From contig CALZIJ010000019.1 in assembly GCA_945787655.1 (NCBI GenBank), forward strand, positions 3,666-64,954: DNA of 61,289 nt. Reading direction: 5' to 3'. Positions 1-61,289 of this stretch are shown here, piece after piece; position 1 is the first letter of the stretch; each line of letters starts with the position of its first letter. This stretch comes from Nitrospiria bacterium (GTDB lineage Bacteria > Nitrospirota > Nitrospiria > SBBL01 > JAADHI01). The translations under genes and the position numbers were made by a program. The notes beneath the pieces were generated by a model. That model searched no databases and was not told the DNA's origin. It saw only the letters and a list, made by a program, of their open reading frames with translations.

Positions 1-311
1 GTCATCTGCCTTCTCAGGAAAGATAAAATGATAGTCAACAGCCAACACAGTCAGATCACTATTGGGAATTTGATGAACGGGCAGTTTCCTGTTGCCCAGG
101 CGGACAAGGCTTCTGTGAAAAAGGATGATGAGGCTTGGCGGAGGAGCCGCTTATTGATTAAAGCGGTTATACTCCACATCTTTATTATCCAGCCAATGAG
201 CGTCCCCACAAAGTTTTATACCTGCCTGTTTAGGATGAAGCCCAATACATCTGGTATTTTGAGGGGAGAAAATTGGTGGGGTCTGTGTGGCTTGGGGCGT
301 TTTGAGAAAAT
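1..311. other. left-edge stretch without a recognisable gene
   Basis: I see no convincing gene here. A minus-strand frame stays open from about base 150 to the left edge without an ATG, and a plus-strand frame is open from base 28, but neither shows a recognisable domain. The plus-strand frame runs into the 3' end of the symporter gene. This could be a 3' intergenic region or a gene remnant. Confidence 0.4.
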
Positions 312-1994
312 TTAATTTGCCCTTGGAATACGAATGCGTTCCACAAGGTTTTGAATTTCGAGTGACGGCGGGGCCGTTTTGTAAGAGACCAGATTGGCCA
401 CGCCAAAATTTAACAACATGCCGACCGTGCCGATGCCTTCCGGCGAGATGCCGAACCACCAGTTTTCAGGGTGATTCAATTCCGGGAACATGAATTTAAA
501 ATAGACAATGTAAGCAGTGGTAAAAATCAGCCCCACGACCATGCCGCTGATCGCGCCGTATTTGTTCATCCGTTTAGAAAAAATACCCATAATGATCGCA
601 GGAAAAAAAGAGGCGGCGGCCAATCCGAAGGCAAAGGCGACCACTTGCGCAACAAAACCCGGCGGATGAAGTCCAAAATACCCTGCGACACACACCGCAA
701 AGCCGGCCGCGATTCTGGCGGCAAGCAGTTCTTTTTTATGATCAATATTTGGCATCAGCTCTTTTTTGAGCAGATCATGCGCAATCGAGGTGGAAATGAC
801 CAGTAGTAAACCGGCTGCCGTCGAAAGCGCCGCAGCGAGTCCTCCGGCGGCGACCAGTCCAATCACCCAGTTGGGGAGTTGTGCGATTTCCGGGTTGGCC
901 AAAACCATAATGTCCCGGTCGATGGTGAGTTCGTTTTCGATCTCGGATTTCGGGCCCCGATACTGAATCAGTCCGTCGTTGTTTTTGTCCTCAAATTGAA
1001 TGAGACCTGTGGTTTCCCAATTTTTAAACCACGTGGGCGCTTTAGAATATTCCGCATTGGAAATTGTGGTCAGCAGGTTGGTTCTCGCAAATGCGGCAAC
1101 TGCCGGCGCAGTCGTGTATAGCAGGGCGATGAAAAGCAGGGCCCAGCCGGCGGAACTTCGAGCGGCGGACACTTTGGGGACGGTATAAAAGCGCACGATG
1201 ACATGCGGGAGTCCGGCGGTGCCGACCATCAATGCGGCAGTAATAAAAAAAACGTCTATTGTCGATTTTGTCCCGTTGGTATAGGTATGAAAGCCGAGTT
1301 CCGTGCTGAGTCCATTCAGTTTGTCGAGCAGGTAAACCCCGGACCCGTCGGACAGTGTGGACCCGAAACCGATTTGCGGGATGACGTGGTCGGTCATTAA
1401 CAAAGAAATAAAGATCGCGGGGACGAGATAGGCAAAAATCAGCACACAATATTGGGCGACCTGAGTGTAGGTAATGCCTTTCATGCCGCCGAGTACGGCG
1501 TAAAAAAAGACGATGCCCATACCGATGAGAACGCCGATGCCAATATCGACATTTAAAAACCGGGAAAAGACGATGCCAACGCCGCGCATCTGTCCCGCGA
1601 CGTAAGTGAAGGAAACAAAAATGGCGCAGACGATGGCGACGAAGCGGGCGACTTGGGAATCGTATCGGTCGCCGACAAAATCCGGCACGGTGAATTTCCC
1701 AAACTTTCTTAAATAGGGCGCAAGTAACAGCGCAAGCAAAACGTAACCACCGGTCCACCCCATGAGATACACCGAACCGTCCCGTCCCATAAAGGAAATT
1801 AATCCCGCCATAGAGATAAAGGAAGCTGCGCTCATCCAGTCCGCTGCTGTGGCCATGCCGTTTAAAATCGGATGAACATGACTGCCAGCCACATAAAAAT
1901 CACGGCGGGATTTTGCTTTTGCCCAAATGGCGATGCCGATGTACAGGGTAAATGAAAGGCCGACCATGATATAGGTCCAGGTTTGTACGCTCAT
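312..1994 (-). CDS. sodium:solute symporter large subunit (acetate-permease-like)
   Basis: A 560-residue polytopic membrane protein of the SSS family, closest in layout to ActP-type cation/acetate symporters. It should move a small organic acid into the cell using a sodium gradient. The start has the family signature of a first membrane helix followed by FYVAGSHVHPILNGMATAADWMSAASF written in shorter pieces as 'FYVAGS' and 'GMATAADWMSAASF', and about 12-13 hydrophobic segments follow. A soluble insertion at about residues 325-375 (KNNDGLIQYRG) resembles a calcium-binding loop and is seen in the variant of this family that works with a small partner. It starts in an ATGA overlap with the small-subunit gene, so the two are translationally coupled. 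The substrate cannot be read from sequence. Confidence 0.9.
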   Translation of the reverse strand: MSVQTWTYIMVGLSFTLYIGIAIWAKAKSRRDFYVAGSHVHPILNGMATAADWMSAASFISMAGLISFMGRDGSVYLMGWTGGYVLLALLLAPYLRKFGKFTVPDFVGDRYDSQVARFVAIVCAIFVSFTYVAGQMRGVGIVFSRFLNVDIGIGVLIGMGIVFFYAVLGGMKGITYTQVAQYCVLIFAYLVPAIFISLLMTDHVIPQIGFGSTLSDGSGVYLLDKLNGLSTELGFHTYTNGTKSTIDVFFITAALMVGTAGLPHVIVRFYTVPKVSAARSSAGWALLFIALLYTTAPAVAAFARTNLLTTISNAEYSKAPTWFKNWETTGLIQFEDKNNDGLIQYRGPKSEIENELTIDRDIMVLANPEIAQLPNWVIGLVAAGGLAAALSTAAGLLLVISTSIAHDLLKKELMPNIDHKKELLAARIAAGFAVCVAGYFGLHPPGFVAQVVAFAFGLAAASFFPAIIMGIFSKRMNKYGAISGMVVGLIFTTAYIVYFKFMFPELNHPENWWFGISPEGIGTVGMLLNFGVANLVSYKTAPPSLEIQNLVERIRIPRAN

Positions 1995-2266
1995 TGAGGG
2001 CCCTCATCGTGCTCATCAAAATTGAATTGCCGGTCCAGCCGCTTCATCAGTTGTACATAGACGCAAATAAGAATGACAAAAACATAAATCGCGCCTTGCT
2101 GCGCGAACCAGAAGCCGAGAGAAAACCCGCCGATGCGAATGTGGTCGAGTTGATCAACCAGGAGGATGCCGCAGACATACGAGACAAGAAACCAGATGGA
2201 AAGCAGGATGGCGAGGTAGCGCAGATTTTTTTTCCAATATGTTTGGCTGGATTGATTGTTGGGCAT
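1991..2266 (-). CDS. symporter small subunit (DUF4212 family)
   Basis: A 91-residue protein with two hydrophobic helices (ILLSIWFLVSYVCGILL and FAQQGAIYVFVILICVYVQLM), the layout of the DUF4212 'sodium/substrate symporter small subunit'. Members are found directly upstream of, and partner with, SSS-type large subunits, as here, where the stop overlaps the next start by ATGA. I chose the ATG at 2266 because AAAGGAG lies five bases upstream; a TTG at 2281 is also in frame but has no better ribosome site. The C-terminus is acidic and cytoplasmic-looking (FDEHDEG). Confidence 0.85.
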   Translation of the reverse strand: MPNNQSSQTYWKKNLRYLAILLSIWFLVSYVCGILLVDQLDHIRIGGFSLGFWFAQQGAIYVFVILICVYVQLMKRLDRQFNFDEHDEGPQ

Positions 2267-2392
2267 TTTCACTCCTTTCAAGTCACACCTCTGTGGTTTT
2301 TAAGGCTAGACGAGGGGGGATGGTATAATGAATGGAACTTCGTTTCAAGTCCTCGTGTTGTCCGATGAAACCCGAAGAGATATACTTGTTTC

Positions 2393-3035
2393 ATGAAGCT
2401 GGGTCAATTCGAAATTTACCCGATGTCGGACGGCAGTCTGCGTTTGGACGGCGGCGCCATGTTTGGTGTCGTGCCGAAAGTCCTTTGGGAAAAACATCAT
2501 CCGGCCGATGAGCAAAACCGCATTCATTTGGCTCTGGGCGTATTGCTCATCAAGGCGCACGGGCGCTATATCCTGGTTGATACCGGCCTATTTTGTACAA
2601 AAAGGCGAATGGGAGGCGGCGCAATCCCCGAACGAACGGACCAAGGGCAGCTATCTCCTTGAAAACTACATGGTTTTGGCGGATCAGCCTTGCCTGAACC
2701 TGCTCAATGGCGATTCGGAAATTTTAAAAGGAATCTCGGTCATTCAAACGCCGGGGCACACCGCGCATCATCAAGCCGTATTACTTGAATCGGACGGGGA
2801 GAAGGCGGTGTTTTTAGGGGATCTCATTCCAACGGCGAGCCATATCCCCCTGCCGTACATTATGGGTTATGATCTTTTTCCACTGACTACACTGGAAACC
2901 AAGCGCCGTTTGCTGGAGCTGGCTTATGAAGAGCATTGGCTCTTGATTTTTCAACACGATCCGAACATCAGGATGGGCTATTTGAAGCAGGTTCAAAACC
3001 GGTTTATGTTGGAAGAGGTGTGTCCTGATGGCTAA
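2393..3035 (+). pseudogene. metallo-beta-lactamase-fold hydrolase, broken by an internal deletion
   Basis: The N-terminal part reads in one frame (MKLGQFEIYPMSDGSL...YILVDTGL) and the C-terminal part in another (YFVQKGEWEAAQSPNERTKGSY... then TPGHTAHHQAV, FLGDLIPTASHIPLPYIMGYDLFP, FQHDPNIRMG). Both halves are typical of one family of MBL-fold metallohydrolases. In that family the HxHxDH zinc motif lies between these two pieces; here VDTGL is followed almost at once by YFVQKGEWEAA near base 2595, so that segment (my estimate is 60-80 codons) is missing and the frame changes at the join. The product cannot bind metal normally. The 3' end overlaps the B12-binding gene by 8 bases, so it was once the first gene of that operon. 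Confidence 0.85.
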
Positions 3036-3450
3036 GCTCGAAAAGGCGCCGGAATGGGTGCGAAGACGTGTTTTATTGGCCAAGATTGGTTTGGACGGTC
3101 ATGACCGCGGGATTAAAGTGGTCGCACGTGCTTTAAGAGATGCGGGCATGGAGGTGGTCTATCTTGGCCTGCACAACACGCCGGAGGAGATCGTTTCATC
3201 TGCCATTCAGGAAGATGTGGACGCGATCGGGCTTTCCATCCATTCGGCGGCGCACATGACACTGTTTAAAGAAATACTGAAATGCCTTAAAAAAGAAAAG
3301 GCAGCCGATATCCCCGTTTTCGGAGGGGGAATTGTGCCGCCTGAAGATGTGGCGGACTTAAAAAAAATCGGGGTCCAGGAAATCTTCACGCCCGGCACAC
3401 CGATGGACGACATTGTCGCTTTTGTCCGCCACATGATTGATTCCGGCTAA
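3028..3450 (+). CDS. cobalamin-binding subunit (methylmalonyl-CoA mutase C-terminal-type)
   Basis: A 140-residue stand-alone B12-binding domain. It shows the base-off/His-on signature DGHDRG (DxHxxG) at about residues 24-29, the SIHSAAH stretch near residue 72, and GGGIVPPED near 100, all as in the small subunit of acyl-CoA mutases (methylmalonyl-, isobutyryl- or ethylmalonyl-CoA mutase). Such a subunit carries the cofactor and needs a separate catalytic mutase subunit, which is not in this window. The gene is intact and overlaps the end of the broken hydrolase by 8 bases; the broken thiolase follows after 25 bases. It may be a survivor in a dying operon, or may serve a mutase encoded elsewhere. 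Confidence 0.88.
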   Translation: MAKLEKAPEWVRRRVLLAKIGLDGHDRGIKVVARALRDAGMEVVYLGLHNTPEEIVSSAIQEDVDAIGLSIHSAAHMTLFKEILKCLKKEKAADIPVFGGGIVPPEDVADLKKIGVQEIFTPGTPMDDIVAFVRHMIDSG

Positions 3451-3475
3451 GGAGGATTTCTTCCGAGGAGCAGCC

Positions 3476-4759
3476 ATGCGTCCCGTATACATGATCGGCG
3501 GCGGCATCACAAAATTTAAAAAGCGCAACACGGAAATGGATTTTCGTGAAATGGTGCGTGTGGCCTTTGCTGCAGCGCGGGCCGACCTTCCAAAACTGAC
3601 GCTGGATATGATCGACGGCAGCGTGGCCTCTTATTTTTCAGACCACTTCACAAGCCAAGTGATGGCCGGCATTATGGCGCACGATTATCTCGGTCTTTGC
3701 CCCAAGCCTTCGAAACGGGTCGAGGGCGGCGGCGCGACGGGAGGCCTGTGTTTTCAATCCGCTTGGGAATCTGTGGCTTCAGGCCGTATGGAACTCTGCC
3801 TGGCTTTTGGTTTCGAAACCATGTCACGTGTCAGCACCTGGAAAGGGAACGAATTTATTGCACTGGCCTCAGATCACAATTTTGATTTTCCGCTGGGAGG
3901 ATTTTATACGGGATATTACGCCATGATGGTGCAGCGTCATATGTACGAATTTGGAACAACGCCAGAGCAGCTGGCCCGTGTTTCCATCAAAAACCATGGG
4001 AATGCCTGTTACAACCCCTATGCCCAAAAACCCCTGAAACTCACGATCGAAGAGGTCCGAAGTGCGCCCATGGTTTCAACGCCCCTGACCATGCTGGATA
4101 TTTGCACAATGTCCGACGGTGCGGCAGTCGCCCTGCTGGCCTCGGAGAAAATGGCGGAACGGCTTTGTCTCAATCCAGTCAAAATTACAGGGATTGGTAC
4201 GGGAACGGACACCATGCGGCTGTCTGACCGGCCTCAGGGAAGCGTTCCATTGCTGCCGCATGAAGATGCGGCGGATTATCAGGATTTAAAATATCCCGGT
4301 ACACATTCCTGCCGCGGAGGAAGAATAGCCGCAAGAGACGCTTATCGTATGGCAGGAATTCAAAATCCTGTGGAAGACCTTGATTTTGTGGAACTCCACG
4401 ATGCCTTCACGTCGTCTGAAATTCAAACTTATGAGGATTTGGGGTTATGCCGCTACGGCGAAGGAGGGGTATTTGTTGAAGAAGGACATCCTTTTCTCTC
4501 TGGTCTGGACTATTGATTGGTTTTGCCAAAACAAGGAACGATGCCGGTAAAACCCAGTGGATGGATTTTGGCTTGCGGGCATCCGATTTGGGCGACCGGT
4601 TAGATGCAGGCCGTTTTTGCCTGTTGGCAGCTTCATGAGTCGAGTTCGTTAAAGTTGGTTTATGAAAATTTGCAAGTCAAAGGGGCAAAACGCGGCTTGA
4701 TTCACTGCCATGCGGGGACGGGTACCTATATCACCGTTTCTATTATGGAGCAATCTTAA
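3476..4759 (+). pseudogene. thiolase-like acetyltransferase, two in-frame stop codons
   Basis: Residues from MRPVYMIGGGITKF onward match the thiolase superfamily (acetyl-CoA acetyltransferase-like, non-decarboxylating), including ELHDAFTSSEI near residue 310. I start at 3476 behind GAGGAG; an upstream in-frame ATG at 3437 overlaps the previous gene. The frame meets TGA at 4514, yet the same frame continues as family sequence (TMPVKPSGWILACGHPIWATG), meets TAG at 4601, and then goes on as MQAVFACWQLHES and HAGTGTYITVSIMEQS to a natural stop at 4759. In the motif that normally reads NPSGG...GHPIGATG, two glycines are tryptophan. No frameshift is involved. The last 80 or so residues hold a catalytic region, so the product is very likely inactive. 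Confidence 0.88.
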
Positions 4760-5136
4760 AAGGGAATGTTAAGCAGATTCACCGACCCTTGAAGGGCTTG
4801 TGTCTCCGGATCTACAGCGATATTGATAGCGGGCAGGTGAAAGGTGATGCGATTGTCGTGGACTTGAACGAAGGCCTGTGTGGTTTTGGCGAATCCATAC
4901 AAAGTGCCGACAATGACGCCGACGCCTGCGCCGATGCGGATGTCATCGGTATGATCACTGGGTTTGTCTCGAAAAGCAAGAAAGGCGGTCCCGATGAGCG
5001 CGCCGGTCAGTCCACCGTAAAACCCGCTTTTTAAAACCATGAGCATATCATTGTCCTGCTCGGTTGCATGGGCAGTCTGCTGAACGGTTGCTGTGATCAA
5101 GGTAATCATCAGCAGGAGGACGACAAATTTTTTCAC
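4756..5136 (-). CDS. hypothetical exported protein with glycine-rich segment
   Basis: A 126-residue protein of unknown function. It has a good signal peptide (MKKFVVLLLMITLITATVQQ, then AHA at the likely cut site). The mature part has a glycine-spaced hydrophobic stretch at about residues 38-55 and another at 68-84 (GAGVGVIVGTLYGF), like glycine-zipper proteins that sit in or at a membrane. It converges with the broken thiolase; the two stops overlap by four bases. No close relative is recognised. Confidence 0.65.
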   Translation of the reverse strand: MKKFVVLLLMITLITATVQQTAHATEQDNDMLMVLKSGFYGGLTGALIGTAFLAFRDKPSDHTDDIRIGAGVGVIVGTLYGFAKTTQAFVQVHDNRITFHLPAINIAVDPETQALQGSVNLLNIPF

Positions 5137-5278
5137 ATTGATGCCTTTGGTGCTTAAAATTCGATGTTAAAACGGGGAGAATGGTACAACAAGTTTTATG
5201 ATAAATCAAGCAAGGGATGACTCGCTTTATTCAGGATGCCTGTTATCGGAAAAGCATCTATCTCAGGTAGTGTTTGAT

Positions 5279-8173
5279 TTATGAAAGTGCTGCCGTTCTT
5301 TGTTTAATGAAGTTTTCAAAGGCTTCTTTCATATAATCCTTTGTGTTTAGAATTTCCTGGGATACTCTGGACTCATAAAGCATCTGTCCTTCTTTTATTT
5401 CTTCTTCCAGTAATTCATAGAAAGTGCCGGACTGTATGCCTTCGTCTACCTTTTTTTCATTGTAAATGACAATATCTGAAACGATAATTTTAGCAAGTCT
5501 TTTTGCTTCTTTTTCTTCCTTGCTCTCTTCGGCGAGTTCATTTGTACTTTCGTTCCCATTCCCATTCCCATTCCCATTCCCGTTTCCATTCTCATTGACT
5601 TCTTCGGTTGGAGGGGATGCTCCCATGACCGGGACGGATTCATTTTCGGAAGGCGGGACATCGGGTTCTTCTGTTTCAAGCGAGGGCGCGCTGTGTTCAT
5701 CCGTTTGAGATGGGTCATCGGATGGGGCCGAGTCTTTTTCTGGCGCTTCCGGCGGGTTTTTGGGGGCTTGTGTTTTACTCTGAATATAGTTCTCCAGGGC
5801 ATTTTCATAGAGTCCGCTGTCAAAGATTTCTTGGGGGACACGGGTGCTGAAGAGTTCACGCCCTTCGGCAATTTCTTCTTTAAGGACTTTATGAAAGGTG
5901 TTATTTTTCAAACCTTCTTCTACCTTGTCTTCATTATAGATGACAATGTCCGAGACAATAATTTTCGCGAGACGTTTTGCGTTTTTAATTTCCTCTGAAT
6001 CTTCTTGTTGAACACTTGGTGATGGGGAGGACGCTTCATCCGCTATTTCATCTTGAGGAGAGCCTTCTGCTTGCTGTGCCATCGATTCAAAAGGATCGAC
6101 GGGGCCCGTTTCGGGGACGAGGGGTTCTTCCCATTCGTCTTGTGGCTTTTCTTCATGGGGCAGGGCTTGCGGCGGCTCTGATGCTTCCGGTTCCTTCTCT
6201 ATGGTCTCAAAATGCGTCTCATTGTGTTCTAGTTCAGGCCCCTTGGAATCGTCCGGTTCATTTTCCTGTCCGCTTTCCAGTAGGCTTTCCGGTGTTTGAA
6301 CCACGGCCGCGGCTTCTTCTTCCATTTGTTTGAATACATCCTCTGGATTATCGAGCTCCGGAATGTCTGGGTTTTCCAGAAGTGGATCAGAGGAAGGGAT
6401 TTCTATGGCTTCTTCGGCAGCTTCCCCTACCGGTTCCGATGGAGGGGCTTCATTTTCAGAAAGGTCAGCGCTTGTATTCTTCTCTTCAAGCAGTCGGTCT
6501 ATCTCGTCTTCGAACACACTGCTGTCGAAATAAGCCGGGGCTTTTACTTCAAAAGTCTGACGTCCGTCCATAATTTCATCGCCTAAAATTTCGTAAATCG
6601 TGTCGGAATCAATAAGGGATTCAAACTTGTCTTCGTTTTGAACGAGTATTTCCTGAATGATATCTCTTGCGATTTCTTTTGCTATTAGCAGTGCCTCTTC
6701 ACTTTGTTCGACAATCGGTTCATCCTTGTCTCGGAATTGCGGGTTTTCCGTGGCCGGAATTTCGTTTTTTTCATCTTCCGTTTCGGTTTCAAAAGCGCTT
6801 TCAGGGAGTTGTGAAGCCACTTCTGAAGGCGCGGGATCTTCTTCGAGAACGGTCTCGTCCTCATGCTCAGGAGGTGCCTTCAAAACTGTCTCATCCGGTG
6901 CAATGCCTTCTTTTTCTTTTTTGCTCTGGATGAAATCTTCGATGGTTTGTTCGTAGATGCCAAATCCCAGGGCGGATGTGTCAATCCTGGACTCATAGAG
7001 TTTACGGCCTTCTAAAATTTCTTCTTCAAGGAGTTCACGAAATGTCCCTTGTTGGATGCCTTCTTCTGTTTTTTCCGGGTTATACAGGGCAATGTCCGAG
7101 ATGATCAGTTTAGAAAGCCTTAAGGCTTCTTTTTCGGTGTCTGATGGTTCATTTAATGCTGTCTCCGGGGAATGGGCCTCAGGGATACCGGTTTCCTCCA
7201 CGGGCGCTTCGTCCGGCGTGTCTCTTTCAGGTTTTTGAAAAACCTCAGTGGGTTTTTCAAAATCGGGGACAGAAAAGGATTCCACCTTTTGCTGTTCTGT
7301 TGTCTTGTCTGAAACATGGGCTTCCAAAGCCTGTTCAAAATACCCGGAATCATGCAAGGCGGGATGGGTTTTTGATTCAAACAATTTTTTCCCTTCCTGG
7401 ATTTCTTCTTCGAGCAACTCAAAAAATGTGCCGTTATTTTGTCCTTCTTCCACTTTGCGGTGATTGAACAGAATGATGTCGGATACGATTTTCTCAGCAT
7501 AGGCTTTGGTTTCTGAAATCTCTTCCTCAGAGGGAGGGGGAGCGGTGTGCCCGATGTTATTTTCAGAAACAGGCTCAAGCGCTGCGGGTGTTTCTTGAGA
7601 AACGGGGGTATCTTTTATCTTGAGCAGATGCTCAATTTTAGGAATAAGAGTGGTTTCAATGTGGTTTCGATCAATAAAATCATCGGCCCCGTATAATTCA
7701 GGATCATTTTTTCGATATTTTATATTTTTTTCAAACATCGATGTGACCATGATCACAGGGGTTTTTCCCAGGTCCGCATTGTTTTTAATTTGGGAAATCA
7801 ACTCGGTGCCGACCATGTCTGTAAATCCAGCATCGATCAGGGCAACTTGAGGCGGATTCAGTTTAATGGACATAAAACAGGAAATGCCGGAAGGAATGTC
7901 CATGACGTGAAAGCCCGAATTTTCCAATAGCGGTTTGACCGTCTCCCGGGTCGCTTCGCCGTCAATGCAAATAATCGCTGTTTTCTCATGAAGGTTTCTC
8001 TTCTCTTCGTTTTCAAGTATTCCCGGAGATGACGTGTCGCCGTCTTCCTTTTTTAGACTGATACAGATTTTGAGGCGCGTTTGACAATCATTGCAGACGA
8101 TATTGAAGTCATCGCTGATTTGATTCGGAAGAATTGTTATTCCTGTTTGGCAGTTTGGGCATTGCGTAACCAT
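5279..8173 (-). CDS. zinc-ribbon, receiver-domain protein with five acidic helical repeats
   Basis: A 964-residue cytoplasmic protein. Residues 1-40 form a MJ0042-type zinc ribbon (CPNC...CNDC). Residues about 65-190 are a CheY-like receiver; the likely phosphoacceptor is the Asp in VALIDAGF, but the conserved Lys-Pro near its end is replaced (DDFIDRNH), so signalling may be atypical. The rest is five copies of a 65-75-residue unit, typical form AKRLAKIIVSDIVIYN, then VEEG...TF..LL.EEI.EG..L(Y/F)ESRV, then an aromatic 'Y...ALE.(F/Y)I.SK' end. They begin at about residues 225, 350, 495, 725 and 890 and are separated by long acidic, proline-rich linkers. The third copy is the most divergent. 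A tandem Asn-Gly run lies before the last copy. A good ribosome site (AAGGAG) precedes the ATG, and a MerR-like gene sits 9 bases upstream. The linkers suggest a flexible scaffold; no enzymatic output domain is present. Confidence 0.8.
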   Translation of the reverse strand: MVTQCPNCQTGITILPNQISDDFNIVCNDCQTRLKICISLKKEDGDTSSPGILENEEKRNLHEKTAIICIDGEATRETVKPLLENSGFHVMDIPSGISCFMSIKLNPPQVALIDAGFTDMVGTELISQIKNNADLGKTPVIMVTSMFEKNIKYRKNDPELYGADDFIDRNHIETTLIPKIEHLLKIKDTPVSQETPAALEPVSENNIGHTAPPPSEEEISETKAYAEKIVSDIILFNHRKVEEGQNNGTFFELLEEEIQEGKKLFESKTHPALHDSGYFEQALEAHVSDKTTEQQKVESFSVPDFEKPTEVFQKPERDTPDEAPVEETGIPEAHSPETALNEPSDTEKEALRLSKLIISDIALYNPEKTEEGIQQGTFRELLEEEILEGRKLYESRIDTSALGFGIYEQTIEDFIQSKKEKEGIAPDETVLKAPPEHEDETVLEEDPAPSEVASQLPESAFETETEDEKNEIPATENPQFRDKDEPIVEQSEEALLIAKEIARDIIQEILVQNEDKFESLIDSDTIYEILGDEIMDGRQTFEVKAPAYFDSSVFEDEIDRLLEEKNTSADLSENEAPPSEPVGEAAEEAIEIPSSDPLLENPDIPELDNPEDVFKQMEEEAAAVVQTPESLLESGQENEPDDSKGPELEHNETHFETIEKEPEASEPPQALPHEEKPQDEWEEPLVPETGPVDPFESMAQQAEGSPQDEIADEASSPSPSVQQEDSEEIKNAKRLAKIIVSDIVIYNEDKVEEGLKNNTFHKVLKEEIAEGRELFSTRVPQEIFDSGLYENALENYIQSKTQAPKNPPEAPEKDSAPSDDPSQTDEHSAPSLETEEPDVPPSENESVPVMGASPPTEEVNENGNGNGNGNGNGNESTNELAEESKEEKEAKRLAKIIVSDIVIYNEKKVDEGIQSGTFYELLEEEIKEGQMLYESRVSQEILNTKDYMKEAFENFIKQRTAALS
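5555..5596. repeat. hexanucleotide tandem repeat (CCCATT) inside the receiver-protein gene
   Basis: Four perfect CCCATT units are followed by three variants (CCCGTT, TCCATT, CTCATT). On the coding strand they specify alternating Asn and Gly. Because the unit is six bases, gain or loss of copies by slippage would change linker length without shifting the frame. Confidence 0.85.
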
Positions 8174-8182
8174 CGTTGCTCC

Positions 8183-8518
8183 TTATAAAGGCCCCTGGCT
8201 CATTCTCGGCGGCTGGAACCCTTTATTCTCCTTCATGTTTTCCTTGTGAACTTGATCCCCGTTCTTTTGGCGCCTTAATTTTCGTACTTTCTCTGCGGCG
8301 CGGCTAACAAGGTATCCTTCATCTGTCAGGGTTTTTACTTCTTTTAAGAAACGAAGATCTTCGTGACTAAACTTTTGATATTTTTTCTTCCCATGCGGCT
8401 CCAGCCTGGGTTTGACGACTCCAATGAGAACCCAGTACTCAAGTTGCCGGTAGGAAAGGGCGAGTAATTTGCAAACTTCTTTAGGTGGATACTGTTTTGT
8501 GATGTTCATTTTTGTCAA
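8183..8518 (-). CDS. MerR-like transcriptional regulator
   Basis: A small protein of 108-111 residues with a MerR-type winged helix-turn-helix: YPPKEVCKLLALSYRQLEYWVLIGVVKPRL at about residues 10-40 (seen in pieces YPPKEVCKLLALS and QLEYWVLIG), then KFSHEDLRFLKEVKTLTDEGY. There is no long effector-binding domain, only a basic tail, so it is a minimal DNA-binding protein. Two starts are possible: TTG at 8518, with AAGGAT four bases upstream, or ATG at 8509 with no ribosome site. It lies 9 bases before the receiver-protein gene and is probably co-transcribed with it. An inverted repeat 14 bases upstream may be its own operator. Confidence 0.75.
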   Translation of the reverse strand: MTKMNITKQYPPKEVCKLLALSYRQLEYWVLIGVVKPRLEPHGKKKYQKFSHEDLRFLKEVKTLTDEGYLVSRAAEKVRKLRRQKNGDQVHKENMKENKGFQPPRMSQGPL

Positions 8519-8531
8519 TGATATCCTTGGC

Positions 8532-8556
8532 TTTCACAATTCACAGGGTTGTGAAA
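8532..8556. promoter_or_regulatory. inverted repeat, candidate operator for the MerR-like gene
   Basis: TTTCACAA and TTGTGAAA form perfect 8-base arms separated by 9 bases, ending 13 bases before the possible TTG start. The position suits autoregulation, or repression by another factor. Binding is inferred only from symmetry and location. Confidence 0.5.
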
Positions 8557-8915
8557 CTTTTATGTTCCTGAGCAATGCAACATATGTACCGTTTAAATCA
8601 GCACGAATCTGATTGAATCTTATGGAAAATATGCATGTTTACTGACTAATTTTTTGGATTGGTGCCCGGGATGGGTAAGTGGTTTCCTATTGCTAGGCAA
8701 AAAATGTCAGAAGGGGTGATAGATTTTTGGTCGAGGTTGTTTCAGAAAACAGGGTTTTATCATCTCGTTGCCGGGTTTAGAAATATGGTGCTCCCGGTGA
8801 CGAATTGCCCCTGTGGATGAGGACGGTGTACTGGAGGCGTGGTTTCTTAAAAGGCTGATGATTGTGTGATCACAACTCGTACACACACGGATTAGATGAA
8901 TATCCAAAAGATGAC
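8557..8915. other. intergenic stretch without a gene
   Basis: Apart from the inverted repeat at its left end I find no gene. A minus-strand frame is open over part of it but runs into the 3' end of the deacetylase gene, lacks a ribosome site and matches no family I know. Confidence 0.5.
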
Positions 8916-9902
8916 TTAAGGTTTGGGCGTGTTCTGTAAATGGGTGAGGGCGGTCAAATGTTCCTCGACGGAGCGCGCGAGGGCTTCCAGGTGATATCCC
9001 CCTTCGAGGCAGGAAATAAGTCGTCCCCCACAATGGTCTTTCGCGAGTGAAAGCACGATTTGTGTGAGCTGCTTAAAGCCTTGTTCTGTGACATTAAGAG
9101 AAGCAAGGGGATCACTTTTATGGGCATCAAACCCGGCAGAGATCAGGATAAAGTCCGGTTGAAATGCGGCAAGGGCATCCGCCAGTTCGTTTTCAAAAAT
9201 TTGAATGATTGCTGCATCCCCCGCGCCTGCACGTAGAGGGATATTGTGTGTGAAGCCTTTTCCCCTGCCTGTGCCTTGCTCATCGCCGGACCCGGTACCG
9301 GGATAAAAAGGAAATTGATGTGTGCTGAAGTAATAGACTGAGGGGTCTTCATAAAAAATGTGCTGTGTGCCGTTACCGTGATGTACATCCCAGTCGATGA
9401 TGAAAACCTTATCAAGCTGGTGGTGTTTTTGCAGGTATCGCGCGCCAATGGCGACCTGATTAAATAAACAAAACCCCATCGCCCGGTCGGGTTCGGCATG
9501 GTGCCCCGGCGGTCTGACTGCACAGAAAGCATTGTAAAGCCGCTTTTCCATGACAGCATCGATGGCGGTTATGAGTCCTGAAACGGCCAGTTCCGCCGCC
9601 AGATATGAGCCGGGTGAGCAGGGGGTGTCCGGGTCGAAATACACCCTGCCTTGCGCGGGTGTTTTTTCTTTTACAAGTCGGCAGTACTCCGGCTGGTGTA
9701 CCTTTGAAATCCAAAGATCAAGATTTTCCGTGAGGTCCGGGGTGATGATTTGGAGCTGATTTTGTAAAGGCGTTGGTTTTCCGGAAGGGTCTTTTTGTAA
9801 AATTTTTTGGTCTAAAGTACGGAGGCGCTGTGAAGATTCGGGGTGCCCCGGTCCGGTGTCGTGTTCAAGGTATGCGGGATGGGTAATATAGCCGGTTTTC
9901 AT
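8916..9902 (-). CDS. histone deacetylase superfamily protein
   Basis: A 328-residue enzyme of the class II bacterial HDAC / acetoin-utilisation / acetylpolyamine amidohydrolase superfamily, which removes acyl groups from lysine or polyamine amines using zinc. All core motifs are present: HPESSQRL near the start, RPPGHHA at about residue 130 (catalytic His pair), DWDVHHGNGTQ at about 170 (zinc Asp and His), and SAGFDAHKSDPLA at about 255 (second zinc Asp). Length is typical. The start overlaps the stop of the upstream hydrolase as ATGA, so the two genes are coupled. The substrate is unknown; in bacteria these are often acting on acetylated polyamines or proteins. Confidence 0.9.
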   Translation of the reverse strand: MKTGYITHPAYLEHDTGPGHPESSQRLRTLDQKILQKDPSGKPTPLQNQLQIITPDLTENLDLWISKVHQPEYCRLVKEKTPAQGRVYFDPDTPCSPGSYLAAELAVSGLITAIDAVMEKRLYNAFCAVRPPGHHAEPDRAMGFCLFNQVAIGARYLQKHHQLDKVFIIDWDVHHGNGTQHIFYEDPSVYYFSTHQFPFYPGTGSGDEQGTGRGKGFTHNIPLRAGAGDAAIIQIFENELADALAAFQPDFILISAGFDAHKSDPLASLNVTEQGFKQLTQIVLSLAKDHCGGRLISCLEGGYHLEALARSVEEHLTALTHLQNTPKP

Positions 9903-10522
9903 GAGAGAAAAGGGTTTTTTGCACGCTCGATCCCGATGGTGGTTTTAGGCCCGTGCCCTGGAAAGACTGTTGTTTCATCCGGAAAAGTGAGTAAATGCTG
10001 TTTTATGGAAGTGATCAGGTCTGGATGAGACCCCTTCCAGAGGTCCGTGCGCCCCACGCTGCCTGCAAAAAGTGTATCCCCGGTAATGAGGCCGAAACCA
10101 TCGATATAAAAACTCAGGCTTCCGGGCGTGTGTCCGGGTGTGTGAAGCACATCGACGGTATGATTTCCAAAATTCAGGCGGTCTCCATTTTTTAAAAAAC
10201 GCTCCATTTTAGGTGTTTCGGGAGTGGGAAGACCGAAGAGCTCCGCCTGGGCGGCCAAGTGGTTGCAAAGAAACATGTCATCTTCGTGCAGGCAGGTTTC
10301 GCCCCCGGCGTCCTTGTGTACCGGCTGGGTGGCCCCGATATGATCAAGATGGGCATGTGTGTGTAGCAGGTAAATCGTTTTCAGCTGATGTTTGGCAAGC
10401 ACTGAGAAAATAAGATCTTCATCTCCACCCGGGTCAATGATAATACCTGAACGGGTTTCTTGACAGGCGATGATGAAGCAGTTGCAGCGAAAGGCGCCGA
10501 CCGGGAAGGTTTCAATAATCAT
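9899..10522 (-). CDS. MBL-fold hydrolase, glyoxalase II-like
   Basis: A 207-residue metallo-beta-lactamase-fold protein of the hydroxyacylglutathione hydrolase (YcbL/GloB-like) group. It has the zinc motif THAHLDH near residue 55, the third His in TPGHTPGS near 130, the bridging Asp in GDTLFAGSVGRTD near 150, and the last His in FPGHGPKT near 190. It lacks the C-terminal glutathione-binding domain of full GloB, so the thioester substrate may be different. Eight bases separate it from the upstream PP-loop gene and it overlaps the deacetylase gene by four. Confidence 0.88.
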   Translation of the reverse strand: MIIETFPVGAFRCNCFIIACQETRSGIIIDPGGDEDLIFSVLAKHQLKTIYLLHTHAHLDHIGATQPVHKDAGGETCLHEDDMFLCNHLAAQAELFGLPTPETPKMERFLKNGDRLNFGNHTVDVLHTPGHTPGSLSFYIDGFGLITGDTLFAGSVGRTDLWKGSHPDLITSIKQHLLTFPDETTVFPGHGPKTTIGIERAKNPFLS

Positions 10523-10530
10523 AATTTGCT

Positions 10531-11529
10531 TTATTGAACCACGGTTAATGTTTGTTCGTCGGTCTTTAAGGGAAAATGAACTTTAATTCGGGACAGGGTG
10601 TCTGCACGTTGGACATCAATGAAATGGTCATTAGTCAGGCCTTTTTTAGCGTATTTCGCGATCCACCTTGCGGCTTCGTCAAGGGTTTTTGCTTCGTGTT
10701 TTCTACTTAAAACAGCGATAGGGCCTGAAAACGCGGGGCGGAGAATGGTGATTTCACCCGAAGTGACGCCTTCTTTTGAAACCGCTTCGAGTTGATCATT
10801 TTCTTCCGCGTTCCGTCCGATGACCAAGTGGGCGCCGTCGGAAAGATCAACATGCCGGCCGTATCGAAGCAACTGGACGTCGAGCATCGTAAAATCTTCA
10901 TTGTTTTCGAAAAATGTGCTTAAGCGGTTTGAGAAATTGGCATCGGTTAAAAGACATCCGCCGCCGGGTGGTGTATAGAATTTCAGCCCCAGGGTGTCTG
11001 CCCGCTTTAATTGTTCGGTTCGGCTTCGTCCGGAAAGGGCCAGCAGTTTTTTCCGGTTTACCCACCCTTCCGTTTCGGGCAAAGTGGGAGGATTGTGCTT
11101 TGCCGAAAGCGGGCGAAGCACCCGCCCCCCTGTACCGCTGTCACGGTCAATAATATCCATGGCTTCCCGGCGCTGGGACATCGGCCGTTGGCCGATGACT
11201 TCTCCCGTAATGATAAAGTCCGCACCTTCTTTTTCCATCACCTGTTCAGCGATTTGGAACATGTATATTCTGCAATCGATACAGGGATTGATATTTTTGC
11301 CGTAACCGTATTTTGGATTTCGAATCAGTTCGATGTAGGCCATACCTTTATCGACGGTTCTGAGCGGTATCCCCAAGTGTTTGGCCACCGCCTCGACGTT
11401 TTCCTTGCAACCGAAGGGGCTTTCCAGGAAGAGACCAATAACCTGGATGTCCTGGTCTATAATGAGTTTGGCCGCGAGGGTGCTGTCAAGGCCGCCTGAG
11501 AGTAATGCAATGGCTTTTCTTTTTTTCAT
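10531..11529 (-). CDS. PP-loop ATPase, tRNA thiouridylase-like (MnmA/ThiI-related)
   Basis: A 332-residue protein with the N-terminal PP-loop LLSGGLDSTLAAK (residues 9-21) that binds and cleaves ATP in the adenylation of its target. A conserved PCIDCR at about residue 82 and GGGCLLTD near 190 supply cysteines typical of sulfur transfer in MnmA/ThiI/TtuA-like enzymes. The C-terminal part (about 235-320) resembles the NFACT-type RNA-binding domain seen in this subgroup. The likely role is thiolation of a tRNA uridine. Members are often annotated loosely as a thiouridylate methyltransferase. It heads the three-gene set with the hydrolase and deacetylase. Confidence 0.75.
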   Translation of the reverse strand: MKKRKAIALLSGGLDSTLAAKLIIDQDIQVIGLFLESPFGCKENVEAVAKHLGIPLRTVDKGMAYIELIRNPKYGYGKNINPCIDCRIYMFQIAEQVMEKEGADFIITGEVIGQRPMSQRREAMDIIDRDSGTGGRVLRPLSAKHNPPTLPETEGWVNRKKLLALSGRSRTEQLKRADTLGLKFYTPPGGGCLLTDANFSNRLSTFFENNEDFTMLDVQLLRYGRHVDLSDGAHLVIGRNAEENDQLEAVSKEGVTSGEITILRPAFSGPIAVLSRKHEAKTLDEAARWIAKYAKKGLTNDHFIDVQRADTLSRIKVHFPLKTDEQTLTVVQ

Positions 11530-11618
11530 GGTTTTTCCTAAAGTCAGGACGGCATTTTATCAACGGGGCTGAAGACTGTCAACCAAGGCGGAAGGCCGTG
11601 GGGCCTTAGAGGTTCTCC

Positions 11619-12155
11619 TTAACGAAAGAGCTGGAAAATCTTGAAAATAAAATAAAAGAACGAAGCTTGAAGCGCAATAATGCTGGTCAGCCCCAGAAGC
11701 ATGGCTCTGCTCACAATCCGGAATTCCTTGAATATGGCCTGTTGAATCCTTATGAAGTTGGAAAGGATTTCTTCCGTCTCCTTCAGGCTTAAAAGTTGAT
11801 TGTCCAGTTTGCAGGTGATATTGCCATCCAGTTGAACAATACTTCGAATACAGGGTGTCGGCCTGGTCGGGTTTTCTTTTGGATCTGCGAATGTGCCGAT
11901 GAGAATGACAGCGCCGTTTTGAATGAATCCTTCTTTGAGAAGCGCAGTATAGAAAGTCCCGTTTTTTCTTCGAAGGTGGCCTCCGATTTTAAGTAAATTG
12001 AAGTAGAGATTGTCATGTGATGCGGTGGTTTTACGTTCCTGTGGTTTCGTGATTTCAGGCTGAAGGTGCAGCCCGTTTTCCAGGACCCGTGTGGGGATTT
12101 GAAATGCGATCATGCCGTCTCCGAGAAGGTTGATGGTGACCGTTTGCATCATCAT
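11619..12155 (-). CDS. unknown protein with LDGNI module and C-terminal membrane helix
   Basis: A 178-residue protein of no known family. The N-terminal half is beta-like (MMMQTVTINLLGDG, FQIPTRVLENG). At about residue 108 it has IVQLDGNITCKLDNQLL, which matches a motif in the two genes upstream, followed by a helical segment and a hydrophobic stretch near the C-terminus (AMLLGLTSIIALQASFFYFIF) that should cross or enter the membrane. The start overlaps the previous stop as ATGATG, so expression is coupled. Last gene of a three-gene unit. Confidence 0.7.
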   Translation of the reverse strand: MMMQTVTINLLGDGMIAFQIPTRVLENGLHLQPEITKPQERKTTASHDNLYFNLLKIGGHLRRKNGTFYTALLKEGFIQNGAVILIGTFADPKENPTRPTPCIRSIVQLDGNITCKLDNQLLSLKETEEILSNFIRIQQAIFKEFRIVSRAMLLGLTSIIALQASFFYFIFKIFQLFR

Positions 12156-12934
12156 GTTTTTGAAAAGAGTCCTGTCAGTGCTTTTGCGATACTCGAAATG
12201 GTTTCAACAATAAAGTGCCAGTGTTTGAGTCCGGCTTCAACATTGCCTTTATGAAAACGAAGCAGTTGGTCCGACTTTTCTCGAATTTCCCGGTCTCGGT
12301 ACAGTCTTTTGTTGTAGCGTGTGATAATGTCCCCATCGAGCTGTATAATATTCTGGGCAAAGATATACCCGTCTTTTAACTCCCAAAGCTTGCGTAGTTC
12401 GTGGTCATCCCGGTCCGCCATTTGTTCAAGTCCCTCAGGCGAGGGCTTGTGTTCGTACCAGTTATTAAAACGGGTGATGAGCCACAGGAGGCGGGATTGC
12501 GTCGTTCTCAGGCGGCTGATCTCCGCCATGATCTCATCCTGATTTGCTTTGCCTTTGATGTTGGTTTGAATGAGTTGTTGAAATACGATGAAGTCTTCTG
12601 TTTTTAATATGTCCGTTACATGGGGGTCTTCCATCAGATTTTTTAAAGTAGGGATGTTTTCTTTTTTGGTATATTCTATGCCATATTTTCGAAGGAGATT
12701 ATCTTGCTGTTTTGACCATTCATTGACCGCTGTAATTATTTTTGGAGGCGGGCTGGGATTATAATTTATTTTTTTATTGAGTATTGAAAACTGTTTCGCC
12801 CAAGCACTGATGATCTCAAAAAAAGCGATTGTTGTCCCCGGCATTTTACGCCCCGTAATGCCGTCGACAATCATAGAGTTAATTTCAAGGGTTGTGGCGT
12901 CGTTAAAAATATCCCTGATGGTTTTGTTGGCCAT
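12152..12934 (-). CDS. unknown protein with LDGDI module
   Basis: A 260-residue soluble-looking, mostly helical protein with no recognised domain. Near residue 203 it carries NIIQLDGDIITRYNKRLY, followed by LLRFHKGNVEAGLKHW and a helical end, the same order of elements as in its two neighbours. The central part is rich in charged residues. Twelve bases separate it from the upstream gene and its stop overlaps the downstream start. Confidence 0.7.
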   Translation of the reverse strand: MANKTIRDIFNDATTLEINSMIVDGITGRKMPGTTIAFFEIISAWAKQFSILNKKINYNPSPPPKIITAVNEWSKQQDNLLRKYGIEYTKKENIPTLKNLMEDPHVTDILKTEDFIVFQQLIQTNIKGKANQDEIMAEISRLRTTQSRLLWLITRFNNWYEHKPSPEGLEQMADRDDHELRKLWELKDGYIFAQNIIQLDGDIITRYNKRLYRDREIREKSDQLLRFHKGNVEAGLKHWHFIVETISSIAKALTGLFSKT

Positions 12935-12946
12935 GTCCGGGATACC

Positions 12947-13276
12947 CTAAAAAAGATCAACCAAGGATTTGGCCAGGGTTTTCAGGGTGTTGACGTTTCG
13001 CTCAATAATCTCTTCTCCCTTATTGACCTGTTCTTTATGAAACGTTGCAACTTGTTCCGGGTCGGGCAGAAATTTATTGTGGATGGTTGTCTTAATATCC
13101 CCGTCGAGCAGGTTTATCGTGCTGTGAATTTCTTCAGGCCCGTTGTGGGTTACGGTTGTTTTGATATCAAGTTCAATGGTATTGATAAAAGCCTTTTGCA
13201 GGGCACTGACAAGGCTGTCCCTGTTTCCACTTTTTATGGCCTCTTCAAATTCTTTTTTTATATTGGATTCTGCCAT
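12947..13276 (-). CDS. small unknown protein with LDGDI module
   Basis: A 109-residue protein, first gene of the three-gene unit, with GAGG-type ribosome site (AAGGAGGAAT) before the ATG. It contains a short internal duplication: DIKTTVTHNG at residue 37 and GDIKTTIHNK at residue 59, the second within INLLDGDIKTTIHNKFL. The tail (FHKEQVNKGEEI...LAKSLVDLF) resembles the tail of the 260-residue neighbour (FHKGNVEAG...IAKALTGLF). Function unknown. It could be the minimal form of the shared module. Confidence 0.68.
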   Translation of the reverse strand: MAESNIKKEFEEAIKSGNRDSLVSALQKAFINTIELDIKTTVTHNGPEEIHSTINLLDGDIKTTIHNKFLPDPEQVATFHKEQVNKGEEIIERNVNTLKTLAKSLVDLF

Positions 13277-13464
13277 GATTCCTCCTTGGTTTCATAAATA
13301 GGTGACATTTGGTGCTTTTCCCCCGTTGGAGAGGGGAAATATGTTCATGAATTCAAATATGAGAGGATGTTCAGATGAGCGTACTATAGTCTAAAGAAAT
13401 GAAGAGTGCAATACCAAATGGAAATGACCAGCAAGATTTGATGGTTATTAACAAAAATGGATAT

Positions 13465-13499
13465 AAAAAAAGAGGGGAGTTTAAACTCCCCTCTTTTTT
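13465..13499. terminator. bidirectional rho-independent terminator
   Basis: A near-perfect palindrome, AGAGGGGAGTTTAAACTCCCCTCT, flanked by A-run and T-run, lies 23 bases past the stop of the minus-strand gene at 13523. (The core arms are AGAGGGGAGTTT and its complement.) It should end that transcript. Confidence 0.9.
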
Positions 13500-13522
13500 C
13501 TAAATGGCCTTAAGAGTAAGCC

Positions 13523-14365
13523 TTACTTGGCGGCATACTCAAAATCGGCTTTCGCGGTTCCACCACCGGCAACATCAATATCCAGTGTTTTGAAGCCCAG
13601 TTTCTGATGGAAAGCTTTCAGTTTATACTTCCCAGGCGGGACTTCGTCGATGGTAAAGGTGCCATCATCGTTGACCACGGCATAATAAGGGTTTCTAACC
13701 GGGACGGCCCAGACGTTCATGTAGTTGTGCTGATCACACTCAACCTTCATGTAGGACTCGTTTTTCTTAAACCAGGTTTTTTTGACTTTGATTGTGATTT
13801 CCTGGTCTTTTTTCGGAACAGGTTTGTTGAATGTGGTTTTGGTTAAAACACCTTTCACATCGTAACCGTGCGGGTTGTGAAGGATGCCTTCAGCCGTCTT
13901 GGGATCACTGGGATCGGAATCAAGATTTTTAACTTTGATCACAGATTTTTTCCCGGTTTTTTTTGCATTCAGGACAACGGTGACCTGGCGGGAGGGGCCT
14001 TCCCCTTCAGCCACCAAGAAACGACAGCCGTCGGAGACAATCTTGGTTTCCGTTGTTTTAAAAGGTTTTCCGCTTTCAATTTTTTCAATGTAGACTACGA
14101 CGTCGCCAAGGCCGCCGCCGTTTACACGGATATCCTGGCGTTTACGAACACCGCCTTCCGCGTCGAATTTTCCGCAGAATTCTGCTTGAGGCCATTTGTT
14201 CAGCACGAATTCAACCGGTGCGGGTTGGTCTCCTTTAAAAGAGACTTTCCCGGAAATGGTACCGCCGCCGCTGACAGGTCCTTCCGCATATTTTGCGAAA
14301 ACAAGCGGTGTGGACACTAAACCCATGGCCAGTGCCAAACCGAGTACTTTAGAAGTCTTGTTCAT
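13523..14365 (-). CDS. periplasmic carboxypeptidase-regulatory/cupredoxin-like protein
   Basis: A 280-residue exported protein (signal peptide MNKTSKVLGLALAMGLVSTP, cut after VFA). The N-terminal region GGGTISGKVSFKGDQPAP is a carboxypeptidase regulatory-like beta sandwich. At about residue 210 ECDQHNYMNVW, then VRNPYYAVVNDDGTF and VPPGKYKLKAFH, match the C..H...M pattern of a methylamine-utilisation/cupredoxin-like module in which Cys, His and Met could bind copper. Similar proteins sit in the periplasm near respiratory chains, but no oxidase is next to it here. AAGGAG precedes the ATG and a strong terminator follows. Confidence 0.75.
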   Translation of the reverse strand: MNKTSKVLGLALAMGLVSTPLVFAKYAEGPVSGGGTISGKVSFKGDQPAPVEFVLNKWPQAEFCGKFDAEGGVRKRQDIRVNGGGLGDVVVYIEKIESGKPFKTTETKIVSDGCRFLVAEGEGPSRQVTVVLNAKKTGKKSVIKVKNLDSDPSDPKTAEGILHNPHGYDVKGVLTKTTFNKPVPKKDQEITIKVKKTWFKKNESYMKVECDQHNYMNVWAVPVRNPYYAVVNDDGTFTIDEVPPGKYKLKAFHQKLGFKTLDIDVAGGGTAKADFEYAAK

Positions 14366-14742
14366 CTATAATTCTCCTTGTCTTAAAAGATGATTTTTTA
14401 TGGAGCAGTCTAAGGTCATTGCAGCAGATCCTCCATGTTGAATCATCCTTTTTCCAAAATTTGGATTAGAATAATTTTTGCCCTTTTGTTGCATCGCACC
14501 CAGTGTCTCAATTTTGAATTGTGTTTACAAACACAATAATACTCTTGAGCTTCAGGATGAAGCGTGGTCATGATATTGAAACAATCAATATTTGTCAAGT
14601 TAGGGGCGGTGAAAGAACCCGGTATCAAAACGACCGTCTTGACCCTTGCCGCGTGACTGCTGTGCATGATATCTTCCCTACGATTTATGCATTTTGTTTG
14701 GGCAGTATGATGAAAAAGCGGGTTTAGTATCGGGTTTTAATC
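14366..14742. promoter_or_regulatory. divergent intergenic region with a 20-base inverted repeat
   Basis: This 377-base region separates a minus-strand and a plus-strand gene and holds no convincing CDS. At 14518-14537 ATTGTGTTT and AAACACAAT form perfect 9-base arms around a 2-base centre, the shape of a dimeric repressor or activator site. It is 153 bases from one gene start and 206 from the other, so which gene it serves is unclear. Confidence 0.45.
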
Positions 14743-15258
14743 ATGATTCAACCTTTTTTAGAGATTGCGCCTGAGATTTCCGAAAATGTTTTTATTGCAG
14801 ATTCGGCCGACGTAATCGGGGATGTCAGAATCGGTAAAGAGAGTTCGGTCTGGTTCCAGACGGTGATCCGGGGCGATGTACACTCGATCCGGATTGGGAA
14901 TCGCACCAATATTCAAGACCTTTCGATGCTGCATGTCACACGGAAAACACATCCCTTAACCATCGGCAATGAAGTGACGGTTGGCCATCATGTTACCCTT
15001 CATGGCTGTACGATAAAGGATCGGGTTTTAGTGGGCATGGGCGCTGTTATTCTGGATGGCGCCATTGTCGGGGAGAATTCAATTATTGGAGCGGGTTCGC
15101 TTGTGACACAGGGTATGGAAATTCCACCAGGTTCACTTGCCTATGGGAACCCGGCACGGGTGAAACGCCCTCTCAAACCTGAAGAACTTGTTTTTTTACC
15201 GCAGTCTGCTCAAAACTATATCGACCTTTCACGCCTTTATATGGTAAATGCGCAATGA
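14743..15258 (+). CDS. gamma-carbonic anhydrase family protein
   Basis: A 171-residue left-handed beta-helix protein of the YrdA/PaaY/gamma-carbonic-anhydrase group. Hexapeptide repeats run from about residue 25 to 145. The metal ligands are visible as HVTRKTHP near 65 and GHHVTLHG near 82; family trimers bind zinc or iron between subunits. Probable role: reversible CO2 hydration or a metal-dependent housekeeping function, cytoplasmic. It is followed, after 22 bases, by the DJ-1-type gene and may be its operon partner. Confidence 0.88.
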   Translation: MIQPFLEIAPEISENVFIADSADVIGDVRIGKESSVWFQTVIRGDVHSIRIGNRTNIQDLSMLHVTRKTHPLTIGNEVTVGHHVTLHGCTIKDRVLVGMGAVILDGAIVGENSIIGAGSLVTQGMEIPPGSLAYGNPARVKRPLKPEELVFLPQSAQNYIDLSRLYMVNAQ

Positions 15259-15280
15259 AGGCGTCGCAGAAGGGGGGCAT

Positions 15281-15856
15281 ATGAAAAAGGCATTGGTTTT
15301 ACTTGCTCCGGGTTTTGAAGAAATTGAAACGGTTACCGTCGTGGATATTCTAAGACGGGCCGGTATCGAAGTGACAGTGGCCGGGACGATGGACGGCCCG
15401 CTGTCGGGTCGAAGCCAGATCCGCATTTTACCCGATGTGTTAATGGATACAGTGATGGATGGGTCTTTTGATCTGCTCGTTCTTCCGGGTGGTCAGCCAG
15501 GCACCCGGAACCTTGGTCGTGATCCGAGGGTACAAAAAATAATCTCCGATACTGTTAAGAAAGAGGGCTTGATTGCCGCCATTTGCGCGGCCCCTTCCAT
15601 TCTGTCAAATTACGGATTTTTAAAAGGAAAGACTGTAACCAGTCACCCTTCGGTTCAATCCGAGCTGAAAGATGTGGTGTATTCCGAAGAAAATGTAGTA
15701 GTCGACGGACGATGGATCACAAGCCGCGCACCGGGGACAGCAATGGCATTTTCTTTCAAATTAATCGCGCTTTTGATGGGGATCGAAAAAGTCAGGGAAG
15801 TCAATCAGGGGGTCATGGCCGATTTATCGTCAAGCGCAGGTCCCACGGAATTTTAA
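15281..15856 (+). CDS. DJ-1/PfpI (YajL-type) family protein
   Basis: A 191-residue protein of the DJ-1/ThiJ/PfpI superfamily. The conserved Glu is in APGFEEIET near residue 12, LPGGQPGTRNL lies near 70, and the nucleophile Cys is in AAICAAPSIL near 105 with TSHPS behind it. This group (YajL, DJ-1) acts in carbonyl stress and protein repair; which activity applies here is not determined. I start at 15281 behind AGGGGG; an in-frame ATG at 15248 overlaps the previous gene. Confidence 0.88.
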   Translation: MKKALVLLAPGFEEIETVTVVDILRRAGIEVTVAGTMDGPLSGRSQIRILPDVLMDTVMDGSFDLLVLPGGQPGTRNLGRDPRVQKIISDTVKKEGLIAAICAAPSILSNYGFLKGKTVTSHPSVQSELKDVVYSEENVVVDGRWITSRAPGTAMAFSFKLIALLMGIEKVREVNQGVMADLSSSAGPTEF

Positions 15857-15871
15857 GGAAGGAGTCCGGTT

Positions 15872-16588
15872 ATCGCCAACTTAAAAAAACAAGTCGCCGT
15901 CATCACGGGAGGTAGCAGCGGGATTGGTTATGCAATCGCTTCAATGCTGCTTTCGGAAGGGATGACCGTGGCGATCATGGCCAGAAAAGCAAAGCGTCTT
16001 CAATTGGCCGCCGAGGCTTTAAAAAAGCAGGGTGGACCGGTGATTGCGCTTCAAACCGACGTATCAAAATCCGCTGAGGTGTCAGACGCCATTGCGCAGG
16101 TCATTGATGAAACCGGCCGGATTGATCTGCTGGTGAACAATGCCGGGATTTATCGACAAGGCCATATTCGGGATCTTGCCGAGGAGGATTGGGATGCGAT
16201 ACAGGACATTAATCTAAAAGGGGCGTATTTGTGTACAAAAGCGGTCCTTCCGATCATGCGTGAACAGCAATCGGGTTATGTGGTGAATCTTTCCTCTGTC
16301 GCGGGGAAAATGGGTTTTGCAAATGCCTCTGCTTATTGTGCGTCCAAGTTTGGCATGATTGCGCTGACGGAAAGCCTGCTTGAAGAAGAGGTCGGAAACC
16401 ACATTCGCGCTACAGCCGTTTGTCCCGGTTATGTCGCAACCCCAATGGTGGAGGCGGTCGATATTCCCCAGGAAGACATGATTCCTCCGGAGGACATTGC
16501 TAAAATAGTCCAAACCTTGCTTCACCTTGCCCCTCACACCATGATTCGGGAAATTGTCGTGAACCGCACCGGCTCTATTGAAGGATAG
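15872..16588 (+). pseudogene. short-chain dehydrogenase/reductase whose start codon reads ATC
   Basis: The frame gives a complete classical SDR of about 238 residues: TGGSSGIG (NAD(P) binding) near residue 12, NNAG near 88, catalytic Ser in NLSSVAG near 138, YCASK (Tyr and Lys) near 150, PGYVATPM near 182. The natural N-terminus would be 'M-ANLKKQVAVITGG', but the codon where ATG is expected, 8 bases after GGAAGGAG, is ATC (15872). No ATG, GTG or TTG lies in frame between the preceding stop (15854) and the ATG at 15944, which is past the nucleotide-binding motif. Either a rare non-canonical start is used or the gene has lost its start. The rest of the reading frame is undamaged, so the loss would be recent. 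Confidence 0.7.
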
Positions 16589-16618
16589 TATTAGGATGAA
16601 AAGGACAATCTGAGACTT

Positions 16619-17290
16619 ATGAAAGCAAAGAGCGTTGTGAAAAAAAACAAGAATATCCGTTGCTTACTCATCTTGTTGTTGCTGGTAATGGCACTGCCTG
16701 TTTCTGCGGTGCTTGATGCAGAAGAGCCGCCAAAACGGTCCGTGCCGCATCCGCCGCCGAGAACTTTTCAGCACCCCCCTCCGCCGCCTAAGGCCCCGCA
16801 TCCACCGCGTCCGAGTGTGCCGCATGGTCCTCCAGCGAGTGCTGAACCTTTTATGAAAAAACTTGAAGGCTATAACAAACGCCTCAAGGAAAATCCAAAA
16901 GACCTGGAAGCGCTGATTTTTTTGGCCAATGCCAACTTTGACATACAACGGTTTGAAAAGGCAGAGGGTCTCTATTTACGCGTTATCGAAATTGATCCCA
17001 ACAATCTGCACGTGCGTACAGATTTGGCGTCAGTTTATCGGCATCTGGGCGATTCCGATAAAGCAGTTGAAACACTGAGGGTGGTGCTGTCATTAAATCC
17101 GAACCATGAAGTGGCTTTGTATAACATCGGTATTATCTTGTTGAACGACAAAGAAGACTTCAATGGGGCGGCAGATGCCTGGGAGCGCTTGGTCAGAATA
17201 AATCCCAATGACCCTCTGGCGGATGCCTTGCGGGAAAAAGTCAAAACCATCCGATCGGGTGAATTAAAGCCGGTTAAGCCGGAAAAGTAA
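16619..17290 (+). CDS. exported TPR protein with proline-rich linker
   Basis: A 223-residue protein. A hydrophobic segment at about residues 13-30 (LLILLLLVMALPVSAV) is a signal peptide or anchor. Residues 38-75 are very rich in Pro and His (HPPPRTFQHPPPPPKAPHP). Three tetratricopeptide repeats follow from about 95 to 200 (FLANANFDIQRFEKAEGLY; VYRHLGDSDKAVETLRVVL; IGIILLNDKEDFNGAADAW), each ending in the typical NPN. Likely a periplasmic protein-protein adaptor; no specific partner can be named. Confidence 0.8.
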   Translation: MKAKSVVKKNKNIRCLLILLLLVMALPVSAVLDAEEPPKRSVPHPPPRTFQHPPPPPKAPHPPRPSVPHGPPASAEPFMKKLEGYNKRLKENPKDLEALIFLANANFDIQRFEKAEGLYLRVIEIDPNNLHVRTDLASVYRHLGDSDKAVETLRVVLSLNPNHEVALYNIGIILLNDKEDFNGAADAWERLVRINPNDPLADALREKVKTIRSGELKPVKPEK

Positions 17291-17334
17291 ATGGGGCGTT
17301 CAATCGGTATTCCTCTCGGAAAGTCTTAAAATTA

Positions 17335-17363
17335 TTGACGTTTTTCATTATTCTATGTTAGAT
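17335..17363 (+). promoter_or_regulatory. candidate sigma-70-type promoter of the trp operon
   Basis: TTGACG (-35) and TTAGAT (-10) are separated by exactly 17 bases and lie 34 bases upstream of trpE. The short leader leaves no room for a classical trp leader-peptide attenuator, so regulation would have to be at initiation or elsewhere. Confidence 0.5.
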
Positions 17364-17396
17364 TTACCGATCTGAAAATCTGATTTTATATGGAAT

Positions 17397-18878
17397 ATGA
17401 TGCTTGTCCCATCTTACGAGGGTTTTTGCCAGAAAGCCAAGGAAGGTAATTTAATCCCTGTTTTTCGGGAGATTGTTGCCGATTGCGAAACCCCTGTTTC
17501 GGCTTTTTTAAAAATCCGGGACGGCGCTTATCCTTATCTTCTTGAATCCGTCGAAGGGGGAGAGAAATGGGGGCGGTATTCTTTCCTTGGCGCCAATCCC
17601 TCAATCACGATTAAAGGCGAAGGAGCACGGGTGACCGTCTGGCGAAAAGGAGCCGGCGAAGAGGTGATCACCAGTCAGCAGCCGCTGCTTGTCCTCAGAA
17701 AATTACTGGCGGAATACAAGCCGGTCGAAATGGAAGGTCTGCCCCGTTTTTTTGGCGGCGCGGTGGGGTATTTGGGATACGACATGGTCCGGTTTTTTGA
17801 ACCGGTTCAGCTTCGCCATCCCGCCAAGACGGCACCGGATTTCTTTTTTCTTTTTACAGACACGTTGTTGATTTTTGATAATGTGCGGCACCGGATCAAG
17901 GTTGTGTCGAATGCCTTCATTGAAAATGGAGATTTGAAAACAGCCTATGACCAGGCCCTTGGAAAAATTGATTCAATGATTGCCTGTTTAAATCAACCGC
18001 TCAAACTGGCCCCGCCAATACAGAATCAAAGCTCTGAAAAAAAACCGGTTTCAAACGTGACGCGGGATGACTTTAAAAAAAGTGTTTTAAGGGCAAAGGA
18101 TTATATTCAGGCAGGTGATATTTTTCAGGTTCAAATTTCCCAACGGTTTTCAGTGGCGTTGGAGGCTGATCCCTTTATGGTTTATCGTGCCTTGAGAAGT
18201 ATCAATCCGTCGCCGTATATGTTTTATCTTGAAATGGGGGAAACACGTCTTGTCGGGACTTCTCCTGAGGTGCTTGTCCGCCTCGAAGGCAAGAAGGTCG
18301 AAACCCGCCCTATCGCAGGCACACGCCGCCGAGGCAGAACCCCTGAGGAAGATGAAGCCATGGAAGTGGATTTGCTTGCCGATCCGAAAGAGAGGGCAGA
18401 GCATGTCATGCTGATTGATTTGGGGAGGAACGACGTTGGCCGCGTTGCAAAATATAATACGGTCGAAGCCAATGAACTGATGGTGATTGAACGCTATTCG
18501 CACGTGATGCACATCGTTTCAAATGTCATTGGCGAATTGCAGGATGGAAAGGACGCATTTGATGTACTTGCCGCCTGTTTTCCGGCAGGAACTGTGACCG
18601 GCGCTCCTAAAATCCGCGCCATGGAAATTATAGACGAACTGGAGACAGAGAGCCGTTCGCTTTATGCCGGTGCGGTAGGATACTTCAGCTTTCAAGGCAA
18701 TATGGATACATGCATTACCATCCGGACCATTGTGATTGAAGGGAATCAGGCCACCGTACAGGCGGCGGCAGGGATCGTGGCCGATTCTGATCCTGACCGG
18801 GAATATGAGGAAACTGTGAATAAAGCCAAAGGGATGCTCGCGGCGATCAAACTGGCTGAGAACGGATTGGTAGCTTAA
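17397..18878 (+). CDS. trpE: anthranilate synthase component I
   Basis: A 493-residue enzyme that converts chorismate to anthranilate with ammonia from TrpG, the first step of tryptophan synthesis. The N-terminal part keeps LLESVEGGEKWGRYSFLG near residue 50, which holds the LLES segment of the tryptophan feedback site. The chorismate-binding part has FQVQISQRF, NPSPYMFYLE, GTSPEVLVRLEG, RPIAGTRRRG, HVMLIDLGRNDVGRV and FPAGTVTGAPKIRAMEII. Two adjacent ATGs (17397, 17400) could start it. First gene of the operon; trpG follows after 9 bases. Confidence 0.97.
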   Translation: MMLVPSYEGFCQKAKEGNLIPVFREIVADCETPVSAFLKIRDGAYPYLLESVEGGEKWGRYSFLGANPSITIKGEGARVTVWRKGAGEEVITSQQPLLVLRKLLAEYKPVEMEGLPRFFGGAVGYLGYDMVRFFEPVQLRHPAKTAPDFFFLFTDTLLIFDNVRHRIKVVSNAFIENGDLKTAYDQALGKIDSMIACLNQPLKLAPPIQNQSSEKKPVSNVTRDDFKKSVLRAKDYIQAGDIFQVQISQRFSVALEADPFMVYRALRSINPSPYMFYLEMGETRLVGTSPEVLVRLEGKKVETRPIAGTRRRGRTPEEDEAMEVDLLADPKERAEHVMLIDLGRNDVGRVAKYNTVEANELMVIERYSHVMHIVSNVIGELQDGKDAFDVLAACFPAGTVTGAPKIRAMEIIDELETESRSLYAGAVGYFSFQGNMDTCITIRTIVIEGNQATVQAAAGIVADSDPDREYEETVNKAKGMLAAIKLAENGLVA

Positions 18879-18887
18879 AGCGTAGAG

Positions 18888-19466
18888 ATGATACTTGTTA
18901 TTGACAACTACGATTCCTTTACCTATAACCTGGTGCAGTATCTGGGAGAATTAGGGGGAGAGATCAAGGTTTACCGCAATGATCAAATCACAGTGGCTGA
19001 GATTGAAGCACTTCGACCGGATCAAATCGTCATATCTCCTGGCCCCGGCCGCCCGGAAGATGCGGGTATTTCTATCGAAATCGTACAGAAGCTAGGCGGG
19101 CATATTCCAGTACTCGGCGTTTGTCTTGGGCACCAAGCGATTGGAGAGGCATTCGGGGGAGAAATTATTTGCGCGGACCGGTTAATGCACGGTAAAACGT
19201 CCATGATTTCACATGACAATAAAACCATTTTTTCTAAATTACCCCAACCCTTTGAAGCAACAAGATATCATTCATTGATTGTGCGAAAAGAAAGTTTACC
19301 GGATGTATTTAAAATTTCTGCCTGGACAGACCAGGGAGAGATTATGGGGATCCGGCACTTGACTCTCCCCATTGAAGGGGTGCAGTTTCATCCGGAATCC
19401 ATACTTACAAGTGCGGGGAAGGACTTGTTGAAAAATTTTATGTATCAAAACGAATTAGAAAAATAA
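18888..19466 (+). CDS. trpG: anthranilate synthase component II (glutamine amidotransferase)
   Basis: A 192-residue class I glutamine amidotransferase that supplies ammonia to TrpE. It begins MILVIDNYDSFTYNLVQYL, has ISPGPGRPEDAG near residue 50, the nucleophile Cys in GVCLGHQAIGEAFGG near 80, and the catalytic His-Glu in QFHPESI near 172. The same protein may also serve p-aminobenzoate synthesis in organisms without a separate pabA. Confidence 0.95.
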   Translation: MILVIDNYDSFTYNLVQYLGELGGEIKVYRNDQITVAEIEALRPDQIVISPGPGRPEDAGISIEIVQKLGGHIPVLGVCLGHQAIGEAFGGEIICADRLMHGKTSMISHDNKTIFSKLPQPFEATRYHSLIVRKESLPDVFKISAWTDQGEIMGIRHLTLPIEGVQFHPESILTSAGKDLLKNFMYQNELEK

Positions 19467-19527
19467 ATAGAATAGTGTGCTGAATCAAGGAAAGTTCCAT
19501 CTAAAATTTAACCATGGAGAAGACGCA

Positions 19528-19728
19528 ATGGCAATGTCTAAAATACCGTTAAAAAAAGACAGTTCTGAAGTGTTTTTGTATGAAACCAGGAAGGCTTTTT
19601 TTGAAGCCTTGATCCGGGAGCAAATGATGGACCAGGCATTGAATGCGTCTTCGGACAGGACCAGGACCGACAAAGCGGATATTCTCAATCTCAGGCAATT
19701 TAATGCCTGTCTTTTTTTATCGAATTAA
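19528..19728 (+). CDS. small ORF of unknown function within the trp operon
   Basis: A 66-residue frame between trpG and trpD, starting MAMSKIPLKKDSSEVFLYE behind GGAG. No Trp codon is present, so it is not an ordinary trp leader peptide. Its last codons pass through a terminator-like hairpin and T-run, which is unusual for a real gene end. It may be a small protein, a chance frame in an attenuator region, or a relic. Confidence 0.35.
   Translation: MAMSKIPLKKDSSEVFLYETRKAFFEALIREQMMDQALNASSDRTRTDKADILNLRQFNACLFLSN
19692..19718 (+). terminator. terminator-like hairpin between trpG and trpD
   Basis: CAGGCA and TGCCTG form a 6-base stem with a 6-base loop, followed within two bases by seven Ts. 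It lies inside the operon, 53 bases before trpD, so it may act as an internal attenuator or processing site that lowers expression of trpDCFBA relative to trpEG. Confidence 0.55.
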
Positions 19729-19770
19729 ATAATATGAATTTAAGCAGGGTCGACTAAAAGGAGTGTTTGA

Positions 19771-20787
19771 GTGATCAAAGAAGCCATCCAAAAGCTTGTC
19801 GATGGTATTGATTTGAGAACAAGCGAAGCAGAGCAGGTCATGCGCGAAATTATGGAAGGGATGGCGACCCCGGCTCAAATCGCAGCGTATATGACAGCGC
19901 TCAGAATGAAGGGGGAGACAGTTGATGAAATTACCGGATCGGCCCGGGTGATGCGTGAAAAAGCCGTACAGGTGCGTGTGGATGACCCCTTGGTGGTCGA
20001 TACCTGCGGCACCGGTGGTGACAAACTCAATACCTTTAATATCTCAACAACAGTGGCTTTTGTTGTGGCGGGCGGCGGCGTCACGGTTGCAAAACATGGG
20101 AACCGTTCCGTTTCCAGTGCCTGTGGAAGTGCCGATGTGCTTAAGGCATTGGGGGTTACCATTGATCTTTCTCCAGAGATTGTCGGAGACTGCATTAACG
20201 AGATTGGCATCGGGTTTCTCTTTGCCCCTTTGTATCACGGTGCGATGAAACATGCAGTGCTTCCCCGGCAAGAGACCGGCATTCGAACCATTTTTAATAT
20301 CCTTGGCCCGCTGACCAATCCTGCCGGGGCTTCAATCCAGGTTCTTGGTGTCTTTTCGGCCAAGTTCACTGATTTAATGGCCCAGGTGTTGGTCAAGCTG
20401 GGTTCCAAACACTGTTTTATTGTGCATGGCATGGACGGTCTGGATGAAATTACAATCTCAGGCAAAAGCAGAATCTCCGAGGGCAAGGGCGGTCGGGTCG
20501 CCACATACTTTATTGAACCGAAAAATTTTCACCTTAAAGAAGGTGACTTGAAAGATTTAGTCGGGGGCACTGCGGAAACCAATGCCGCAATTCTTCAATC
20601 CATCCTTCGCGGGGAAAAAGGGGAAAAACGTCATGTGGTCCTTATGAATGCTGCCCCTGCTTTTGTGGCTGCGGGAAAGGCCAAAAACCTTCAGGAGGGC
20701 TTCACGATGGCAGAGGAATCCATCGATTCCGGCAGGGCCATGATGAAGCTGGAGCAGCTTTGCAAAATCACGCAAAAGAAAGCATGA
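19771..20787 (+). CDS. trpD: anthranilate phosphoribosyltransferase
   Basis: A 338-residue enzyme that joins anthranilate to PRPP. Key motifs: CGTGGDKLNTFNIST near residue 75 (PRPP and Mg binding), KHGNRSVSSACGSADVL near 105, and GPLTNPAG near 170. The start is GTG at 19771 with AAAAGGAG upstream. Length is typical. trpC follows after 10 bases. Confidence 0.96.
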   Translation: MIKEAIQKLVDGIDLRTSEAEQVMREIMEGMATPAQIAAYMTALRMKGETVDEITGSARVMREKAVQVRVDDPLVVDTCGTGGDKLNTFNISTTVAFVVAGGGVTVAKHGNRSVSSACGSADVLKALGVTIDLSPEIVGDCINEIGIGFLFAPLYHGAMKHAVLPRQETGIRTIFNILGPLTNPAGASIQVLGVFSAKFTDLMAQVLVKLGSKHCFIVHGMDGLDEITISGKSRISEGKGGRVATYFIEPKNFHLKEGDLKDLVGGTAETNAAILQSILRGEKGEKRHVVLMNAAPAFVAAGKAKNLQEGFTMAEESIDSGRAMMKLEQLCKITQKKA

Positions 20788-20797
20788 CCCTGATTCA

Positions 20798-21583
20798 ATG
20801 AATTTATTAACACAGGTTGTGACTGAAAAACGGACCGCACTGGATCGTAGAAAGTCTCGCGCCTATACGCAGGAAATTCGCTCCAAAGTTTCAGATGCGG
20901 ATACCACCCGGGGCTTTGGTGGCGTCTTGAGGCGGGAATCGGGCCGACTCCCCAAACTGATTGCAGAGCTAAAAAAAGCGTCTCCCTCCAAAGGCATTAT
21001 CCGGGAAGATTTTCACCCTGTAGAAATTGCTCAAATATATGAAAACGGCGGCGCATCGGCGCTCTCCGTCTTAACTGAAGAACGCTATTTTCTGGGCAGC
21101 CCGGATTATCTGGGTGAAATTCGTCAAAAAGTCTCACTGCCCATCCTTCAAAAAGACTTCATTATTGATGAAATCCAGGTCTATGAAGCACGTGCCTGGG
21201 GTGCCGACGCCATCCTTTTAATCGCCGCTATTTTAGAAGTGAACCAGATCAAGGATTATTTTGATCTGGCCCGGGATCTTTCTCTGGATGTGCTGGTTGA
21301 AATTCATTCAGAAAAAGAATTGGCGCGTGTGGCTGAATGGGCGCCGATTCTTGGGATCAACAATCGGGATTTAACGACCTTTGAAACAAGCCTGGAAACG
21401 ACATTTCGTATTTTACCTGAAGTTCCAGCAGACTGCATCATTGTCAGCGAAAGCGGCATTCGTACACAGGAAGAGCTGGTTCGTCTTTCAGAAGCCGGAG
21501 TCCATGCGGTACTGATTGGAGAAACTCTCATGGCTTCGGAAAAGATTGAAGCGCAGTTAAAGGCCCTCATGGGTGATGGATGA
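20798..21583 (+). CDS. trpC: indole-3-glycerol phosphate synthase
   Basis: A 261-residue TIM-barrel enzyme that closes the indole ring. Motifs: IAELKKASPSKGIIREDF near residue 53 (catalytic Lys, phosphate site), GASALSVLTEERYFLGS near 85, LQKDFIIDEIQVYEA near 115, LGINNRDLTTF near 185 and SESGI near 213. Its stop overlaps the trpF start by ATGA. Confidence 0.96.
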   Translation: MNLLTQVVTEKRTALDRRKSRAYTQEIRSKVSDADTTRGFGGVLRRESGRLPKLIAELKKASPSKGIIREDFHPVEIAQIYENGGASALSVLTEERYFLGSPDYLGEIRQKVSLPILQKDFIIDEIQVYEARAWGADAILLIAAILEVNQIKDYFDLARDLSLDVLVEIHSEKELARVAEWAPILGINNRDLTTFETSLETTFRILPEVPADCIIVSESGIRTQEELVRLSEAGVHAVLIGETLMASEKIEAQLKALMGDG

Positions 21584-22212
21584 AAGTCAAAATATGCGGG
21601 ATAACCTGTTTGGAAGATGCCCTTGCCGCCGTCGAATACGGTGCAGATGCGATCGGTTTTGTTTTTGCTCCTGACAGTCCGAGAAAGGTTTCGGTTGAAC
21701 GGGCGCATCATATCATTTCCAAACTCCCCCCTTTTATCACCACCGTCGGTCTATTAACAGGCGGCGACAAAGCCGAGATTAATGATATGGTTTGGAAAAG
21801 TGGTCTTGATATGATTCAGTTTCACGGTGATTTCAAAACGTCTATTCTTCAGTCTTTTTCCAATCGTGCCATCCAGGTTGTTAAAATAAAGGACGCGGCC
21901 TCACTGGATAGCGTCTCTTCGGTGTCCGCGCGCGCGGTTTTACTGGATACCTATCATGAAAAAGTGGCGGGTGGCAGCGGACATTCTTTCCATTGGGAAA
22001 TCGCGAAAAAAGCAGCGCCGCTTGGGAAAATAATACTCGCAGGCGGACTGACCCCGGACAATGTACAAACCGCTATTCGGCAAGGTCAGCCATACGCGGT
22101 CGATGTCAGCAGCGGTGTTGAGGCTGAACAGGGGAAAAAGGATTTTAATAAAATGAAACGATTTATCCAGGCCGCCAAGGAAATGGAGGCAGACCTTGCA
22201 ATTGCCGAATAA
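21580..22212 (+). CDS. trpF: phosphoribosylanthranilate isomerase
   Basis: A 210-residue TIM-barrel isomerase. The start [23 protein letters not shown] includes the conserved catalytic Cys in [21 protein letters not shown] and [14 protein letters not shown] with the catalytic Asp are present, as is the phosphate site [10 protein letters not shown] and VDVSSGVE. Coupled to trpC by a 4-base overlap; trpB starts within its last codons. Confidence 0.96.
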
Positions 22213-23407
22213 AAAAGGCCGTTTTGGTCCCTATGGAGGGCGGTATGTTGCAGAAACCCTGATGCCTGCATTATTGGAACTGGAAGAAGTCTATCAGTCT
22301 GTCCGGCGGAAACCGGCTTTTAAAAAGCAATTGTCGGAGCAGTTGAAACACTATGTGGGGCGGCCGACCTCACTCTACTTTGCCGAACGTTTGACAGCGC
22401 ATTTTGGTGGTCCCAAAATATATCTCAAACGGGAAGACCTTTGTCATACCGGCGCGCATAAAATAAACAACACCATCGGGCAAATTCTACTTACGCAAGA
22501 GATGGGGAAAAAACGGGTGATCGCAGAAACTGGTGCGGGACAGCACGGGGTGGCTGTGGCCACCGTTGCAGCACGGGCGGGTTTGGAGTGCGAGGTGTAC
22601 ATGGGTACGGAAGACATGGCGCGTCAGGCCCTGAATGTCATTCGCATGCGCATGTTGGGCGCCAAAGTCACCGGAGTGGATACGGGCAGCCGGACCTTAA
22701 AAGATGCGATCAGCGAGGCCTTGCGGGATTGGACTGCCAATGTCCGGGATACCCATTATATTCTGGGCTCTGTGTTGGGACCGCATCCTTATCCGATGAT
22801 GATCCGTGATTTTCAATCGGTCATTGGACAGGAAGCACGGCAGCAAATTATGAGGATGGAGGGGAAATTACCGGACTTGCTCATTGCCTGTGTCGGCGGC
22901 GGGAGTAATGCGATTGGTTTGTTTTATCCTTTTCTTTCTGACGATTCCGTCAAAATGATGGGTGTGGAGGCCGGAGGGATGGGGACAAAGAGCGGTAAAC
23001 ACGCCGCCCGGTTTGCCACCGGCTCGGTTGGTGTCTTGCAGGGGACGATGACCGTGTTACTGCAAAACGCCAATGGTCAAATTTTACCGACACATTCTAT
23101 TTCGGCGGGGCTGGATTATGCCGCCGTCGGGCCGGAACACTGTTATTATCATGACAATGGCCGGATTGACTACACCTCGGTTACAGACGATGAGGCGCTC
23201 GCGGCTTTCCATTTGTTATCAGCCCAGGAAGGGATTATCCCGGCCTTGGAATCCTCACATGCCATTGCACAGCTCAGTAAAATGGCTTCATCTTATAAGG
23301 ATGACCAGATTATTATGATTAACCTCTCCGGCCGGGGGGATAAAGATGTGCATCAGGTTTCTGAAATTATGGGGTGGACCGGGTCCGTTACCGGAGAGAA
23401 AACATAA
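22196..23407 (+). CDS. trpB: tryptophan synthase beta chain
   Basis: A 403-residue PLP enzyme (TrpB1 type) that makes tryptophan from indole and serine. [15 protein letters not shown] opens it; the PLP Lys is in [13 protein letters not shown] near residue 87, the [11 protein letters not shown] loop near 110, the phosphate-binding GGGSNAIG near 232, and the end carries NLSGRGDKD. The start appears to be TTG at 22196, behind GGAGG, overlapping trpF by 17 bases. No ATG is available before the conserved region. Confidence 0.95.
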
Positions 23408-24214
23408 ATGAGCCGGATAGAAGCCACGATAAAAAATATTCGAGTGGTCCGGGAAAAGGCCCTGATCGCCTATGTTATGGCAGGTGATCCCACTTTGAAA
23501 GAAAGCATCGAGATTGTACTGGAAGTAGAACGCGCCGGGGCAGACATGATTGAAATCGGTGTGCCGTTTTCGGATCCGATCGCGGATGGCCCCACCATTC
23601 AGAAAGCCGCGGATCGGGCACTGTTAAATGATGTATCGATGGCAGACGTCATGAATATGGTAAAGACCTTAAGGAAAGAGACAAAGATTCCTTTGATTTT
23701 GATGTCCTACTGTAATCCTATTCTGGCATATGGCTTGACAGATTTTTTTAAAGATGCCCGGCAAGCGGGGGTCAATGGCGTCATTGTTCCCGATTTACCG
23801 CCCGAAGAGGCCAAACCCTTTTTACCCCTTGCAAGGAAACATTTAATTGATCTGATTTTTTTAGTCGCGCCGACATCAACGCCTGACCGGGTTCAAAAAA
23901 TTTTAAAAGCAGGCAGCGGTTTTGTGTATTATGTCCCGCTAACCGGCGTAACCGGTTCGAAACTCACCGGAAAGGACAGCATTCAAAAGCGGATTAAAGA
24001 TTTAAAAACACTGACGGACCGACCCGTTGCGGCCGGTTTTGGGATTTCAACCCCTGAAGACGCCGAATGTATCGGGAGTGCCGCGGATGGGGTGATTGTA
24101 GGTAGTGCGCTGGTTAAGATTATAGGATCCGCCTCGGAAAACCCGGATTATTTCAATGAGTTGAGCGCCTTTGTTTCCTCCCTCAAATCGGCTCTGAAGC
24201 CCTCTCTGGAATAA
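23408..24214 (+). CDS. trpA: tryptophan synthase alpha chain
   Basis: A 268-residue TIM-barrel lyase that releases indole from indole-3-glycerol phosphate and passes it to TrpB. The catalytic Glu is in IEIGVPFSDPIADGP near residue 50; the Asp is in GVIVPDLPPEEA near 130; VYYVPLTGVTGSK and VAAGFGIST follow. It begins directly after the trpB stop and is the last trp gene. Confidence 0.96.
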   Translation: MSRIEATIKNIRVVREKALIAYVMAGDPTLKESIEIVLEVERAGADMIEIGVPFSDPIADGPTIQKAADRALLNDVSMADVMNMVKTLRKETKIPLILMSYCNPILAYGLTDFFKDARQAGVNGVIVPDLPPEEAKPFLPLARKHLIDLIFLVAPTSTPDRVQKILKAGSGFVYYVPLTGVTGSKLTGKDSIQKRIKDLKTLTDRPVAAGFGISTPEDAECIGSAADGVIVGSALVKIIGSASENPDYFNELSAFVSSLKSALKPSLE

Positions 24215-24403
24215 GAGCCATCGCGTTTTAGCCTGATTTTGACAATAGGTTAAAAAGGGTGTTCCCCGTTTATTGATTTCCGATCACTTTTCATCAGATG
24301 AACCGATTTTTACCTCTATCGAATTATAATGAAAAGCGGGCTTGGTGTTCCTTATACTGGGTTCGGGTTTACATCGAGACCGTTTTAATATAAAGGGATA
24401 ACA

Positions 24404-25597
24404 ATGGAGAATCTTTTTTCAGACCGGGTTCGGGATGTGCCCCGGTCTTTTATTCGTGAAATTTTAAAAGATGCCCTCGTCCCCGGAACCATTTCTTTTG
24501 CGGGAGGACTTCCAAACCGGAACCTCTTCCCGGTCAAGGAAATTCAGGCGGCGACACAGACTGTTTTTGAGCGTTATGGAAACGACCTCTTTCAATACAG
24601 CGCATCGGAAGGGTTTTTACCGCTTCGGGAGTGGATTGCGCATCGATATAAGGAAAAAGGCCTGGAGGTGCCTGTTGAGCACATTCTGATTACCAGTGGT
24701 TCCCAGCAAGGCCTTGATTTATTGGGAAAAACTGTTTTAAACGAAGGAGATGGGGTCATCATCGAGGAGCCGGGTTACCTGGGTGCGATTCAAGCCTTTA
24801 CTGTGTATCGTCCGAAATTCTTGCCTGTACCGGTTTCAGAAACCGGCATGGAAACTGAACATTTGGAAACCCTTGTCCAGTCTGAAAAAATTAAGTTGAT
24901 CTATACTGTACCTAATTTCCAAAATCCGTCTGGCATTACTTATCCTGAAGAAAACCGGCAGAAAATTGCCCAAATTTTAAAAGGAACAGAAACGGTGTTT
25001 ATTGAAGATGATCCTTACGGGGATTTGCGTTTTTCAAAAAACAAAAACACTTCTTTTTATTCTTTATTGCCGGAGCAGACCGTTCTTTTAGGATCTTTTT
25101 CCAAAATTGTGATCCCTGGTTTTCGCATTGGGTGGATTGTCGCGTCCGAGCCCTTAATGGAAAAACTGGTGGTGGCGAAGCAGGCTGCGGATTTGCACAC
25201 CAACGCATTTTCGCAATGTGTCTTGCATCAGTATGTAAGTGATTATTCTCTCGATGCACATATTAGTAAAATTATTTCCGCATACCGTGGACAGAAAGAA
25301 GTCATGTTAAAGAGTATTTTGAAGCATTTCCCTGAAGAAGTTTCTTGCACCCGCCCGGAGGGCGGTATGTTTTTATGGGTGACGCTGCCCAAGAGACTGG
25401 CCGCGCTTGATTTATTTGATCTTGCAGTGAAAGATAAAGTGGTCTTTGTGCCCGGTGATCCCTTTTATATTGGCCAAACAAACGTACATACCCTGCGTCT
25501 GAACTTTTCTTGTTCGGATGCCGAGACCATCGAAACAGGCATTTTACGCCTTTCAAAGGCCATCAAAAAGATGCTTTCAGGCCGGTCTGTGCAATGA
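24404..25597 (+). CDS. PLP-dependent aminotransferase (2-aminoadipate transaminase/LysN-like)
   Basis: A 397-residue fold type I aminotransferase of the class that includes LysN/AadAT and the catalytic part of MocR regulators. No DNA-binding domain is present, so it is a plain enzyme. Motifs: FAGGLPNRNLFP near residue 32 (hinge loop of this group), TSGSQQGLDLLGK near 102, VPNFQNPSG near 170, DDPYGDLRF near 203, and the PLP Lys in GSFSKIVIPGFRIGW near 230. Probable substrates are aromatic or alpha-aminoadipate-type amino acids; the position after trp makes an aromatic substrate attractive but unproven. A TATAAT sits about 75 bases upstream without a good -35. Overlaps the GNAT frame by ATGA. 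Confidence 0.88.
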   Translation: MENLFSDRVRDVPRSFIREILKDALVPGTISFAGGLPNRNLFPVKEIQAATQTVFERYGNDLFQYSASEGFLPLREWIAHRYKEKGLEVPVEHILITSGSQQGLDLLGKTVLNEGDGVIIEEPGYLGAIQAFTVYRPKFLPVPVSETGMETEHLETLVQSEKIKLIYTVPNFQNPSGITYPEENRQKIAQILKGTETVFIEDDPYGDLRFSKNKNTSFYSLLPEQTVLLGSFSKIVIPGFRIGWIVASEPLMEKLVVAKQAADLHTNAFSQCVLHQYVSDYSLDAHISKIISAYRGQKEVMLKSILKHFPEEVSCTRPEGGMFLWVTLPKRLAALDLFDLAVKDKVVFVPGDPFYIGQTNVHTLRLNFSCSDAETIETGILRLSKAIKKMLSGRSVQ

Positions 25598-26016
25598 AGA
25601 CCCGGATGAGGCAAGGGAATTGGGAAGCATTAGCACCCTATGCGCGGTCTATCCGGGAGGCGGTTTTTATCCAGGAGCAGGGGGTGTCTGCTGACTTGGA
25701 AGATGACGGGAAGGATGGGGGATTAAATCATGAGGTTATTTTTAAATGAGAAACTCCTGCCGCCACGGGGCGCCTTGATTTAAAAGGCAAAATTGGCCGA
25801 GTTGCAGTCTTGCGTCAATATCGCCGCTGCGGCATGGGTTCACTTGTGATGAATGCACTCGAAGGGATAGCGAAAAGCAAGGGATTAGAGACCGTGTCGG
25901 TGCATGCGCAAACGGCAGTGATTCCCTTTTATCAAAAACTGGGTTACGAGCTTTCAGGGGAAGAATTTATAGAGGCTGGTATCCCGCACCGAAGTATGCT
26001 CAAAAAACTAATATAA
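25594..26016 (+). pseudogene. GNAT family N-acetyltransferase, interrupted by one TGA
   Basis: The frame starts with an ATGA overlap at the end of the aminotransferase gene and reads FIQEQGVSADLE near residue 27, a typical GNAT start (EEQGVP..LE), then meets TGA at 25747. The same frame goes on ETPAATGRLDLKGKIGRVAVL, then RQYRRCGMGSLVM (the acetyl-CoA loop) and HAQTAVIPFYQKLGY to a natural stop. One base change restores an intact protein of about 140 residues; a GGA to TGA change would fit. The N-terminal 51 residues alone cannot bind acetyl-CoA. Confidence 0.85.
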
Positions 26017-26034
26017 AGGAATTCTAAATAATTT

Positions 26035-26739
26035 ATGAACAGCTCGATCCAAATGATCCCATTTTTGAAACTCGCACTCGCCTTTTTGCCAGCCATCGTG
26101 GTGGTCCTCATTTATTACCGCTGGTCTCTGGATTTTCGTGATGCAATTTATGCTATTTCCAGGATGTTGGGCCAATTATTGTTGGTGGGATATTTTTTAG
26201 CGTTCATTTTTGAATCGGATAATGCGTTTATAGTGCTGTTGGTTTTAAGCGTCATGGTGGTGGCTTCAAGCTGGATTGCGCTTCGTTTAATGAAGCTTGA
26301 ACGAAAAGGTCTATTCTTCAAGGCTTTTTTTGCTATTTTAGTGAGTGGCGGACTGACCTTGGTTTTGGTGACGCAAGGTGTGCTGGATTTAACTCCCTGG
26401 TATACCCCGCGTTTCCTGATCCCCTTGGCCGGGATGATTTTTTCTCAGGCAATGAATAGTGTGTCCCTTGCCGCCGAACGCATGCGGGCGGAAACAGACA
26501 GCGGACGGGAGTACATCGCAGCGCGCGGTATTGCGCTTAGGGCTTCGCTGATTCCAATTACCAATTCACTTTTTGCTGTGGGACTAGTGTCCCTGCCCGG
26601 TATGATGACAGGGCAAATTCTTTCCGGCGTCTCTCCCCTGATCGCTGTGCGGTACCAGGTGATGGTAATGTGCATGGTTTACGGGGCCTCCGGCATGGCT
26701 GCTGCCCTGTTTTTACGTTTCATTAAACCGAGACCTTGA
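26035..26739 (+). CDS. fetB: FetB-like ABC transporter permease (UPF0014)
   Basis: A 234-residue membrane protein with about seven hydrophobic segments, matching the UPF0014/YbbM (FetB) family. Diagnostic stretches are MNSVSLAAERMRAE near residue 140, IAARGIALRASLIPITNSLFAVGLVSLPG near 160 (in pieces ARGIALRASLIP and VGLVSLPGMMTGQIL) and YQVMVMCMVYG near 212. In E. coli FetB works with the ATPase FetA in iron export. No FetA-type ATPase gene lies next to it here. It may use an ATPase encoded elsewhere. Confidence 0.85.
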   Translation: MNSSIQMIPFLKLALAFLPAIVVVLIYYRWSLDFRDAIYAISRMLGQLLLVGYFLAFIFESDNAFIVLLVLSVMVVASSWIALRLMKLERKGLFFKAFFAILVSGGLTLVLVTQGVLDLTPWYTPRFLIPLAGMIFSQAMNSVSLAAERMRAETDSGREYIAARGIALRASLIPITNSLFAVGLVSLPGMMTGQILSGVSPLIAVRYQVMVMCMVYGASGMAAALFLRFIKPRP

Positions 26740-26923
26740 AAAAACCATGTAAACCGAAGGCAAAGGTTAAGCGGGAGACATCAGACATGAAGACTTTGTG
26801 TGAACAGGTCCTAAACGCGCTGGATGAGGAGGGCCCAGTGCGATGATATGCCAAAAACTAGTCTTTTAAAATACCAACAATGGAAACAAAAAAAAGCGGC
26901 ATGATCTTTCCTGTAGGTATATA

Positions 26924-27760
26924 CTATTTGACGGCGAAGGCGAGCAGGGCCTTGTTTTGAAAGACCAATTGCCCGTCTTTCCAAAATCCGCGAACGTCGT
27001 CTTCAACCTCGCTTTTGACTTTTTCGCGAACTGGGTTTGACAAGGCCTCAATCGGATCTTTGAGCATACCGGCACTGGTGCAGATTTCCCAATAGGCTTC
27101 GAAGCTGTCGTAATGATAGGGCAGAATAAAGGGAGTGACTTCAAGCGCATCTGGATTAAAACCGGCCTCTTCCATCAAGGATTCCAAGGCTCCGTCGCGG
27201 CCTAATCGACCGATACGGGGCATTGTCGGTCGTTTATCTTCTGGTGTCGCGGCCATCACACGATCCCAAATGGTACAGAGGCTGGAGATTTCATGAAATT
27301 CCCCCCAGACCGCGAGGGCAATTTTTCCGCCGTGACGCAAGACCCGCCGCATCTCCTCAAGTCCTTTTGCGGGGTCATCAAAAAGCATGAGGCCAAATCG
27401 GCTGATGACGCGGTCAAAGTGCGCTTTTTCAAATTGAAGGGCTTCGGCGTTCATCTGTTTGAAGTGCAGGAAAGACAGGCCTTCGGTTTTGGCTTTTTGG
27501 TTTGCGCGTGCGACCATCGCTTCGGCGCCGTCGATCCCTGTGATCGAAATTCCAAGTGAAGTGCATCTGCGGGCCAGAGTTAGCGAAGGCTCTCCTGTGC
27601 CGGAAGCGACGTCGAGTATTTGGTGCCCTTCGCCCACATCGGCTAAATCAACCAGGGCTTCGGCGACGGGCTGAATGTAAGGCAGCCAACGGTCAAAGGC
27701 TTCGGCCATTTCATTCCAATCAATGGCATTCTCTTGAGGGGGTTGTTTTTGCTGATCCAT
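26924..27760 (-). CDS. class I SAM-dependent methyltransferase (UbiE-like)
   Basis: A 278-residue methyltransferase. The SAM-binding motif I is HQILDVASGTGEPSL near residue 47, the acidic residue after beta-2 is in ITGIDGAEAMVARA near 75, and FDRVISRFGLMLFDDP near 115 is the post-III region seen in UbiE/COQ5-type enzymes. No substrate can be deduced. It stands alone, with its 5' end facing the 3' end of the diguanylate cyclase gene on the same strand, 42 bases away. Confidence 0.82.
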   Translation of the reverse strand: MDQQKQPPQENAIDWNEMAEAFDRWLPYIQPVAEALVDLADVGEGHQILDVASGTGEPSLTLARRCTSLGISITGIDGAEAMVARANQKAKTEGLSFLHFKQMNAEALQFEKAHFDRVISRFGLMLFDDPAKGLEEMRRVLRHGGKIALAVWGEFHEISSLCTIWDRVMAATPEDKRPTMPRIGRLGRDGALESLMEEAGFNPDALEVTPFILPYHYDSFEAYWEICTSAGMLKDPIEALSNPVREKVKSEVEDDVRGFWKDGQLVFQNKALLAFAVK

Positions 27761-27802
27761 GGCCGGAATTATCCCATGCCTTGGCTGTGTAAAGTCAAGT
27801 GT

Positions 27803-29215
27803 TTATCCGCAAACGCAGTTCCGGCCTTTTTCTTTTGCCCGGTAGAGGGCCACATCGGCGCTTTGCAAGACACTTTCAGGGTCCATGCCGTCAGCCGGGC
27901 ATTCTGCAATCCCGAGGCTGATGGTGAGTCGGCCATTGGGTTGACTGTCTTCATGAGGAAAAGAATGAGAGGCCACACTTGAGCGAATGTCTTCTGCCAG
28001 TCCTTTTGCCGCCTGTTTATTGGTATAGGGCAAGACAATAATAAATTCCTCACCGCCATAACGGCACACAAAATCGGTTATTCGGACACGGCTTTGCACA
28101 ATTTTTGCGATTTTTTTCAGGACGGTGTCCCCCATAATATGGCCTTGTGAATCATTATAGGATTTAAAATAATCCACATCTAGAAAGATAATGGACACCG
28201 GGTGTTTATGCCGGTTTGAACGAATGACTTCTGATCTTAGGGTGTCTTCAAAATGCCGCCGGTTAAAAAGGCCGGTGAGACCGTCTCTTGTGGCCAGTGT
28301 TTTGACTTCATTATAAAGTTGCGCATTTTCGATCGCCATGGCAACAGAGGCTGAAAACCGTGCGAGAATTTCCCGTTCTCTTTTTGTAAAACTGTTGTTG
28401 TCCAGGTCGATAATCGCAAGAATGCCAAAAAATGATTGGTGCCCTTGTATCGCGTAAAATTCCGCCGGTGCAGGGTGAACTTTTTTGGTGATTGTGGCTT
28501 TTAGCGTTTCGTTGACGGTATAGACGGGTTCTTCAAAGTTGACATTCCAGGATTTCGCATCTAAAGGATTAATATTACAGTATGTTTTGACGGCAAGTTT
28601 TTTTCTTGAGGGTTCAAAAATCCAGAGGGCAACCGGACGTCCGTCCAGTAATTTGGATAGATAGGTGGCCGACCTTTGATAGACCTCATCCAGATTTAAT
28701 CCGGATAATAGTTCTTTCTCCGCAGTATACAGCGCTGATATTTCAAGAGAATGCTGGAGAATTTTCCTTTGGCTCTCTTCGAGGGCCTGGTTTTTTGCCC
28801 TAAGATCCTCAAGAAGGACCTCTTTTTCTTGTTGTAATGAAAGTTTTTCCGAAATTCTTTTGATAATGGCGGAGACGAGTTCAATATCCTCAAGGGGTTT
28901 TATAACGTAATCGTACGCACCGAGCCGTAAGGCTTCGATGGTCGAATCAACGGATGAATGGCTGGTGACCATGACCACAGCGATAGAGCTGTCAAATGCC
29001 TTGATTTTACGCAACAGTGTAATGCCGTCAATGCCCGGCATTCTAAGATCGGTAAAAACAATATTAAAACGTTCTTTTTCAAGAATGGACAGGGCTTCTT
29101 CTCCGGATTCGGCCCCGACGCAGTGAAATCCGTCTTCCTTGAGAAGGTCGACAATAGCGGATCGAAAAGAGATTTCGTCGTCTACGATTAATATAGAGGG
29201 TTTAAACAAGTTCAC
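27803..29215 (-). CDS. response regulator with GAF and GGDEF domains (diguanylate cyclase)
   Basis: A 470-residue protein. Receiver domain at residues 1-125: acidic pair in IVDDEIS, phosphoacceptor Asp in VFTDLRMPGIDG, Lys in YVIKPLED. A coiled-coil linker and a GAF-like domain span about 150-300. The C-terminal GGDEF domain (about 305-465) has DGLTGLFNRRHFE, the active signature GGEEF, and a product-inhibition I-site RITD five residues before it, so it should make c-di-GMP from GTP when phosphorylated and be subject to feedback. Likely partner kinase: the histidine kinase two genes upstream. A promoter candidate lies just before it. Confidence 0.92.
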   Translation of the reverse strand: MNLFKPSILIVDDEISFRSAIVDLLKEDGFHCVGAESGEEALSILEKERFNIVFTDLRMPGIDGITLLRKIKAFDSSIAVVMVTSHSSVDSTIEALRLGAYDYVIKPLEDIELVSAIIKRISEKLSLQQEKEVLLEDLRAKNQALEESQRKILQHSLEISALYTAEKELLSGLNLDEVYQRSATYLSKLLDGRPVALWIFEPSRKKLAVKTYCNINPLDAKSWNVNFEEPVYTVNETLKATITKKVHPAPAEFYAIQGHQSFFGILAIIDLDNNSFTKREREILARFSASVAMAIENAQLYNEVKTLATRDGLTGLFNRRHFEDTLRSEVIRSNRHKHPVSIIFLDVDYFKSYNDSQGHIMGDTVLKKIAKIVQSRVRITDFVCRYGGEEFIIVLPYTNKQAAKGLAEDIRSSVASHSFPHEDSQPNGRLTISLGIAECPADGMDPESVLQSADVALYRAKEKGRNCVCG

Positions 29216-29222
29216 ATCCTAA

Positions 29223-29250
29223 ATCGTATCATAGTTGCTTTTGACGTCAA
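29223..29250 (-). promoter_or_regulatory. candidate promoter of the diguanylate cyclase gene
   Basis: On the minus strand TTGACG and TACGAT are 16 bases apart and end a few bases before the translation start, leaving a very short leader. Perfect 9-base arms ATCGTATCA (29223-29231) and TGATACGAT (29312-29320) flank the intergenic region. Either the cyclase has its own promoter or it is also read through from upstream. Confidence 0.35.
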
Positions 29251-29303
29251 GACATTCAAAAATCAAACGATAACGGGGTTTTTTTATAATAAATTGATGT
29301 TTG

Positions 29304-30725
29304 TTAAGTCTTGATACGATTATTTAAGTGGGTAAAAAGTTTGTCCATAGTATCCCCGTCCTTTGGATATTCGGCACATTCAATATGCCATTGGGAGCGC
29401 CCTTGCGGGGGATTGTCGGCTTTAGTCAGTTTTCCCATACGCTGCTTTAAAGATTTAATAACGGTATGCGCATATTCCAATTGGGTTTCGGGAAGGACAA
29501 TGATGAGTTGATCTCCTTTCCTGGTGGCCATATCGGTTTTTCGGATTCTGTTTAAAATTAATTCTGCCCATTTTTGTAAAAACAGTCTAAATTCAGGATT
29601 TGTTTCAGGGTCCTTGGAGGGCGAAAATTGAAACACTGCAAGGACAAAACGGTTCCGGAACCTCCGGGCTCGACAAATTTCAATCTTGAGAAGTTCCATG
29701 AAATAATCATAATGTAAAAGCGGTGTGAGGGTATCCTTGAGGGACACTTGGCGTGGCCCTTCTTTTTTGTCTTGTTCAAGTGATTGCTTTGGAGTGCTTA
29801 AATCAAACAGTCCAAGTCTCATCGCAGTGAGGTGTGCCATGTGGATAAACGCATTTTTTTCATGAAGGCTCCATTCCGCCGGGGCGCGGTTGAGAATGCT
29901 CAACAACCCGTAGGGTTTTCCATTCGCAATCAAGACTTCATTCATAATGTATTGGGGCCGAATGGCAGCCAGCGATTTGTTTAATTCTGATTGATAGTCT
30001 CCATTGGCAAACCAATGTGTTGTTTCGATTTCCGAAATGCGCGCAAGCTTGGAAAGGCGGATTGGTGACAGTGTTTTTTCGTTTAACCCGATGGTTTGCG
30101 AGGGGAGCAAATGTCCTTCCTGACTTTGATATTGCCAAAAGATAGCGGGTTTCCCGTTTGAAAGGAGGGTTAAGCCATCTTTCAAATATTTTTCAAGGTC
30201 TGATGGATGATTCGAGGACAGGATATTCTCGGTGATATTATGAAACTTTGCTGATGAAGCCAATATCTGTGCGGCGCGTTCCGTACCTTTAGCCAATTCC
30301 TCATTTTTTTGTGTCAGGTTTTTTATCAGGGTTTTATTCTCTTTTTTTAAGTGATTTTGGGCCAGTGCCCTCGCGACGATCATTTCGACATATTCAAGTT
30401 CTTCAAAGGGTTTAAGAATATAGTCATAGGCCCCCAGGCGGATGGCTTCCAGCGAGGTGTCGACTGAGGCATGGCTGGTCATAATGATGACTTCTGTTTC
30501 CAGGTTCTTTTCTTTCACCTGTTTTAAGAGTGCGATGCCGCTTTGACCGCCCATGCGAATATCGGAGATGATTAAATCAAAAGAAAGGCTTGAAATTTTA
30601 ACCAAAGCCACTTCAACATTAGGCGCTTCGACGACCTCGTAATCCTGTGAACTGAATAGTTCACGAAGAATCCCTCGTACAGATATTTCATCGTCTACCA
30701 CCAAAATGCGGGCCCGTTTTTTCAT
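29304..30725 (-). CDS. response regulator with degenerate GGDEF domain
   Basis: A 473-residue paralogue of the next gene. The receiver domain is complete (VVDDEIS, phosphoacceptor in IISDIRMGGQSG, Lys in YILKPFEE). A GAF-like middle follows. The C-terminal domain aligns with GGDEF proteins but the signature is KGDQL, so it should not make c-di-GMP. The RxxD upstream of it (RKTD) is kept, so it might still bind c-di-GMP and act as a sensor. Its ATG overlaps the kinase stop (TGATG), so kinase and regulator are made together. Confidence 0.85.
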   Translation of the reverse strand: MKKRARILVVDDEISVRGILRELFSSQDYEVVEAPNVEVALVKISSLSFDLIISDIRMGGQSGIALLKQVKEKNLETEVIIMTSHASVDTSLEAIRLGAYDYILKPFEELEYVEMIVARALAQNHLKKENKTLIKNLTQKNEELAKGTERAAQILASSAKFHNITENILSSNHPSDLEKYLKDGLTLLSNGKPAIFWQYQSQEGHLLPSQTIGLNEKTLSPIRLSKLARISEIETTHWFANGDYQSELNKSLAAIRPQYIMNEVLIANGKPYGLLSILNRAPAEWSLHEKNAFIHMAHLTAMRLGLFDLSTPKQSLEQDKKEGPRQVSLKDTLTPLLHYDYFMELLKIEICRARRFRNRFVLAVFQFSPSKDPETNPEFRLFLQKWAELILNRIRKTDMATRKGDQLIIVLPETQLEYAHTVIKSLKQRMGKLTKADNPPQGRSQWHIECAEYPKDGDTMDKLFTHLNNRIKT

Positions 30726-32551
30726 CAGCCAATTGCTCCTTTCTTTATATGAGGTGTTTCATGCATAGGGAAAGAAAGTGTGAATGTCGTGCCTTTTCCC
30801 TCAGTGCTTTCAAGAGTAATTTCACCCATATGATCTTTCACAATGCCGTAAGAGACGGAAAGACCAAGCCCTGTGCCTTTTCCTACCGGTTTGGTTGTAA
30901 AAAAAGGTTCGAATATTTTCTGTTGAACGGTATCGGGCATTCCTGGGCCGTTATCTTTTACACTCACCTCAATGATTTTATCGGTTATTCGGCTTGAAAT
31001 CTGAACTGTACCTCCTTCGGGCATGGCCTGTTGTGCGTTGATCATCAGGTTCATTAACACTTGTTGCAGTTGATTCCCGTTGCCATGAATCGGAGGTAGT
31101 TTTTCTGACAGGTTTTTTTCGATCCTAACTTTGTTTAAAGTTAATTGGTGGTCAACGATGGCAATGGCGTCTTCCACAACCTGGTTGAGGTCAGTGCTTG
31201 TTTTTTCCGCTTTTTCCTGCCGCGAAAACTTCATGAGGTTTTCAATAATGGTTTTACAGCGTTTGGTTTCTTTCTCGATGATTTTAAGTTGTTTGGCCAG
31301 TTCGCTTTCCTTGTCTACTTTCCTTAAGGCAAGTTGGGCGTACCCAAGTATCCCGGCGAGCGGATTTTTCACTTCATGGGCAATCCCGGCGCCCAACTGA
31401 CCAAAGGCCGCCATTTTTTCTGACTGAACCAGGGCCGCTTGTGCGGATTTTAAATCGGATTCACGGGCCTGAAGCTCGTTGGCCATCCGGTTAAAAGATT
31501 GTCCCAAAACGCCAATCTCATCATGACTATTGGACGCAATCGCGATGTTGAAATCACCTCCGGCCACCTGGCGTGTTGCCTTGTACAGGGTTTGAATGGG
31601 TTGAGTTAAGCCTCTGGACCAAAAGAAAGAAATAAAAACAGAAAAGGCCAATACCCCCAAAGCCACCATGATCAGGGTATTAATCAAGGCTTTAGCCGTA
31701 AGGTATGCGACAGATTTTTTAATCTGTGCAATGGCGCCGAATCCTCCATATTCAATCCGGGCGTAGGCACCGAGGTAAGGCTCCCCCTGAATACTGTATT
31801 CCAGCGTTTCGGCAAATGCCGGATTATGGATAAACGCTTCGACGACAGGAACCTTTTTCATGTCCTGAATATTTTCAGTATCGCTTCTTTCGTTTTCATG
31901 AGTGCTGGAGATTACAGTCCCATCCTGATCGACAAGAAAGGTTTCGAACACCCTTGATTTTCCATTGAGTCCTCGCAGCTTCTGAAGTTTGATTTCCGCG
32001 ACGATGTAAAATATTTCAGAAAAATGTGAATCAAATACGGCCTGAGTGAGTGTGAAAGTCGGAATATTCGGCATAAAACGGGATTGTTGTAGAGAAGAGG
32101 TTCCGGGCTTTAAATTTCCAAAGGGAATCTTTTGGTTTTTGCGATATTGCAACAGGGCGGCTCTGTCGAGGTTTGCCGTTTCAAATGAGGTGCTGTCCAG
32201 CAGGGTGAGTTCCTCCTCGCCTTCCTGGTTGTACAAAGAAACCGCGATAAAGCCATCATATTTTTCAAGCAATGTTTTGACATAGTTTTCCTTGCCGGAT
32301 TCTGAGAGATCCTGGCTTAACAAGGATTGGGCAAAAACCTTTATCCGTTCGTCGTAGTTGAGCAAGACCGTATTGGCTTCTTCAGCGAGATGAAGCGCTG
32401 TTGAGGAGGTCAGGTCAAAAAGATAGGTCGTTTTGTCTTTTTGAAACAAGGTCACAATATTAAAGGTAATCACTGTGACAACGGTGGTCACCACCACAAG
32501 CATCATGATGATTAACTTGATACGAATTGAAAACCTGACGGGTGAAGTCAT
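30725..32551 (-). CDS. membrane sensor histidine kinase
   Basis: A 608-residue kinase. First membrane helix at about residues 10-32, a periplasmic sensing region (Cache-like) to about 285, second helix at about 290-312, HAMP linker to about 365, a short coiled coil (ESDLKSAQAALVQSEKMAAFGQL), HisKA with phosphoacceptor His in GIAHEVKNPLAG near 393, and HATPase with NLMINAQQAM, DNGPGMP and GTGLGLSVSYGI. It should phosphorylate the two receiver proteins downstream. Twenty-seven bases separate it from the FecR gene upstream on the same strand, consistent with one operon. Confidence 0.92.
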   Translation of the reverse strand: MTSPVRFSIRIKLIIMMLVVVTTVVTVITFNIVTLFQKDKTTYLFDLTSSTALHLAEEANTVLLNYDERIKVFAQSLLSQDLSESGKENYVKTLLEKYDGFIAVSLYNQEGEEELTLLDSTSFETANLDRAALLQYRKNQKIPFGNLKPGTSSLQQSRFMPNIPTFTLTQAVFDSHFSEIFYIVAEIKLQKLRGLNGKSRVFETFLVDQDGTVISSTHENERSDTENIQDMKKVPVVEAFIHNPAFAETLEYSIQGEPYLGAYARIEYGGFGAIAQIKKSVAYLTAKALINTLIMVALGVLAFSVFISFFWSRGLTQPIQTLYKATRQVAGGDFNIAIASNSHDEIGVLGQSFNRMANELQARESDLKSAQAALVQSEKMAAFGQLGAGIAHEVKNPLAGILGYAQLALRKVDKESELAKQLKIIEKETKRCKTIIENLMKFSRQEKAEKTSTDLNQVVEDAIAIVDHQLTLNKVRIEKNLSEKLPPIHGNGNQLQQVLMNLMINAQQAMPEGGTVQISSRITDKIIEVSVKDNGPGMPDTVQQKIFEPFFTTKPVGKGTGLGLSVSYGIVKDHMGEITLESTEGKGTTFTLSFPMHETPHIKKGAIG

Positions 32552-32578
32552 TTTATTCCTCTTAAAACCCTTATGCTG

Positions 32579-33937
32579 CTAATATTTTCGACTGATAAGC
32601 CGCCTTTCAAAACTCATATTGCCCACACGGTCCACCGATTCAATCAGAATGAGATTGATCCCCTTTTTGAGGGGCACTTCCTCCTGAAAGGCCCGTTTGT
32701 TCTGTGGTTTGAGGATCTTTCCGTTGATATAAATCTGAGTGTTTGGATCGGAAATACCCCTGACGACAATACTTTCATGATTCACAATCTCATCTTTTTG
32801 GGGAAAAAGAACCTTCAAGGCCGGTGGCTTTAAGATCTGGACCATTTCAATTTTTCTGACTGGGCTCCAGCGTCCTTGAATCCCCTGGTTGTCAATGGCG
32901 GCGACACGCCAGAAATACACGCCTTTTTTCAGATTTCCGTGAATGAATGAGGATTGTCCCAGAGCTTCATCAAACACCCGGTGATGAAATGAAGTGTCTG
33001 TCGCAATTTGCAATTGATATTGGCCGGTTTTTTGAGTATGCGTCCATGTAAATGAAATTTCGGGAGGCACATGACGGTAATAATAGATTTTTTGATCGAA
33101 AGGGGCTTTTAGATGGACCGGAGACAACACAGGCCTGGGCGGTAAGGGCGGAAGCTGGGCGTCTATTTTTGTTGTCTCATTCGCTCGAATGGAGACTCTC
33201 TTCCCATTGGCCAATACGCTGGCCTGACCTTTAAATACCGTAATTGTGGAGGATTGATCCGGCAAAACATGGATTTCAAATTCTGTTTTTTTGTCGCGGC
33301 TTGTTTTCGTATCGATTTCGGCCACTCCTGTGGGAAGTGCGATTTGCAAACTAATATCGCCTGAATTATTCCCGTCCACATGCCCTCTGAATTTTCCGTT
33401 AGCCACAAGCATAAAAGACCGCCGGGTTTTTAATATCCGACTTCGGCCCAACCGCCGAATAATGACAAGGGAGTTTTCACCCATGTCTATAAAATTATCT
33501 TGATCAAATGTGATCACCGCCTTGGCATTCGAAAGGGTCTGCACGGCGTCCCGATCATAAAGTTTTAAGCCTGCCTGTGCATTTTCCCAAACAATGCCGG
33601 AGGCCCTTTTATTCTTGACCTCGTTTTTGATTTGCGTTAGAAATGCGGTCTCCTCTTCCCCGAAGGCCGGGTTTGCACCGTGGATATTTTCTCCGACGTT
33701 CAGTTGAAAGCTTCTCCCTTTTTTTAGGGAAACCTGGGAAAGCGGGAGTCCCTGTCCAAAAAAAAGCCCTCCGGAATCCCCTTCTGGAAAAAGCTGTTTT
33801 ACTCCAAAAAGCAATATCGCAGAACAGAATAAAAAAGCGGAAACTGCCCAAAGCGTGTCAGAGCCGATCCGGCCTGCCCATTGTAAAAGGAGAGGGAAGG
33901 CCTCTGTTTTTTTTGTGATGTCTTTTTTTTCCCGCAT
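32579..33937 (-). CDS. FecR-domain protein with Ig/fibronectin-like repeats
   Basis: A 452-residue protein, N-terminal part cytoplasmic, one membrane helix at about residues 25-50 (DTLWAVSAFLFCSAILLFGV), then a periplasmic region. A FecR domain lies at about 120-260 (VQTLSNAKAVITFDQDNFIDMGENS...ITVFKGQASVLANGKRVSI in outline). A fibronectin-like unit (ISFTWTHTQKTGQYQLQIATD, FWRVAAIDNQGIQGRWS) and an Ig-like unit (VVRGISDPNTQIYINGK) follow. I start at 33937 because AAGGGA lies eight bases upstream. FecR domains in such proteins usually anchor or scaffold surface structures rather than signal iron. It sits directly behind the large OmpA/barrel gene, 39 bases away. Confidence 0.82.
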   Translation of the reverse strand: MREKKDITKKTEAFPLLLQWAGRIGSDTLWAVSAFLFCSAILLFGVKQLFPEGDSGGLFFGQGLPLSQVSLKKGRSFQLNVGENIHGANPAFGEEETAFLTQIKNEVKNKRASGIVWENAQAGLKLYDRDAVQTLSNAKAVITFDQDNFIDMGENSLVIIRRLGRSRILKTRRSFMLVANGKFRGHVDGNNSGDISLQIALPTGVAEIDTKTSRDKKTEFEIHVLPDQSSTITVFKGQASVLANGKRVSIRANETTKIDAQLPPLPPRPVLSPVHLKAPFDQKIYYYRHVPPEISFTWTHTQKTGQYQLQIATDTSFHHRVFDEALGQSSFIHGNLKKGVYFWRVAAIDNQGIQGRWSPVRKIEMVQILKPPALKVLFPQKDEIVNHESIVVRGISDPNTQIYINGKILKPQNKRAFQEEVPLKKGINLILIESVDRVGNMSFERRLISRKY

Positions 33938-33976
33938 TAATATTTCCCTTGCACACGGATAAACCATCCGCTGGCA

Positions 33977-36900
33977 TCAAAATTGTATGCGGTATTCCCC
34001 GGAGATATCCCACCGCTTTGTCACATGCACGTTTAGACGGTTAATCCAAAGATGGGTTTTACTGTTCAGTTTTGCGCGAAGGACTTGTTCTTCCTCTTTG
34101 CTCTTCACGGCATACTTCTCTGATAACTGTAAGTATTTGGAAAGGTCAAAAATACCTTCTATGGATGCAACCTTGGTGTCAATCCGAAGCAGCGGACCTG
34201 TGGCGTCGGGTTTTTGATCTATCAAGAAAGTGTATTTTGCGATGAGGTTCAGACGATCAAAATGAATTGGCCGGTAGGCGATCCCGGATCCCGCTTCGGC
34301 AAAGCGGGCTTCCAGACGGTCAAGTGTTTTGTTTCGTGTGTCGCTGTAATTCAGTTTCCCAAAAAGGGTTAGCCCGGAAAGAATTTTTAGCTCACCATAA
34401 TGTGTCGTTAATCGCTGTATTCTCTTTTCAGCCCCTTTTTCAAGGCGGACTTCAAATCGATGGGATAAACGGTTTCCCGCCGGGTGGTTATATTTGAAAC
34501 TGATGCTGGCGCTGTCACGGGTTGTTTTTCCACTGATGGAATTGAGGTGGCTCCGCTCATAATTTAAAAAGATTCTAATCGGCTTGTCTTGGCCAAAGCG
34601 TTGATCCAGACCCCAAAGAGAACGGTTTTGTCGGATTTCTCCACGGTCTTCACCATACTCACCATAAAGCCTTAAACTTGGAGTTAACATCCGGTCGCCC
34701 CCGATAACGGTCCCGAAGCGGGCTTCTTCTCCGTCTTTTTTATCAAACTTTTCGTTCAGGTAAAGATTGGATCGGTTGTCGAGACGGGCTGAAAATCCAA
34801 ATAAAACCGTATCGCCATCGTTCGCATGGGCACCTTCGGCGACGGAGTCGATTGATTCTGTAATACGCAATTTAAACCCAAGCGTGCTGCGGTAGCCTGT
34901 TTTTCCCTGAATCACTTGCTGATGACCCAGCGATGTCGTCAAACGCTTGTTGACCTCATAGTCTATTTTCCCGGCCAGTCGTTTTTCAATGTCCAGAAGT
35001 CCGCTGCCTTGTTGGAGGGTTTTTTCCTGAAAGCCGCTTGTAATGAGGAAAGCTTGACGCTGGTGGCTGTACTCCAGGGATTTCAGGATCACCCGGTTTG
35101 CGCCCACTTGATTGGATGCCACTGGATTGGTGGTCGATAACACTTCTTGTAAGTCATAGCGGACTTGAAGGGCATCACGTTGACTGAACCGCAGATGGAG
35201 TTCACCGCCGTATTTCAAGGTGCCTTGCTCAAGCAAAGTCCCGTTTGAAAAAAATCCCGGAGAAAGGCGTTGATAATACCCCTGGGTCATGACTCGATTT
35301 TTATGCCCAAACGCTTCAAAAATATCGCTTTCAAAAGACAGATGATAGGCGCTCCCATCTCCGGTGATGCCCACCGGGACAGGGCTGAAGCTAAGCCCTC
35401 CATCCTCGCTGATGAGATTGGCGGCATTTTCACCCGTGCTTTGTGCAAATTCACCGTGCAGCGTTGTGCCCTTACCAAGGCGGATTTGTGCGTCTGTGCC
35501 TTCAAGCGTATAGTCACCGGCAGGGGCGGTATCTTCAATATAGGTGGCCCCCACTGAAAGATGTTCACCGATTTGTTGCCGAATGCGGCCGCCAGAAGCA
35601 TTTTTCTCAAAATTTTGGGTGTTATATTCAAAATCGACTATCACAAAAACCGGATGTCCCTGCAAGGTCTCCTGCCGGATCAGGAAGTTGTTTGAAACCA
35701 CGCTTGAGACCGGCCGGCGAAATAAAATTCGCCCTTCTTCATATTTAAAACTATAATCTGCATCCCGAACCTGGTCAATTTTCGCCAACACCAGTCCGGT
35801 TTCCTGATCCCGTATTTCCAGTCGGACCCGTTCGCTGCCTTCGATAATCTCTTTTTCAGACAGAAAATAGAGTGAGCCGCCCGTGGCACGGAAGGTATTT
35901 TGAACATGGGCCTGCCGGACATCCGCCCCAAAAAGGACCAATCGGGTATCCGGATCTCCATAGCGGGTTTTGGAAACCGATTGATATTCAAAGCGCCCCC
36001 CGTAGAAGGTCCGGTTAAAAGACGCCAGCTGGGTGTCGTCGAGAGCGGTTTGAAAATTTCCTATCAGGAAATGGATTTCGTCACTTTCCAGGGCAAGATA
36101 AAACTTGCCCTGGCTTTGGGCGTCGTACACGACTGTGCTGTCATCCCCGTAAACAGGATAGTGTTTATCCGGATCGATATTGGTAAAAAAGCGGTCTGTT
36201 TCTTTCTGGTCTAGATCCTGAAACAGTGTATTGAATTCGCGCTTTCCGGTATCGAACGCAGAGGTGATCAGGTATTTTCCCTGAATGGTTCCTTTCAAAT
36301 AGTAGGCCAGTCGTCCTTTTGAATAATACGATGTTTTTTCTTCTTCTCCAGCGGCCTGCAGGTTACCGGAAGTTGTGATTTGTCCAAACTCACCGTCGGC
36401 CAGGGCCATCAGGAAAAATGAAGAACGTGATACTTCAACGGTTCGTTCGATCCGTCCCGTATATCCCTCAGGATCAACAGCCTCGATGACCAACTGGTTG
36501 GTGCCGTTATCCAATTCCGTTGCGGTAGAAAAGACCCCGTTGGAGGAGACCGGAATTTCCGTGCCGTTGACCCAGACCCGGTTTCCCGGAGGGGTCATGC
36601 CGCGTAGAGGTAATTGGGTGTGTGAAAGCACTGCGTCTTTGGGAGGCAGCAGGACTGAAATTTGGGGAATCGGTTTGACAGCCATAAGCAGACGGCCTTT
36701 TTCATCCTTGTCTGAAAGGTCGACCTTGAGCACGACCATCCGGCTGATCTGTTCCGGGTTACTGACAATGAGCGTAAAAAGGTTCTCTCCTTTTTTTAAG
36801 GGCAGTTCATGTTTAAATAAACCGTTTTTTGGGACCGGGACCGGCGACCCGTCAATCATGACCGTATTTTGAGGCGCTGTTTTCCCTACGAGCCGGTACA

Positions 36901-39724
36901 GTAAAACCGGGAGTTTGTGGTCTCCCGACAGGGTTTTGGAATTGCTTAGAAAATGATAACGACGATTGGGGTGCTGCATTTTTAATACTTCCTCACTCAA
37001 GGGGGCCTTAAGCTGGAGCTCAGGAAGTGTTATCGTGGTTTCAATCAGCTTTCCTTGCGTATTGGCAAGCTCCAGCTTGAATTGGTCGATGTCCTGTTTT
37101 AATTTCAAGGTAAAACGGTCTTGGTCTTTTAAATCCATGGGGACGCCATTGATACGAATAGAGGGGGATGACCTCAAATGATTGAGAATTTTAGCTTCCT
37201 GAAAATCGGTCACCGCCCCCTTGATTTCAACGCGGCGGTTAACCTCCCGTCCTTCTTCGAGTTGATTGCTGGCCACGGGTTTCGTGGCTCCAAACCATTT
37301 TAAAATAAAACGCTTTGGATCAATCCCTTCTTCTGTAATCAGGTAGTTCATCGCGGCTTCTGCCCGCGCTTTTGAAAGTCGGTTGTTGGTCTCATCATCC
37401 CCCGTACTGTCGGTGTGCCCTTCAATGGTAATCTTTTCATCAGGATGTTTTTTAAGGATCTCTGAAAGATTTTTCAGGATTTTTCGCGTTTTGGGATTGA
37501 GTTCGGATGAGCCTGTCGTAAAAGCAGACCCCATTAAATTGAGCGAAATCGCTGAAGTTTTGTTCACCCCAAAGAGTTGTCTTCGGCTCGTTTCTAGGGT
37601 TCCATCCTTAAAAAAGACTTCAAAGTGGTAGGCATATACTTCTCCTCCACTCAATAGTGTCCCCTGATTGTTTTTGCCGTCCCATGAGATGAGTTCCGGG
37701 GGCGGCCCCTTTGCTTCAAGTAATCGGAAGGGTTTGTCCTGGCGGTCCAGAATATGAAGGCGCCAGAATTGAACGGACTCCGCAGAGTCGAGCTGAATTG
37801 AAAATTTAATGGGTTGAGAGAGTTGATTCCCGTTTATTTCCACCGTTTCCTGGAAATCCTCAACCCCAAGTCGCACTTCGTTTAAATGAAGGTTAAGGGC
37901 TTTCCCGTTGACCAGGAGCTGCATGGATTCGAGGTATCCCGTAATTTGTGTCGGCTCCTGGGTCGTTTGCGGTGTAATTTTTACCCCGCGAATTCCCTGA
38001 GCGCCGATGTGTTCGGTTTCGGTATCAAAGACCACCCCGAAGTTGGCTTTGCTTAACAAGCCTCTGCTGACTTGAATGATCCGGGCTTCTTCTGTGGTGA
38101 TTGTCGTACCGGGTGGCAGCGTGTTGCGATTTATTTTTAACAGCCGTTCTCCGGGCAAGACACCGGGGAAGTGATAAAGCCCGTTCGCGTCGGTCGTAAC
38201 ATAGGTTCCGTTGTCCAGGGCAATCATGATGCCGCTGATCCCGGCTTCGCCATCATCCTGATATCCGTTTCTGTTCTGGTCAAAAAACACCTTTCCGATT
38301 AGTGTTCCCAAGTCGAAAATCGGGTCTGCGCTGACCCTGACCTTGGCGGTGGAGAGGTTTGAAATGGGGGCAAAATCGACGGCCTGCGCCTGATTGACAT
38401 ATTCTCCAGGTGAAACGCTTGCGCCTAAAACCAGTTGATAGGAAAGACTCAGACTGCCCGGATCATTGAGATCCGGCAGGCCATTTCCGTTTTGATCCAC
38501 CCAGGCCGGTATGGTCCCCAGGTTGAACGCCAGTGTTTGCTGTCCTGCCGGGTCGGGGGCGGGGAGGCCGTTGATCAAGGTTGATCCGTTCAGGTATTTA
38601 AAGCCCGCAGGAATGAGATCGTTCAATGTGACACGCGTGACATCTCGATTAACCGTATTCTGTACATTGACCTGATAGGTCATGACATCGCCGATCACAC
38701 CTTCATTTTTATTCACCGTTTTTACAATATTCAGAACCTGCCCCGCTGTAAAAACAATACGGATATTGCTGAGAAGCGCGACCCCGTTCACTGTCGCTGC
38801 AATTTGCGCAAGTCCAGAACTTGAAGAACTCATTTGACTTGAGTATGTGCCGTCCCCATTGTCGATCACTGGGGTAAAAGTGCCGAAGGGCGTCGTGCCT
38901 TCAAGCGCGCTGATATTAACAAGCAGGCCGCTGCCCAGGTTGGTGCCGCTGGCGTCACGGGGTGTGACGGTGATGGTTGAAAACGGCGTGCCGTCGTTTT
39001 CGGGGTCAATATCAAGCTGGAGCGGATCGGCGGAAATCAGGGATTGTACGGCGTCGATCCCCCGGACCTCGACTGAAATACTGTTCAAATTTGTGGCGTC
39101 ACCGTCGGCATTTCCAGGTGCTGCGGTTTGTGCCGCAAAGCCAGTGGTCGACGTATCATCAACATTGGCGACAAAGTCGCTGGTTCCCAAAGTCCCAGGC
39201 GTGTCTACGGAAAAGGTGATCTCAATTTGAGAGAGAGAAGTCGTGACTTGAGTGCCCAGATTCAGGGTGATGACTTGCCCGGAAAGCGAAGTGCAATACT
39301 CACCCGCCCCCGGAGCGGGACAGGCCCCCCCAGGGGTTTGCGCTGATCCACCCAAGGAGAGTCCGGTGACAGAAGGGTTCGCATAACCTGCTGGCGCGCT
39401 TAAGGTAATTTGATCAATTCCGGTGTCACCGCCACTGATGACCGGGAGCAGGGTATAGGTGAATATTTTCCCCGGATGATTCGTCGCTGTGATGTTTGGA
39501 TAAATCTCTGCATCGATTGAAGTGACCGCGGGGTTTCCCCCCGTAGTCGTATTCAAATTAACGGAGGCAGTACTGAGATTGAGCGCGGATCCATTCAAAG
39601 TCCCCGTGGCGGAGTTCGACACCGGCGCGGCGAAAGCCGGAAAAACACTGGTCCAGCCAAAGAAGGCCAGAATGACCCCTGTGAGGAATGGTTTTATCCG
39701 CTTATGAATTGCTCTCAAATTCAC
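33977..39724 (-). CDS. large surface protein: DUF11, SdrD-like, OmpA-like domain and C-terminal barrel
   Basis: A 1915-residue exported protein. Signal peptide at 1-33 (FLTGVILAFFGWTSVFPAFA). Beta-rich repeats to about 330; a DUF11 unit at about 335-455 (NVQNTVNRDVTRVTLNDLIPAGF); an SdrD/CNA-B unit at about 475-570 (VFFDQNRNGYQDDGEAGISG); an OmpA-type peptidoglycan-binding unit at about 735-850 (TIEGHTDSTGDDETN, LSKARAEAAMNYL); Ig-like units to about 1100; then about 800 residues of alternating short beta strands ending in an aromatic residue (YRIQF), like an outer-membrane barrel. OmpA-like domains are usually C-terminal; here it lies in the middle. It is likely anchored in the outer membrane by the barrel, with periplasmic and surface parts that cannot be assigned with certainty. 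Confidence 0.8.
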   Translation of the reverse strand: MNLRAIHKRIKPFLTGVILAFFGWTSVFPAFAAPVSNSATGTLNGSALNLSTASVNLNTTTGGNPAVTSIDAEIYPNITATNHPGKIFTYTLLPVISGGDTGIDQITLSAPAGYANPSVTGLSLGGSAQTPGGACPAPGAGEYCTSLSGQVITLNLGTQVTTSLSQIEITFSVDTPGTLGTSDFVANVDDTSTTGFAAQTAAPGNADGDATNLNSISVEVRGIDAVQSLISADPLQLDIDPENDGTPFSTITVTPRDASGTNLGSGLLVNISALEGTTPFGTFTPVIDNGDGTYSSQMSSSSSGLAQIAATVNGVALLSNIRIVFTAGQVLNIVKTVNKNEGVIGDVMTYQVNVQNTVNRDVTRVTLNDLIPAGFKYLNGSTLINGLPAPDPAGQQTLAFNLGTIPAWVDQNGNGLPDLNDPGSLSLSYQLVLGASVSPGEYVNQAQAVDFAPISNLSTAKVRVSADPIFDLGTLIGKVFFDQNRNGYQDDGEAGISGIMIALDNGTYVTTDANGLYHFPGVLPGERLLKINRNTLPPGTTITTEEARIIQVSRGLLSKANFGVVFDTETEHIGAQGIRGVKITPQTTQEPTQITGYLESMQLLVNGKALNLHLNEVRLGVEDFQETVEINGNQLSQPIKFSIQLDSAESVQFWRLHILDRQDKPFRLLEAKGPPPELISWDGKNNQGTLLSGGEVYAYHFEVFFKDGTLETSRRQLFGVNKTSAISLNLMGSAFTTGSSELNPKTRKILKNLSEILKKHPDEKITIEGHTDSTGDDETNNRLSKARAEAAMNYLITEEGIDPKRFILKWFGATKPVASNQLEEGREVNRRVEIKGAVTDFQEAKILNHLRSSPSIRINGVPMDLKDQDRFTLKLKQDIDQFKLELANTQGKLIETTITLPELQLKAPLSEEVLKMQHPNRRYHFLSNSKTLSGDHKLPVLLYRLVGKTAPQNTVMIDGSPVPVPKNGLFKHELPLKKGENLFTLIVSNPEQISRMVVLKVDLSDKDEKGRLLMAVKPIPQISVLLPPKDAVLSHTQLPLRGMTPPGNRVWVNGTEIPVSSNGVFSTATELDNGTNQLVIEAVDPEGYTGRIERTVEVSRSSFFLMALADGEFGQITTSGNLQAAGEEEKTSYYSKGRLAYYLKGTIQGKYLITSAFDTGKREFNTLFQDLDQKETDRFFTNIDPDKHYPVYGDDSTVVYDAQSQGKFYLALESDEIHFLIGNFQTALDDTQLASFNRTFYGGRFEYQSVSKTRYGDPDTRLVLFGADVRQAHVQNTFRATGGSLYFLSEKEIIEGSERVRLEIRDQETGLVLAKIDQVRDADYSFKYEEGRILFRRPVSSVVSNNFLIRQETLQGHPVFVIVDFEYNTQNFEKNASGGRIRQQIGEHLSVGATYIEDTAPAGDYTLEGTDAQIRLGKGTTLHGEFAQSTGENAANLISEDGGLSFSPVPVGITGDGSAYHLSFESDIFEAFGHKNRVMTQGYYQRLSPGFFSNGTLLEQGTLKYGGELHLRFSQRDALQVRYDLQEVLSTTNPVASNQVGANRVILKSLEYSHQRQAFLITSGFQEKTLQQGSGLLDIEKRLAGKIDYEVNKRLTTSLGHQQVIQGKTGYRSTLGFKLRITESIDSVAEGAHANDGDTVLFGFSARLDNRSNLYLNEKFDKKDGEEARFGTVIGGDRMLTPSLRLYGEYGEDRGEIRQNRSLWGLDQRFGQDKPIRIFLNYERSHLNSISGKTTRDSASISFKYNHPAGNRLSHRFEVRLEKGAEKRIQRLTTHYGELKILSGLTLFGKLNYSDTRNKTLDRLEARFAEAGSGIAYRPIHFDRLNLIAKYTFLIDQKPDATGPLLRIDTKVASIEGIFDLSKYLQLSEKYAVKSKEEEQVLRAKLNSKTHLWINRLNVHVTKRWDISGEYRIQF

Positions 39725-39769
39725 TAAATTATCCTTGACCCTGCAATACTTTTTTTAACCTTGTGTTCA

Positions 39770-40369
39770 TTAATTCACCGTGACCCTGAACCGGATTACC
39801 CTGAGCTGATTGGATGGGATATCCAGATTTTGATTCACTTGACCAGAAACGGCACCGATTGTTAAACGGTCCAATCCGGCCGGCCCGCCGGAGTCCGTGA
39901 TTGAAGCGAAGTCGTCCGGCCCACCGACGGCGTCTGTTTGTACGGCCCAGGTTCCTGCCCAGATGGCAGCGTCGTTTGAGCCGCTGGACACAACGGCTGT
40001 CTCAAGACTGTTGGGCACATAAGTCCACTGGCTTTCATCCAACAGGTCTGTCAGTTGAATGTTTTCTGCTGAGGTAATCGTGTTATTGTCGATGTAAAGT
40101 ACGAAATAAATTTGTTGCCCGGAGGCAATGGATGAACCGTTTGGCAATACTGTCCCGCCCAGATTGCGGGCTTGTTTGACCAGGCTGAGCGGATTGCTGG
40201 TGATCGTCACGGGATTAGAGGACATAAGTGTCGAGCCGCCTCCGCCCGCGTCGACAGCAATGGTACTTGCTGCCTGTCCCGCATGCGGATATACGAGTGC
40301 CGTGATCAGGAATGCCGCTCCTGTCAGCAGGGTTAATCCGCGTTTTATTTTGTTCACCATTACCCGCAA
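39770..40369 (-). CDS. small secreted DUF11-like protein
   Basis: A protein of about 200 residues with signal peptide (IKRGLTLLTGAAFLITALVY, then GQAAS). The mature part is one beta-sandwich unit related to the next gene upstream: SLVKQARNLGGTVLPNGSSI, YFVLYIDNNTITSAENIQL, and a closing strand IRFRVTVN. I prefer the TTG start at 40369, 7 bases after AAGGAG; an ATG at 40360 is also possible. It sits between the other small secreted protein and the 1915-residue protein and could be a structural subunit. Confidence 0.72.
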   Translation of the reverse strand: MRVMVNKIKRGLTLLTGAAFLITALVYPHAGQAASTIAVDAGGGGSTLMSSNPVTITSNPLSLVKQARNLGGTVLPNGSSIASGQQIYFVLYIDNNTITSAENIQLTDLLDESQWTYVPNSLETAVVSSGSNDAAIWAGTWAVQTDAVGGPDDFASITDSGGPAGLDRLTIGAVSGQVNQNLDIPSNQLRVIRFRVTVN

Positions 40370-40442
40370 GGGTTGACTCCTTCGAAGATCAGGATTTCTC
40401 CCGATTCCGTTCAAGCATTGAAATCAAAAGGAAGAAGACCCT

Positions 40443-41165
40443 TTAGTCCCGTTTAATGACGTGGAACTTGATGGCAAACAGCGTGTCAGTCGCCACATCC
40501 ACCTGATCATTGTCCGGGGAAGAGGCATCTCCGCCGCAGATCAATTGATCGGGGGACAGCGTCGTATCTATTCCGCAGTATTCATTGGTGCCGGTGCTGC
40601 CGTCGAAGGCATTGGTGACGTTGGTCGGTGTACTCAGCGCAGTCCAGATATTGGCTTTTGTCGCTCCGGTGACAGCGCGAGTGGCCCAGGCAATACCTTG
40701 GGATGCCGCGAATTCATTCGGCTGAAATTCAAAATAATCGGCCGTAACGTCATCAATATTGTCTTGAAAACGGATGTCATTGGCGGTCACGGCTGTAGAA
40801 TTGGGCACATAAATGACAAAGACCAATTCTGTTCCTGTCGGCACAGAAACCGATGTCGCTCCGCCATTGCAGGCGGCATCGGAATCGGAGCTGGTCAGAC
40901 AAGTGCCGCTGGTGTTATAGACCACTTTGACCAATTGAAGCTGCGTCGAAGTGATGGTCAGCGATGTGGCCGAATTGGCGAGCGGGGTGGTTCCCGTCCC
41001 TTGATTAATGGCATCATTTGTGGCCGCATGTCCCCCTGTATTGTAGGCCAGGGTTAAAAATAATACCATCAGAGTGATTTTTGAAAAGTATATTTTTCTT
41101 TTCATTGTGCTGACTCCTTTTGTTGTGTTTAGAATAAAAATGTTTTTCAAGATTCTGTTTCTCAT
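40443..41165 (-). CDS. secreted protein sharing its main domain with the giant surface protein
   Basis: About 240 residues if it starts at 41165 (ribosome site AAGGAGGG), or 220 if at 41105 (AAAGGAG). Both starts are in frame and both have strong ribosome sites. The signal peptide is MKRKIYFSKITLMVLFLTLA with cleavage after HAA. The mature domain matches the last 170 residues of the upstream 2461-residue protein almost throughout: conserved cysteines in TCLTSSDSDAACNGG and EYCGIDTTLSPDQLICGG, RFQDNIDD and the ending IKFHVIKRD. It is the first gene behind the riboswitch candidate. Confidence 0.8.
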   Translation of the reverse strand: MRNRILKNIFILNTTKGVSTMKRKIYFSKITLMVLFLTLAYNTGGHAATNDAINQGTGTTPLANSATSLTITSTQLQLVKVVYNTSGTCLTSSDSDAACNGGATSVSVPTGTELVFVIYVPNSTAVTANDIRFQDNIDDVTADYFEFQPNEFAASQGIAWATRAVTGATKANIWTALSTPTNVTNAFDGSTGTNEYCGIDTTLSPDQLICGGDASSPDNDQVDVATDTLFAIKFHVIKRD

Positions 41166-41191
41166 GGTGAAACCCTCCTTGTCCCTCGACA

Positions 41192-41230
41192 TAGAAAAAC
41201 CTGTTTTCCGATCAGAGCAACAGGTTTCTA
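41192..41230 (-). terminator. terminator hairpin downstream of the riboswitch candidate
   Basis: On the minus strand TAGAAACCTGTT pairs with AACAGGTTT, followed by a T-rich end (TTTTTCTA). It lies between the aptamer candidate and the ribosome site of the secreted-protein gene, where an expression platform would be expected. Confidence 0.75.
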
Positions 41231-41246
41231 TACAAGGGATGAATAT

Positions 41247-41334
41247 CCACTTCGGTAGCCGGACGACCCTTTATGAATAGGGCTCCAAGGCTTTGCGGCT
41301 TCGACCTTCTGGCCGAATGTGCTCTTATCGGTGG
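41247..41334 (-). ncRNA. GEMM-like (cyclic dinucleotide) riboswitch candidate
   Basis: An 88-base segment on the minus strand. It opens and closes with CCAC and GTGG. Inside, a 7-base stem UUCGGCC/GGUCGAA with a short A-rich loop is followed by GCCGCAAAGCC, close to the GACGCAAAGCC signature of GEMM (c-di-GMP-I) aptamers, and then GGAGCCCUA and a second hairpin CCCU/AGGG, ending with UCCGGCUACCG, similar to the GCCGGGUUACCG end of the family. The GGCAAA tract normally before the first stem is not clear, so it may be a variant. A terminator hairpin follows directly. The ligand (c-di-GMP or cyclic AMP-GMP) is not determined. Confidence 0.5.
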
Positions 41335-41381
41335 TATAAAAGTTTTATGTCTTGTTGGTTTTCTAAAACATGTTTTCTCCG

Positions 41382-44300
41382 TTAATCTCGTTTAATAAAA
41401 TCGAACATAATGGCGAAGGTATCGCCTGTGGCGACATCCACCTGGTCGTTGTTTGGAGAGGCGGCATCTCCGCCGCAAATCAGTTGGTCGGGCGAAACAC
41501 CCGTATTAATTCCGCAGTATTCGTTGGTGCCGGTGCTGCCGTCGAAGGCGTTGGTTAGTGCAGTCCCTGCGTTTAAAGCGGCTTTTATCTGTGCTTTTGT
41601 TGACGTTCCGGAACCTGTCGTCGCCCATTGAATGCCTTGTCCTGCGGCAAAGGCATTGGCTTGAAATTCGAAGAAATCCGCTGCGGCATCATCGATATTG
41701 TCTTGAAAGCGGATATCCGTGACCGCTGATCCTGTCGGGTTTGAAACATAGATCACGAAGGTATAAAGCACGCCGGTGGGCACAGAAAGCGAGGTCGCCC
41801 CGCCGTTACAGGCCACGTCGGCATCTGAACTGGCCAGACAGGTATCCCCCTGAAATAACGCCTTCACCAAAGGCAGGGTGGAAAACCAGGCGATGTTGTT
41901 ACCGTTATCCACGCTGGATGTGGGATTGATGGGTTTATGGCTTGCGTCGGAGCCTGAGGCGTCGGAATCCGTCACATCGAGAAAATCGAGCGTTCCCTTG
42001 ACGGCGCTCGCGCTCATCACAAATCCCCACTGCGTGCCCGGGCTGTCTGAGACGAGATTGATACGGTCGTCGGCATCGAGACCGTCCAGCGTTAATGTCC
42101 CGTTGACGGTTTGCGTGGCGGTGTTGTCGAAGGTGAGGGTGAGGTCGGTTGCATCGTTCGTGCTTTCGGTTTTTGTCAAGTTGTTGAAGGTGGTGTTGCC
42201 GGTCAGACTTTGATTGCCCCCGTCGAGGACCACCGTACCCGCTCGTGCGGTGAAGGTGCCGGTGTTGTTCCAGTTCCCGGCAAGGTTGATTTGATAATTG
42301 TCGATGTTATTGACATCGAGGGTGCCGTTTGTGATCGTCAAATCACCGTTGACATCCAGTGCCGCATCCAGGGTCCAGGTCCCTGCGGCATTATTGAAGG
42401 TGAGATTAGAATAGCTATCACCGACGGCCAAACCTGTGTAGCTGCCGCCGCCGTCGTAGAGGACGGTGGAGCCGGTATTGAGTGTCGTTGTCGTCGTCGT
42501 GACCGTCTCTCCGCCTTCGAGCTGCAAGGTGCCGGAGGCATCGACGGTGAGCACATCGGGGACAGTTAAGTTAAAACCGTTGAGATCGAGCGTGCCCTGC
42601 GTGATCGTCAGGTCTTGGCCCGCCCCGTCGAGGGCGGTCGTAAAGTTCGCCAGCAGTTGCGCCGTACCGGAGGCCTTGTTAATCGTGACGGTGCCGTCCG
42701 GAAAGTCCGCGCCGGAAGTACTGATCGTCTGTGCCCCCGTGCCGTCGAGGGTAAGCGTTGCCGTCCCGTCGACCGTCCCGTCGGTCGAGGTCAAATTCCC
42801 GGCCAGATTAACCCCGCCGCCATTGATCGTGCCTTGCTCTGTAAACGTGAGATTCCCGTCGATGTCCATCGTACCGCTCAAGGTAACCGTTGACCCGCTG
42901 CCGAGATTAAATTCCACATCATTGAAGCTCGCGCTTCCGGGTGAAATGGTTTTTGAGAATTCTCGAAAACGGATGGTGCTGGCCGAGGCGTCCACATTTC
43001 CGGCGGTGTAGGTCCATGCCCCGCTGCCCGCGACATCGATCGTGTCTTGAATGGTCACCGTAGCGGCCGGGGCACCGGTGTTGTTAATCGTCAAACCGGA
43101 GATTCCGCCCACCCCTCCGGAGGCGCCCAGGGTCTGGTTGCTGTTGCCGTCCAGCAAGATGGTGCCGGCACCGCTGACAAACGTGGTGGTGGTTACATTC
43201 CCGGCGACGCTGATCGTGCCGTTGATCGCCGCCACGCCGGATATCGTGAGGTTGCCGTTGACGTCCATCGTGCCGGTGATGGTCAAGGTTTCTCCGTTGA
43301 ACATGTTGACGGTCACATCGTTAAAAACAGCCGCGCCGGTATTTACGGTTTTGTTGTTCGGCTCAAGCGAAACGGTGCCGGAGTTGTGCGTAAACGTGCC
43401 GCCCGAGAGGGTGAAGTCGCCGCTGACAAACGTCGTCCCGCTTGTCGCCGTGTAGGTGCCGCCGCCGATGGTGAGTGCGCCGTTGATGTCGATTGCGCCG
43501 CTGCCGCCGGTGAAGGTGCCGAGGTTTTCCATGCTGGGTGTCGTCACATTCCCGCCGGGGGTGAAGCTGTGGCTGGCGGGAATATACAGTTCGTGGCTGT
43601 TCGTCACGGTGAGGTTTCCGGAGCTGACGGAATAGGCGATGTCGGCGTCGCCGTTCGTGGCCGTCGCCATGTTCGCGTTGCTCAAGGCGCCGCCGTTGTC
43701 GTGGCGGGTGATGACGTGGTTTTGGTAGATGTTCAGGCCGGACAAGGCCCCGCCGTTCGAGACGGTGATCGTCGCGCCGTCTTCCGTTTCGTTGTCAAGG
43801 AATACCAGGAGGGTGTCGCCGGTATTCGGCGCGGCGTTGATTGTATAGTTGCCGGAGCCGTCCGTGGTCGCGGTCAAACCGCTGTCCGTCCCGTTAATCA
43901 AGAGCCGGACGAGCTTGCCGGTTAAAGGCGTCACCTCGTCATCGTCCGTATAGACCGTGCCGGAGATGGCGACGGTGAATCCCCAGTTCAGGTTGTTGCC
44001 CCCGTCAGTGGTGGCGGAGTGCACGATTGTCAATCCCCCGGAGGCGTCGCTGTCCGTGGGACGCACGTTGTCGATCGCAAAAGTGCCGTTGGCGGTCAAT
44101 CCCCACTGCGTGCCGGGACTGTCGGAGACCAAGAGGATGCGGTCGTCGGCGTCCAAACCGTCCAGGGTCAAGAGGCCGTTGATCGTTTGCGTGGCGGTGT
44201 TGTCGAAGGTGAGGGTCGTATCGGTCGCGTCGTTCGTGCTTTCGGTTTTTGAAAGGTTGTTGAAGGTGGTCGAGCCCGTAATCGTCTGATTCGTGCCGTC

Positions 44301-47300
44301 CAGCACAACGGTGCCCGAACGGGCGGTAAAGGTGCCGTTGTTGGTCCAATTGCCAGCGACATCAATATTGTAATTGCTGCCAGTCACATCCAGCGTGGCA
44401 TTGCTGCTAATTGTCAGATTTCCGCTGAGCCCGTTGCCGCCAATGAGGTTGTTCGTGAGATTGTAGGTCGTGGCGCTGGTCGGGGTAAGCGTGAGGTTGT
44501 TATAGGTGACTGCGGCCACGTTTGTTGATGTGCCACTTCCGGTATAGTTCACCGTGGACGTCCCCGCGGTAAAGGTGCCGCTGTTGGAAAGCGGCGTGCC
44601 CGTGCCGTCGATCTCCAGCGTGTAGCCGGAAGCGCCGAGATTCAAGGTTCCCGAAGTGACCGTCATGGTTTGCATTTTCGAGGAACTTCCCAAGGTCAAA
44701 CCCAAGCCGTTGAGCACCACATCTTCCAAATCCTGCGGCCCGCCGGAAGAGTTGTCCGTCAGCGTCGTCGTGCCGTCAAAAGTCCAATTGGCCGTGCGGC
44801 CCGTGACATCCACCGAACCGGCACTGGCGATGGTGACATTGCCCGCCGTGTTCACCGTGGGGTTGTTCGTGCCGATGTCGAGATCGCCATCAGTGATCGT
44901 GAATGTTCCGTTGATATCCAGCGCGCCGGAAATGATGATGTCGTCGCTGCCGGACGTGCCCGTGTTGTTGAGGGTGAGATGGTTAAAAGCGGCTCCTCCA
45001 CTGGTGAGGGTTTGGTCGGTAGTTCCATTGAACACCACGGTTGAGGTATCCGCCGTAAAGGTATCGTTATTCGTCCAGTTACCGGTAACGTTAATCGTTG
45101 CGGTATCGGCGTCTATGCTGTTGGTGCCGCCGCCGTCGCTGGTGTTGACCGTGACATTGCCCGTGGAGGTGACGGTCGAGTCGTTGAGTTTGATCTGACC
45201 GTAAGTCGTCGTCGTGGAACTGCTGCCGGCATCGATGCTGCCGCAGTTGATGCTGTAATTACTGGTCGAGGTATCCAGGATGGCCGTGTTTCCCGCGCTG
45301 CTGGCCAAAACAACGAGGTCGGTACAGCTCACATTGCCCGCCAACTGCGAGGTGCTGGTCGCGGCATTGCCCCGGATGCGCAGTTGGGTGTAGGTCGCGG
45401 CGGCCACGTTGAGCGCGCCGGTTTGGGGCACGTAGGTCACCACATTGTTCGACAGGGTCGCGCTGGTGACCAACGGCGTGCCGCCGACTTGCATATTCAG
45501 ATCCAGATCGCCGCCCGCCAGCGTCCCGCTGCCGAGGGTGACGACGTTGCGTGTCCGGATCCCCCGACCCGCAAAGATCGTCGTGATCTGTCCCGCCGCC
45601 GCGGCCGTGAGATTATAGATCGGCTTCGTCCACCAGGACGCGATGTCCACCTTTATCGTCCCCGTGCCCGTCAAGTCGATGGTGCTGGTGGCGTAGTTGA
45701 AGGTTCCGTTGGTGTGCTCCCAGTCCCCGCTGACGGTGTAGACTTCGCTGCCCGTGGCGTTCCAGGTGCCTTCGATCTTGGTGTGGACGGTGGTCACATT
45801 GCCACCGGGAGTAAAGCTGTGGCCCGAGGCCACATACAGTTCGGTGACCGCGCCGCTGGCCGTGAGATTGCCGCCACTGACGGAATAAAGGATCTCGGTG
45901 TCCGAATAGGCCCCCTTGGCCGTGTTCATCAAGGCATTGGTCATCACACCGGCATTGTCGTGCCGGACGATAAGGTGGTCCCGATAGAGATGCAGGCCCG
46001 CGAGATTGGCCCCGTCGGACACGGTCAGGGTGCTTGCGTCGTCGGTTGCGCCGTCGTCGCCGTCGATGTAGAGCACCAGGGCGTCGCCCGGACTTAAAGG
46101 CGCGACAATCGAGTAGTTGCCGGAGGCGTCCGTGGTGTCGACGCCGGCGTTGAGGCCGTTTCTGATCAAGCGCACGACTTTGCCCGCCCCGATGTTGGTG
46201 GCCCCCTCGTCGGTATACACGGTGGCGGACAAGGTGTCGACGCTATAGATCCAATGCGGCGTGGCATCGTCATCGTCGTTGCCGCCGTTTTTGATCGCGT
46301 TGCTCGCCGTGATGTCGTTGGTGGAGGCCTGTGAGTCTTTAACATCGACGAAGGAAACACTTTGTGCCCCCCCGGTGACATCGAGGGTAAAGCGGGTGCC
46401 GGCGCTGTCGCTCACCAACACGATTTCGTTGCCGCTGGTCCCGGTGAGCGTCAGCGTCCCGGAGATCGTGTAGGTGCTGCCGGCCTTGAAGGTCAGTTTG
46501 GACGATGCCGTGGTATCGGTGAAATTCGCGGCGCTGAAGGCGTCGAGGAAGCTTGCCCCGGCGGCAGAAGCGTTGGTGATCGTGAGGTTGTTGAAGTTGC
46601 TGCCGCTCATCAAGACGGTTTGAAGGGCCGCGCCGTTGAGGTCCACGGAGGAATTCGTCGAGGTGAAGACGGCCTGCTGGCTGCCGCTACCGATGTCCCG
46701 CACATCGAAATTACCCGCGACCGTGACGGTTGAATTGGTCGCATTAAATGTTTTCAGGGTGGTGTCATTCCCGGCGCCCAGCTGGATATCGCCGCCGACT
46801 GTTAAATCAAATCCCCCGGTACTGTAGGTTACCCCGCGGTTCGCGAAGCCATCGCCATCAATGCTCAAATCGAAACCCGCGTTAATCACCACATTGCCGG
46901 ACTGCGTGACGGATACGGTGTCTTTCGACAGCCTGATTCTGCTGTCATATCCGTTGGTGAGTGGGGGAAGGGTTTGCGCACCCCCGCGAAAGGCCAGGGT
47001 GCCGACGCTGAAGGTCGAATTGACGTCGAATGAAATCGCACCAAGGAGGTTGATTCGCTGGGTTGAACCGGTCAATGTTCCAGAGCCAACGGTTAACTGG
47101 TTAATAACGCTAATGTTGCTGGAGGTCGCATGATGGGTCGTCGTATTCCCGGATTGTCCTGCGGTCAGATCATAAAAACCGTTATCCCAAGGCGTGGACA
47201 CGTTGGCATAGATGAGATCTCCTGTTCCTGTCAAGACAAGGGAAGCCGCATTAAACTGCGTGCTGTCATCCGTTCCGTCGGCAGTGAAATTCCTGCCGAC

Positions 47301-48767
47301 GGTGATCGTCGAGGATCGGGCCTGCGCTTGTCCGCCGCTTTGGGTAAAATCGTTCGTCACGGTCACGGCGTAGTTCGAGCCGCTCTTCGTGTCAAAAATG
47401 CCGTCGGTGACGGTCAAATCGTTTGAAACGCTCAGGGCCGATTCGAGCCGGAAGGTGGCCGTTCCGCCGCCGTCGTTGATCGTGAGATTGTAAAAATCCG
47501 CCGTGGTCGCCCCGGTGGAGTCGACCAGTTCCGTGCCGGAAGCGGCGTTGAAACTGACTGTAGAAGTTCCCGCTGTAAAGACGCCGTTGTTGTCCCAGGA
47601 GCCGCTGAGGCTCAGGGTGTTGCCGTCGGCGGTCAGGGTGCCGTTGATTTCGAGGTCGTGCGTCGCGACATTTCCCGAACTCGCGGAATCCGGCCGGTAC
47701 GTGTTGCCGGTTTTAATGTAGAGTTCTTCGGCGCTGAACTGCGCGGTAAAATCGACGGTCAGATCGTTCGCGCCGTCGACCTCATGGAAAATATCCTCGT
47801 CCGCGCTGACGGAGTTGTCATATTGGCTGAGGTCGGCATTGCTGAGGGTCTGGTTGTCGTCACTACCGATCGTCAGATGTTCCTCGATGAGCTCCACGCC
47901 GGTGATGTTGCCCGTGCCGTCGTACTTGGTCACGGCCACGGCCTCGTTGGTGTCCGCCGCCCCGTCGATGAAGACGGTGACGACATCGCCGCTGTTAACG
48001 GAGACGGAGCTGATGGTCCAGGTGCCCGCCACGGTGGGCTGGGTTTCGGCCTGCAAGGTCCCGTTGACGGCGACGCGGATCGTGCCGGTGTCCGTGCAAT
48101 TGGTTGTCTGGTCCACTTGCTTGCAGCTGCCAGAAATGTCGATCAGCGGGTTATAAGTTACCTCCGCCCAGACCTCGGTGATGTGGTAGCCGGCATTACC
48201 GTTTTGATCGAAGATGGCAATCAGGTTGTCGATGTCCGTCCAGGTCCAGGCCGAACCGGTATTGGGGTTGGTGTTATGGACGGTGTCGTTAAACTGGGTA
48301 TGGCTGGTGGGGATGTTGTTATTCGTGGTGCCTAAGTAATTCGTGCCGCCCATCTTAACGCCCCATTGGTGGGCGTCGATGGATACGCCGTCATATTCCC
48401 GGAGGATGGCCTTGATCTGCACCGAGGTGATGGGCCCCGTCTCAGAGCTGTGATCATCCATGGACAGTTCTAGAACTGTCGCTCCCCAGTTTTTATCATC
48501 GGTATAGGTATAAGAGGTATCGCCGTCGTTCGTGTCCATCACGGTCGCGGAGGTGCCGCCGATGAAAGTCACATTCGTAGGGGTTGTTAAATTCCCGGAG
48601 GGATGGAGAATGAGGGTCGCTGCGTGGATGGAGACGGGAAGGATCAGAAAAAAGAGCGCGATGAAGGCCGTTAAGGTCAGTAAAGTGGAAAGACGATGAA
48701 AATTACCGCAGTGGCGATATCTCATGAGCATATTTATTTTAATTTTGGCTTTCACCTGTTTTCTCAT
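41382..48767 (-). CDS. giant repetitive surface protein (adhesin-like)
   Basis: About 2461 residues. The signal peptide is preceded by a long basic stretch (hydrophobic core LTAFIALFFLILPVSIHA). The body is built from three large units of about 630-750 residues. Each has a CNA-B-like unit (VYTDEGATNIG, VYTDDDEVTP or a variant), a (R/H)DN..LSNA(N/D) element, an SFTPGGNVTT element, and then many short beta-strand repeats of the type GNWTNNGTF.A.(S/T)(G/S)TV.(L/F).G, like filamentous-haemagglutinin-type beta-helices. The last 170 residues are the domain also made alone by the next gene. No barrel or transporter domain is attached, so its export past the outer membrane is unexplained. I start at ATG 48767 (GGAG 12 bases upstream); 48797 is possible. 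Confidence 0.82.
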   Translation of the reverse strand: MRKQVKAKIKINMLMRYRHCGNFHRLSTLLTLTAFIALFFLILPVSIHAATLILHPSGNLTTPTNVTFIGGTSATVMDTNDGDTSYTYTDDKNWGATVLELSMDDHSSETGPITSVQIKAILREYDGVSIDAHQWGVKMGGTNYLGTTNNNIPTSHTQFNDTVHNTNPNTGSAWTWTDIDNLIAIFDQNGNAGYHITEVWAEVTYNPLIDISGSCKQVDQTTNCTDTGTIRVAVNGTLQAETQPTVAGTWTISSVSVNSGDVVTVFIDGAADTNEAVAVTKYDGTGNITGVELIEEHLTIGSDDNQTLSNADLSQYDNSVSADEDIFHEVDGANDLTVDFTAQFSAEELYIKTGNTYRPDSASSGNVATHDLEINGTLTADGNTLSLSGSWDNNGVFTAGTSTVSFNAASGTELVDSTGATTADFYNLTINDGGGTATFRLESALSVSNDLTVTDGIFDTKSGSNYAVTVTNDFTQSGGQAQARSSTITVGRNFTADGTDDSTQFNAASLVLTGTGDLIYANVSTPWDNGFYDLTAGQSGNTTTHHATSSNISVINQLTVGSGTLTGSTQRINLLGAISFDVNSTFSVGTLAFRGGAQTLPPLTNGYDSRIRLSKDTVSVTQSGNVVINAGFDLSIDGDGFANRGVTYSTGGFDLTVGGDIQLGAGNDTTLKTFNATNSTVTVAGNFDVRDIGSGSQQAVFTSTNSSVDLNGAALQTVLMSGSNFNNLTITNASAAGASFLDAFSAANFTDTTASSKLTFKAGSTYTISGTLTLTGTSGNEIVLVSDSAGTRFTLDVTGGAQSVSFVDVKDSQASTNDITASNAIKNGGNDDDDATPHWIYSVDTLSATVYTDEGATNIGAGKVVRLIRNGLNAGVDTTDASGNYSIVAPLSPGDALVLYIDGDDGATDDASTLTVSDGANLAGLHLYRDHLIVRHDNAGVMTNALMNTAKGAYSDTEILYSVSGGNLTASGAVTELYVASGHSFTPGGNVTTVHTKIEGTWNATGSEVYTVSGDWEHTNGTFNYATSTIDLTGTGTIKVDIASWWTKPIYNLTAAAAGQITTIFAGRGIRTRNVVTLGSGTLAGGDLDLNMQVGGTPLVTSATLSNNVVTYVPQTGALNVAAATYTQLRIRGNAATSTSQLAGNVSCTDLVVLASSAGNTAILDTSTSNYSINCGSIDAGSSSTTTTYGQIKLNDSTVTSTGNVTVNTSDGGGTNSIDADTATINVTGNWTNNDTFTADTSTVVFNGTTDQTLTSGGAAFNHLTLNNTGTSGSDDIIISGALDINGTFTITDGDLDIGTNNPTVNTAGNVTIASAGSVDVTGRTANWTFDGTTTLTDNSSGGPQDLEDVVLNGLGLTLGSSSKMQTMTVTSGTLNLGASGYTLEIDGTGTPLSNSGTFTAGTSTVNYTGSGTSTNVAAVTYNNLTLTPTSATTYNLTNNLIGGNGLSGNLTISSNATLDVTGSNYNIDVAGNWTNNGTFTARSGTVVLDGTNQTITGSTTFNNLSKTESTNDATDTTLTFDNTATQTINGLLTLDGLDADDRILLVSDSPGTQWGLTANGTFAIDNVRPTDSDASGGLTIVHSATTDGGNNLNWGFTVAISGTVYTDDDEVTPLTGKLVRLLINGTDSGLTATTDGSGNYTINAAPNTGDTLLVFLDNETEDGATITVSNGGALSGLNIYQNHVITRHDNGGALSNANMATATNGDADIAYSVSSGNLTVTNSHELYIPASHSFTPGGNVTTPSMENLGTFTGGSGAIDINGALTIGGGTYTATSGTTFVSGDFTLSGGTFTHNSGTVSLEPNNKTVNTGAAVFNDVTVNMFNGETLTITGTMDVNGNLTISGVAAINGTISVAGNVTTTTFVSGAGTILLDGNSNQTLGASGGVGGISGLTINNTGAPAATVTIQDTIDVAGSGAWTYTAGNVDASASTIRFREFSKTISPGSASFNDVEFNLGSGSTVTLSGTMDIDGNLTFTEQGTINGGGVNLAGNLTSTDGTVDGTATLTLDGTGAQTISTSGADFPDGTVTINKASGTAQLLANFTTALDGAGQDLTITQGTLDLNGFNLTVPDVLTVDASGTLQLEGGETVTTTTTTLNTGSTVLYDGGGSYTGLAVGDSYSNLTFNNAAGTWTLDAALDVNGDLTITNGTLDVNNIDNYQINLAGNWNNTGTFTARAGTVVLDGGNQSLTGNTTFNNLTKTESTNDATDLTLTFDNTATQTVNGTLTLDGLDADDRINLVSDSPGTQWGFVMSASAVKGTLDFLDVTDSDASGSDASHKPINPTSSVDNGNNIAWFSTLPLVKALFQGDTCLASSDADVACNGGATSLSVPTGVLYTFVIYVSNPTGSAVTDIRFQDNIDDAAADFFEFQANAFAAGQGIQWATTGSGTSTKAQIKAALNAGTALTNAFDGSTGTNEYCGINTGVSPDQLICGGDAASPNNDQVDVATGDTFAIMFDFIKRD
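42020..42300. repeat. direct repeat within the giant surface gene, second copy near 44095-44370
   Basis: The two segments encode near-identical stretches (TKTESTNDATD and SKTESTNDATD, then LTFDNTATQT, LTLDGLDADDRI, LVSDSPGTQWG). They lie about 2.1 kb apart and show clear DNA similarity, a sign of internal duplication and a possible site of recombination or assembly error. Confidence 0.8.
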
Positions 48768-49587
48768 TGCAACCGATTTCTCCGGACCAAAAACCAAGGA
48801 TTATTTGCGCTTATTGAGCTTCTGGTTGAGTTTTTGTTGTAAAATATTAATTATTATTGTTTATAATCTATATGTAAGGTAAGCACAATCCATGCCAATA
48901 TAAAAGCACACTTTCTTATCCCATTTAACTTTCAGTAGGGTTCTAGGTATTTTTATCCTGAAAACCCGTTTTACCGAGCCTCTTGTTTCCTCAAGGCTGG
49001 ATAGTCTCAATCTGAGTGGCCCGTATTTCCTGTTTCCACCGAGAATAAATTTTTTACTGGCCATAAACATTTACATTCAAATTTTAGGCGTAAAGGTGAT
49101 GTATAACGGGCGAGATAATATGGAATGCATGATTCGTGCCGAGAAAAGATTCCTGATAAATGATCCTTCGGCTATGGAGAGTTACAACTCCAGAAAACAT
49201 CTCTGTTTTAAGTACGTAATAGCTTGTTTTTATTATAAATTTATGTTCAAAATTCGTATGAGCCGCATGCTTGGGATGAATGGTGTATGAGTGTGGAATT
49301 CGACTCGGGAAGGAAATATGAAGAGAGAAAAATAAATATAATAAAATTAAGGAGTTAAGAATAAGGTTTTTGGGTGGCCTTAAAACGGAGGCAATGAAAA
49401 GAGACATCTTTTGGCACTCTTAGGGACAATTTTTGTCCATATTCGTTTTTATCTGTAAAGAATAAATATGTGAGTGACTGGATTGTTACAAGGAAAAGTC
49501 TCCTTGAGGCAGGTATGATTCCTGAATAGAATTAATTATGATATGTTGGTCAGAAATAAAGTGAATTTTAAATTATTGTGATTTGAT
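48768..49587. other. AT-rich intergenic region between divergent genes
   Basis: About 820 bases with no gene I can support. Open frames at 48861-49070 and 49084-49407 (minus strand) lack ribosome sites and family resemblance. A short hairpin (AGCCTCTTG...CAAGGCT) lies near 48974-48995. It must hold the promoters for the giant surface gene and for the gene at 49588; I cannot place them with confidence. Confidence 0.5.
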
Positions 49588-51126
49588 ATGAGAAGATGTT
49601 TTTTGCTTAGGGATTTGGTTTGCCTGTTATTGAGGGCTTCTCTTGTAATGTACTTTGTTTTTGTCGCAAATTTAGTCTATGCCAGTATGTCTACTGTGGA
49701 TGCAGATTTTCGTGTGAACTATGATCCTGTGGTTTTTTCAAGTGGAGAGGAAATGGGCTTGCTTGGAACAACTGTGTTGTCCAATATATTCCAAGTCGGT
49801 GTATTAGATTTTGGTGCGGGTGTGGGCGTATACAGCGCTGTAAAGGGAAGCCGAGGCGGGTTTTTTACGGGCGGATTGGCATTAAATGCGCGGTTTTACA
49901 TTAATCAAGTAATATTTGAAACGGGCTATTTTATCGGGGGCGGCGGTGGAGACGGGGCGCCGCAAGGGGGCGGATTAATGCTGAGGCCGCATATTTCGAT
50001 TTTGTATGATTTTAAACGGTTTTCGGCAGGCATTAGTCTTAATAAAATAAAATTTCCAAATGGCGCGATCGATAGTAACCAAATCGGGATACAGATTGAT
50101 ATGCCTTTTCAGTTGGCCTTATTGGAGAAGCGGCCTGTTCTTCTTGAGGGTTTGCAGTTGCGCTGGGAGCCATTTTATGTTGCCCCAACTTTGCAATGGT
50201 ATGAGCCACGGTCAGGGGCGAAAACAACAAGCGGACTCCCTATGAACAGAAAGATTCGGTTAATCGGGATTGAATTTGGGAAGTTCATGAATGATTCGTT
50301 ATATTTCTATGTTGAATCGGCCGGCGCATATCAGGGCGGTGCGGATGGTTATGCCGAACTTTTGGGAGGAGCCGGTTTTCAGCTTCAATTTTTTAATCAG
50401 TTTACATTTCGTATAAAAGGCGCAATGGGTAGCAGCGGCGGTGGTCATGTAGATACGGGAGGGGGATTAATCGGGAAAGGGACACTTGGTTTGGCTTACG
50501 GAATAACCCCCGATTTATCCCTTGAATTCGATTATGGCTGGGTTGGTGCCATAAAAGGGTCGTTCTCGGCAATGATGATGAAAACCGCGCTTTCATACCA
50601 ATTTGAAACCGCAATTCCGTCGCGGAATGTGGCGCACCCGATTATGAAGGCGCAAGATCGATCCAAGCCTGGTCGTTGGGCCATTAGATTGTCCGGCCTA
50701 AGATATTTGTCTTCGTCTGATTTGCGAAAAACGAGGGAGGACAGGGGGCCTGTTGATCTTTTTGCGCTCAAGCTGGATCGTTACTTGTCCCCCTCTTTTT
50801 ATTTAACCGGACAGGCGGGGGCCGCAGTTCGAGGTGAGGCGGGAGGGTATGCGACGGGTCATTTTGGTGCGGGGCTGACAATGCACTGGACGGAGAAATT
50901 GATTGCGGTGGGAGAAATACTGGGCGGTGCAGGCGGCGGGGGGGGGCTTGCTTCCGGCAGCGGTGCGATCGTGCAGCCCATGCTGGGCGTGCGGTATCTT
51001 TTCTTTAAAAATCAGGGGGTTCAGGTCATGGTAGGCCACATTTATGCGCCAGGAGGCAGCATGAATGACACGGTGATAGATGTGGGCTGGGTCTACACCC
51101 TAAGAACGCTGGAGCGGGTAAAATAA
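49588..51126 (+). CDS. unknown outer-membrane beta-barrel-like protein
   Basis: A 512-residue exported protein. The signal region has an unusually long hydrophobic part (LVCLLLRASLVMYFVFVANLVYA). The mature part alternates short amphipathic strands with Gly-rich turns (FIGGGGGDGAPQGGG; GGAGGGGGLASGSG), the pattern of a barrel. The two halves look like divergent duplicates: about residues 35-330 and 355-505, each with a strand pair of the type LRPHISILYDFKRFSAG / VQPMLGVRYLFFKNQGVQV. No named family is recognised. It has no neighbour in the same direction. Confidence 0.65.
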   Translation: MRRCFLLRDLVCLLLRASLVMYFVFVANLVYASMSTVDADFRVNYDPVVFSSGEEMGLLGTTVLSNIFQVGVLDFGAGVGVYSAVKGSRGGFFTGGLALNARFYINQVIFETGYFIGGGGGDGAPQGGGLMLRPHISILYDFKRFSAGISLNKIKFPNGAIDSNQIGIQIDMPFQLALLEKRPVLLEGLQLRWEPFYVAPTLQWYEPRSGAKTTSGLPMNRKIRLIGIEFGKFMNDSLYFYVESAGAYQGGADGYAELLGGAGFQLQFFNQFTFRIKGAMGSSGGGHVDTGGGLIGKGTLGLAYGITPDLSLEFDYGWVGAIKGSFSAMMMKTALSYQFETAIPSRNVAHPIMKAQDRSKPGRWAIRLSGLRYLSSSDLRKTREDRGPVDLFALKLDRYLSPSFYLTGQAGAAVRGEAGGYATGHFGAGLTMHWTEKLIAVGEILGGAGGGGGLASGSGAIVQPMLGVRYLFFKNQGVQVMVGHIYAPGGSMNDTVIDVGWVYTLRTLERVK

Positions 51127-51149
51127 GTTTAAGGGAAAAATGTATGGTC

Positions 51150-51179
51150 CGGCGGGCGTATTCAATGATGTGCCCGCCG
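51150..51179. terminator. GC-rich hairpin between convergent genes
   Basis: CGGCGGGC and GCCCGCCG form a perfect 8-base stem with a 14-base loop between two convergent stops. No T-run follows directly on the plus strand; on the minus strand a short T-run begins about ten bases later. It may end transcription from either side. Confidence 0.5.
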
Positions 51180-51196
51180 AACCCGTTTAAAGGGTG

Positions 51197-51700
51197 TTAT
51201 GAGGTTTCTTTTTCCGGGATAAAACGAAGGGCGAGGCCATTGTTGCACCAGCGTTTTCCGGTGGGTTTCGGGCCGTCTTTGAACACATGTCCCTGGTGCC
51301 CGCCGCAGCGCGCGCAGTGATATTCCGTCCTGGGGAGAATAAGCTTGAAATCCAGTTTTGTTTCGACGCTTCCCGGGAGCGTTTCAAAAAAACTCGGCCA
51401 GCCGGTGCCGCTGTCGTACTTCATTGCTGAGGTAAACAGCTCAAGATCGCACCCGGCACAAACATAGGTGCCTTTGCCATATTCTTTATTCAGCGGGCTT
51501 GAGAAGGCCCGCTCTGTGCCTTCTTTTCGCAGGATGTGATATTGCTCCGCCGATAAAACCTGTTTCCATTCGTCATCGGATCTCATGATTTTTTGAACGG
51601 GCGTTTTGCCGGTTTTTGTGGCTTTGGCCAATACATGCGGCGCGGTGAGCAAGACAGCCAGAAAAGTCCCTGATTGAATGATGAAGGCTCTGCGATTCAT
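51197..51700 (-). CDS. msrB: exported peptide-methionine (R)-S-oxide reductase
   Basis: A 167-residue MsrB. The N-terminus (MNRRAFIIQSGTFLAVLLTA) is an export signal with a twin-arginine look. Two CxxC pairs (CAGC near residue 78, CARC near 124) bind zinc; SGTGWPSFF near 97 is the substrate site, and the catalytic Cys is in RWCNNGLALRF near 150. It reduces methionine R-sulfoxide in proteins, here in the periplasm. Its start overlaps the msrA stop (ATGA). Confidence 0.93.
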   Translation of the reverse strand: MNRRAFIIQSGTFLAVLLTAPHVLAKATKTGKTPVQKIMRSDDEWKQVLSAEQYHILRKEGTERAFSSPLNKEYGKGTYVCAGCDLELFTSAMKYDSGTGWPSFFETLPGSVETKLDFKLILPRTEYHCARCGGHQGHVFKDGPKPTGKRWCNNGLALRFIPEKETS

Positions 51701-52320
51701 TCCTCACCTCCCCATAAAGCTTTTAGGCGTTGGTCCCGGCCGCAGCTAAAACGGTAAAATTTGTATCGCACGGGATTTTTATGATGGAAGTCCTGATGAT
51801 ATTCTTCCGCCGGATAAAAATCCGTGGCTTCCGTAATCCGGGTATAAATGGGTTCTTCAAACGGTTTGTTTTTTTCTAACCGGGCTTTTGATGCCAGCGC
51901 CAGTCTTTTTTGGTTTTCGTTGTGAGTGAAGATTTCACTGCGGTACTGGTCACCCTGATCGCAAAATTGCCGATTTTGAACGGTCGGGTCAATGTTGCGC
52001 CAATAAATATCGAGAAGTGCTTCATAGCTGATTCTCCGGGGATCATACTCAATCTGAACGGCTTCGGCATGCCCCGTGCCCCCGGCTGAAACTTCCTGAT
52101 AAGTTGGATTTTTTTTGTGCCCGCCAATGTAACCGGAGGTGGTGGACAAGACCCCGGCGACTTCATCAAAGTCGTGTTCTGTACACCAGAAACAGCCGCC
52201 CGCGAAAGTCGCGGTTTCTGTTGCGCCCAGGTTTTTTTCTTCCATACTCCGGGATGTGCCTGTTGTTAAAAACAAGACCAAAAACATCAAGGTTATTGTC
52301 AGTCGAATGGGACTCATCAT
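51697..52320 (-). CDS. msrA: exported peptide-methionine (S)-S-oxide reductase
   Basis: A 207-residue MsrA with catalytic Cys in FAGGCFWCTEHDFDEV near residue 40 and the conserved GYIGG, TGHAEAVQIEYDP and Y.QDFHHKNP regions. An N-terminal hydrophobic stretch (LTITLMFLVLFLTTG) marks it as exported. I start at 52320, 7 bases after AAGGAG. With msrB it gives repair of both sulfoxide forms outside the cytoplasm; both lie downstream of the haloperoxidase-like gene on the same strand. Confidence 0.93.
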   Translation of the reverse strand: MMSPIRLTITLMFLVLFLTTGTSRSMEEKNLGATETATFAGGCFWCTEHDFDEVAGVLSTTSGYIGGHKKNPTYQEVSAGGTGHAEAVQIEYDPRRISYEALLDIYWRNIDPTVQNRQFCDQGDQYRSEIFTHNENQKRLALASKARLEKNKPFEEPIYTRITEATDFYPAEEYHQDFHHKNPVRYKFYRFSCGRDQRLKALWGGEE

Positions 52321-52471
52321 CGCGGTTCTCCTTATCATTTATCTTACTGTGATGACTTTACTTTGACAAATAGTTTTCAAGCGGCCATCACAAAAAGATC
52401 ACAAATTTATAAAATCGGGGAAAACAGCAGACGGTGGTCATGAAGGAAAGGACCGTTTCGGGTGAGGATGA

Positions 52472-54409
52472 TTATTGGCCGAGAAAATATTGTTCCGCCA
52501 GTGCAAAGGCGCTGAGGCCGATGCTTTCCCCGATGATGCGTCCCGGAATATCATCGGCGGGCGGATGAATGCCGCCCCAAATACGGGAGAGGCTGGTTTG
52601 GTCCGAAGCGTCCCGATAGGTCGCCCATTGCAGGGTGACATCGGTGCTGGGGCCGTTTTCAAACACCAGAAAATCATCTTTTTTCGCGGTGTATTCACCG
52701 ATCCCGCCGGGGAAAAAGGGATCCCCGGTGAGCTGGGTCAATATCTCTGCGGCCGCACGGGAGTAGGTGGAATGTCCGGAAACATAGCCGGCAAAGGGGG
52801 GTGTCACAAAAGAGGGGCGTTGATAAGGCCACCAGTTTTCAGCCAAAATCCAACCCACCCCGGCGGTATCCGTTTCCGCATCGGCGACAAAATTGGGGCC
52901 GAGCCAGGCGAAGAGCTTGATTTTCCCGACGTGCTCGCCACTGTCCCCGGCCAGCGGATCGTCTGCCGTAACGAGCTCAACAAAGCCCGCCTCCAGAGGC
53001 ATGCCGCCGATATCATAGTTAGGCGATGCCGGTTCGCTGCTTTGGCCCCGCTCCGCCATGCCCCGGATGGCCGATACGGGACGAATATAATCATACCAGC
53101 CTTTGATCCCCCAAGCCGAAACAGCCGCGTCATGCATCGCGCCCCCAAGTGCGAAGTAGGCTTTGACATCCCATTCCAGCGGGTCCAGCAGGGGGCCTTC
53201 CCCCTTGAATTTTTTTTCCAGCAAGGGGTGGTCATTTACCTCATTGAGGATGACAAACCAGTGGCCCGGCGGGGTTTCGGAGTCGGGTCCGTCGGCCCAG
53301 TATTCCGCAAGTACCCGCGTGTAGTCCCCGCGCGGCACGATATTGGGGGCATAGGCTTCCCCGGTGCGTGGATTCAGTGCGTGTCCGGTAGCAAGATCGC
53401 CGCCGTTCAAGGTGTCATAAAATGTCCGAAAATCGGGAAAGCTTTGCGGAAAGGACTGGAGATTGCCCAGCGTACCTGGTGAAATATCCCAAAGCACCTG
53501 ATCACTTGGGTCAAGATGAGAAGACCAGATTGAGACGAGAGAAAAGCCCCACTGATATTCGCTGGAAAGCCCGCTGCCGCTCGTGACATCAATTGTGGGC
53601 GGCGGACCGGGGTCGTGGTAAACCCAATAATCAAAGCCGTCGCGCTGATAGATGCTGAGGTCTCCCGGCGTCAGAGAGAAAGGGGTGACCAGGCCCCATT
53701 CAGGGCTTAAAAACGGGCTGGATCCTCCTGGGATGATATTGCCCGCCTGGTCGATGTTTAAGGTTAGTGAAATGGCTTGCCAGCGATTAAGGTCTATAAT
53801 ATCCGGGTTTCCCGGAAGTTCAGGTACGATAGGCGGATTCACGGGTAAATAGGACCGGCTGGCATAACTGGATTGTTCATTGGACCCGTCTTGAAATCCA
53901 TAGCTGATGATGCATTGCGCGAGGTAATTTCCCATTGCAGCGGCTGAGCCGCCGGAATAGTCGGTGCTGGTGTCGGCGGCTGAAAACCCAAGGCGGGCCA
54001 GCAAGGTATTGAAACGGGTTTGAGACTCGGCGCTCCCGGGCGAATTTTGAAAGCGAAGGCTCAAGAGACGATAAGCGGCAAAACTCATGGTTTCTTCCCT
54101 GAGTTTTTTTCGATGGGGTTCAGCCGGTATTGGAAAACCGTTAAAGGCACAGTTGGTGCCTCCGGCGGGTTGACCGAGCAAATAGGTTTGTGCTGTGTCA
54201 TCATAAAGGGCCCAGGCATCGTAGAGGGCAATTGCGGTGTGGAAAAGGTTTCGTGCGTGAACTGTAGGCCGGGCAAAATCGATACGAATTGCGGCCAGCA
54301 AGGCTTCGTTCCATTGCCGGGCGACAGATTGTCCCGGCTGTGTTGTTTTATCGGATTGACATCCAAAAAATAAAAGAATGATCGTTATAAAGGGGATAAA
54401 TTTTTTCAT
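52472..54409 (-). CDS. vanadium-dependent haloperoxidase-like lipoprotein (PAP2 superfamily)
   Basis: A 645-residue protein with a lipoprotein signal (MKKFIPFITIILLFFGC, Cys at 17). The C-terminal third holds the vanadate/phosphate-binding residues of the PAP2/vanadium haloperoxidase fold: PYQRPSFVTPPF near residue 535, YVSGHSTYSRAA near 552, and SRIWGGIHPPADD near 610, which fits the SRx5HxxxD motif. The lysine of the classical Kx6RP motif is a glutamate here, as seen in some of the bacterial relatives. Such enzymes oxidise halide with peroxide, or are phosphatases; activity cannot be decided from sequence. It lies 151 bases upstream of msrA. Confidence 0.85.
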   Translation of the reverse strand: MKKFIPFITIILLFFGCQSDKTTQPGQSVARQWNEALLAAIRIDFARPTVHARNLFHTAIALYDAWALYDDTAQTYLLGQPAGGTNCAFNGFPIPAEPHRKKLREETMSFAAYRLLSLRFQNSPGSAESQTRFNTLLARLGFSAADTSTDYSGGSAAAMGNYLAQCIISYGFQDGSNEQSSYASRSYLPVNPPIVPELPGNPDIIDLNRWQAISLTLNIDQAGNIIPGGSSPFLSPEWGLVTPFSLTPGDLSIYQRDGFDYWVYHDPGPPPTIDVTSGSGLSSEYQWGFSLVSIWSSHLDPSDQVLWDISPGTLGNLQSFPQSFPDFRTFYDTLNGGDLATGHALNPRTGEAYAPNIVPRGDYTRVLAEYWADGPDSETPPGHWFVILNEVNDHPLLEKKFKGEGPLLDPLEWDVKAYFALGGAMHDAAVSAWGIKGWYDYIRPVSAIRGMAERGQSSEPASPNYDIGGMPLEAGFVELVTADDPLAGDSGEHVGKIKLFAWLGPNFVADAETDTAGVGWILAENWWPYQRPSFVTPPFAGYVSGHSTYSRAAAEILTQLTGDPFFPGGIGEYTAKKDDFLVFENGPSTDVTLQWATYRDASDQTSLSRIWGGIHPPADDIPGRIIGESIGLSAFALAEQYFLGQ

Positions 54410-54644
54410 TTAGATTTTTTCATTCAGAGGGTCGAATGTGCTGTTTGCTGATCACAGATCTCCAACTTGCTTTTTTGTATTATAGTAATATAATTATAAC
54501 TTAAGTATGTATTTTTTGTGAATATGCTGAATTTAATCCATATTATAAAAATCAGGAAACACATTCTAGGGGTATTTAAATAAATGACTTGATTTTTTTA
54601 TTATAATACAGGGACTTATTTAAAAATAATATGGATATTGCTTA

Positions 54645-56933
54645 ATGGATGCTCAAAAGAAAAGTGACGCTCACAAGAAATTGTATTGTTTTTTGTCTTT
54701 GCTGTCTATCGTGTTTTTTACGGGTTTTCCGGGGCTTGAAATTCATTCTGCGATTGCGCAGGTTTGGAAATTTACCGATGTGACCGACTCCGTCAACCTG
54801 AAGGCCCAGGGGAGTCCGACGACTTACATGCACGGTTATGGATCAGTCTCAAATTTTGTTCCTGACGGCCAGCGGCAGGTGATTGCCGGAGGTGTGGCCA
54901 GTGGAGATTATGATGCGGATGGCTGGGTTGATCTTTATATTGTGAGTGGCGATGTTCGTCCAAATCTGCTTTTCCGAAACAAAGGAGACGGCACATTTGA
55001 AGAAGTAGGCGTGAGAGCGGGTGTGGCACTGGCTGGGAAAAAGGGTTCAGGGCCGGTTTTTGCTGATGTGGACGGGGACGGATGGCTTGATCTTTTTGTG
55101 GGCGGAGTGGGTAGCACCCGATCCAGCCTGTTTAGAAATCTTGGGGATGGAACATTTAAAGATGTGAGTACAGAATCGGGTTTGGATCATTTGCGGGAAA
55201 GTTTTTCCGCGGCGTTTGGGGACTATGACCGGGATGGTGATCTGGATGTTTTTATTACCCACTGGATTCAGAATCCCAACAAGGATTTCCTGGGCAGGGA
55301 AATCGGCTACCTGTTTCAGAACAGCGGACTGGGTTTGGTCGATAATGGCGAGGTCAATCTTTTTAAGGATGTGAGTGTATCCGCAGGCATTACCGGACAC
55401 CAACTTAAGGATTTTACGCCTAATTTCGCAGATATTAATAACGACGGCTGGCCGGATTTACTGATTGCGGCTGATTTTTTAAATGATCAATTTTCAACAG
55501 AGACTGGCGGCTCCAGGGTTTTTCTGAATAATCAGGACGGAACCTTTTCGAATGTCACGGATCAAAATGTAATTACCGATGAAAACGGCATGGGCGCCAG
55601 TATTTTTGATTTTGACCACGATGGGGATCTTGACTGGTTTGTGACAAGCATACATGACCCGAATGGCATTGCGGAGGGGAATTGGGGGGTGACCGGAAAC
55701 CGCTTGTACCAAAACCAGGGGGACGGTTCATTTTTGGATGTAACCACGGTGACCGGTGTCAGGGAGGGTTTTTGGGGCTGGGGAAGCTGTGCAGGAGATT
55801 TTGATAATGATGGCCATCCTGACCTTTATCATGTAAACGGATTTCGCTTTCCTCCAGTACCGGTCTCGGATGCGGATTTGGCCGCAGAATTTCACGATGA
55901 CCCTGCTGTTTTTTTTCTTTCCAAGGGGGATGGGACATTTACTGAACAAGGCAGTGCATTGGGCCTCGCAGACACCGGCCAGGGCCGGGGCCTCGTTTGC
56001 TTTGATTATGACCGGGACGGCGATCTTGATATTTTTATCGCCAATAATCAAAGCACACCCAAATTTTATCGCAATGATTTAGAAAAAACAGCGCATTACA
56101 TCGATATCAAACTGAAGGGAAATGCCCCCAATATTGAAGGAATCGGCGCCCGGATTCGCGTGACCACGGGCAGCAAGACACAGATGCAGGAGTTGCGTGC
56201 CGGAAGTAATTTTGAATCGCAGGACCCCGCTCTGGCTCACTTTGGCTTGGGGAACTCCGATGTTGTTGACGTTTTGGAGGTCACTTGGCCGGATGGAGAA
56301 ACAAAGTCGCTTCAAAATATTTCAGCTGATCAATACCTGACCATCGGCAGGGAAACCGCCGTTTTAACCTGGCCTCCCGGACAAAAAAGCGGGGTCAATT
56401 CCGATATGCCTGCCCCAGGAGACACTGTGACCTTTAAAGTCCGGTACATCGATCCAGGTAATAATAAACCGATCCAGTCAGAGCTCTGGATCGACCAGAA
56501 TGATGATGGTGTTTTTTCCGAAGGTGTGGGAAAAATACTCGTTTACGTCTCTCCAGGCGGGGGAACCAACAGAAGTATGCCGGGTTTAATGCTTGCAGGT
56601 CTGTTGGGGCTGGTGATGATTCTGTTGAGCTTGTGGACGGATTCTTGTGTTCAATGGGGACGTCTAAGCAGTGTGATTTTTCTTCTTGTTTTAGCCGGCG
56701 GGTGCGGCGGCGGTGGTGCTGGAAACAGTACTACTGCCCAAAAAACAGAACGTTTTGTCATGATGGAAACAGACTCAGCCGATCAGGATACGCGTGATGG
56801 CAAAGATTATCAGTTTTCCCTGAAGCTTGAAGCGGCGGGGGATAATCAACTGAGTTATCAATTCGTCTTTAAAAACAGCGCGGGAAGTGCAGTGGGTATC
56901 CCATCGGAAAATCAAACCCTGACCCTGAATTAA
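54645..56933 (+). CDS. CRTAC1/ASPIC-UnbV repeat protein with unusual C-terminus
   Basis: A 762-residue exported protein (hydrophobic segment near residues 14-35). Seven FG-GAP/VCBS calcium-binding repeats follow (DYDADGWVDL, DVDGDGWLDLF, DYDRDGDLDVF, DINNDGWPDLL, DFDHDGDLDWF, DFDNDGHPDLY, DYDRDGDLDIF), predicting a beta-propeller. The ASPIC/UnbV module is at about 490-570 (ARIRVTTGSKTQMQELRAGS, HFGLGNSDVVDVLEVTWPDG). After about 640 the order changes: a membrane helix (LMLAGLLGLVMILLSLW), then a second hydrophobic stretch with a lipobox-like LVLAGGC near 685 and a small beta domain. This C-terminus looks like a membrane anchor joined to a lipoprotein. Confidence 0.82.
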   Translation: MDAQKKSDAHKKLYCFLSLLSIVFFTGFPGLEIHSAIAQVWKFTDVTDSVNLKAQGSPTTYMHGYGSVSNFVPDGQRQVIAGGVASGDYDADGWVDLYIVSGDVRPNLLFRNKGDGTFEEVGVRAGVALAGKKGSGPVFADVDGDGWLDLFVGGVGSTRSSLFRNLGDGTFKDVSTESGLDHLRESFSAAFGDYDRDGDLDVFITHWIQNPNKDFLGREIGYLFQNSGLGLVDNGEVNLFKDVSVSAGITGHQLKDFTPNFADINNDGWPDLLIAADFLNDQFSTETGGSRVFLNNQDGTFSNVTDQNVITDENGMGASIFDFDHDGDLDWFVTSIHDPNGIAEGNWGVTGNRLYQNQGDGSFLDVTTVTGVREGFWGWGSCAGDFDNDGHPDLYHVNGFRFPPVPVSDADLAAEFHDDPAVFFLSKGDGTFTEQGSALGLADTGQGRGLVCFDYDRDGDLDIFIANNQSTPKFYRNDLEKTAHYIDIKLKGNAPNIEGIGARIRVTTGSKTQMQELRAGSNFESQDPALAHFGLGNSDVVDVLEVTWPDGETKSLQNISADQYLTIGRETAVLTWPPGQKSGVNSDMPAPGDTVTFKVRYIDPGNNKPIQSELWIDQNDDGVFSEGVGKILVYVSPGGGTNRSMPGLMLAGLLGLVMILLSLWTDSCVQWGRLSSVIFLLVLAGGCGGGGAGNSTTAQKTERFVMMETDSADQDTRDGKDYQFSLKLEAAGDNQLSYQFVFKNSAGSAVGIPSENQTLTLN

Positions 56934-56971
56934 AATTGCGGATCGCTGGCAAAAAGTAATGGAGATGGATG

Positions 56972-57448
56972 TTAGGGCTTGAGTAATATGCCGGCAAGCA
57001 TGTTGCCGTTTATGCGGATATTAAAGCGCTGGCCAACCGGGTCGTGCTCACCTTTAATTAGAACCGGCAGATCCTGTGTCTCGGTCTCCGGGTCCAGCTC
57101 GTCTGTAAGGACTTCAAGCGTAACCGGTGCGGTGACTTTATTGGTGAGGAATAACTTGGCGCCTGGAAAGGTGATGCTCTGTCCTTTCTTAAAATGCCAC
57201 ATCCCATTTTCGTCTGCCCGAATTGTCCCTTTGACTTGTGCCTGAATATTGAGATTGGCGTCCCGTTCTGTGACATGTGTGATGACTTTCCCTTTCTCAT
57301 CCACTGTGATGAGATCATTGATGAGAATGACAAAGGCCCCTTCATAATCCTTTAATTGGGGTTCGGTATTCCCCAACCCGGGCAAGGCCAATAGGATGAG
57401 AGTGATTAGACTTAAAGCAAGCCTATGGTACTTGAATGTATGTTTCAC
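56972..57448 (-). CDS. hypothetical exported protein
   Basis: About 158 residues from a GTG start at 57448 (AGGGAG nine bases upstream); an in-frame ATG at 57490 would add 14 residues ahead of the signal peptide. The signal (LALSLITLILLALPGLGN) is clear. The mature part is beta-rich (DYEGAFVILINDLITVDEKGKVI, FNIRINGNMLAGILLKP), with no recognised domain. It converges with the CRTAC1-like gene. Confidence 0.65.
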   Translation of the reverse strand: MKHTFKYHRLALSLITLILLALPGLGNTEPQLKDYEGAFVILINDLITVDEKGKVITHVTERDANLNIQAQVKGTIRADENGMWHFKKGQSITFPGAKLFLTNKVTAPVTLEVLTDELDPETETQDLPVLIKGEHDPVGQRFNIRINGNMLAGILLKP

Positions 57449-57583
57449 AATAATAGACTCCCTGTTCTCTAAAACAAAAAAATCGTGCATTAAATGATGT
57501 AAAAAAGAGATCTGTCTCCTCCTTTTAAATATGGCGTTTATGCCATAATATTTGCACAGAAGTCAAAATTGATCACTTTGTCT

Positions 57584-58588
57584 TTAATGTTGAAGGGGAG
57601 CGTTCAATTCCGCTGCATAGTGCGCCGCACCCAGTAAGGGCGTTTCGGAATCAAGGAGAACCCAGACCGGAATTTTGGAAAGCAATGTTCGATAACGCCC
57701 TTTTTCCAGAAACGCGGTCATAAAAATCCCACTTTGAAGTTTGGATAATATTTTAGGTGAGATCCCGCCGCCGAGGTAAACGCCTCCAGTGGCCAGAGAC
57801 TTCAACGCCAGATTCCCTGCTTCCGCGCCAAGGATGGATATAAATAAATCGAGCGTCTTCACACACAAGGCTGATTTTTCATCTATAGCGGCATTGGTAA
57901 TCACTGCCGCAGGATCTTCGAGCGCAAAACGTTCCGTCAGCCAGGGCGGCTCTTCGGTTTTTTCCCGTGACTGCATAAATTGGTAGATAAGAATCAGCCC
58001 CGGTCCTGACAGAACCCTTTCATAACTCACATGCGGATACTGCTTAAGGAGGTATTCGAGTAAGGCGATCTCGGTTTCATTTCTGGGCGCAAAATCGACA
58101 TGTCCGCCTTCTGATGCAACGGGCCGATATTGCGCCCCGTCCCAATACAATACGGCTTCACCGAGACCCGTACCGGTGGAAAGAACGGCCTGATGGCCGG
58201 AAGCCGCTGCTGATGCCACAGTATCGTTTCTGTGAAGCGCAGCCTTGGCTTTGTTTGGCAAGATGAGCGTGCCGTATGCGGTGGCTTCAAGATCATTGAG
58301 TAAATGGATACTGGCCATTTTGTAGCGGGAGCGAATTTCGCGGGCGTCGATTACCCAGGGCAGGTTGGTCGTGTGGCAGCGTTGATCCAACACGGGCCCG
58401 GCCACTCCAAAACAAGCGGATTGAACTGTATCGTTTCTTTCAGGAAAAAAGGTATCCATAATGCTGTAAAAGTCAGGGTAATCTCTGCTTGAATAGGTTT
58501 GTTTATGTGTTGGCTTAAAAATGTTCTGACGCTTTTCATAAAGCGCCAAGGTGGTTTTTGTTCCGCCGATATCACCCGCAAGTATCAT
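57584..58588 (-). CDS. glk: glucokinase
   Basis: A 334-residue ROK-unrelated (Glk-type) hexokinase-fold enzyme that makes glucose 6-phosphate. The phosphate-binding start is MILAGDIGGTKTTLALYE; LNDLEATAYG near residue 98 carries the catalytic Asp; STGTGLGEAVL near 140 and SEGGHVDFAPR near 160 are diagnostic; GGVYLGGGISPK near 270 is adenosine binding. Third gene of zwf-pgl-glk, 20 bases after pgl. Confidence 0.93.
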   Translation of the reverse strand: MILAGDIGGTKTTLALYEKRQNIFKPTHKQTYSSRDYPDFYSIMDTFFPERNDTVQSACFGVAGPVLDQRCHTTNLPWVIDAREIRSRYKMASIHLLNDLEATAYGTLILPNKAKAALHRNDTVASAAASGHQAVLSTGTGLGEAVLYWDGAQYRPVASEGGHVDFAPRNETEIALLEYLLKQYPHVSYERVLSGPGLILIYQFMQSREKTEEPPWLTERFALEDPAAVITNAAIDEKSALCVKTLDLFISILGAEAGNLALKSLATGGVYLGGGISPKILSKLQSGIFMTAFLEKGRYRTLLSKIPVWVLLDSETPLLGAAHYAAELNAPLQH

Positions 58589-58608
58589 CAGCGGTCCATC
58601 ACAGGAGT

Positions 58609-59352
58609 CTAGGGTTTAGGAAGTCCACTGGCTGCGGCTTCATCAATAAAATAGGATAGTTTTCCGGAGACCGGTTTAACTTTCGCGGCAGGGTAGTGCA
58701 TCGCCGGTTGAGTTGAAGAAAGCAATCCCTGGATGACCGGCGCTTTTTTTTCACCAGAGGCAAGGAAAAAGATATTTTTGGCCTGATTAATCAGGGGAAA
58801 GGTCAGTGTTAATCGGGTTTTATCCAGTTTCGGGACATAGTTTTTGGCGACCCAGGCGTCTTCCTCATTCAATGCAGCGGTTTGGGGAAAAAGCGATGCG
58901 GTATGGCCGTCTTCTCCGATTCCCAGCAAGATTAAATCGAAGACCGGAATTTCATCTTCATCGGGGTCGAAACAGTCATGAATGGCGGCTTCATACATTT
59001 CTGCGGCCCGATCGGGATCTGTCTCTTTCATCGGCATGGCGAAGATATTTTCATCCGGGATGGGAACTTTTTTAAGCAGGATTTCATTGGCCATCCTAAA
59101 ATTGGAATCAGGATGGTCAGGTGGGACCATTCGTTCGTCACCCCAGAATATGTGGATTCCTCCCCAGGGGATTTCACTGCGTATCGGGGGCAATGACAGA
59201 TATTTATAGAGCACCTGCGGTGTGCTGCCGCCGGACAAGGCGACTGTAAAACGGCCTTTTTGGGTCACATACTGCTCGGCAAGCCGTGCAAACTGTTTGG
59301 CGGTTTCTTTTCCGAGGGCCTCGATATCTTTACAGATGGTCATCGTGTTCAT
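58609..59352 (-). CDS. pgl: 6-phosphogluconolactonase
   Basis: A 247-residue DevB-type lactonase of the oxidative pentose phosphate pathway. Motifs: VALSGGSTPQVLYKYL near residue 40, FWGDERMVPPDHPDSNFRM near 68, and LLGIGEDGHTASLFP near 143 with the catalytic His. One base separates it from the zwf stop. Two ATGs (59352, 59343) are possible. Confidence 0.93.
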   Translation of the reverse strand: MNTMTICKDIEALGKETAKQFARLAEQYVTQKGRFTVALSGGSTPQVLYKYLSLPPIRSEIPWGGIHIFWGDERMVPPDHPDSNFRMANEILLKKVPIPDENIFAMPMKETDPDRAAEMYEAAIHDCFDPDEDEIPVFDLILLGIGEDGHTASLFPQTAALNEEDAWVAKNYVPKLDKTRLTLTFPLINQAKNIFFLASGEKKAPVIQGLLSSTQPAMHYPAAKVKPVSGKLSYFIDEAAASGLPKP

Positions 59353-59353
59353 T

Positions 59354-60700
59354 TTATGGGCTGCGCCATGATCGGCCGTCTCTTTTAATCAAGTCATCGG
59401 CATCTTTCGGACCAAAACTACCAGAAGGATAGTTTGGAAAACAAGGGGTGGGCGTTTTTTTCCAGTGATTGAGCAAAGGCATCAGCAAGGCCCATGAGAC
59501 TTCGATCCAGTCTCCCCGGCTAAAAAGCATTTGATCTCCGGCCATACAGTCGAGCAATAAACGCTCATAAGCGTCGGGAGAGGCGCTTTGAAAGGCGCCG
59601 CTATAGTTAAAATCCATCGTGACCCGGCCCACGGAAAATTTTGGGCCGGGGTATTTTGCCTGAAAAGTCAGGGCGATCCCTTCACTGGGTTGGACGCTTA
59701 ATACCAGTGTGTTGGGTTCCAGCCGGCCCGGAATCATTGATTTGAAAAGCAGATGAGGCACTTCTTTAAAAACGATGACAATTTCGGTCGATTTTTTGGC
59801 CAAACGTTTTCCAGAGCGCAAGTAAAAAGGGACGCCCTGCCATCGCCAGTTGTCAATATGAAGTTTTAGTGCGGCAAAGGTTTCGGTTTTGGAGTTTCTT
59901 GCGACGCCGGATTCGTTTCGGTATTCGGAAACGGTTTCCCCATCGATTAATCCTTCCCCATATTGTCCGCGGATTGCACATTGATCGATTTGTTTAAGGT
60001 TGAGCGGGCGGACAGACCTCAGGACTTTGAGCTTTTCATCCCGTATCCGTTCTGATTCAAAACTGCTTGGGGCTTCCATGGCCACCAGGCAAAGCAGTTG
60101 TAACAGGTGGTTTTGAAACATGTCGCGGAGTACACCGGCTTCTTCGTAATATCCTGCGCGGTTTTCGATACCCAGGGTTTCGGCGGCGGTTATTTGAATG
60201 TGGTCGATGTACCGCCGGTTCCAGATGGGTTCGAAAATCGCATTTGCAAACCGGAAAAAAAGCATGTTTTGAACGGCTTCTTTTCCAAGATAATGGTCAA
60301 TTCTGTATAATTGTTCTTCTCCGAACACCTCGCGGATTTTGGTATTGAGCGCCTGGGCGCTGTCAAGGTCGGTCCCAAAGGGTTTTTCAACAATGAGACG
60401 GACCGAGCCTTTTTTTGTTTTTTTGCTTTTTGTTTTATGGGCTGAATCCGTGTGGTCATAGGCGCGTTTTTGGTCTTGACCACTCAGGCCGGATACGCCC
60501 AGTTGATGTACGATTTTTGAGTACAATCCGGGCGGGGTGGCCAGATAAAAAATCCGGTTGCCTCCGGTTTTATAGGTTTGGTCGAGCTCCTCAAGATCAG
60601 CCCCAAGCTGAGTGTAGGCTTTGGGGTTTTCAATATTTTCAAGCGTGGTGTAATAAAACCGTTTTCTGAAAGTTTCCCAGACTGCAGTGGGAGAGGTCAT
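59354..60700 (-). pseudogene. zwf: glucose-6-phosphate dehydrogenase lacking its N-terminal NADP-binding part
   Basis: A 448-residue frame covering most of G6PDH: NRIFYLATPPGLYSKIV, IVEKPFGTDLDSA, the catalytic RIDHYLGKEAVQNML, YEEAGVLRDMFQNHLLQLL, and FYLRSGKRL. The family starts about 60-80 residues earlier with a Rossmann motif (GASGDL) that is absent here. In-frame sequence upstream of 60700 hits a stop after a few codons and shows no match. The ATG at 60700 would give a protein without its cofactor site. The break lies at an ACTGCAGT palindrome (60681-60688) shared with the truncated IclR gene on the other strand. Confidence 0.8.
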
Positions 60701-61007
60701 GCTGGCTTTCGACTCTGAACCGCGAGGAGGTCATGCCGCAGAGGAATCGCCCCATTCAGAGGAGAGCCTGGATGCCATTCGGCAGCGGGGATTCAGTGCA
60801 GATGTCGGCAGGTTGGGCAATGGCGTCGCCAGTCTGGCCGTACCCCTCCTCAATGTTCAAAAAAAGGTTCTCGGATGCCTGTGCTTCATTGGTCCCCAAT
60901 ATCGCTTCACCGAGGAAACAGTTCAAAGAGAATTGCTTCCCCACCTCAAAGCGGCAGGGCAGATGGTTTCCTCTCAATTCGGCTTCCATGGTTATTACAT
61001 GGCTTAG
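60681..61007 (+). pseudogene. IclR-type regulator fragment, C-terminal part only
   Basis: The frame reads TAVGEVMLAF, then ESLDAIRQRGFSAD, GVASLAVPLLNVQKKVLGCL and GPQYRFTEETVQRELLPHLKAAGQ, the C-terminal effector-binding half of IclR-family regulators (usual length about 250). The N-terminal helix-turn-helix and the first part of the effector domain are missing, and the sequence to the left is antisense to zwf. It has no DNA-binding domain and, if made from the GTG at 60687, could not act as a normal repressor. Confidence 0.75.
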
Positions 61008-61050
61008 CAGGACAATCTCCAGAACAATCTGGCCGATCTTTTTAAAAAGG

Positions 61051-61075
61051 TTTTTTTGGGGGGGGGAGTTTTTTT
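61051..61075. repeat. homopolymer cluster T7-G9-AG-T7
   Basis: Seven Ts, nine Gs, AG and seven Ts lie between the IclR fragment and the right-edge gene, just after CTTTTTAAAAAG. Such tracts are prone to slippage and to base-calling error. No function can be assigned. Confidence 0.75.
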
Positions 61076-61146
61076 GGTCTTGAAGGTGGTTCCAGCTACT
61101 TGTTTTGGACGTGTCGAAATTCCCAACTTTGTTTAGGGAGGCTCTG

Positions 61147-61289
61147 ATGAAAAGAACCGAAATAATGAAAAGGTCCACCTTTATTAAACCTGGGGCCAGG
61201 ATGATTTTGAAGTTTGATCTGTCAAGCCTGGAATCATCTGAAGAGGTTGGCAAAGTTGTCGACCATTTTGTTTCCATTGTCGAGCAAAT
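61147..61289 (+). CDS. start of an unknown gene, cut by the window edge
   Basis: ATG at 61147 lies five bases after AGGGAGG, and the frame (MKRTEIMKRSTFIKPGARM, then LKFDLSSLESSEEVGKVVDHF) stays open for 47 codons to the end of the window. The good ribosome site makes it likely to be real. The visible part shows no recognisable domain. Confidence 0.5.
   Translation, partial: MKRTEIMKRSTFIKPGARMILKFDLSSLESSEEVGKVVDHFVSIVEQ

Follow-up and report, generated by a model that had tools for sequence, protein, structure and literature searches.

Three consecutive genes on the minus strand of the window (the whole 61,289-nucleotide stretch of DNA analyzed here, on contig C19 of a 3.04-Mb genome in 168 contigs) encode proteins, designated A, B, and C, that are related through one shared module, with paralogy between A and B and between B and C. 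We consider it reasonably likely, on the basis of their sequences, that the three products are paralogous subunits of a membrane-anchored heteromeric complex, which would probably act as a scaffold or tether. Gene A (12947..13276) is the first open reading frame of the operon and encodes a soluble protein of 109 amino acids. It is followed by gene B (12152..12934), whose soluble 260-amino-acid product carries an LE(I/V)NT strand motif, a KMP motif, a helical insert, and an LDGD module, and by gene C (11619..12155), whose 178-amino-acid product combines an LDGN module with a C-terminal hydrophobic helix. The three genes are co-directional, with 12 bases separating A from B and a 4-base overlap (gap of -4) between B and C, as a first-pass annotation of this DNA had described. 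The motif strings from which that annotation had proposed paralogous modules (INLLDGDIKTTIHNKFL, NIIQLDGDIITRYNKRLY, and IVQLDGNITCKLDNQLL) were likewise present in the A, B, and C reading frames, which lie on the minus strand.

A single-sequence blastp comparison of the window's own A and B, made in a small database, gave an E value of 3e-5. We then performed profile-profile comparison with hhalign, using 20-member A, 20-member B, and 19-member C profiles and 100 column shuffles per pair. The real scores were 46.2 for A-B (E = 6.3e-7; shuffle maximum, 19.9), 46.0 for B-C (E = 1.1e-6; shuffle maximum, 17.7), and 23.8 for A-C (E = 0.002; probability, 13%; shuffle maximum, 17.1). None of the 100 shuffles attained the real score for any pair, and reversed profiles failed. 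The proposal of paralogous modules is thus borne out for A-B and B-C, while A and C appear weakly related when compared directly and are also linked through B. In searches of 1198 open reading frames from all loci, the best non-self matches of each profile were members of the other two families, and the three profiles found one another ahead of nearly all of these frames; the outcome that the first-pass annotation had named as fatal to its proposal, motifs lying in unrelated known folds, did not occur. The shuffled and reversed controls, the top ranking of cross-family matches, and the recurrence of the relation in highly diverged lineages together make it very improbable that the LDGD likeness arose by chance from short turns in three co-transcribed proteins without common ancestry. 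We strongly disfavor that explanation, even though the motif is short, the A-C relation is weak on its own, and the AF2 model of B lacks the hairpin.

The shared module occupies residues 49-108 of A (12953..13132, minus strand), where a hairpin with a DGD turn leads into a long helix bearing the invariant His80; residues 188-257 of B (12164..12373, minus strand), where a hairpin with the same turn precedes a helix bearing the invariant His228 and Trp239; and residues 103-150 of C (11706..11849, minus strand), where a VQLDGN hairpin is followed by a helix. A module profile matched these stretches with E values of 6e-22, 6e-23, and 3e-11, respectively. Across 18 whole carrier genomes, a module-only profile matched A and B in every genome; matches to C ranged in strength, the weakest being E = 0.12 in G708. 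The search returned one A, one B, and one C per genome and no further protein at E < 1e-3, which indicates that these genomes use the module nowhere outside this operon. On iteration, the C profile drifted into B family-wide. The tail motifs that had been noted after the modules of A and B (FHKEQVNKG / FHKGNVEAG and AKSL / AKAL) are present, but FHK proved to be clade-specific and does not extend to the family as a whole.

The core common to the three families is a strand followed by a hairpin whose turn is [G/A]D and then by a long helix. In A and B this helix bears a conserved His, and B also has a helical insert. Invariant positions are L36, T40, G59, D60, H80, I90, and N94 in A; E17, K30, P32, A37, R141, R181, K182, W184, Q194, G201, D202, R206, H228, and W239 in B; and G81 and D110 in C across its family. 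The parts that are invariant family-wide are the [G/A]D of the turn and the His of A (20/20) and of B (20/20). A second, LE[IV]xT-like motif stands ahead of the hairpin in the majority of A and B proteins and in several C proteins. It reads LDIKT at residues 36-40 of A (13157..13171, minus strand; L36 and T40 invariant in 20/20) and LEINS at residues 16-20 of B (12875..12889, minus strand; LEVNT in most relatives), and by a strict pattern it is absent from the window's C. The helical insert of the window's B spans about 180 residues between this motif and the hairpin.

In A and B, the invariant turn and His might have a catalytic or metal-binding function instead of a structural one. Extended to the whole trio, this would make it an enzyme complex, an explanation that draws on the invariance of G59, D60, and H80 in A and of G201, D202, and H228 in B (20/20 each). 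However, A has very few other polar invariants, C keeps D110 but is without the His in several lineages, including that of the window, and no enzyme family matches; we regard an enzyme complex as quite improbable.

The membrane end that had been attributed to C was recovered in nearly all members as a C-terminal hydrophobic helix or hairpin. By a 19-residue Kyte-Doolittle scan, which is a rough method for membrane helices, the window's C has a predicted transmembrane segment at approximately residues 151-171 (11643..11705, minus strand), with a peak of 1.89 at residue 153 and flanking charges. By this threshold, C has one such segment in the window's clade and usually two elsewhere, A has none, and B shows only borderline segments, at the C terminus of two B proteins. 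Most two-helix C proteins carry 4-10 and 2-9 Lys/Arg per 20 residues on the outer sides of the helix pair and 0-3 in the loop between. This distribution, dense outside and sparse between, is consistent with a cytoplasmic location of the module side of C, as judged from the charges of the predicted helices.

Taken as a membrane-anchored complex, the trio may be described as three elaborations of one unit. A would be nearly the bare module; in B, a helical domain would interrupt the module after its first strand, ahead of the hairpin; and C would extend the module at its C-terminal end with one or two membrane helices. Each module, built of a strand, a two-strand hairpin with the [G/A]D turn, and a long amphipathic helix, would pair with the others, C would hold the heteromeric complex on the cytoplasmic face of the inner membrane, and the insert of B might contact a partner or cargo. 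A scaffold or tether role is proposed because the proteins lack any catalytic or NTP-binding motif. Being adjacent and paralogous is not proof that the proteins form a complex, and we are less sure of any particular cellular process than of the complex itself. Given that no family or structure matches and that neighbors differ by lineage, we go no further than to propose a heteromeric scaffold or tether anchored in the membrane.

Database searches agreed with the first-pass annotation, which had recognized no family. In single-sequence and per-member scans of Pfam, NCBIfam, PHROG, PADLOC, and the PDB, the trio gave only below-threshold or isolated matches; Pfam hmmscan covered 59 A, B, and C member proteins, and NCBIfam and PADLOC scans were also run on B members. 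PDB profile searches with A, B, and C yielded chance-level matches only. The novelty of the modules lies in this absence from every known family (Pfam, NCBIfam, PHROGs, PADLOC, and PDB sequences), and literature searches found nothing on the locus. Annotation labels this cellular system "hypothetical protein" three times over, whereas the recurrence of the same trio in distant bacteria, namely Desulfobacterota-like genomes and Azospirillum, points to a real, undescribed protein system.

Two candidate identities were rejected on inspection. C1_PlyCB (PF20821), a subunit of the phage lysin PlyC, matched residues 27-62 of A with 16.1 bits against a curated cut-off of 30.5, and also matched three other A members; we attribute these matches to chance. 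The match ends at the DGDI turn, so that the module helix with His80 lies outside it. A tripartite pore-forming toxin was also dropped, because the proteins are much smaller and the helices of C are C-terminal anchors.

AF2 models had a mean pLDDT of about 61. The low-confidence model of A (pLDDT 61) contains helices at residues 3-16 and 19-33, strands at 35-41, 49-55, and 60-66, and a long helix at 73-108. In this model, the order of a helix, three strands, and a long helix in a small protein would fit the alpha-beta3-alpha fold of YbaB/EbfC; unlike YbaB/EbfC, the trio has a three-gene operon and a membrane helix as extras. The best PDB match of this low-confidence model in Foldseek was 1ybx (TM 0.51/0.57, E = 0.5), which we take to be a YbaB-like protein. 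Although the fold search suggested YbaB/EbfC (PF02575), none of the 59 proteins matched PF02575, and when A, B, and C were compared by hhalign with YbaB proteins from the genus and from its relatives, the scores fell within the shuffle range. The window's genome has one YbaB match, at another site. The model of B is confident only in the insert and does not form the hairpin; its Foldseek matches to vinculin-tail helical bundles (E of 0.5 and above) were uninformative, as was a Foldseek search of viral models with A.

On the chromids of Azospirillum, the trio closely follows HTH-ParA and ParB genes and points in the same direction, an arrangement that likens it to a ParA/ParB locus. Moreover, a ParA gene, alone, stands about 1.3 kb upstream of A in L056, and dnaN- and gyrB-like frames, identified by reading, are neighbors of the trio in L059. 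These neighbors, together with the 1ybx match (TM 0.51, E = 0.5), raise the idea that the trio serves DNA partition or nucleoid tethering as a membrane-linked partner to ParA/ParB-type systems, with a YbaB-like alpha-beta3-alpha fold. Yet the trio is not homologous to ParA/ParB, no ParA/ParB domain was found in the eight window neighbors scanned or seen in most other loci, hhalign scores to YbaB are at noise level for all three proteins, and the 1ybx match depends on a low-confidence model. We hold a partition module to be a doubtful prospect. A related and equally speculative idea is a novel membrane-anchored positioning or tethering machine that might work with the neighboring ParA/ParB in Azospirillum and with unlinked partners elsewhere. 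Because the trio occurs in Azospirillum species, its function is testable by gene removal.

The 20 loci come from the five genomes of a single Nitrospirota genus, from several genomes belonging to the same phylum as locus L019, and from two Azospirillum chromids. A lies directly upstream of B in 20/20 loci and C directly follows B in 19/20, which answers the concern that the genes might rarely occur together; the order A-B-C on one strand holds in the same 19, with unrelated flanks and, in most, short or overlapping gaps. The exception is L054, in which the stretch after B (7418-8125) contains repeats and a run of N, and a C gene lies on contig C626 of the same genome. The Azospirillum copies came to light through a weak tblastn match of B in plasmids, which led to three consecutive hypothetical genes of 156, 283, and 188 amino acids; B of L037 matched the Azospirillum counterpart at 2e-17 across 95% of its length. 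Sequence comparison firmly supports homology across the groups, and the unit is conserved across at least two phyla, probably three. When plasmids were searched with A and B of Azospirillum, seven records matched, all of them from Azospirillum.

Within the genus, each of the five genomes has the trio in tandem at the same fixed locus; the trio is absent from the other 242 of the 247 genomes of the class, as well as from 294 genomes of a phylum sample. A sixth copy was found in L019 (JAUVJO010000232.1), a 5.7-kb contig whose record is titled "Deltaproteobacteria bacterium," and a profile search added two more genomes of that phylum. The trio was found in 3 of 395 genomes of one phylum, and a search among relatives of G639, one of the two added genomes, matched 11 of 194. 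In the A+B tree, the Nitrospirota copies form a fully supported group with L019 and L060, separate from all other copies. The L019 trio was placed inside the window clade with a branch support of 0.275; its presence there points either to horizontal transfer or to a contig assigned to the wrong bin.

When loci are compared pairwise, the distances obtained for A, B, and C correlate with one another at 0.81-0.91. Purifying selection acts on all three genes: most changes fall at third codon positions, and NG86 dN/dS ratios, where computable, ranged from 0.05 to 0.11 in A and B and from 0.19 to 0.26 in C; these figures are rough because dS is near or at saturation. The patchy distribution suggests that the trio spread horizontally and was later retained in the genus.

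Such patchiness over distant lineages (5/247, 3/395, and 11/194 genomes), flanks that differ by lineage, and a small membrane component would also suit an accessory anti-phage or conflict system, with sensing or regulation assigned to A and B and the effector role to membrane protein C. We judge this unlikely, given that the locus is fixed and under purifying selection in the five genomes of the genus, the unit encodes no nuclease or NTPase partner, PADLOC matched none of the three window proteins and gave a single weak match (E = 0.023) among 20 B members, and no trio relatives were found in the phage collection, viral contigs, or PHROGs.

Neighbors, compared by reading, are syntenic around the trio only inside clades. 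In the window, the operon is preceded by a carboxypeptidase-regulatory-like gene (13523-14365), and between the two lies a perfect 17-bp inverted repeat (13466..13499) with A/T runs on its flanks, terminator-like in both directions. On the same strand after the operon are ThiI-like (10531-11529), metallo-beta-lactamase-fold (9899-10522), histone-deacetylase-domain (8916-9902), and MerR-type (8183-8518) genes, several of which keep their order in other genomes of the genus. AhpC/TSA_2-like frames lie downstream of C on the same strand in L051 (6939-7322), L052 (2647-3027), and L055 (9580-9918); the AhpC-TSA_2 domain was confirmed for L051 only, and this may be clade synteny. In L036 (164-13000), the trio is flanked by a phage-tail-like gene (Tail_P2_I), a calcineurin-like phosphoesterase (metallophosphoesterase), and a peptidoglycan-binding protein, along with a 506-amino-acid protein that has no Pfam match and looks DUF4157-type by eye. 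Farther along the window, on the minus strand (5279-8173), is a 964-amino-acid protein with a zinc-ribbon-like N terminus, a response-regulator receiver domain, and five copies of a repeat of about 45 residues (type AKRLAKIIVSDIVIYNEDKVEEGLKNNTFHKVLKEEIAEGRELF) joined by acidic, proline-rich linkers; a frame resembling it comes after the trio's neighbors in L021.
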